Source of the DNA: a virus
Reading direction: 5' to 3' (one strand)
Length of the DNA stretch: 23,254 bases
IMG/VR virus record: IMGVR_UViG_3300027754_000456
Location: 1 to 23,254 of that record
This document shows positions 1 to 23,254 of this stretch, piece by piece. Numbering within the stretch: position 1 is the first letter of the stretch; the number at the start of each line of letters is the position of its first letter. The notes under the pieces are model-generated. The model saw only the letters and a list, made by a program, of their open reading frames with translations. It had not been told where the DNA came from and did no database searches. A program made the position numbers and the translations under genes.

Positions 1-279
1 GGGATCCTGCGCAGCTATCCACGCTTTTGACTCCTTGGTGCGACGATCGAAGGTGGACGGGTAAACGCTGAGCCTCTCCCTAAAGTTTGACGAATCAAAG
101 ATCATCGCGTCAAAGTTGCTGCCTAACTTCATTGCCGCTGTCGGCTCGAAAGGGGCGGTCTTTGAATGCAGGTAATGCTGCGGGGAACGCCTGAAGGCTT
201 TCAAGCTCGACTGTGAGACTCGATCGAGGGCGAAGTAGTCCACGTCGAGCATGTGCTGTATTCCGTTATCAACCTTCAC
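1..279 (-). CDS. RecE-like exonuclease, N-terminal part (runs off window)
   Basis: This frame is open from a GTG at 279 to the window edge (93 codons), so only the N-terminus is seen. Residues around YFALDRVSQSSLKAFRRSP, then HYLHSK, then AMKLGSNFDAMIFD, match the opening of RecE/PD-(D/E)XK phage exonucleases (the usual pattern is LSQSxLKxxxxSPxHY, then an AMxLGxxxHxxxLxP block). Such enzymes resect linear dsDNA so a partner annealing protein can load. Its partner is the recT-like gene just upstream, whose last 11 bases it overlaps. A GGAGG lies 6 bases before the GTG, inside recT, which supports this start; an in-frame ATG nine codons later is the alternative. The catalytic nuclease residues lie outside the window. 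The family call is from pattern recognition only. Confidence 0.75.
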   Translation of the reverse strand, partial: MKVDNGIQHMLDVDYFALDRVSQSSLKAFRRSPQHYLHSKTAPFEPTAAMKLGSNFDAMIFDSSNFRERLSVYPSTFDRRTKESKAWIAAQDP

Positions 280-1042
280 TTTGCACCTCCAAATTGATCA
301 CGGGGGTTGCTCCTGTCGTTCGGATGTCGGCAACCTCCTCGGTGCTCAACAACCCCTTGAGTGCATCGCCGAATTGATCACGGAGGGCAAACGTGCGAGC
401 GCGGAACTTTAGCATCCTTGCGGGGAATTGTTTCCAAGGGCCTTCTTTACCCCACAGGCCTGCGCTCTTGGCGTCGGCAACTGTAAACCTTACGAAGCTG
501 GGGGAGTAATCGCGGCGGTGAACAAAGACCGTCACACCGAAGTCGTCGGCAGTCTTGTTGAGTTTGGGTTGCATCTTGGCTAGTTCAATTCGGTCGGTTT
601 GAGCTAGGGACTCGGTTTTGTTTAAACAAAGAGCGCGAAAAAACGGATCCGTCTCTGCATTCGTTTCCATTTCCTCGAATGCCAGGAGTAGACCCGTGCC
701 TCGAACGATGGCGAGTTGGGCGTCACCGTAGATACTGGGCCTGCCGTTGATGATAGCGATGTTCTGGAGCGCAGACATCGGGGACATCCGCAACTCCAGA
801 CCCATCTGAATGGCAATTGCTATTGCCTGCGGGGTGTTGAGTCCTTTTGGAGCCAGTCCGCTTTGGTGGACGCATTGCGCGAAGCGAAAGAGGCTGTCAA
901 AGTCCGTGAACTGAACGCCCGTATTGCTCATGGCGATTGACTGCTTTACCGCCACGGTCACGGTGGAAGGCGGCGGCGGTGCAGGTAGGGCGTAGGATGT
1001 TGCTACCGTCGTTTGTTCGGTTTGGATATGTTCAGGGGTCAT
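269..1042 (-). CDS. recT: RecT-like single-strand annealing recombinase
   Basis: The protein has 257 residues. The region around residues 65-115 (FAQCVHQSGLAPKGLNTPQA, then IAIQMGLELRMSPMSALQNI, then INGRPSIYGDAQLAIVR) and the later block FTVADAKSAGLWGKEGPWKQ followed by FPARMLKFRARTFALRDQF are hallmarks of phage RecT-family proteins. These coat ssDNA and anneal complementary strands in exonuclease-coupled recombination. The first ~45 residues are low-complexity (Pro/Thr/Val-rich) and probably disordered. The gene is followed at once by a RecE-like exonuclease, the classical two-component recombinase pair, here with the annealer first. The start has no clear Shine-Dalgarno and follows a tiny membrane-protein gene by 4 bases, so translation may be coupled. 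The family call is strong; in vivo function is inferred. Confidence 0.87.
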   Translation of the reverse strand: MTPEHIQTEQTTVATSYALPAPPPPSTVTVAVKQSIAMSNTGVQFTDFDSLFRFAQCVHQSGLAPKGLNTPQAIAIAIQMGLELRMSPMSALQNIAIINGRPSIYGDAQLAIVRGTGLLLAFEEMETNAETDPFFRALCLNKTESLAQTDRIELAKMQPKLNKTADDFGVTVFVHRRDYSPSFVRFTVADAKSAGLWGKEGPWKQFPARMLKFRARTFALRDQFGDALKGLLSTEEVADIRTTGATPVINLEVQSEG

Positions 1043-1046
1043 AGAT

Positions 1047-1139
1047 TTAATTTCGGTTGGTGTTTTTGAAAATGTCGGCGAGGATCGTGGCGCAAAACAG
1101 GCCGAGGATCGCGACGATAATAATGCTCAAGGTGCTCAT
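1047..1139 (-). CDS. tiny putative single-pass membrane protein (30 aa)
   Basis: A 31-codon frame (ATG at 1139, TAA at 1047) encodes MSTLSIIIVAILGLFCATIL followed by ADIFKNTNRN: one hydrophobic segment of about 17-18 residues and a short polar, basic tail. Its ATG overlaps the TGA of the preceding gene in an ATGA-type junction, and recT starts 4 bases after its stop, so it fits tightly into the leftward operon. No function can be assigned. Small phage membrane peptides can be holin-like, superinfection-exclusion or toxin-like, but nothing here separates these. The tight spacing and clean hydrophobic profile are the only support. Confidence 0.5.
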   Translation of the reverse strand: MSTLSIIIVAILGLFCATILADIFKNTNRN

Positions 1140-1309
1140 GGTGTTTGTGTTTGAGTTTTGAGGAACGAGGTGATGATGTCGGTCACTCCGTGGCCGAGCT
1201 TTATTCCTCGGGCTTTAAAGTGACGGCGTAGGTCGGCGTGAACCGAGTTTGGCACTCGGATCACGGTTGTATTCTTTGAGCTGTGTTCGTTTTTGTCTGA
1301 GTTGTCCAT
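1136..1309 (-). CDS. small putative ribbon-helix-helix protein (57 aa)
   Basis: The frame runs from ATG 1309 to TGA 1136 and gives 57 residues. A polar N-terminus is followed by NTTVIRVPNSVHADLRRHF and then KARGIKLGHGVTDIITSFLK. A short beta strand (TTVIRVP) followed by two helices is the layout of Arc/CopG/ParD-type DNA-binding proteins, where the strand pairs in a dimer and reads DNA. The match is by secondary-structure pattern, not by a diagnostic motif. The gene is translationally linked to the tiny membrane-protein gene by an ATGA overlap. Its start is preceded by an A-rich tract (ACATTACAAAC) and no Shine-Dalgarno. It could be a local regulator of the leftward operon. Confidence 0.5.
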   Translation of the reverse strand: MDNSDKNEHSSKNTTVIRVPNSVHADLRRHFKARGIKLGHGVTDIITSFLKTQTQTP

Positions 1310-1330
1310 GTTTGTAATGTTTTCTTCTGA

Positions 1331-1378
1331 GCCGATTTAGGCGCAGACTTCCACGCCTCGAAAGGCGCGGCGTGTCTG
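1331..1378 (-). promoter_or_regulatory. intercistronic double hairpin (diverged third copy)
   Basis: In the gap between the stop at 1382 and the start at 1309, the minus-strand transcript can form a large hairpin: CAGAC at 1378-1374 pairs with GTCTG at 1348-1344, and ACGCC pairs with GGCGT further in, with a GGAA bulge. A short hairpin with GCC/GGC arms (1342-1331) lies nearer the next start. This is the same layout as the two related spacers at 2063-2126 and 2367-2430, though the sequence itself has diverged. Confidence 0.45.
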
Positions 1379-1381
1379 TGA

Positions 1382-2062
1382 CTAAACGGGAGGTTCTGCG
1401 GCTAACTTTAGCCCGAAAGAGTCCAGTTTCTCTTTGATTTCGTTCAATGTTTTTTTGCCGATGTTACGACTTCTCAAAAGCTCCTTTTCCGTTTTTGAGG
1501 TTAAATCTCCGATACACGATATTCCAAGGAAGCAATTCCACAAAACATGCATGGTTCGGTTGCTCAACTTAAGGTTTTCAATTGGCGTAAATATTGTTGG
1601 CGTGATGGTTGCCAAACAATACCTGAAAGCATTGAAACCAACAGAAGTGACGCTGTTGGGGATAACAACCCGAGTCAACCCCGAACACCCAGCAAATGCC
1701 CAATTCTTAATCTTTTTAACGGGCAAACCGCCAATAGTGGCAGGAATAATCAATTCACCCGTGGCTTTGGTGTCGCAAGTTTTTATCACGATACCACCAG
1801 CCTCCTGAGAGTAGGTCAGAACATTCAAAACGTATGCCGCTTGATCCTCGATTGCTTCGGTCAAAAGGGTTGCGCTAATCGTGAATGACCCTTGGTCAAT
1901 GCCAAAGGTTTCGCGGAACTTATATGCTGCCTCGTCGGCGGTAGTTTCGTCAACTGTCCATGCTTTTGACAAGTCGTTTGTGCTTTGCCAATCGTCCGAT
2001 TTAAAGTCATGGCGGGCGTAAGGGTGGGTGCAGTCTGGAATGATGATGATGTAAGTGTTCAT
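1382..2062 (-). CDS. fusion: small N-domain + LRR_5 repeat + RNA polymerase alpha-CTD-like domain
   Basis: The 226-residue protein has three visible parts. Residues 1-72 (MNTYIIIIP, then YARHDF, then KAWTV) form a domain duplicated in the gene at 2428-2766. Residues about 99-150 (GELIIPATIGGLPVKKI, AFAGCSGLTRVVIPNSVTSV) look like one to two BspA/LRR_5-type leucine-rich repeats. Residues about 161-222 (IENLKLSNR, then CIGDLTSKTEKELL, then NIGKKTLNEIKEKLDSFGL) closely resemble the helix-hairpin-helix C-terminal domain of RNA polymerase alpha, which contacts UP-element DNA and activators. R169, G202, K204 and E208 sit where E. coli alpha R265, G296, K298 and E302 sit; N268 is replaced by His and S299 by Thr, and there is a two-residue insertion before the first conserved GDL. 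The alpha N-terminal domains for assembly are absent. Role unknown: it could bind DNA, host activators or RNAP-associated factors. Domain assignment is by eye. Confidence 0.75.
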   Translation of the reverse strand: MNTYIIIIPDCTHPYARHDFKSDDWQSTNDLSKAWTVDETTADEAAYKFRETFGIDQGSFTISATLLTEAIEDQAAYVLNVLTYSQEAGGIVIKTCDTKATGELIIPATIGGLPVKKIKNWAFAGCSGLTRVVIPNSVTSVGFNAFRYCLATITPTIFTPIENLKLSNRTMHVLWNCFLGISCIGDLTSKTEKELLRSRNIGKKTLNEIKEKLDSFGLKLAAEPPV

Positions 2063-2126
2063 GTTCGTTTTTGTTTCGGCTAATTGCCGACCTCAACCCT
2101 CTGCGAAGGGCTGGCGTCGGGAATCA
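2063..2126 (-). promoter_or_regulatory. intercistronic double-hairpin leader, copy A
   Basis: This 64-base spacer, which includes the upstream stop codon, is 52/64 identical to the spacer at 2367-2430. On the minus strand it forms a 7-bp stem with a TCGCAG loop (2113-2094; one G-U pair) and then a 5-bp TCGGC/GCCGA stem (2090-2076). It ends with ACAAAAACGAAC directly before the ATG. The two copies differ at two stem pairs in a compensatory way, which argues that the RNA fold is maintained. Confidence 0.6.
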
Positions 2127-2366
2127 AACACCACATTTAAGCTGGCCGGGGAAAAGATAAACCGATCTTTTGCCGGAACGGATCCGGTAGCCGTCGCCTT
2201 CCTCTTTCAATAACCATTTGCCAGCGCGTTCCCATGCTGCCAAATGAACATTGTTAATAACCGTGGTGCGATAAGCCGTGGCATAATAAAGGTAACCGCC
2301 TTCCTTCAGAAGACTGATTGCGCCTGCAAGATTCTTTGGCCCTACTTCGTAAAATTTGTCGTTCAT
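2124..2366 (-). CDS. hypothetical protein (80 aa)
   Basis: I do not recognise this protein. It starts MNDKFYEVGPKNLAGAISLL, then reads KEGGYLYYATAYRTTVINNV, and ends with a basic, Tyr/Gly-containing stretch (YRIRSGKRSVYLFPGQLK). It appears to be a small soluble alpha/beta protein with no signal peptide, membrane segment or catalytic motif. It lies between two copies of the same double-hairpin spacer and so belongs to the cassette-like early operon. The ATG follows the A-rich tract ACAAAAACGAAT instead of a Shine-Dalgarno. Its function is unknown. Confidence 0.65.
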   Translation of the reverse strand: MNDKFYEVGPKNLAGAISLLKEGGYLYYATAYRTTVINNVHLAAWERAGKWLLKEEGDGYRIRSGKRSVYLFPGQLKCGV

Positions 2367-2430
2367 ATTCGTTTTTGTCTCGGCTGATTGCCGACTACAA
2401 CCTCCTGCGAGAGGTTGGTGTCGAGAATCA
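2367..2430 (-). promoter_or_regulatory. intercistronic double-hairpin leader, copy B
   Basis: This is the second copy of the 64-base spacer. It has a perfect 7-bp stem CAACCTC/GAGGTTG around the loop TCGCAG (minus-strand sense, 2417-2398) and a 5-bp TCGGC/GCCGA stem (2394-2380), followed by ACAAAAACGAAT and the ATG at 2366. The loop is identical to copy A while two adjacent stem pairs have swapped. It may act as a processing site, attenuator or translational control element. Confidence 0.6.
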
Positions 2431-2766
2431 AAACGCGCGGTAAAAACTTAGCTTGGTGTTGATGGCTTCAAGCAAAGGGATTGCGGTAAAATAATCGGTC
2501 AAAGCAATGTTGAAGGCTTTGTGAAACTTTTCAACGGCCTGTTTTTCGTTCGCAGCCTCAACCGTCCATGCCTGGGTCAAATAATCAGTGCTCTCCCATT
2601 CGTAAGATTGAAAGTCGTGGCGAGCATAAGACCCAGCGCAGCCTGGGATGATGATAATGTAAGTGTTCATGTTGTCTTGGAGCTTGGCGTCAGCGGTGTC
2701 CATTTCGGCAATCATTTCGTTGAGCGTAGCCTCTAAATAATCTCGGTTGCTGATTTCGTTTTTCAT
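2428..2766 (-). CDS. hypothetical protein sharing the duplicated MNTYIIIIP domain (112 aa)
   Basis: Residues 33 to about 90 (MNTYIIIIPGC, YARHDFQSYEWESTDYLTQ, AWTVEA, KFHKAF) are clearly homologous to residues 1-55 of the alpha-CTD fusion protein encoded at 1382-2062; the DNA around the internal ATG at 2670 is also nearly identical. A further 32-residue acidic helix-like N-terminus precedes it (start ATG 2766, after AACGAAACGAAC). The internal ATG at 2670 could therefore be an alternative or ancestral start. There is no LRR or alpha-CTD part; the protein ends in a short unrelated tail. The function of the shared domain is unknown. Duplication within the operon is the main information here. 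Confidence 0.65.
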   Translation of the reverse strand: MKNEISNRDYLEATLNEMIAEMDTADAKLQDNMNTYIIIIPGCAGSYARHDFQSYEWESTDYLTQAWTVEAANEKQAVEKFHKAFNIALTDYFTAIPLLEAINTKLSFYRAF

Positions 2767-2785
2767 GTTCGTTTCGTTTTAAAAA

Positions 2786-3166
2786 TTAAACTGCGGCCAG
2801 TTTGGCTGCTTTGGCTGCGGCCAAGGTTACGAGGAGGGCTTGGTAAACTGCTGCTTTGCGAGTTTTCTCCGCCGCATTGCGAATTTGATTTTCAAGGTTT
2901 TGGGCGGCTGCTGCTGCTTTCATCGAGGAAACTATGCAGCTAGCTGATTTGCGCGAGGCTTTGGCGTCTGCGGCGATGGCTGCGTCGCGCTCGGGGGTGC
3001 TGACTGAGGCTGCGAAAGCGGCGCGGGAGGCGAGCCAAGCAATCGCTTTTTTGTCACCGGCTGCTGCGCTCGCAGCCAGAGCGGCTTCGTCAGCGTCGAT
3101 CCGGCGATTGATCGCAAAAGCGATTTCTGAGTTTGTCCGGTTGTTTTGATTTAAGATTTCGTTCAT
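2786..3166 (-). CDS. alanine-rich helical hypothetical protein (126 aa)
   Basis: This is the first gene of the leftward arm. After a polar start (MNEILNQNNRTNSEIAFAIN) the protein is dominated by Ala, Lys, Arg and Asp, with runs such as LAASAAAGDKKAIAWLASRA and a terminal LAAAKAAKLAAV. This predicts long amphipathic helices and perhaps a nucleic-acid-binding or structural role, though low complexity makes family assignment unsafe. The ATG at 3166 follows GAACGAAAAAAAAT. The opposite strand is also open because of the GC-rich alanine codons, but the minus frame fits the operon and start context better. Confidence 0.6.
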   Translation of the reverse strand: MNEILNQNNRTNSEIAFAINRRIDADEAALAASAAAGDKKAIAWLASRAAFAASVSTPERDAAIAADAKASRKSASCIVSSMKAAAAAQNLENQIRNAAEKTRKAAVYQALLVTLAAAKAAKLAAV

Positions 3167-3215
3167 ATTTTTTTTCGTTCGCCGGAGGATTCATCCCTTC
3201 GACACCATTACTTTC

Positions 3216-3236
3216 GCATGATTCCGCGAATCGTGC
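3216..3236. promoter_or_regulatory. imperfect dyad in divergent intergenic region; candidate operator
   Basis: The arms GCATGATTC and GAATCGTGC flank a CGC centre: 9-3-9 with one mismatch in the dyad. It lies in the 3167-3407 gap that separates the leftward and rightward gene sets, about 50 bases upstream of the leftward start at 3166. This position suits an operator for a phage regulator. In the plus-sense RNA it would also be a 9-bp hairpin with one G-U pair. I found no convincing leftward -35/-10 pair beside it. The rest of the gap, apart from the ssb promoter, shows nothing I can name. Confidence 0.35.
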
Positions 3237-3372
3237 AACAAAAACTTTCATTTATTTTTCAGCGTGCATCAAACCCTTGATTCCATTGATCAGAACCGCT
3301 GTTTTATTTTTAAAGCAAAACAGATTTGCGCGGAGAATATCGGCAAAAAAAACATTTAAATTCAATTTCAGC

Positions 3373-3401
3373 GTGACAGATTTGATTTCATGTGATATGG
3401 T
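3373..3401 (+). promoter_or_regulatory. sigma70-like promoter for ssb, possibly giving a leaderless mRNA
   Basis: GTGACA (3373-3378) and TATGGT (3396-3401) are separated by 17 bases and match the -35 and -10 consensus at 5/6 and 4/6 positions. Only six bases (3402-3407) lie between the -10 and the ssb ATG at 3408, so the expected transcription start falls on or next to the ATG. No Shine-Dalgarno is present. The promoter call is inferred from sequence. Confidence 0.5.
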
Positions 3402-3407
3402 CTGCGA

Positions 3408-3881
3408 ATGCCTGATTTTAATAACGTAGTGTTTTCGGGAAACTTGGTGCGCGATCCCGTTTTGCGGAAAACCACTAAGGGCACCTCGGTGCTCGGTTTT
3501 ACCTTGGGGGCAAGCAAAAGCAAAAAGGACAACACCACCGGCGAGGTAAAGTTCAATGTGATCTACCTCGATGTTCAGGCATGGGGGAGCCAGGCGGATG
3601 AGATCGCGGAAAAGGCAAAGAAAGGAACGCCACTCCTTGTCGAAGGTCGGCTCAAGCAAGAGAACTGGGACGATAAAACCACAGGTGCCAAACGGTCAAA
3701 GCTCGTGGTTGTTCTTGAGAGTTTCCAGTTCAAAGATCAAACCTCCCTCGGCAACCCTGAGTCTGTTTGTGCGGCCAACACACCGCCTGCAGCTAATCGT
3801 TCACCTCAAGCAAACGTGGCGCACGCGCAGCCCAAGCTACCGCCACAACCTCAATCTGAATTTGATGATGTCCCCTTCTGA
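3408..3881 (+). CDS. ssb: single-stranded DNA-binding protein
   Basis: The 157-residue protein has an OB-fold of about 110 residues starting FNNVVFSGNLVRDPVLRKTT, with TSVLGFTLGAS, the NVIYLDVQAWGSQADEIAE strand/helix and the GTPLLVEGRLKQENW block typical of bacterial and phage SSB. A Pro/Gln/Ala-rich linker follows, then the acidic tip EFDDVPF that recruits replication and repair enzymes in SSB proteins. It would protect ssDNA during phage replication and could work with the RecT/RecE pair on the opposite arm. It is the first rightward gene. Its start is set by the OB-fold N-terminus; there is no Shine-Dalgarno, and the promoter sits immediately upstream. Confidence 0.93.
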   Translation: MPDFNNVVFSGNLVRDPVLRKTTKGTSVLGFTLGASKSKKDNTTGEVKFNVIYLDVQAWGSQADEIAEKAKKGTPLLVEGRLKQENWDDKTTGAKRSKLVVVLESFQFKDQTSLGNPESVCAANTPPAANRSPQANVAHAQPKLPPQPQSEFDDVPF

Positions 3882-4245
3882 AAATACTTTGAGAAATGTT
3901 CTCGACAGAATCACCACCTCACCTGTACAATCCAACCGAAGGGCGGAGCTACCCGACCCATTCCCTTCCCTTCCGAGTCCCTTTTCCCAATCCCCATGTC
4001 TTCAATTTTCCTAAAGAAAATTGCCCCCTCCGGCCCCATTCCCTCCGGCGGGTATCGGGGCCATGACTGGAATCCTGATCAAGGATCATGATTTTTTTAA
4101 AAATCATTTGAAAATTGGAAAAACAAAAGCGGGAACGGGGAGCGATTTCTTTAAAAATCGCGGGACAAGAAGTGGAACGGGGACGGGGAAAGACGGGGCA
4201 CTTTTAGAATGGAAAAGAAACAGGAACGAAGTCCAAAACAGAACC
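3882..4245. other. hairpin-rich non-coding region; candidate origin or structured RNA
   Basis: No convincing gene lies in these 364 bases. Inverted repeats follow each other closely: CAATTTTC/GAAAATTG (4003-4023), GGCCCC/GGGGCC (4032-4062), ATCCT/AGGAT (4072-4086), a 9-bp stem ATGATTTTT/AAAAATCAT (4088-4107) and a 7-bp stem GCGATTT/AAATCGC (4142-4161). The last two are relatives sharing a TTTAAAAATC core. The left part is C/T-rich (repeated TTCCC, CCCTCCGGC twice) and the right part is G-rich (GGAACGGGGA twice, then GACGGGG runs), so the halves could pair at long range. The frame is open from 4021 but its product would be low-complexity. Position just after ssb is compatible with a replication origin; this is inference. 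Confidence 0.5.
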
Positions 4246-4572
4246 ATGAATGAAACCGAATCTCAAAGCAATGAACCAGAAGATGCCGATGAGCTGGAGC
4301 GTCTCAAACTCGGGATGGATCGTTTGTTCTCGTGGATCACCTCCAACGGCTGCGCTTCCTCCTCTTGCGTTTCGCGTCGTGCTCGCGTCATTTTTTGGGA
4401 GGTGGGTTTCGATAATAAAACCAAAACGTGGGCTGATTTCTCGCGTCGCTACGGCGACTCCGAGCAGGTGGTGTTTGAGATCCGTAAAGACTTCACCGAG
4501 AACTTTGGAGTGGGATTTGCTGGGGGGTATGCGTCGAAAAATAAAAACAAAAAAAAATCTGTTTTGCTTTGA
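4246..4572 (+). CDS. hypothetical protein (108 aa)
   Basis: I do not recognise this protein. An acidic N-terminus (MNETESQSNEPEDADELERL) leads to a compact middle (KLGMDRLFSWITSNGCASSS, ARVIFWEVGFDNKTKTW, YGDSEQVVFEIRKDFTENFG) and a Lys/Asn-rich C-terminus coded partly by a nine-A run. The frame is open further upstream to 4021, but that stretch overlaps the hairpin-rich region and codes for repetitive Gly/Thr/Lys sequence, so the ATG at 4246 is preferred. There is no clear Shine-Dalgarno. The A9 tract near the end is slippage-prone and could alter the C-terminus. Confidence 0.5.
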   Translation: MNETESQSNEPEDADELERLKLGMDRLFSWITSNGCASSSCVSRRARVIFWEVGFDNKTKTWADFSRRYGDSEQVVFEIRKDFTENFGVGFAGGYASKNKNKKKSVLL

Positions 4573-4634
4573 CTCGTTTTTAAATTTCAGGCACAAAAAG
4601 TGACGGTAAAACCGAACCAAAAACTAAACTTAAA

Positions 4635-5534
4635 ATGAACATTCCAGAAAAACCTTTTTTTACACCGTCCGAGCTTATTCAGATACTAGGGGTTGATCCA
4701 AGTCACATTCATAACTTGATCTCAAATGGACAACTCTCCGTTGTAAAAATCGGGAAACTCTACTTGATCGAACGATCTTTGGTGGTTGAATTATTAACAC
4801 CATCCACTGTTATTCCTGCGGCTACAGTGCTGTTGCCGAAGCCGAAAATAAACCCCGAAACTTGGATGATGTCGGTGGTTGATTATTACAAAAAACTAGG
4901 TGTGGATCGTGCGTTTTTTACGAAGGGAACAGTTTTCAAGCTGATGAAAAAGGGGTTGGTATCTCAAACTAATCAGGGGGTTTCAAAGGGGATATCCGGA
5001 ACGGCGTATTCTGCGCTTTTGGCTATTCGTGATTTTTTTGGGGGGGAAACTGTTAAAGAGTTGGGCGGGGCTAAACTCACTAAAATCAAAATTAACTGCG
5101 CAACAATTTATTTGCAGACGATTTATTTGATTGAGTTTGTTAGGGAGAAAGGAACCCCCATCCCAGAGCCAGTCGTAACGGGGCCATCTTCGGCTGTTGG
5201 CGGGGTTCGACAGGATCAAGTTCAGCCAGTGGATCCTGCACTCGCTTGGTTGGGGAAGGTGGTTTTAGCGATTGTTGAAAATGGCGGGTTAGGTAAGGAT
5301 TTTTCAGCAACTGACATTCTGGAGCTTTGCAAAAAAAACAGCGTGGACATTCGCTCGATTTGTTCGATGAACCTTTTTGCAGGAATGCAGTCAATCGGCA
5401 AAATTTTGGCGCGGATATTCAGAGAAAAAAAACAGTTGGTTATTGAAAACCACATTGTTGAACGCACAGTTTACAGGGGCAAATCAAAGAATCGCCCACT
5501 AACCAAAATCTATACCGTAACCAAGCAGTCTTGA
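4635..5534 (+). CDS. MerR/excisionase-type HTH protein with C-terminal winged-helix-like domain
   Basis: In this 299-residue protein, residues about 8-54 (FFTPSELIQILGVDPSHIHN, LISNGQL, VVKIGKLYLIERSLVVELL) are a helix-turn-helix_17-type domain: recognition helix, then a two-stranded wing, as in excisionases and MerR-type regulators. A ~95-residue C-terminal region (LAWLGKVVLAIVENGGLGKD, FSATDILELCKK, SIGKILARIFREKKQLVIEN, then KIYTVTK) resembles the winged-helix modules that end phage replication proteins. It may be a regulator or an origin-binding initiator, since it lies near ssb and the hairpin-rich region; neither is proven. It is relatively A/T-rich with several homopolymers (T7G7 at 5033-5046, A8 at 5331-5338). 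The leader is A-rich (CCAAAAACTAAACTTAAA). Confidence 0.7.
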   Translation: MNIPEKPFFTPSELIQILGVDPSHIHNLISNGQLSVVKIGKLYLIERSLVVELLTPSTVIPAATVLLPKPKINPETWMMSVVDYYKKLGVDRAFFTKGTVFKLMKKGLVSQTNQGVSKGISGTAYSALLAIRDFFGGETVKELGGAKLTKIKINCATIYLQTIYLIEFVREKGTPIPEPVVTGPSSAVGGVRQDQVQPVDPALAWLGKVVLAIVENGGLGKDFSATDILELCKKNSVDIRSICSMNLFAGMQSIGKILARIFREKKQLVIENHIVERTVYRGKSKNRPLTKIYTVTKQS

Positions 5535-5643
5535 TTTTGTAAACAGGGCTACTTCACACACCCCCCCCCTAAGGAATCTATTTAAGGGCTTCGGGAGCTG
5601 GCAGGTGTCCAAAAGATACTTTCCTTGCTTGTAAATAATTAAA

Positions 5644-5655
5644 AAAACCGGTTTT
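5644..5655. promoter_or_regulatory. 12-bp palindrome AAAACCGGTTTT before the tandem paralogs
   Basis: The perfect palindrome AAAACCGGTTTT ends 4 bases before the ATG at 5660. It could be an operator or a small hairpin masking the start. The rest of the 5535-5659 gap holds a nine-C run (5561-5569) and no convincing promoter or terminator. Confidence 0.3.
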
Positions 5656-5659
5656 ACTA

Positions 5660-5923
5660 ATGAAAACGATGAAAACAGCGAGTTTAAGGCACCTTCGCCC
5701 AGATGTTTGGGAGTTTTTAGCGCGGGTTCCTTTGAAAGGCAAAGTTAGGGTTGACTCTTCTCTCGGGAAAATGCTTCGGAGCACAAAAAGCCGTGATGGC
5801 AAAGCTCTTATGGCTTGCGTCGAGGCTGGTTTGCTTTACTTTGTTGAGCACACCGACAACGACGACGCTTACGTCACTCGTGAAAAACCTCCTGAGTCCG
5901 ACCTTTTTAATTTAAACAAATGA
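5660..5923 (+). CDS. hypothetical protein, tandem paralog 1 (87 aa)
   Basis: This protein and the next are paralogs: both carry an N-terminal L-x-P-x(3)-E-x-L-x-x-VPLKGK-type segment (here DVWEFLARVPLKGKVRVD), a central helix followed by CVEAGLLYFVEHT, then YVTREKPPESDLF. The size and the strand after GLL suggest a small winged-helix or MarR-like fold, but no named family is recognised. The C-terminal ESDLF resembles the sliding-clamp binding pentapeptide (QLSLF/QLDLF type). The start is at 5660 with a second ATG three codons on. Its stop overlaps the ATG of the second copy (ATGA). The stop-start overlaps onward to 6183 indicate one transcription unit. Confidence 0.65.
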   Translation: MKTMKTASLRHLRPDVWEFLARVPLKGKVRVDSSLGKMLRSTKSRDGKALMACVEAGLLYFVEHTDNDDAYVTREKPPESDLFNLNK

Positions 5924-6186
5924 AAACCCTTCCCCCTGGTGCTTTGGAGTTGCTGGAAAAGGTTCCCCTAAAAGGAAAAATCAAACTTGCGGATGTGGTG
6001 GGTCTGACGCACTGGGTGAGCTACACTCGCGGGCGTAACATGCTACGGCTGTGCCTTGATCAAGGCCTGTTGCACGTTGTTCATGACCCAGCTACTGGTC
6101 GCTCGTTTGTCACACGGGAGAAACCCCAGGAGCCTTCCCTATTCGATGCGCTTGCCGAAAAAGGCATCGTTGCAAAATTCACATGA
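5920..6186 (+). CDS. hypothetical protein, tandem paralog 2 (88 aa)
   Basis: This is the second copy of the duplicated small protein: LPPGALELLEKVPLKGKIK, central MLRLCLDQGLLHVVHD, then FVTREKPQEPSLFDAL. It keeps VPLKGK, GLL, VTREKP and the terminal SLF of copy 1 while the middle has diverged, so duplication is not very recent. QEPSLF again looks like a beta-clamp binding motif. The ATG overlaps the stop of copy 1 (TGA at 5921-5923), and its own stop overlaps the next gene's ATG at 6183. The two may form a heterodimer or have split roles; no function is known. Confidence 0.65.
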   Translation: MKTLPPGALELLEKVPLKGKIKLADVVGLTHWVSYTRGRNMLRLCLDQGLLHVVHDPATGRSFVTREKPQEPSLFDALAEKGIVAKFT

Positions 6187-6752
6187 AACCACCTAAAACG
6201 CACCCCACAAATCCACGAATGCGCTGGATTATTCGCTACGGATCCGGCTCGTGGGAGGTCGAGCCTTGCAAGGGGAACGCCTTGCCGACACTCCCACAGG
6301 ATAACCAGAAGAAGAAGCACCTCATGAACGGATATCTTCACGACATCCCTGAGAGTGTGGCTGCTTACGATGCTTGTCGCTTGTGGCAGGCTGCAAAAGG
6401 GAAGCGGGTTCGAGAACAACGAAAACACGGCACCGACACCGTGTTGTTTAAAAAGTTTCGAGCTTTGGAATTGATCGCGGAACAAAACAAAGTTGAAAAG
6501 CAAAACGCGCGTTTCGTTGCGCTTGGGAAAAACAAACCAAAGCCAAGGATTGATCGGGGGCTGTCGTTGGACAAAAGAGCACCCGCTACAAGATACACTC
6601 CCGAGGTCCACGCTATCACAAAAAAAATCTATCTCGCTCGCAAATCTGCATTGACGACAAACAATTTAAAGCTGGCGGCTGAATGGGACGCGAAGGCGGT
6701 CAAGCTGATGTTTTTAAAAGATCGAATGTTGGTTGCATTGGCAAAGAAGTAA
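6183..6752 (+). CDS. hypothetical basic protein upstream of terminase (189 aa)
   Basis: This protein is not recognised. It is Lys/Arg-rich and mostly helical after residue 50 (SVAAYDACRLWQAAKGKRVR, LFKKFRALELIAEQNKVEKQ, VHAITKKIYLARKSAL, LAAEWDAKAVKLMFLKDR), with a Pro/Arg-rich stretch KNKPKPRIDRG in the middle. The ATG at 6183 overlaps the preceding stop (ATGA). Position directly before the terminase genes could mean a DNA-binding packaging or late-regulatory role, as for other small basic proteins there, but the sequence gives no motif to prove it. Confidence 0.6.
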   Translation: MKPPKTHPTNPRMRWIIRYGSGSWEVEPCKGNALPTLPQDNQKKKHLMNGYLHDIPESVAAYDACRLWQAAKGKRVREQRKHGTDTVLFKKFRALELIAEQNKVEKQNARFVALGKNKPKPRIDRGLSLDKRAPATRYTPEVHAITKKIYLARKSALTTNNLKLAAEWDAKAVKLMFLKDRMLVALAKK

Positions 6753-6756
6753 AATA

Positions 6757-7278
6757 ATGCCCAAGATTAAAAAGCAATCGGCTTCCGCTTCGTTGCCTCC
6801 ACAGAATCCAGAGCGCAAAACTTTGGACGGCGTAGAATTGACCGGCACAGTTTACGACAACCCCGCTTTCGCTGCGGTTGGCTTTGGGATTTCAAAAGCT
6901 CAGATCCTTTGGGCACGGAAACAAGGTGCGCCTGGGTTTGCTCAAGGTCGGATCCATCACGACTTGCTATTGCCTTGGCTTCGCGAAAACGAAGCGAAGC
7001 TGTTTGACGACGAGTTGGACAAAAACGCTTGGGAATGCCGACGGTTACGCCTTCAGTGCCAAGCGATCGAGGATGAGAATGAGCGGATTCGTGAAGGATT
7101 TGTTACAAAAGAAGTTTTTGAAAACATGAAAAAGGAGATCGTGGCGGCTTTTACGATGCAAGTTTACTCGATCCCTTCGTGGCTTTCGATTGATGTTGCC
7201 GGCAATGCGCCGCATGAGACTGAAAGAAAAATGGTGGCGGCTTTTGATTCGATGATGGCGAAGCTTTCCGAGGGATGA
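6757..7278 (+). CDS. terminase small subunit (Nu1-like)
   Basis: The product has about 173 residues. The first part (after a polar N-terminus) has a winged-HTH pattern, FGISKAQILWARKQGAPGF then GRIHHDLLLPWLRE, like the DNA-binding domain of lambda Nu1-type small terminases. It continues into a charged helix (ECRRLRLQCQAIEDENERIR) for oligomerisation and large-subunit contact. It would recognise the packaging site and hand DNA to the large subunit. The ATG at 6757 is preferred; the frame extends eight codons upstream to a TTG inside the previous gene. Its stop overlaps the ATG of the large terminase (ATGA at 7275), which supports the pairing. Confidence 0.72.
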   Translation: MPKIKKQSASASLPPQNPERKTLDGVELTGTVYDNPAFAAVGFGISKAQILWARKQGAPGFAQGRIHHDLLLPWLRENEAKLFDDELDKNAWECRRLRLQCQAIEDENERIREGFVTKEVFENMKKEIVAAFTMQVYSIPSWLSIDVAGNAPHETERKMVAAFDSMMAKLSEG

Positions 7279-8990
7279 ACTGGCGAAAATACATCAAGCT
7301 GAAAAGCCGTGAGCCAATCTGGCGGTGGCTTGAACAGTTTTTATTTTTAAAAGGATCTCCTCACGGAAATAAGTTTCGGGCGGATTTGACTCCGTGGCTG
7401 AAAGAGCCGTTGTCAGAATTTGGCGACAATAAGAACCGAGAGATCACCTGCCAATGCTGCGTTCAAGGCGGCAAAACTACAGTGCTCCACGGGGCTGCTG
7501 TGTGGGCTATCTCTCAGGATTGCTCGACCATGTTCATCACGATGCAGACCGACGACGACGCTCGGGATTTTGCAAAGGAGCGGCTGAACCCCTCATTCGA
7601 CAAACTTGGCGTGGAGCAGATCGACTTTCCAAAGGAACGAACGCGGAGGGCAACTTGTTACATCTCCCTCCCTAACGGGTTCCTTTTGGTTCAGGGCGCG
7701 AACGAAAACAATTTACAAAGCAAGTCCGTCCGCTGGATCCTAAACGACGAGGTTTACCGATGGAAGCCAGGGCTGTTGGATGAAGCTCGAAAGCGGGGGA
7801 CAAGGTTCTGGAATCGGCGGATCCTGAATTGCTCAACTGCTGGCGATGCCGGTGATGACCTAGACCGAGCGTTTAAAGCTGGGGATCAGAGGATCTGGCA
7901 CCTACGTTGTCCGGCTTGCGACAAGCTGACACGCCCGCAGTGGGCAAGGATCAAGTGGGACAAGGAAGCTTGTCTTGTGGATGGCGAGTGGGACTACCTT
8001 AAGTTGAGGGACGGGGCGCAATACGAGTGCGAGCACTGCGCGGCACGCTACTTTCACACTCCTGAAACTCATCACCTGCTCAATTTAAGGGGTGAATTTG
8101 TGGCAACCAACCCGAGGCCGTCACCGCAAACGATCTCTTTTCAGTGGAACGCGCTGTGCCTTGCGCCTTCCGAGGTCTCGTGGGGTGAGCTGGCGGTTGA
8201 ATGGGTGAAAGCTGATGAGGAGTGGCGGCGGGGAAACGAGTTTCCACGCAAGGAGTTCATCACAAAACGGCTTGCGGAATCGTGGTCGAACGAGGTTTTA
8301 ACCCTAGAAGTTGACCTGCCAAAGTTGGAGGAGTCGAGCTGGGAAGGGGAGAAAGCGCGGTTCCTCACAATCGACGTCCAAGAGGATCACTTCTGGGCGA
8401 TTGTTCAGGGCTGGAACGCGGCGGGCGACGACTACATCCACTACGCGGATCGGTTGCTGACGTTTTCAAACCTTCGGGAGCTTCAAGAAACTTGGAATAT
8501 TCCTAGCTCATGCGTTTTTATTGATTCAGGGCATGACGCGCGGCGAGTTTATGCAGCCTGTGTGGATTACGGGTGGACGGCGTTCAAAGGTGAGGATGTC
8601 GCGACGATGCGGGTTTCAACAAAGGAAGGTTTTAAAAATTCCTTCTACTCGTGGCCACCAGGCAAAGGAGATCCGAACCTAGGCAAGACCTATCAAGGGC
8701 GCGGCGGCGTTTGCGCTTTGATTCGATGGGCCAAACGTGGCGTGCTGGACATTGCAGGCAACAGGCGAGATGCCCGAGGTGGAAAACAAAAGTGCTTTGT
8801 CTCTCCCACGGTCGGAGAACAGTTTCAAAAACAAATGTTCAGCGAGCAGCCACGAATTGAGCGCGACAAACGCGGGCGCGAGTTCCGGCGGTGGCATCGG
8901 ATTGGATCCAGACCGAATCACTTGTGGGACTGCTACTGCATGGGTGTAGTCGGTGCCTGCATGACAAGTTTTATTGGTGGCAAGGAATAG
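7275..8990 (+). CDS. terminase large subunit, lambda GpA family
   Basis: This 571-residue motor and nuclease cuts concatemers and pumps DNA into the prohead. The Walker-A-like VQGGKTTV is at about residues 63-70 and Walker B RWILNDEV at 153-160 (D158, E159). Cys pairs at 212/215 and 252/255 form a probable zinc site as in GpA proteins. The C-terminal nuclease shows acidic candidates D367 (FLTIDVQED), D417 (VFIDSGHD) and D552 (HLWDCY). Length and layout fit GpA (PF05876-type) terminases, which usually make cohesive ends, so cos packaging is likely but not shown here. It is preceded with overlap by the small subunit. Confidence 0.92.
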   Translation: MNWRKYIKLKSREPIWRWLEQFLFLKGSPHGNKFRADLTPWLKEPLSEFGDNKNREITCQCCVQGGKTTVLHGAAVWAISQDCSTMFITMQTDDDARDFAKERLNPSFDKLGVEQIDFPKERTRRATCYISLPNGFLLVQGANENNLQSKSVRWILNDEVYRWKPGLLDEARKRGTRFWNRRILNCSTAGDAGDDLDRAFKAGDQRIWHLRCPACDKLTRPQWARIKWDKEACLVDGEWDYLKLRDGAQYECEHCAARYFHTPETHHLLNLRGEFVATNPRPSPQTISFQWNALCLAPSEVSWGELAVEWVKADEEWRRGNEFPRKEFITKRLAESWSNEVLTLEVDLPKLEESSWEGEKARFLTIDVQEDHFWAIVQGWNAAGDDYIHYADRLLTFSNLRELQETWNIPSSCVFIDSGHDARRVYAACVDYGWTAFKGEDVATMRVSTKEGFKNSFYSWPPGKGDPNLGKTYQGRGGVCALIRWAKRGVLDIAGNRRDARGGKQKCFVSPTVGEQFQKQMFSEQPRIERDKRGREFRRWHRIGSRPNHLWDCYCMGVVGACMTSFIGGKE

Positions 8991-8994
8991 TCTG

Positions 8995-9009
8995 ATTTGA
9001 TTTCACCCC
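8995..9009 (+). repeat. 15-base repeat before a gene start, copy 1
   Basis: ATTTGATTTCACCCC lies just after the terminase stop and ends 8 bases before the ATG at 9018. An identical 15-mer precedes the ATG at 11545, and ATTTGATTTCA occurs before ssb (3380-3390). The purpose is unknown; it is neither a Shine-Dalgarno nor a good -35. Confidence 0.5.
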
Positions 9010-9017
9010 AAGGGTAG

Positions 9018-9260
9018 ATGGCCCTAGGATTATTTGTTTCATTTTCAAACGCGCAGTTGATCGAGATGCGCGACTCGGCGCAGCTGCAAATGATCGACGG
9101 CAAAAACCGCGTTATCACCGGCGCAGGGAGCGGAGATGTAAATTCTCAAAAGGCTTGGCAACTTGAACCTGCGGTTTTCTGGGAGGAACTCAACTGGGCA
9201 CTGATGCGCTCCGGCTCTCTCACCCGTAAAGTAACTCGCACAACCCCCCGCTACGTATGA
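9018..9260 (+). CDS. gpW-like head-tail joining protein candidate (80 aa)
   Basis: The small protein between large terminase and portal sits in the position of lambda W. It has a helical N-terminus (AQLIEMRDSAQLQMIDGKNR), a turn with VITGAGSGDV, then a second helix (PAVFWEELNWALMRS) and a basic, Thr/Arg-rich tail TRKVTRTTPRYV. That helix-strand-helix plus basic tail is the gpW/DUF6148-type pattern; such proteins plug the connector after packaging. The match is by size, order and fold pattern. The start is preceded by the ATTTGATTTCACCCC repeat. The gene overlaps the portal start by four bases. Confidence 0.65.
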   Translation: MALGLFVSFSNAQLIEMRDSAQLQMIDGKNRVITGAGSGDVNSQKAWQLEPAVFWEELNWALMRSGSLTRKVTRTTPRYV

Positions 9261-10783
9261 GTACAACCCACAAAATCAACATGCGGCGGGGCATAGAGCA
9301 GGACTACAGAGCCTCGGATAACATTTGGAACACCTCGGGGCTGACGGCTGACTCGATGCGCCCTAGGCGAACGGTGACGGCTGTGGACGGATCCACAAAG
9401 CTGGCAATCACCCCAAACGATTTTCAAAAGACGCTTAGTCTTTCGCGGCAATTGTTCGCTCGGGTCACGGAAGTTTCAGGGGCGTTGCTTCAGAAAAACA
9501 ACTACGTGATCGGGGACAGTTGGGAGCCTCGGTTCGACGGCGCGGATCAAGAGTGGGGTCGGGAGGCAGAGGATTATTTAGAGCGATGGTTCAAAGTTTG
9601 CAACTTGCGGGGCGAGCCGTTCGATTGGACAACGTCTCTTTATGTAGACTCGCTCTCGATTGATCGGGACGGCGACGCGGCAATGATTCTTGCGGTGGTG
9701 GATGGTGAGCCGAGGTTGCAATTTGTTGCGGCTCATCAAATCGGGTCGCGCTCGATTGCCGTTACAAATAAGGACGGGACAAGCACGGTCAACGGCGGAA
9801 GATTTTCCGGTGCGAAAATTTACAACGGCGCAATCTTTGGGAAGCATCAAAACGTCATTGGCTACAATATCCTCGGCGAAACTTCAAAAGAGGATCAACA
9901 AGTCGGCGTTGAAAGTTGCCAGCTACTTTACGAACCCGAGTGGTCGGATCAGGGGAGAGGCATTCCACGGCTTGCATCGTCGATACTGAATTGGATGGAC
10001 TATGAAGACATCCACCACTTCCTAAAGAAGCAGGTCAAACTCGATTCATCACAGGGCATTCTCCACTACAACGAAACCGGAGAGGCTGCTACCGAATCCG
10101 ACTTCATTCTTGGGCGTGACTCTGCCAGCGTCAATCAAGACGTCAAAGTTGAGCAATTGCAAGGCTCTGAGATTATGTATTTTAAGGCTTCCGGCGGGGG
10201 CAAGATTGAGCCTTTCCGTTCGGATCGTCCTAGTCCAAACGTGGACGCTTTCACGATGCGCCTTGTCAGGGGTTGCCTTCAGTCGATGGGTTGGTTCTTT
10301 GAAATTTACGATCCTTCAAAGGTCGGCGGATCCTCTACCCGCCTCATCCAAGACATGGCCAGAAGCTCGATTCGATCGAAGCAGAGGCTCGTGCAGCGTC
10401 GGGCTATGCGTGCCGTAGCCCACGCTCTTGGGGTGGCTATGGAAAGCGGGGCACTCCGTCAAAACGACAACGTGGATTGGCTGCGCTGGAGCTTTACGCT
10501 CCCCTCTCGCATCACCGTTGACGCTCATTACGATGATGAAACTTCCATGAACCGGATCAAGTTGGGTGCTGGCACCTACGCTGAGTTCTTCGGGGAGAAG
10601 GGGAAATGGTGGGAGGATGAGGTTCGGCAACGGATTAAAGAGCAGGCTTTCTTCATTGCAGAATGCGCACGCCAAGGGGTGGACGTGGATCAAGTGCAGC
10701 TGCTAACGCCTAACGGAATGCCTAAAGACATTGGCACACCCGCACCTGAACCAGCACCGGAACCCACAACGACCGGATTATGA
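9257..10783 (+). CDS. portal protein, lambda family
   Basis: This 508-residue protein forms the dodecameric ring at the head vertex through which DNA enters and leaves. The N-terminal arm (YRASDNIWNTSGLTADSMRP), the central FVAAHQIG region and the helical stretch around residues 355-385 (SSTRLIQDMARSSIRSKQRL) are typical of lambda-type portals (PF05136). The C-terminus is Pro/Glu-rich (GTPAPEPAPEPTTTGL). The gene order terminase, W-like, portal, S49 protease reproduces that of lambda. The ATG overlaps the previous stop, and its own stop overlaps the protease ATG (ATGA), implying translational coupling. Confidence 0.92.
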   Translation: MSTTHKINMRRGIEQDYRASDNIWNTSGLTADSMRPRRTVTAVDGSTKLAITPNDFQKTLSLSRQLFARVTEVSGALLQKNNYVIGDSWEPRFDGADQEWGREAEDYLERWFKVCNLRGEPFDWTTSLYVDSLSIDRDGDAAMILAVVDGEPRLQFVAAHQIGSRSIAVTNKDGTSTVNGGRFSGAKIYNGAIFGKHQNVIGYNILGETSKEDQQVGVESCQLLYEPEWSDQGRGIPRLASSILNWMDYEDIHHFLKKQVKLDSSQGILHYNETGEAATESDFILGRDSASVNQDVKVEQLQGSEIMYFKASGGGKIEPFRSDRPSPNVDAFTMRLVRGCLQSMGWFFEIYDPSKVGGSSTRLIQDMARSSIRSKQRLVQRRAMRAVAHALGVAMESGALRQNDNVDWLRWSFTLPSRITVDAHYDDETSMNRIKLGAGTYAEFFGEKGKWWEDEVRQRIKEQAFFIAECARQGVDVDQVQLLTPNGMPKDIGTPAPEPAPEPTTTGL

Positions 10784-11526
10784 ACCTCGCTGAATTTCTC
10801 AAATCGAATTACGACCCGCTCGCGCTCGATCTTCAAAAGCATTTGCGGGCACAGGTGTTTTCCCTCGGGGGCACGGCACAGGCACCGGATAAAGTGCCTG
10901 GCGTTCGCGTGATCAGAGTCAACGGCTTCATCGGTCAAGGCGCAGGGTTCGAGTCTGACATCAACGAGATCTCAAAAGAGATCGACGCGGCGGTGGCTGA
11001 TGATTCGGTGCGCACGATTGCTTTTATTTACAACTCGGCGGGGGGTGTTGCCGGTGGTGTGCCTGAACTTGCGGAAAAGATCCGAGGAATCACAAAGCCA
11101 AAATACGCTTTTGCTGCGGGACTCGCAGCCAGCGCGGCTTATTGGTTGGCGGCTGCGGCGGATCAAGTTTTTACAACGCGAACCGCAGAGGTTGGATCCG
11201 TTGGCGTGTATCTTGCAATTCTCGACGAAACTCAAGCTCTTGCCAACGCGGGGGTCAAAGTGGAGCTGTTCACCTCGGGGGCACTCAAGGGGATTGGTCA
11301 CGTTGGCGTTGCAATCACCGAGGATCAACGGGCATTCCTTCAGGCGCGGGTTGATTCACTCGCGGCAATGTTTAAATCAGACGTTCAGCGGTTCAGGGGT
11401 GGTGTTCTGGATCAGGTTTTGCAGGGGCAAACACTCCTCGGAGCTGACGCGGTCAACGCTAATCTGGCTGACGGATTGCTTGCGGACGAAGCTGCATTTC
11501 TCCGCCTAATTTCAAGTCCAATTTGA
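10780..11526 (+). CDS. S49-family capsid maturation protease
   Basis: The 248-residue SppA/ClpP-fold protease would remove scaffold and trim capsid or portal proteins during head maturation, as lambda C does. The conserved features are VIRVNGFIGQG, FIYNSAGGVAGG (oxyanion region), FAAGLAASAAYWLA with the nucleophile Ser118, EVGSVGVYLAI, and SGALKGIG with Lys170 as general base: the Ser-Lys dyad of S49 enzymes. No signal peptide is present, in keeping with a phage protein. In lambda the scaffold is an internal in-frame product of C; here a separate coiled-coil gene follows instead. Confidence 0.9.
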   Translation: MNLAEFLKSNYDPLALDLQKHLRAQVFSLGGTAQAPDKVPGVRVIRVNGFIGQGAGFESDINEISKEIDAAVADDSVRTIAFIYNSAGGVAGGVPELAEKIRGITKPKYAFAAGLAASAAYWLAAAADQVFTTRTAEVGSVGVYLAILDETQALANAGVKVELFTSGALKGIGHVGVAITEDQRAFLQARVDSLAAMFKSDVQRFRGGVLDQVLQGQTLLGADAVNANLADGLLADEAAFLRLISSPI

Positions 11527-11535
11527 TTTCACCCC
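11521..11535 (+). repeat. 15-base repeat before a gene start, copy 2
   Basis: This ATTTGATTTCACCCC is identical to 8995-9009. It overlaps the stop codon of the protease gene and ends 9 bases before the ATG at 11545. The following TATTAT would be a fair -10 but has no matching -35. Confidence 0.5.
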
Positions 11536-11544
11536 TATTATAGA

Positions 11545-12030
11545 ATGACGACATTACCTCAATTCATCGAAGCTGGAATGAGTTTCTTCCGTGCAAAAGC
11601 GGCGGCGGAGCCTCTCCCTTCACCGGCAACATCACCCGCTACAGAACTTGCGGCAACACCCGAGGAGATGCAGGCGGAAATTGACTTGCTCAAATCGCAA
11701 GTCGAAAACTTGACGAATGAAAATGCACTTTTGAAAGCTGAAAACGACAAGCTTAAATCCGACCTCGGACAAAAAGCAGCTGCGTTTTCAGATCTTGAAA
11801 GCAATTTCGTGAGTGCAGGGCGGCAAACTGCGCAAGCTCTCGCCTCGGTTGCGGTGGCACCTGTCGCGGTTTCGGCGACTCCAACAAACGCGGTCAAAGG
11901 TTTCGTTGAGTTGGTTCATGAACGAATTGAAAGCGGAAAAACCAAGGCTGAATCAATCGGCTTTTGCATTAAAAATCATCCTGCGGAATATCTTTTAGCA
12001 CGTCAAAACGGCGGGCTGGGAAAAATTTAA
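11545..12030 (+). CDS. scaffold-like coiled-coil protein (161 aa)
   Basis: Between the protease and capsid genes, this protein has an Ala/Pro-rich N-terminus, then a coiled coil at about residues 35-95 (EIDLLKSQVENLTNENALLK, then AENDKLKSDLGQ) and a small C-terminal helical domain (FVELVHERIESGKTKAESIG, CIKNHPAEYLLARQ). Phage scaffolds are typically coiled-coil, charged and encoded just here, so a prohead scaffold is the best reading; a head accessory protein is the alternative. Unlike lambda Nu3, it is not nested in the protease gene. No enzymatic motif is seen. Confidence 0.6.
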   Translation: MTTLPQFIEAGMSFFRAKAAAEPLPSPATSPATELAATPEEMQAEIDLLKSQVENLTNENALLKAENDKLKSDLGQKAAAFSDLESNFVSAGRQTAQALASVAVAPVAVSATPTNAVKGFVELVHERIESGKTKAESIGFCIKNHPAEYLLARQNGGLGKI

Positions 12031-12043
12031 CAAGTGGAAAAAT

Positions 12044-12400
12044 ATGGCATCAAATAACGATACGGGTTTTGCAACTTTCACCGCTACGGCGGTGGCAATC
12101 GCGGCTTACACCCGCGTCAAAGTAGACAGCGCGGGACTCATTTCAGTTTCAGGCGCAGCGGCTGACTCAATCGGCGTTGCAATGGAAGACATTGCTGCGA
12201 GTGGAACTGGCGAGGTCAAACTGTGGGGGGCTCCGGGTACATTCTTCTGCACGGCCGCTGGCGCGGTTGCACGGGGCGCGGCTCTGTTTTCAATCGCTGC
12301 GGGGTTGGTAGATGACGCGGGAGTGACCGGCATTCCTTTGGTTTCATTGGACGCAGCTGCTGCGGCTGGCGACATCATCGAATGCGCTCGCACAATTTAA
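12044..12400 (+). CDS. capsid decoration-like protein (118 aa)
   Basis: This small Ala/Gly/Val-rich beta protein lies directly upstream of the major capsid gene, where lambda D and DUF2190-type proteins are encoded. The pattern AVAIAAYTRVKVDSAGLISV, SIGVAMEDIAASGTGEVKLW, GAPGTFFCTAAGAVARGAAL fits the DUF2190-like fold (capsid-stabilising proteins with conserved initial and final beta hairpins). It probably decorates the expanded shell. The exact family is uncertain. A GTGGAAAAAT leader precedes the ATG. Confidence 0.65.
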   Translation: MASNNDTGFATFTATAVAIAAYTRVKVDSAGLISVSGAAADSIGVAMEDIAASGTGEVKLWGAPGTFFCTAAGAVARGAALFSIAAGLVDDAGVTGIPLVSLDAAAAAGDIIECARTI

Positions 12401-12423
12401 CTTTTAAAAAGGAATAAAATTTT

Positions 12424-13386
12424 ATGGCATTTTCAAATAGTGGGGCGGTATTAAGGGCGGACATCAACGCGATGGTGTTGGAAGCGGCTGCTGCTGAAAA
12501 CTTTTACATCGGAGCCTCGGTGCTCCCACCTCTTGCGGTTACCGCAAAGAGTGGGCAGTATCCCAAGTTCCGCAAGGCTGGGGCTGAGTTGCTCAATCCT
12601 GATGCAGAAGCTCGCGCAGCTACTGCTGGATATTCACGGGTCGTGCGTGAATACGACAACGACAATTATTCAACCGTGGAATTCGGTTTGGAAGAACTGA
12701 TTGGCGACGCTGACGGTGCGGAAATCGCACGCTTTTTTGATCTTGAAAAAGTTGCGGCAAATCTTGTGCGCCGACAAGTTCAGATCGGGCACGAGTCGCG
12801 GGTGCAGGCTGCAATCCAGAACGCAACCACGTTCAGCGCAACTACAAGCGCGGTTGCTTACACGGTCGCCCTAAAAGCTACCGCTGATTTTGCCTCCGAC
12901 GTACTGGGCGTCATCGACACCCTTAACGGTCGTGGCGAACAGCCAAATACGATCGTGATGAGCGGCGCGGTGTTCACTCGGATCAAGGGTCAAACTCTTT
13001 TCCAGAATTTCGTGCGTGGAAACCGCCCATCCGACATCACCGCCAACCTCTCGCAAGGCGCGGTTGCTCAAGCGTTCGCTGATGCGGGCATTACCAATGT
13101 TTATGTTGGGCGAGCTGCTCGCAACTCGGCAAACAAAGGCGCGGCGTTCGTTGCTTCGCCTATTTGGAACAATACACACGTTTGGGTTGGTCGCGTTGAG
13201 ACCGGCGACGTGATGAGCGGTGGAGTTGGTCGCACATTTTATTGGTCTGAGGACTCCGAGCTGTTCACCACAGAGACTTATCGTGATGAAGCTCGCAGGT
13301 CATCGGTTGTGCGAGTTCGTCAGCACGTCGCAGAGAAAATCATTGACGCAGATGCCGGTCAATTGATCACAACTCAATTTGCTTAA
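12424..13386 (+). CDS. major capsid protein
   Basis: This 320-residue protein follows the decoration-like gene and carries an AAGGA ribosome binding site (12409-12413), in line with high expression. Features include an N-terminal arm (AMVLEAAAAENFYIGASVLP), an extended loop region (YSRVVREYDNDNYSTVEFGL), a long helix (AARFFDLEKVAANLVRRQV-like stretch at about 105-120) and a C-terminal beta region. Order, length and pattern fit HK97-fold major capsid proteins of the GpE/Mu-like group. No cleavage site is obvious. It is followed by a strong intrinsic terminator, which suggests its mRNA ends here in part. Confidence 0.85.
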   Translation: MAFSNSGAVLRADINAMVLEAAAAENFYIGASVLPPLAVTAKSGQYPKFRKAGAELLNPDAEARAATAGYSRVVREYDNDNYSTVEFGLEELIGDADGAEIARFFDLEKVAANLVRRQVQIGHESRVQAAIQNATTFSATTSAVAYTVALKATADFASDVLGVIDTLNGRGEQPNTIVMSGAVFTRIKGQTLFQNFVRGNRPSDITANLSQGAVAQAFADAGITNVYVGRAARNSANKGAAFVASPIWNNTHVWVGRVETGDVMSGGVGRTFYWSEDSELFTTETYRDEARRSSVVRVRQHVAEKIIDADAGQLITTQFA

Positions 13387-13411
13387 TCTTTTAGTTTGGT
13401 TCAGGGACGCG

Positions 13412-13451
13412 GGGCGGGCAGATGATGTTCACATTTGTCCGCCCTTTTTTT
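13412..13451 (+). terminator. intrinsic terminator after the major capsid gene
   Basis: The stem GGGCGGGCAGATG (13412-13424) pairs with CATTTGTCCGCCC (13432-13444), 13 bp with two G-U pairs, around the loop ATGTTCA. Seven T residues follow (13445-13451). It lies 26 bases after the capsid stop and before the next gene's start, so it should reduce transcription into the connector and tail genes. Confidence 0.85.
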
Positions 13452-13471
13452 AAGATTTGAAAATCGGGGAC

Positions 13472-13843
13472 ATGATACGGGACGGGATCGACGAGCTGAT
13501 GATTGACCTCAGCGACGCCGATTTGACAACTCCAAAGTTTACGTGGAAAACGGTCGAGATTGATTGCATTCCCATGATGGCGGACACCGGCGCGTTGATA
13601 GTTATTGGCGGGGTTGAATCAACTTTCACTTGCTCATTGATTGTGCGGATCCGTGACTTTCTTTCGGCAGATTCTACATTGGTCACGGCTGACTCTGACA
13701 TCTATACGGTTGACGCTGGCGTGCCGGTTCCGTTGGTTGGAAAGTTGGTAACCTTCCGGCAAAAGAGTCAGCGTATTTTGATGACCAGCATTGACGCTTC
13801 AAGTGCTTTTATAAAGGTAACACTAGGCAACCCGAACTCATGA
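13472..13843 (+). CDS. head-tail connector candidate (123 aa)
   Basis: This small beta-rich protein after the capsid gene (MIRDGIDELMIDLSDADLTT, then TFTCSLIVRIRDFLSADSTL, VGKLVTFRQKSQRILMTSI) is at the place of head-completion/stopper proteins such as lambda FII. No motif settles this. The ATG at 13472 is used; the frame also allows a TTG at 13457 inside the region after the terminator, and neither has a well-spaced Shine-Dalgarno. It overlaps the next gene by four bases. Confidence 0.55.
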   Translation: MIRDGIDELMIDLSDADLTTPKFTWKTVEIDCIPMMADTGALIVIGGVESTFTCSLIVRIRDFLSADSTLVTADSDIYTVDAGVPVPLVGKLVTFRQKSQRILMTSIDASSAFIKVTLGNPNS

Positions 13844-14472
13844 CCGCGACGTTGGACACTCGAAATTTTGATGAGGCTATGCGGTTCTATGCGGCTGCGG
13901 TCAAGAAGGATTCGGCGCACATAATCAACCGGCAAGCTCTCAACGTGCTTTTGAAAACTGTGAAGCTAACGCCAAAAGCGGATCCGAAAGAGATCAAAGG
14001 AAAGTTGCTGAGACCTGATGGCAAACCGAATGCAAGGGTCTATCGGATCTTGAGCATGAGGGACAGCGGAGGGGAGTTTGCTGAAGCAAACGCAAAGAAA
14101 ACATCGAAAGGTCGAAGGAGCGCAAAGCTCAAAGTTGCAAAAGCTTTTGTCGGTAAGAGGTTGCGGGCGACGGGTTACATCCGAGCCGGTTGGTTTACGG
14201 CCACCTCAGTTTTAGATCGGTTGCTCGGCAAAAACGTGAGCCTCGGAAATGGCGCGGGTATCCGCAAGAAATTCCCGAATTTAACGGGGCACATTTTAAC
14301 AGCGAAAGAATCCGAAAAACCATTTGCAGAGTTTGGATCCATGGCAAAAGCGGCTGGAAAAGTTGGGCTTGCTGCCTTGCAAAAAGGCATGAACGAAGCG
14401 GCGGCGGACATGCGGCAGTATGCCGAAAAAGTCATGAAAGAAACGGCGCGGAAAGTTGCAAAAGTAAGCTGA
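13840..14472 (+). CDS. HK97 gp10-like / minor tail Z-like connector protein (210 aa)
   Basis: The protein is basic and partly helical: FDEAMRFYAAAVKKDSAHII, NRQALNVLLKTVKLTPKADP, GYIRAGWFTATSVLDRLLGK, then a C-terminal helix (AADMRQYAEKVMKETARKVA). The order (after a stopper-sized protein, before a tail terminator) and the pattern of an N-terminal helix pair, a central RAGW segment and a terminal helix suggest tail-completion or HK97-gp10/lambda-Z type proteins. The assignment rests mainly on synteny. It overlaps the preceding gene (ATGA) and is followed by one base before the next ATG at 14474. Confidence 0.55.
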   Translation: MTATLDTRNFDEAMRFYAAAVKKDSAHIINRQALNVLLKTVKLTPKADPKEIKGKLLRPDGKPNARVYRILSMRDSGGEFAEANAKKTSKGRRSAKLKVAKAFVGKRLRATGYIRAGWFTATSVLDRLLGKNVSLGNGAGIRKKFPNLTGHILTAKESEKPFAEFGSMAKAAGKVGLAALQKGMNEAAADMRQYAEKVMKETARKVAKVS

Positions 14473-14473
14473 G

Positions 14474-14899
14474 ATGAGCCTCAAAAACAAAATAGAAAGC
14501 GCGTTTAAAACGGTGTTGACGGCGACTCCGTTGGCAACGGGCGTCACTGTGTTTTTGGGCGTGATTGACGAGGAGCAAATCAGACCTTGCGTCGTTATCA
14601 ACTGCGAGGGTGGCAAGGAGGATCCGCTTGGATCCGGCAATCGTTGGATGGATGTCAGCGTGACGGTCAAGTCACAGGTCGAGGATGACGCTGGATTGGT
14701 GACTCATCACGCGTTGATTACATCCGTTGATTCTCGGCTCAAGATTGACGAACTCGCGGTTGATCTTTCGGCAACAACATTGCTATTTCACGTTTTTGAT
14801 CCAGCGCAAGACGCGGGGCAGGTTTCTTTGGTGCAAGGTAGGGCGGCGGTTCATGAGCAGAAGTTCATGATCTACTGCTGCGAACAAGATTTGATTTAA
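14474..14899 (+). CDS. tail terminator-like protein (141 aa)
   Basis: The 141-residue alpha/beta protein has the features of gpU/DUF-type tail terminators: a first helix (SLKNKIESAFKTVLTA), a strand with RPCVVINCEGG, a strand WMDVSVTVKSQ, a helix HALITSVDSRL, and a last strand KFMIYCCEQDLI. Such a ring caps the tail tube and joins it to the head. It is followed at once by the major tail protein, which supports the call. No active-site motif is expected. Confidence 0.6.
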   Translation: MSLKNKIESAFKTVLTATPLATGVTVFLGVIDEEQIRPCVVINCEGGKEDPLGSGNRWMDVSVTVKSQVEDDAGLVTHHALITSVDSRLKIDELAVDLSATTLLFHVFDPAQDAGQVSLVQGRAAVHEQKFMIYCCEQDLI

Positions 14900-14921
14900 C
14901 AACAATAACAAAGGATAAAAT

Positions 14922-15374
14922 ATGGCTTCGGTTCAAACAGGAAAAGCGGTGGTTTTTGGGTTTCCGGGTACGTTCACAGGGACAGTTTTTGCGGCGACTT
15001 ACATCAAAGAATCCGGCGACGTTTCTTCAAATATTAAAATTGACGAAATTCGCGACGAGGATAACGAGTTAGTGGGGTTAGTTCATAGCGGCGAAACTCT
15101 TGAGATGACGCTTATGATGACTCCAATAGGGACGGGAGCAACAGGTCAACTTGCAAACGCAAAAGATCAACTGTCAGCTCCTGTGATGGGGTCTAAAATT
15201 ACGCTTACTGGTTTTCACGACGATGCAACTGCATCCCCGGGAGTTCCATTTATAAATGGCAACTGGGCTTATGTCGGCGGTTTCAAAGTTGCTTTCAAAA
15301 AAGACGGAATTGCGTCTTACGAAATTAAATTGATGAAGCATAGAAGTAATGACATTGCTCTTGCACTCACGTAA
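14922..15374 (+). CDS. major tail protein candidate
   Basis: This 150-residue beta-rich protein (GKAVVFGFPGTFTGTVFAAT, then SGETLEMTLMMTPIG, KITLTGF, GGFKVAFKKDGIASYEIKLM) is of the size and strand pattern of siphovirus tail-tube subunits. It has one of the best ribosome binding sites in the window (AAGGA 14911-14915, six bases before the ATG), which fits a high-copy structural protein. It lies between the terminator-like gene and the chaperone/tape-measure genes, the normal place for tube proteins. Confidence 0.72.
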   Translation: MASVQTGKAVVFGFPGTFTGTVFAATYIKESGDVSSNIKIDEIRDEDNELVGLVHSGETLEMTLMMTPIGTGATGQLANAKDQLSAPVMGSKITLTGFHDDATASPGVPFINGNWAYVGGFKVAFKKDGIASYEIKLMKHRSNDIALALT

Positions 15375-15383
15375 TCTGACCTC

Positions 15384-15944
15384 GTGCAAAAGTATTCCAC
15401 CGCAATTTTACCTGAGCGCGTTCTCCTTCTGGGACAACGCCTCCAACCGCTATCTATTGGGCATTGCCTCGTCCTTGAGAGGATGGGCAATCCCTTTTTT
15501 GTTGGTGGCAAAATTGAGGTGGAGCACTTGTACGAGGCTGTCTACGTTTGCTGTCAAACGATGAACGAGGCTTGGGGTTCATTCTTTGACGACAATTTTG
15601 CAAAGAAGATTTTGAAGTGGCACAAGATGACGAAGCTGGTCAACTTCCAGCATTCTTGCGAAGTTTTCACGGAATACAAAGAAAGCGCGATGAGGTTTCC
15701 GCCGGTGACAAGCAACGGCGACGAGCCGAAACGCGAACTCGGCACGCCTTACCTTTTGCAACTCAAATTGGTTTTGCAAAGTAAGCTCAACTATCCAGAG
15801 GCTGAGGCTTTATCAAAACCGATTGGCGCGGCTATCTGGGAGGTTTACGGGCTTGCTGAAATGCGCGGCGATTGTCGAGTGATGAACTCGATTGAGGAAG
15901 AGATTGCGGATGCTCACCGTGAGTTGATCGGGAAAGATACCTAA
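15384..15944 (+). CDS. tail assembly chaperone-position protein (186 aa)
   Basis: The protein is encoded between the major tail gene and the tape measure, where siphoviruses have tail assembly chaperones (lambda G/GT). It is mostly helical with an aromatic and Cys-rich N-half (VEHLYEAVYVCCQTMNEAWG, ILKWHKMTKLVNFQHSCEVF) and a C-terminal helix (LSKPIGAAIWEVYGLAEMRG). The start is GTG at 15384, 9 bases after the tail gene and without a Shine-Dalgarno. The stop overlaps the tape-measure ATG. I see no in-frame slippery heptamer and no second T-like ORF, so a classic frameshifted G/GT pair is not visible. The function is inferred from place only. Confidence 0.6.
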   Translation: MQKYSTAILPERVLLLGQRLQPLSIGHCLVLERMGNPFFVGGKIEVEHLYEAVYVCCQTMNEAWGSFFDDNFAKKILKWHKMTKLVNFQHSCEVFTEYKESAMRFPPVTSNGDEPKRELGTPYLLQLKLVLQSKLNYPEAEALSKPIGAAIWEVYGLAEMRGDCRVMNSIEEEIADAHRELIGKDT

Positions 15945-17107
15945 TGGCGTTCATGGAATTATCAGCGCGGCTCGGGCTTGACGGGAGCGCGTTTAGGGCT
16001 GGGCTTGACAAGGCTAAGGCTGGGGTGGCTTCGCTTCGTTCCTCGATTGGCTCGGGGATTGGCTCTCAAGTTGGTGGGATGTTAGGGGTTGCGGCAATTG
16101 TGGCTTATGCAAAATCCACGATTGATCTGGGCGGGAAAATCTCTGACACCTCGGCACGGCTTGGGATCAGCGCGGAGGAGTTGCAACGGTGGACTTTTGC
16201 GGCAACTCAAACGGGAGCAAGTGCGGAAGATATCACGGGATTTTTTGAAAAGTTGGCGGTTGCAAAAGCGAAAGCGTTAGCAGGGGACAAGGCTGCAATT
16301 GCATCTTTTAAAGCTCTCGGCGTCAGCATGGACGACCTGAAGAAGAAAAAGGTCGCCGACCTTGCGGTTCAGGTTGGTAAGACAATGCAAAGTGGCAACG
16401 TCGAAGACTTGCTGCCAAGCCTCCGAGAAGTTGGGGGACGAGGTGCAGGAGCTTTAATCCCTGCTTTCAAAAGTGATTTTGAAAACGTGATGGCGAGTGC
16501 ACCCGTGATGAGTAACGAAGCCGTTGCCAAGATGGATGATGCAGGGGACAAGATTGATGAAGCAATGCTGCGGCTTAGAGTTCCGATGGCGGAATTGTTG
16601 GCGGCTTTGACGCCTCTTATAGAGTTTTTCGTTGACGGTGTCAGAATGATAATTGCGGTTTTGAAAGATGCTGGCGACACTTTTGTTGCACTCGGGACTG
16701 ACTTGCTTGCATTTGCCAAGTTGGATTTTTCGTTTTCAGCGTCAGCAGCTTCAAAAGCAAAAGACGCGGCGGAGGGTAACAATCTCGACAAACTGATTTC
16801 CCAGAAGAACGAAGAAATGGCGGCGGAAGAAGCTAGAATTGCAGCAAAAGAAGCGTTGAAAGCAGCGGGGCCAGCGGCACCAACTCCAGAGCCTACGGCT
16901 GCGGCTGTGGCAAAAGCAAAGCCAGAACCTCTCCCACCAATTGCACCTACGATCCGAGATTCTCTCGCGAATATCGGCGGTTTTACAATGGCGCAAAACA
17001 AAGAAGTGCTCGACGTTCAAAAAGTGCAGGTTTCTTTGCTTGAAAAGATCGTGGACAACACCGACAAAATAGAGGCTCCAGCTACAGTTGATGACGGTCT
17101 CGATTAA
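15944..17107 (+). CDS. tape measure protein (short)
   Basis: The 387-residue protein is Ala/Gly-rich and helical, with the start LSARLGLDGSAFRAGLDKAK characteristic of tape measures, a helix-breaking Gly-rich zone, the ISDTSARLGISAEELQRWTF block and a hydrophobic central stretch (ALTPLIEFFVDGVRMIIAVL). The C-part is Pro/Ala/Glu-rich, then LLEKIVDNTDKI. It sets tail length: with the usual ~0.15 nm per residue, a short tail of about 60 nm is predicted. Its first two bases overlap the previous stop. Confidence 0.8.
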   Translation: MAFMELSARLGLDGSAFRAGLDKAKAGVASLRSSIGSGIGSQVGGMLGVAAIVAYAKSTIDLGGKISDTSARLGISAEELQRWTFAATQTGASAEDITGFFEKLAVAKAKALAGDKAAIASFKALGVSMDDLKKKKVADLAVQVGKTMQSGNVEDLLPSLREVGGRGAGALIPAFKSDFENVMASAPVMSNEAVAKMDDAGDKIDEAMLRLRVPMAELLAALTPLIEFFVDGVRMIIAVLKDAGDTFVALGTDLLAFAKLDFSFSASAASKAKDAAEGNNLDKLISQKNEEMAAEEARIAAKEALKAAGPAAPTPEPTAAAVAKAKPEPLPPIAPTIRDSLANIGGFTMAQNKEVLDVQKVQVSLLEKIVDNTDKIEAPATVDDGLD

Positions 17108-17113
17108 AAACTC

Positions 17114-17941
17114 ATGAGCGTAGGAACAGGCAATGCAAATGCGGTTCGATCAGGGTGGGATCAACAGTTTGATCCAGCTTCGGGCTGGGTTACCGTTGAA
17201 ACTTGGAAAGGCACCAAGGCTCAAATTGCGGCTATTGCTCCTATCTTTCGAGGTGCAGGGGCTAAAACTGGGGTCTCGAATGAGGGCGCACTCTGGACTT
17301 TGACCGCGACTTGGTCGGTGGAATATCCGACAACCTCGGGCGCACCCGCAGCCGGAACCCCTGCAACAATTGAAGTTCCAACTGAGACTTGGAATGTGAA
17401 CGTCGAGTTAGTTCAAGCTGATTTACGTGGGGCTGCGGGGATTCGTGCAATTTTTGGGACTGGCACTCTTGGCGATGAATTGATAGCAGGCGCATTTGCT
17501 CTTGCTGATGACGCAATTAAGGCTCGTGAAACACCTGTTCAGTATCTTGCTAAAAGATTACTTCCCCCATTGCCTAAAAATTATGAGGCTGCCTACATGA
17601 AAGTGTATCGCCTCAAAGTTCGGGGCGCAAATGCAATTGAGGAAAAACGTCCGATTCTCACACGGAATCGAACCTATTCAGCAAGATACGCGGAACCAAT
17701 TAAAATTTACGGGTCAGACGTTATTTACCCAACCGTAAAGTTAATCAGTGAGTTTAAGGTTCCAATATTGATTCAAAGCAAGCTGCCTAATGATCCACCA
17801 GTTACTTTAATGGAAGCAGGGTGGGGTTGGAAACAGCGGCGGCAAGACGGAACTTACGATGCCTCAAGAAATAGAATTCAAGAGACTTCAGACTGGGTGT
17901 TTGCTCAGTGGTCAGATGTAATTTACACTTTTGCAAAATGA
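17114..17941 (+). CDS. tail-tip protein of unknown type (275 aa)
   Basis: This protein follows the tape measure at the place of distal tail or tip proteins. It contains WVTVETWKGTKAQIAAIAPI, FGTGTLGDELIAGAFALADD, a basic KRLLPPLPKNYEAAYM stretch and a beta-rich end (IKIYGSDVIYPTVKLISEFK, DWVFAQWSDVIYTF). I recognise no family. It is likely a virion protein from context, with no sign of an enzyme. Its stop overlaps the ATG of the next small gene. Confidence 0.55.
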   Translation: MSVGTGNANAVRSGWDQQFDPASGWVTVETWKGTKAQIAAIAPIFRGAGAKTGVSNEGALWTLTATWSVEYPTTSGAPAAGTPATIEVPTETWNVNVELVQADLRGAAGIRAIFGTGTLGDELIAGAFALADDAIKARETPVQYLAKRLLPPLPKNYEAAYMKVYRLKVRGANAIEEKRPILTRNRTYSARYAEPIKIYGSDVIYPTVKLISEFKVPILIQSKLPNDPPVTLMEAGWGWKQRRQDGTYDASRNRIQETSDWVFAQWSDVIYTFAK

Positions 17942-18138
17942 TGCTACCTCCTCAACTTCCAATAAAAGGCCCGTTCAAAAGGCTTTACGGGTGGCTCAAC
18001 GACTTGCGAGAAGTTGTGAAGTCGCAGCAGCATCTTGATTCGATTGATTCAGTGACGAGCGTGACTGCTTTGGGGACGTATCGGGAAAACAGAAAGTCGT
18101 CAGATTCGGTCGACGTAACTGCCCCACGATGGGGTTGA
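17938..18138 (+). CDS. small hypothetical protein (66 aa)
   Basis: MMLPPQLPIKGPFKRLYGWL, then a short helix (DLREVVKSQQHLDSIDSVTS) and a polar C-terminus ending TAPRWG. It begins in the stop of the preceding gene (ATGATG at 17938). Short proteins of this kind occur among tip genes of many phages. The start could also be the adjacent ATG at 17941. The function is unknown. Confidence 0.5.
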   Translation: MMLPPQLPIKGPFKRLYGWLNDLREVVKSQQHLDSIDSVTSVTALGTYRENRKSSDSVDVTAPRWG

Positions 18139-18143
18139 TTTTT
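18122..18143 (+). terminator. weak hairpin with T run overlapping a stop codon
   Basis: CCCCA CGA TGGGG (18122-18134) is followed by TTGA and five T residues (18139-18143). The stem is only 5-6 bp and part of it is coding sequence, so it may be a weak terminator or chance. Confidence 0.3.
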
Positions 18144-18166
18144 AACAACGAAAGAAAAGGAAAATT

Positions 18167-18535
18167 ATGGCTGGAGAAATTGTAATCAGTTTATCGGTGG
18201 TTGGATCAAAGGGTGGGGCGACCGCGAGTGTTACCGCTTCAAACGTGGTTGACATGACGTTGGCAGGTGTTGACATAAGCTCGCAAACTCACTCTGTCAC
18301 AAGTACTAGTGCAATAATTCCTGTTGGTGCAGTAGCGTTGGGGGGAATCATGGTTATTAAAAACATGTCTACCGCAGTTTCAGTTTACATCACTAAAGGA
18401 ACTGCTGTTGTAACTTCTCCAATCCTTGTTAAATACGGCGAGACTGTAACGTTCCGAACAACAGCGGGCACTCCTTATGAAGCAGTCACGGCTTCAGGAA
18501 CCGCGTTGATTCAAATTGTCTGCTTTGAAGATTAA
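18167..18535 (+). CDS. small beta-rich virion protein (122 aa)
   Basis: The protein is Ser/Thr/Val/Ala-rich and all-beta in appearance: GEIVISLSVVGSKGGATASV, ALGGIMVIKNMSTAVSVYIT, PILVKYGETVTFRTTAGTPY. This suggests a jelly-roll or immunoglobulin-like fibre or tip accessory. It has a good ribosome binding site (AAGGA 18157-18161, five bases before the ATG), which suggests high copy. It sits just upstream of the very large tail protein and probably attaches to it. No family is recognised. Confidence 0.55.
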   Translation: MAGEIVISLSVVGSKGGATASVTASNVVDMTLAGVDISSQTHSVTSTSAIIPVGAVALGGIMVIKNMSTAVSVYITKGTAVVTSPILVKYGETVTFRTTAGTPYEAVTASGTALIQIVCFED

Positions 18536-18540
18536 ACCGT

Positions 18541-21500
18541 GTGGCGACAACATTCCCCACCTCTCCATCGGTCGAAGTTGGCGAAGTTTTGTCGTCAACC
18601 AAGCTGGCGCAACAAGCCGACGCGGTCAACGCGCGGCTTCGTTCTGGGCTAGGTGAGCCGTGGCGGATTGTTTTTTTGATGGCGAGTTTGTTCCGTCAAA
18701 TGCGGAACCCCGAGGGCACAGCGTTCCCTCCTCAATTTGAGTTCTTCAGATTCTATCAGCATTTGGATCCAAGCGTGGGGCAATGGGGCGCACCTGTCGG
18801 GGATCCGGGCGGAATCAATGTCACAAGCTCCCTAGCCTCGTTTATTTACGGCGTTGACTCGGCAAATATCGACTCGGAATACTCAAACCTCCAGAGCGTT
18901 CCTTTGCTCACGACGGATGACACACCCCCCACTACACCCTCTGAGTTTTGGACTTTGGCGAAGCGGCAACGCGGGGCGGTTGAACTTGTCACGGGTTACT
19001 CTGCTGCTCCGATGCTCGATGCTTCTGACAAATTTTGGCAGCTTTATCAGGGGCCGCGAAGCCCACACGGTAACGCTTTCGGGGCTTTGCTTCCGGGGCC
19101 TTCTGAGGCTTCACCTTGCCCAGATGGAACAGTGCCGCTGGAGTTTAAGCTCACAAAAATAGGGTCTAATCCAGTGGTGACGGTTTCGTGGACGACTGAT
19201 TGTGACCTGACTCCCGTAACAGGCACGCAAGTCGGCACAAACGTTGCTTTCATATTTGCAACGGAAACGTTGTGGTATGTTGTGAAAATCAACGGATCCT
19301 TTGAGACGTTCCCGAGGTCGGAATACATCGAGGGGCCTTACACCGAGCAGGCAAAGCTGCGGAAAACCTCGGCAAAGATGTTAGATCGGGTCATTGCCTT
19401 ATTTGCTTCAGAGTTCAGGGGGAGCCTAGAACAGAGGGAGCTTTTATCTGATCGGCTCTCTTACGCTTTCGACTATCAACGGTTTTTCACAAGCCAATAT
19501 CTACTGGCTCCGGCTCGCGGGCAAGTAGTCGGGGACTCGATCATTCCTCTTTATCCACAAGCCAAGATGGACTGCTCGGAAACGAACGCAAAGGGGGCAA
19601 GGTTAACGTTTAACGGCGGAGGAGGGTATCCGGTCACCTCCGGTTTCGTAATCGCCAGCGCAATCGTTAGAGCGTTTGGGCTTCCGCTTTCCTCGCTGAC
19701 GATTGATTTTAGAGTTGGGGAAAATATCGCAGAACAGTTGTCAATTTTCTTGGACTCCACCGGCAACGGCGAAGCACTTCACACGTTTTCAAATCCGCCT
19801 AAAGCTGGATCGGCTTTGATTGTGACAATCGGGGACAGGATCGAAGGCAAAGCAGGGGCAAGGATTGAAGCTGAGTTTGCGGAGTTGAAAGAGCACAAGC
19901 CGACCATCTGGGACGCTTACACCCTGATTCGATTATCAACGGGCGCGGTGGCATCGGTGGAGTCGCAAGGCACAACTGAGACGGGTGCAAAGGAGGTCTT
20001 TAGAAGTTACGTAACTAAAGGCTGCGTCACGAGTATCAACGGGGCACTTTCCTTCCCAGATGCCCCTGAGAATATCAATCAATCGGCGATTTACGAAACG
20101 GCGCGGAGGCTTTCAAAGAATGTTCGCATCATCCCGAGGCAGCAACTCTTAGGCTACGAGGTCACCGGCGGCAAAAGCATCCTTTATTTTAAGCGGCACG
20201 CTTTCAACCTTGGTTTTGTTGACGCTTTTGAAGGCATTGCCCCAACTGCGGCGGAGATTCTAAAGAACGCAAACGCAAACGGGATCCGAGCTGTGGCACC
20301 TTCTGGCGGGTGGTCAAATGAATGGTTGATGGGCGTGGATTTTAAAAACTCCTCGGGGTTCAACAATAACACGTCTCAATTTAGACCAGAGGTTTACTCC
20401 GACTATTTTGCGCTCAATAATCGGTGCCTCTTTCACTCCGCAAGTTTGGCAAGCGGTGTCAATTCACGAACGCGGAATCATTTTGTTCCTGGGCTTGCAA
20501 ACGTTGCGACATCGACGCTGAATGGGAACCTGATTGCCGAAGCTCCGAGCTCTTGGAACTACGGGCCAACCGATAACTACGGGTCGAGCCTTAACCTTGA
20601 GGTCTGCGGGGCAATGGACACGGACTGCATCACAAACCGTCTCAACTTTTATAAGTCATGCAGGATTTATGAGCCTTGGCCTGAGATCGAAAGCGTCACA
20701 AGTCAAATGGAAGGCGGCGTTGAGGTTGCCAAAATCACTTTCAAAGGTCGGATCAGATCAACGGTTGGAGAAACGTGGGGGGCTCCTGCTACAATTTCTC
20801 GTGATATATCTACGTGGAACATCACTGATTTAAAAGCAGAGCCCTTTCGTTGTGATGAAAACGGGATTCGTGAGTATCTTTGGATGCAGTCGAGCGGTGT
20901 AAAATGTGAGTTTAATCAAGCGGGCAACTTCGCTCTTGACGCAACATTGGCTTCGCTTCCAAGCGGGTTAGCTGGTGCTTGTTTCCCTGATTTCCTGTTT
21001 GTAAAACTGATTGAAAAACCGTTTGCGGACGACAACACGGCGCAGGACACCAAAGATAGCCCCGTCACTTTCGATCAAGAGGTTGCAAAAGAGGTTTATT
21101 TGAGGGCGATTTGTGAAAGTTTTGTGGACAAACTTACCACCGTAAACCTGAACTGTGTGACTAACTTTTCAGGGGTTTACAATTACACGTTTGAAAACCT
21201 TCAACATCAAGCGCACGGCAATCAATGGCTGCCACTAATGTCTAAGGGCGACCGTCCCGACGCACCGCGAGGCTTCTGGCCCGTGCCAAACACTGTTTTA
21301 AGAGCGGAGCGGTTCAATCAATTTTCGCAAGCGGTCAACCTGTTGGACACTATCCCGTTGATGATTCCTATCAAGGTCGAGGGGCGGTTGACCACGAAGT
21401 CGGGGACGAAACTGCACACGGGTATTGGATGGCCCAACCCTGCGGACGCGTGCGCGGTGCCAAACGTGGCGGCGGTGCGTGCCTTAGTTGAGATTTCCAA

Positions 21501-22092
21501 TATCGAAATGCCAACAGTGGTTGTCGGCGCGTGGTTTTTAATTAGCGGAACGCAAAATTTAACCGCCATTTCTGTTTTGTCCGAAGGTGTTTGCGGCGCG
21601 GGCGGGGAGTGGACGCAAATTCAAGACACCGACAGCCTTGAGATTCGCACGGTTTTAGATCTTGGCGATCAATTGAGCGCGCTTCCACCAACAATCTCGA
21701 CCATGGTGACAAACGGTGAGGCTTCGGTTTTGTATAAAACGGTCAAAACGGAAAACTACAACGGGATTGAATATTCGGTAAGTTCTGCTGGCACTTACTG
21801 TTGCGGTGCAATTGATTCAGTGGATCCTACCATTTGCCACGGAACATGGTTTCACGACGGCGCAACGCACGGCTACAACTTCCCTTCCCTTGGTAGTGCT
21901 GAAACAATTTGCAGAGTGAGCGATGGGTTGCAAATTCACGATCCTGCGCTTGAATTTACACCGAGAGGCGTGTCATTCATCCAAGGCGACGGCGGCGCGT
22001 CTGGGGGTTGTTCTGGAGGTTGGGCGGCTTATCTTGTCGTTGACGTGCTTGGATCCGCGTTTGACCGTGTGCTCAAAATACCTTTGACCTAA
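18541..22092 (+). CDS. very large tail-tip / baseplate protein (1183 aa), function unresolved
   Basis: This is the largest gene of the window, starting at GTG 18541, five bases after the previous stop. Its length and position (after the tape measure and tip proteins, before the fibre) correspond to the central tip or receptor-binding protein of siphoviruses. I cannot match it to lambda J or a lysin. It is not repetitive, has many Cys residues and Gly/Asn/Ser loops (e.g. CPDGTVPLEF near 196; CCGAIDS; GGASGGCSGG near the end) and no membrane segment. A zinc or disulphide-stabilised secreted-type fold is possible. It is followed with overlap by the zinc-ribbon gene (ATG in the stop at 22092). 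Confidence 0.6.
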   Translation: MATTFPTSPSVEVGEVLSSTKLAQQADAVNARLRSGLGEPWRIVFLMASLFRQMRNPEGTAFPPQFEFFRFYQHLDPSVGQWGAPVGDPGGINVTSSLASFIYGVDSANIDSEYSNLQSVPLLTTDDTPPTTPSEFWTLAKRQRGAVELVTGYSAAPMLDASDKFWQLYQGPRSPHGNAFGALLPGPSEASPCPDGTVPLEFKLTKIGSNPVVTVSWTTDCDLTPVTGTQVGTNVAFIFATETLWYVVKINGSFETFPRSEYIEGPYTEQAKLRKTSAKMLDRVIALFASEFRGSLEQRELLSDRLSYAFDYQRFFTSQYLLAPARGQVVGDSIIPLYPQAKMDCSETNAKGARLTFNGGGGYPVTSGFVIASAIVRAFGLPLSSLTIDFRVGENIAEQLSIFLDSTGNGEALHTFSNPPKAGSALIVTIGDRIEGKAGARIEAEFAELKEHKPTIWDAYTLIRLSTGAVASVESQGTTETGAKEVFRSYVTKGCVTSINGALSFPDAPENINQSAIYETARRLSKNVRIIPRQQLLGYEVTGGKSILYFKRHAFNLGFVDAFEGIAPTAAEILKNANANGIRAVAPSGGWSNEWLMGVDFKNSSGFNNNTSQFRPEVYSDYFALNNRCLFHSASLASGVNSRTRNHFVPGLANVATSTLNGNLIAEAPSSWNYGPTDNYGSSLNLEVCGAMDTDCITNRLNFYKSCRIYEPWPEIESVTSQMEGGVEVAKITFKGRIRSTVGETWGAPATISRDISTWNITDLKAEPFRCDENGIREYLWMQSSGVKCEFNQAGNFALDATLASLPSGLAGACFPDFLFVKLIEKPFADDNTAQDTKDSPVTFDQEVAKEVYLRAICESFVDKLTTVNLNCVTNFSGVYNYTFENLQHQAHGNQWLPLMSKGDRPDAPRGFWPVPNTVLRAERFNQFSQAVNLLDTIPLMIPIKVEGRLTTKSGTKLHTGIGWPNPADACAVPNVAAVRALVEISNIEMPTVVVGAWFLISGTQNLTAISVLSEGVCGAGGEWTQIQDTDSLEIRTVLDLGDQLSALPPTISTMVTNGEASVLYKTVKTENYNGIEYSVSSAGTYCCGAIDSVDPTICHGTWFHDGATHGYNFPSLGSAETICRVSDGLQIHDPALEFTPRGVSFIQGDGGASGGCSGGWAAYLVVDVLGSAFDRVLKIPLT

Positions 22093-22361
22093 TGATTTTT
22101 AAAATAACAAAAAAGTCAGGCATCAACTGCAAACAAATGATTTCAAACGTTTCACGAGACGCTGTTAGGGCTGCGACGTTGGCTTTGCAAGGCAAGAGGG
22201 TTGCGGCAACAGGCGCAGAGATTGCGGCGCGGGTGCTCGTGTGCAGCACTTGCCCAGCGTTCGACGCAACGATGAACAGGTGCAAGGATTGCGGCTGCTT
22301 TCTGCGATTTAAGCAAGGGCTGGCATCATCTCGGTGCCCAAGAGATTTGTGGGCAGTTTGA
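22092..22361 (+). CDS. small zinc-ribbon protein in tail region (89 aa)
   Basis: The C-terminal half holds LVCSTCPAFDATMNRCKDCG, then CFLRFKQGLASSRCPRDLW: Cys pairs CSTC and CKDCGC, plus a single C before PRDLW. This CxxC...CxxCGC...CP..W arrangement is a small zinc-binding module that recurs near tail or tip genes of many phages. The N-terminal half is basic and helical. It overlaps the preceding gene by one base. It may help assemble the tip or the fibre that follows; this is inference, the motif is seen. Confidence 0.65.
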   Translation: MIFKITKKSGINCKQMISNVSRDAVRAATLALQGKRVAATGAEIAARVLVCSTCPAFDATMNRCKDCGCFLRFKQGLASSRCPRDLWAV

Positions 22362-22374
22362 TTTGAAGGCTTTT

Positions 22375-23254
22375 ATGATGAGACTCGCGCTTAGGTTCCT
22401 GATTATTTTACTTTTAACGACTGCCGCTGTAAACGCTCAGCAGCTCGTGATTGGCGTGGGCACAACTGCTAACGATGGATCAGGTGATCCAGTCCGCACG
22501 GCGTTTCAAAAGGCTAATACCAACTTCACTGCTGTCTTTTTGAACATTTTGACGGTTTCAAATACCGTTACCTCAACTGTTGCAAATTTAACAACAGTTT
22601 CAAACTCTGTGGGAACCGTTGCGGCAAACCTGACAACCGTTTCAAACTCGGTCGGTGTCGTGGCTGGGAATTTGACAACAGTTTCAAACGCTGTGACGGT
22701 CAACACGGCAAACTTGACAACGGTTTCAAACGCTGTGACGGTCAACACTGGCAATTTGACAACGGTGTCCAACTCGGTTGGAACTGTTGCTGCAAATTTA
22801 ACGGTGGTTTCAAATTCTTTGACGACGGTTTCTAATTCTTTGACCGGCAAAATCAACGCACAAACAGGCACCACCTACTCTTTTCTGATCGGTGACGCTG
22901 GGAAATTAACGACGTTCAGCAACGCCAGCTCAGTCGCTGTGACCCTTGGATTCATCGGGCCGTTTGCTGACGGCACAGTTTTCCACGCAAAAAACATCGG
23001 AGCTGGGGTTGTCACGATTACTCCCACGGGGGCAACGATTGATTTTGCTGCAACACTGATTTTGACCAAGGGGCAATCTGCTTCGATTTTCTCAGATGGG
23101 ACAAATTACAGAACGACGTTGATTCACCCGAATATTTCAACGGAGCTTTTTGCAAATGTTTTGAATGTTGCCAACCCAGCCTCTCCTTCAACGGCTCAAA
23201 GAGTTGACCTTTATTCGTCAACGGATTCAATTCAGACACCTGCAAACTACGCCA
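22375..23254 (+). CDS. tail fibre-like protein with N-terminal signal peptide (3' end outside window)
   Basis: The frame runs from ATG 22375 (or 22378) to the window end: 293 codons, partial. Residues 1-21 have an Arg, a hydrophobic core (LRFLIILLLTTAAVNA) and an Ala-type cleavage site, like a Sec signal peptide. Next comes VIGVGTTANDGSGDPVRTAF and QKANTNF, a well-known motif of phage tail-fibre and virion proteins. Then follow 14-residue repeats (NLTTVSNSVGTVAA) typical of a trimeric coiled-coil shaft, and a beta-rich segment (AGVVTITPTGATIDF, LTKGQSASIFSDGTNYRTTL) typical of phage fibre tips. A signal peptide on a phage fibre is unusual. An AAGG lies shortly before the start. The C-terminal receptor domain is outside the window. 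Confidence 0.75.
   Translation, partial: MMRLALRFLIILLLTTAAVNAQQLVIGVGTTANDGSGDPVRTAFQKANTNFTAVFLNILTVSNTVTSTVANLTTVSNSVGTVAANLTTVSNSVGVVAGNLTTVSNAVTVNTANLTTVSNAVTVNTGNLTTVSNSVGTVAANLTVVSNSLTTVSNSLTGKINAQTGTTYSFLIGDAGKLTTFSNASSVAVTLGFIGPFADGTVFHAKNIGAGVVTITPTGATIDFAATLILTKGQSASIFSDGTNYRTTLIHPNISTELFANVLNVANPASPSTAQRVDLYSSTDSIQTPANYA
22585..22794 (+). repeat. five tandem 42-base coding repeats (14 aa) in the fibre shaft
   Basis: Units begin at 22585, 22627, 22669, 22711 and 22753, exactly 42 bases apart, with a partial sixth from 22795. Each encodes a version of NLTTVSNSVGTVAA. Units 3 and 4 (AVTVNT versions) are nearest to each other. Such units set coiled-coil length and may change by slippage or unequal recombination. 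Confidence 0.8.

Follow-up and report, generated by a model that had tools for sequence, protein, structure and literature searches.

What are the repeated spacers that separate several leftward-transcribed genes of this phage, and is it their RNA that matters? The window analyzed here is the whole 23,254 nt stretch of virus record IMGVR_UViG_3300027754_000456 (positions 1 to 23,254), which contains rightward head, packaging, and tail modules and a leftward operon (269-3166) with a RecT-like gene in last position. The window has no blastn match among named phages, and protein searches with the operon genes recovered one close relative. The Verrucomicrobia phage P8625 has a distantly related terminase (24% identity), and the host therefore probably, but not certainly, belongs to the Verrucomicrobia. 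Three junctions of the operon carry the elements considered here (A, B, and C), and these and the surrounding genes are as follows.

269 to 1042, minus strand: gene for a RecT-like ssDNA annealing protein, last in the leftward operon as far as it is visible
1136 to 1309, minus strand: 57-aa gene, downstream of hairpin C
1310 to 1335, minus strand: leader from hairpin C to the AUG of the 57-aa gene
1336 to 1386, minus strand: hairpin C, CAGAC/GUCUG and CCGCGCCU/AGGCGUGG, with the layout of A and B
1384 to 1382, minus strand: UAG stop codon in the foot of hairpin C
1382 to 2062, minus strand: 226-aa gene downstream of hairpin A; product with an MNTYIIII N-terminus, LRR_5, and an RNA polymerase alpha-CTD-like domain
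2063 to 2080, minus strand: leader from hairpin A to the AUG of the 226-aa gene (GCCGAAACAAAAACGAAC)
2081 to 2126, minus strand: hairpin A, consisting of P0, P1, P2, and a loop
2126 to 2122 and 2085 to 2081, minus strand: P0 of A, UGAUU/AAUUA
2120 to 2116 and 2091 to 2087, minus strand: P1 of A, CCGAC/GUCGG
2113 to 2107 and 2100 to 2094, minus strand: P2 of A, CAGCCCU/AGGGUUG, with the loop UCGCAG at 2106 to 2101
2124 to 2126, minus strand: UGA stop codon of gene 2124-2366, forming the 5' foot of hairpin A
2124 to 2366, minus strand: 80-aa gene between B and A, no function assigned
2367 to 2384, minus strand: leader from hairpin B to the AUG of the 80-aa gene (GCCGAGACAAAAACGAAU)
2385 to 2430, minus strand: hairpin B, with P0 UGAUU/AAUCA, P1 UCGAC/GUCGG, P2 CAACCUC/GAGGUUG, and the loop UCGCAG
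2428 to 2430, minus strand: UGA stop codon of gene 2428-2766, forming the 5' foot of hairpin B
2428 to 2766, minus strand: 112-aa gene upstream of B, sharing the MNTYIIII segment with gene 1382-2062

The preliminary description of this DNA had drawn attention to the spacers at 2063-2126 and 2367-2430, and what it reported of their primary sequence is fully reproduced on the minus strand. The two are identical, ungapped, at 52 of 64 positions, and the stems CAGCCCU-UCGCAG-AGGGUUG in A and CAACCUC-UCGCAG-GAGGUUG in B differ by a swap of two adjacent base pairs and by a G-U pair in one against an A-U pair in the other, around an identical loop. A second small stem, UCGGC/GCCGA, is likewise present in both spacers, and the two stems had been taken together as a double hairpin. 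Both can pair, but the small stem (P4, formed in A between GCCGA at 2080-2076 and UCGGC) reuses the 3' strand of P1, the GUCGG of CCGAC/GUCGG, and therefore full formation of one hairpin precludes that of the other. P0 (UGAUU/AAUYA) prolongs P1 to give a single long interrupted hairpin of 20-21 layers, predicted to be 4-8 kcal/mol better than the P4 alternative in A-type copies and about equal to it in C-type copies. We therefore rejected a pair of independent hairpins on account of the common P1 strand and of the five-copy evidence given below, and regard the small stem as an alternative to the long hairpin. The third spacer, earlier thought to repeat the layout with a different sequence, is in fact alignable with A and B over 1310-1384, although the model that scores C was built including it.

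Two further copies are present in contig IMGVR_UViG_3300033233_000150, the close relative, whose RecT is 94% identical to that of the window.

L061:2129-2191: A-type copy in the close relative
L061:3020-3090: C-type copy in the close relative

On the coding strand, each copy fills the gap between two cistrons, and in all five P0 starts on the first base of the stop codon of the upstream gene (UGA for the A-type and UAG for the C-type copies). From the hairpin end to the next AUG there are 18-30 nt, mostly A-rich and without a Shine-Dalgarno sequence, and with the foot on the stop codon and the leader reaching the start codon the elements thus fill their junctions exactly. The adjacent genes change while the spacers are kept, the A-type copy of the relative preceding a MKNEISNRD gene and those of the window an MNTYIIII gene and an 80-aa gene; this fits a function at the junction and not the regulation of one gene. 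The MNTYIIII segment itself is found in two copies in the window (2428-2766 and 1382-2062) versus one gene in the relative (L061 2192-3019). Other genes of the leftward operon (2428-2766 and RecT) have no long hairpin before their starts. Searches for more copies in IMG/VR with the exact pattern GTCGGCAATYAGCCGA gave 58 loci, near the chance expectation, with the close relative alone clearly real; relaxed hairpin patterns returned the same relative and nothing else, and models of the long hairpin gave no convincing match beyond the two phages. A Rfam scan assigned no family at gathering score to the window hairpins, and a riboswitch or other known Rfam family was dismissed on this ground.

When compared with dinucleotide shuffles, the three spacers fold more stably, with z values of −3.6, −4.3, and −3.5. 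They fall only in the lowest 0.7-1.9% of all 71-nt windows of the contig in GC-adjusted stability, so stability alone is unexceptional and the real evidence lies in the compensatory changes. In an alignment of the five copies with 17 modelled pairs (A4), the full P0-P1-P2 structure has 97.6% paired cells and double changes at eight of the 17 pairs, a level of covariation that none of 500 shuffles matches; sliding the strands by 1-3 columns lowers pairing to 25-46%. The inner stems alone are 100% paired, with five double-change pairs. The sample comprises five sequences from two phages, with A and B paralogous and kinship still present in the shuffles, and the number of independent changes is therefore small. 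An RNA element selected for its structure on the minus-strand transcript, as had been proposed, is borne out by this covariation and by the retention of pairing in the homologues of the related phage; it is a stop-codon-anchored long hairpin rather than a double hairpin.

Functionless duplication of spacers, to which the paralogy of A and B and the restriction of the element to two phages would be congenial, is extremely improbable given the compensatory changes and the exact stop-to-start fit. The spacers could instead provide homology for gene exchange through RecT-type annealing, with the hairpin as a secondary matter, and both the unlike gene content between spacers in the two phages and the presence of RecT in the same operon accord with this. 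However, exchange driven by homology would favour identity, whereas the stems differ and yet pair, and C has little P2 sequence in common with A and B; we consider such a recombination junction very unlikely. An attC-like or REP-like mobile repeat was considered by eye only; the hairpin copies occur in two related phages and all lie at gene junctions.

The two mutually exclusive pairings could constitute a bistable switch or attenuator, with the opposition of P1/P2 to P4 under selection and the state chosen by a ribosome at the stop codon. Either pairing can form in 5/5 copies and the stop codon does lie within the hairpin foot, but P4 is out of register between A and C, it is the poorer state by 4-8 kcal/mol in A-type copies and about equal in C-type copies, and neither state hides the AUG; a switch of this kind is highly improbable. 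The attenuation role put forward in the preliminary description finds no support, with no U-run, no terminator call, and an AUG and leader mostly unpaired in predicted ensembles. An intrinsic terminator was rejected on the first two of these points, the hairpin being followed by A-rich sequence instead, and sequestration of a Shine-Dalgarno sequence or AUG was rejected because there is no Shine-Dalgarno sequence and AUG and leader are largely open (mean unpaired probability 0.80-0.97, and 0.51 for B).

Our preferred reading, held tentatively and at slightly less than an even chance, is that the long hairpins are cis-acting intercistronic RNA elements that insulate or process the transcript of the leftward (RecT) operon. 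Such a hairpin would keep the leader of the next gene clear of upstream coding RNA, would make it harder for ribosomes that have terminated to drift on to the next start, and would likely be a site of RNase III-like processing or 3'-end stabilization, so that each cistron could be started and could decay independently. With a ribosome on the stop codon, P0 and P1 would melt, and UCGGC/GCCGA could then form until the ribosome leaves. The RNase III sites of phage T7 are long interrupted hairpins of about two helical turns between early cistrons, and the modelled window hairpins, with their 20-21 layers and likewise about two turns, would similarly place an interrupted helix of ~20 bp between cistrons. 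Shine-Dalgarno-like tetramers precede the long open reading frames of the window no more often than background (12% versus 11%), and an open leader should therefore matter. Prevotella initiates without Shine-Dalgarno sequences, and its translation was not inhibited by a hairpin of −9 kcal/mol placed at −21 (1.34x; PMC3155529). Gene junctions of distant RecT phages at which two hairpins precede a leader and an AUG also count in favour of insulation. Counting against it are the small number of phages with the long hairpin (two), the few independent changes among paralogous copies, the operon genes that start without a hairpin, and the unexceptional predicted stability.

The search among RecT relatives revealed a second element, a short leader hairpin, RUC-GRA-GGS-AAUYAA-SCC-CGA-GAY, followed by an A-rich stretch and an AUG. 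Among 33 distinct sequences, a model of 3 bp, a 3x3 loop, and 3 bp has its six pairs 90% formed, with double changes in five of the six and an observed covariation reached by none of 500 shuffles. One strict pattern matches 66 IMG/VR stretches and shows the family in about 50 distinct phage loci; 257 Gb of sequence from prokaryote genomes gave a single, chance-like match lacking the leader context. The loci (L083-L155 and L157-L219) lie at early promoters of RecT-carrying phages. A sigma70-like hexamer pair with a 17-nt spacer lies upstream, and the predicted transcript start would fall at the hairpin. Of 48 distinct scored instances, 46 are situated 11-22 nt before an AUG opening a reading frame of at least 40 aa; such an AUG lies within 45 nt of 24% of random positions. 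Phage P8625 gave no convincing match to either the long or the leader hairpin, eight leader-hairpin loci scanned against Rfam had no match at gathering scores, and the literature yielded no usable account of a similar motif or of put sites. The leader hairpin may be an undescribed element and is a candidate new RNA family.

The AANYAA hexaloop is constant in the distant RecT phages while the stem pairs vary, which suggests sequence-specific recognition; a dimeric DNA-binding protein could in principle also account for covariation in an inverted repeat. The question this raises for the window is whether its hairpins are translational operators, that is, fixed-loop sites before a start codon where an RNA-binding protein of the phage or the host would lower or raise expression of the gene. 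The UCGCAG loop common to A and B, the leader loop that persists as its stem changes, and the tight placement of 46/48 leader instances ahead of their AUG are all as expected for an operator. However, the apical loop of A and B is not retained in the A copy of the relative or in C, the AAUYA that recurs pairs with UGAUU in the preferred structure, and gene co-occurrence in the motif-bearing phages brought no candidate binding protein to the fore, and we regard this reading as unlikely. The coat-protein operator of MS2/R17 has an ANYA loop and a bulged A, and the hairpin of the RecT relatives, in which the loop reads A-ANYA-A and the inner stem has purines on its 5' side, resembles it sufficiently to provide a lead, although these phages have no RNA-phage coat gene.

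In several RecT phages another copy of the leader hairpin lies between genes 1 and 2 and immediately follows a terminator-like hairpin, giving the order hairpin, hairpin, leader, AUG. The terminator-like hairpin, CCCCGC..GCGGGGTTTT with four T, was seen between genes 1 and 2 in L094, L107, L123, L090, L108, L091, L102, L142, L105, and L143. It adjoins the second leader hairpin with no room for a promoter, and read-through is therefore implied. This arrangement, and the position of the first copy where early transcripts are predicted to begin, would suit antitermination in the manner of lambda nut or HK022 put, where a hairpin in early RNA modifies the polymerase so that later terminators are read through. 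Antitermination does not require tight spacing to an AUG, however, and the window hairpins have no U-run, lie deep inside the operon, and lack a Rfam match; we think this role quite unlikely for them.

Both types combine a hairpin, an A-rich leader, and the AUG of an early gene, but the leader hairpin differs in being short, with a 3x3 internal loop and an AANYAA hexaloop, and in lying at predicted 5' ends by promoters. The 3' part of A, B, and the A-type copy of the relative, GUC.GGCAAUCA.GCC.GAGACAAAAAC, resembles it, and under R2, a leader-hairpin model to which no window sequence contributed, these copies score 12-22 bits: 12-13 for A and B and 21.8 for the copy in the relative, the highest in 579 kb of contigs that are otherwise unrelated, where the next is 15.8. 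In the favoured fold of the window type, AAUYA pairs with UGAUU and is not in a loop. The resemblance is weak and no more than suggestive of homology. A weak possible further copy precedes the first gene of the leftward operon.

3167 to 3204, minus strand: possible copy D, GUCGAAGGG-AUGAAU-CCUCCGGC, then A-rich sequence and AUG

It scores 13.8 bits with R2 (E 0.06 in the window), and by eye TTGCAC lies 17 nt before GAAAGT, the spacing seen in the promoters of the relatives, and the distance from promoter to hairpin agrees with theirs. A broader proposal, in which intercistronic hairpins anchored on stop codons and AANYAA leader hairpins related to them form an undescribed class that governs Shine-Dalgarno-independent early expression by way of a phage or host factor acting in trans, is conceivable but doubtful.

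The nearest described analogue appears to be the SAS/ESAS system of cluster K mycobacteriophages, phage-specific repeats present in several copies (Pope et al. 2011, PMC3203893). The likeness lies in multiple copies, in one orientation, before the starts of non-structural genes of different families, and in an ESAS inverted repeat upstream of a start-proximal element. However, the SAS core is a Shine-Dalgarno sequence located 3-7 bp from the start, and the ESAS repeats show no covariation at the RNA level, their authors favouring DNA binding (PMC3203893), whereas the window copies, similarly oriented upstream of starts, end 18-30 nt away, lack a Shine-Dalgarno sequence, and covary. The two are unrelated in sequence, and the SAS consensus GGGATAGGAGCCC with its AGGAG core is absent from the window spacers. 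The role of SAS/ESAS itself is still unproven (PMC12699233).

In operons that lack Shine-Dalgarno sequences, the way in which genes are kept apart and started is poorly understood, and these hairpins bear on that question as compact, testable modules of a stop-codon-anchored hairpin followed by an open A-rich leader. In the wider leader-hairpin family, the conserved loop calls for a binding partner. An otherwise unrelated viral contig (L041:1442-1485) also has a hairpin, GUCGGCAAUCAGCCGA, with an A-rich stretch before an AUG and an R2 score of 15.8 bits, and may be a chance match or a further case.

The predicted product of 1382-2062 on the minus strand unites the MNTYIIII segment, an LRR_5 stretch, and a match to the RNA polymerase alpha C-terminal domain (PF03118, 2.5e-14) in one chain, and may be a phage mimic of the host alpha-CTD.

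Follow-up and report, generated by a model that had tools for sequence, protein, structure and literature searches.

A tail fibre gene of a metagenomic tailed phage with a predicted Sec signal peptide ahead of a gp10-type docking motif

By the usual account, the fibres of tailed phages assemble in the cytoplasm. Why, then, would a fibre gene at the end of a phage contig begin with what resembles a signal for export? The window analysed here is the entire virus record IMGVR_UViG_3300027754_000456 (23,254 bases), in which gene calls and PHROG and Pfam matches located the late genes of a tailed phage (Table 1). The fibre ORF is open from its ATG at 22375 to the contig end at 23254; a full fibre is encoded by a sister phage, IMGVR_UViG_3300033233_000150 (loci L002, L004, and L005). 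Upstream, the 1183-aa protein matched nothing in PHROG or Pfam, and within IMG/VR only the sister phage has a homologue; the adjoining Cys-rich protein matched DUF6171 below that family's cut-off. On the 3' side of the sister fibre lie a small membrane-protein-like ORF and then overlapping Rz/Rz1-like ORFs (by eye), the latter of which contains a lipobox-like stretch (also by eye); Pfam gave no match for the two ORFs tested there.

Table 1. Late genes of the window and features of the fibre gene.
Feature	Position	Strand	Basis
Terminase large subunit (GpA type)	7275..8990	+	PF05876, PF20454
Portal protein	9257..10783	+	PF05136, phrog_21
Major head protein	12424..13386	+	phrog_1005, E = 5.7e-34
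Tape-measure-like protein	15944..17107	+	phrog_9570, E = 5.5e-15
1183-aa protein, no signal by rule, conserved in sister phage	18541..22092	+	
89-aa Cys-rich protein, adjoins fibre gene on its 5' side	22092..22361	+	phrog_13558, function unknown
GAAGG, Shine-Dalgarno-like, 5 bases 5' of the ATG	22365..22369	+	Read directly
Fibre gene, 3'-truncated by contig end, 293 codons present (539 in sister)	22375..23254	+	
Leader, 21 codons, predicted Sec signal peptide, cut after VNA	22375..22437	+	Rule scorer; sister conservation
Predicted mature N-terminus QQLVIGVGTTA, 11 residues	22438..22470	+	Length as in 225/235 leaderless homologues
T4 gp10/gp9-type N-terminal motif NDGSGDPVRTAFQKANTNF	22471..22527	+	Homology search, profile
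Repetitive NLTTVSNSV stalk, predicted helix	22528..22845	+	Read directly; sister-fibre model
Globular-looking module (INAQTGTTYSF...), ends approximate	22846..23124	+	tblastn, residues 160-247

The fibre start reads MMRLALRFLIILLLTTAAVNA, then, across the predicted cut, QQLVIGVGTTA, and then NDGSGDPVRTAFQKANTNF. Arg occupies residues 3 and 7 of the leader, which also contains a hydrophobic stretch free of charges (F-L-I-I-L-L-L) and has V-N-A immediately before Q22. These parts of a signal peptide had been named in a preliminary description of this DNA and are all present; that description also had VNA directly before the fibre motif, but 11 residues stand between the two. A home-made, uncalibrated rule scorer found the form expected for Sec and signal peptidase I (positive n-region, hydrophobic h-region, and small residues at -3 and -1), with its best cut after A21. 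The leader was the sole positive among the 33 non-overlapping window ORFs scored; on 120 control loci the same rule returned 25 positives in 962 ORFs, one of them with Gln after the cut. Lipoprotein and Tat signals were ruled out, as the leader has neither Cys nor twin Arg, and disulfide formation was rejected as a reason for export because the 539-aa sister fibre lacks Cys. The reading of the leader as a Sec signal cleavable by signal peptidase I is, as a prediction from sequence, well supported.

Conservation in the sister phage indicates that the leader is no accident. Five of its 21 codons differ between the two phages, four synonymously and one by a conservative change from Ile to Leu (dS 0.25, dN 0.021); under random placement, at least four synonymous changes out of five would be expected with P = 0.016. 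Codons 22-58 evolve like the leader (dS 0.47, dN 0.048). Because the sister keeps the leader with four of five codon changes synonymous, the leader is beyond chance, and the start-codon context and the spacing described below also argue against a chance leader. The same changes bear on whether it is read at all. Two in-frame GTG codons lie 3' of the leader in the window, and translation might begin at either (codon 25 or 28) and leave the leader unread or inert; one related fibre, L222, has an inner ATG that would give MAQIDSTNIG. We consider such a downstream start very improbable: a ribosome-binding-like sequence precedes the ATG (GAGGG occupies this position in the sister phage) and none precedes either GTG, the leader changes are mostly synonymous, and the leader-bearing fibres of L146, L186, and L224 offer no further in-frame start after the leader ATG until the motif is reached, which means that in those phages the leader must be read. 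Translation of the leader is well supported.

Beyond the leader, the protein is that of a phage. The window has the conserved [ND]DGxGDxxRxxxxKxNxNF motif, and a short N-terminal query reached 665 phage records at a loose limit; most of the matches listed are to baseplate wedge or fibre connector proteins. A profile of ten N-termini, including that of the window, matched T4 gp10 (E = 3e-11) from residue 2, with gp10 residue 2 aligned to position 2 of the mature-end profile. The INAQTGTTYSF module further downstream is common to minor tail and tail-fibre proteins of phage records (tblastn). A hijacked host surface protein, one suggestion of the preliminary description, is unlikely and was ruled out because tblastn, motif, and profile matches identify the part after the leader as a phage gp10-type motif and fibre.

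In 225 of 235 leaderless motif proteins, 11 residues separate residue 2 from the motif (L222 was entered as leaderless on its inner ATG, and four places lacking a suitable ATG were set aside), and these proteins mostly begin, after Met, with AKQ, AQQ, or ARQ. In the window precursor the motif starts at residue 33, and the 11-residue spacing arises only if the predicted cut occurs. Across nine leader-bearing fibres the mature-end spacing was 10 residues in two, 11 in five, and 12 in two. The cuts used for this count were picked by eye, adjoining Gln in all but L266; in L146, L214, L222, L207, and L266 the rule favoured another cut. In L214, L207, and L146 the leader ends where, or just before, the match to the gp9/gp10 families begins, at profile position 2-4. 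Since leaderless homologues begin at the predicted mature end, the leader is an addition whose removal would restore the usual N-terminus. The Gln after the window's cut may have been inherited from the MAQQ-type starts of leaderless relatives.

A leader that stays on the protein would be of different use, either holding the fibre at the inner membrane during assembly or placing a hydrophobic end inside the tail. A single-chain model of the full sister fibre (mean pLDDT 40.9), which has a helix at residues 39-146 with block pLDDT of about 50-80, extends the leader at low confidence as one helix to residue 26; this and the conservation of the leader in the sister would suit a retained anchor. 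We nevertheless regard retention as unlikely, given that a fitting cut site sits where leaderless homologues start, that some 21 hydrophobic residues would otherwise precede a motif that T4 gp10 has at its N-terminus, and that the Gln found after the cut in Cellulophaga virion proteins (see below) fits cleavage.

Leaders of this kind are not confined to the window and its sister. Eight further metagenomic phage contigs (L146, L186, L207, L214, L222, L224, L266, and L285) have leaders at the same place before the motif, and, the window and sister pair excepted, all leader sequences differ. How many were found depended on the search. A leader-blind motif pattern returned 120 stretches in which no leader was seen, and an IGVG-limited pattern returned 39 with leaders in two (the sister and L146); a hydrophobic-codon pattern gave leaders in nine, the sister included, of at least 119 stretches, which is not a frequency, as the pattern itself selects hydrophobic codons. 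A signal in homologous fibres, raised in the preliminary description as a check, is thus present in the sister and in eight other contigs and absent from most motif homologues; absence from close relatives, raised there as a refutation, is not what we observed in L002, the sole close relative found, although the distant phage P8625 lacks such a signal.

Several leader-bearing phages also have signals on neighbouring lectin-like and beta-helix genes. Rule-positive ORFs numbered six of 15 in L285 (including the fibre, a Laminin_G_3 protein, and a beta-helix protein, with tape measure, protease, and portal genes adjoining), three of 11 in L222 (adjoining the portal gene), four of five in L266, and four of 16 in L146, where one is the head protein and a beta-helix protein is positive by eye; portal, protease, and head protein genes adjoin in L146. 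The L146 major head protein (L146:4994-5971, phrog_1005) begins with the leader-like stretch MNPKPKTGRLTAVLALACTAPLWA; the match to its family opens with residue 55 aligned to profile position 31, and the predicted cut coincides with a GTG that may be the true start. This head protein also matched Akkermansia phage DTMo-2021a. In L185, a signal-bearing, outer-membrane-protein-like gene with no Pfam match (L185:5756-6352) follows a fibre with a C-terminus resembling that of the sister fibre.

These contigs bear on a further alternative, in which a phage protease removes the leader in the cytoplasm at virion maturation and nothing is exported. Fibres are not known as usual targets of prohead proteases, and a site of signal-peptidase form, followed by Gln, recurs in leaders that are unrelated to one another. 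The pairing of a signal-like head-protein start with a head maturation protease in L146 is what such processing might look like, and passages of PMC10367356, which describe signals on head proteins of P. gingivalis phages too, propose a prohead protease for them. For the fibre of the window we consider this route improbable.

Whether a signal-bearing protein can end up in a virion was assessed in cultured marine phages. Our sample comprised 85 proteins flagged by MS/MS or as virion proteins in the GenBank annotations of seven Cellulophaga baltica phage records; notes ending at 'part of structural virion' were counted as virion-flagged, and phi14:2 gp062 and gp063 (MS-noted) and the phi38:1 proteins called structural by similarity were left out. 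By the rule, 12 of the 85 have leaders: 4/12 in phi10:1 (gp091-094), 3/12 in phi18:3 (gp085-087), 4/14 in phi19:1 (gp101-104), and 1/14 in phi39:1 (gp26), with 0/17 in phi14:2, 0/9 in phi18:1, and 0/7 in phi46:1. A signal in phi39:1 gp25 is visible by eye and negative by the rule. Each of the 12 is annotated as a tail fiber, a tail protein, a pectate lyase, or a structural protein; together they occupy the final tail-module genes, with the exception of phi18:3, where the positives start the listed structural genes and the tail protein gp087 is last. Gln follows the rule's cut in 10 of the 12, as it does in substrates of signal peptidase I among the Bacteroidetes (PMC5837995, PMC10653852). Phages phi10:1 and phi19:1 belong to Assiduviridae and phi18:3 to Pachyviridae; some of the positives are close homologues, and therefore the 12 are not independent cases. 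The MS/MS-flagged proteins with the motif, phi14:2 gp078 and phi39:1 gp24, have no leader. An MS/MS flag does not reveal where a protein starts, and a phage preparation may contain secreted contaminants. On the strength of these records, signal-bearing adhesins can be parts of virions, as the window fibre may be by analogy; the gp10-type motif is not among the known features of those 12.

Two details of these phages may be recorded alongside. The first 42 residues of phi10:1 gp094 (L305:46438-47391), signal included, match the starts of two families, one of pectate lyases and one of tail proteins, as if signal and docking tip had been swapped as one piece. The small, MS/MS-flagged phi39:1 gp24 (L309:16302-16625), with the gp10-like motif NDGLGDDARTWAGKTNENF, is encoded directly 5' of the signal-bearing gp25 and gp26 and is a possible docking adaptor.

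The presence of signal-bearing proteins in Cellulophaga virions weakens a reading of the fibre as a decoy only. The preliminary description had proposed surface display, a decoy, an exclusion factor, or a membrane anchor, and as the main role none of these is favoured by virion records that include signal-bearing fibre and pectate-lyase proteins. An exported factor outside the virion, periplasmic or at the surface, could mask receptors, exclude other phages, or degrade surface glycans during infection, and the lectin-like or beta-helix character of several signal-bearing neighbours in other phages would suit it, as would the P. gingivalis phage Q-rule proteins that are thought, according to PMC10367356, to alter the outer membrane. 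We judge this role, too, unlikely for the window fibre, which is encoded within the tail module and opens with a motif for docking on baseplates; a virion role and a non-virion surface role do not exclude each other.

The host of the phage is perhaps a member of the Verrucomicrobiota, as far as sequence similarity can tell. Among the matches listed, the terminase had its top bit score with Verrucomicrobia phage P8625, which also has the portal and tape measure in common with the window. None of 24 P8625 proteins scored had a signal, nor did the tail genes of FCL-2. Host searches yielded 111 stretches by head-protein alignment, none confirmed, and five by motif pattern in genome_contigs, with no such leader seen; the window head protein found no match among phage records, and a fibre search that covered the sister phage and the L006-L009 records was positive in one of the five, the sister. 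Gln directly follows the predicted cut of the window (VNA, then Q), as in the Q-rule of Bacteroidetes. PMC5837995 describes that rule as specific to Bacteroidetes, and Gln after the cut as the pattern of their signal-peptidase-I substrates is found there and in passages of PMC10653852. If the host is a member of the Verrucomicrobiota, the Gln need not mean the Q-rule.

Other gene content was noted in these phages. The sister phage encodes on its minus strand a BspA-type leucine-rich repeat protein (L004:16598-17425) with the C-terminal domain of RNA polymerase alpha at its C-terminal end. In L009 (11706-18045), metabolic-type genes stand between head and tail genes: dehydrogenase E1, transketolase pyrimidine-binding proteins, a zinc alcohol dehydrogenase, an FkbM methyltransferase, and a glycosyltransferase-like protein. 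A similar set is present in L008; the family searches covered the L009 copies.

The reading that we prefer, to which as a whole chain we assign a probability of roughly 55%, is that of a virion fibre made as a Sec precursor. The reconstructed order of events would be as follows: the gene encodes a tail fibre precursor with a cleavable Sec signal; the precursor would cross the inner membrane, where host signal peptidase I would cut after VNA; the mature fibre, its N-terminus then equal to that of leaderless relatives to about one residue, would carry a coiled-coil-like stalk behind a gp10-type docking end that is now free. Fibres would wait in the periplasm during the cytoplasmic assembly of heads and tails, and would dock onto tails once lysis opens the inner membrane. 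The fibre would then end in the virion and not serve as a decoy alone, a placement that we infer from the Cellulophaga phages. More generally, and at somewhat less than even odds, some tailed phages may build two-compartment virions, with heads and tails from the cytoplasm and an adhesion apparatus of fibres, lectin-like proteins, and beta-helix spikes from the periplasm, made by way of Sec and signal peptidase, the two joined at lysis; the signal would have been gained repeatedly ahead of gp10-type docking ends, its cleavage recreating the docking N-terminus. Both the docking motif and the export signal are known; their combination is unforeseen by the usual account of tailed-phage assembly. 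If true, assembly would involve two compartments, joined late, at lysis, and the fibre would encounter chaperones, proteases, and receptors of the periplasm earlier than the virion. The idea is directly testable in cultured Cellulophaga phages, and it would offer a possible function for the phage signal-bearing proteins whose role is given as unknown in PMC10367356.

In open-licence literature we found no statement that signal-bearing adhesins or fibres are parts of virions, which is not proof of absence; PMC6199706 describes the DGR proteins of phages as free of signals. A related description is that of the P. gingivalis phage Q-rule proteins, which, in passages of PMC10367356, carry Sec signals of host type with Gln next to the cut, as in the window; they are likened here by description, and unlike the fibre have no known function, a point restated in a passage of PMC10653852. 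T4 gp10 (baseplate wedge) and gp9 (fibre connector) share with the window their N-terminal motif, which in the window stands equally far from the N-terminus once the predicted cut is made; unlike the window, gp10 has no leader, its residue 2 being profile position 2, and the rest of the fibre is, as far as tested, unrelated to either protein. The Cellulophaga adhesins, which are MS/MS-flagged in virions, resemble the window in having Sec-type leaders on proteins, fibre-like or of pectate-lyase type, that are encoded where the tail module ends; they differ in belonging to other phage families and in having Cellulophaga baltica as host. Virion proteins made with a Sec signal are familiar from the coats of filamentous phages; those coats are inserted in the membrane and extruded without lysis, with no assembly of head and tail.
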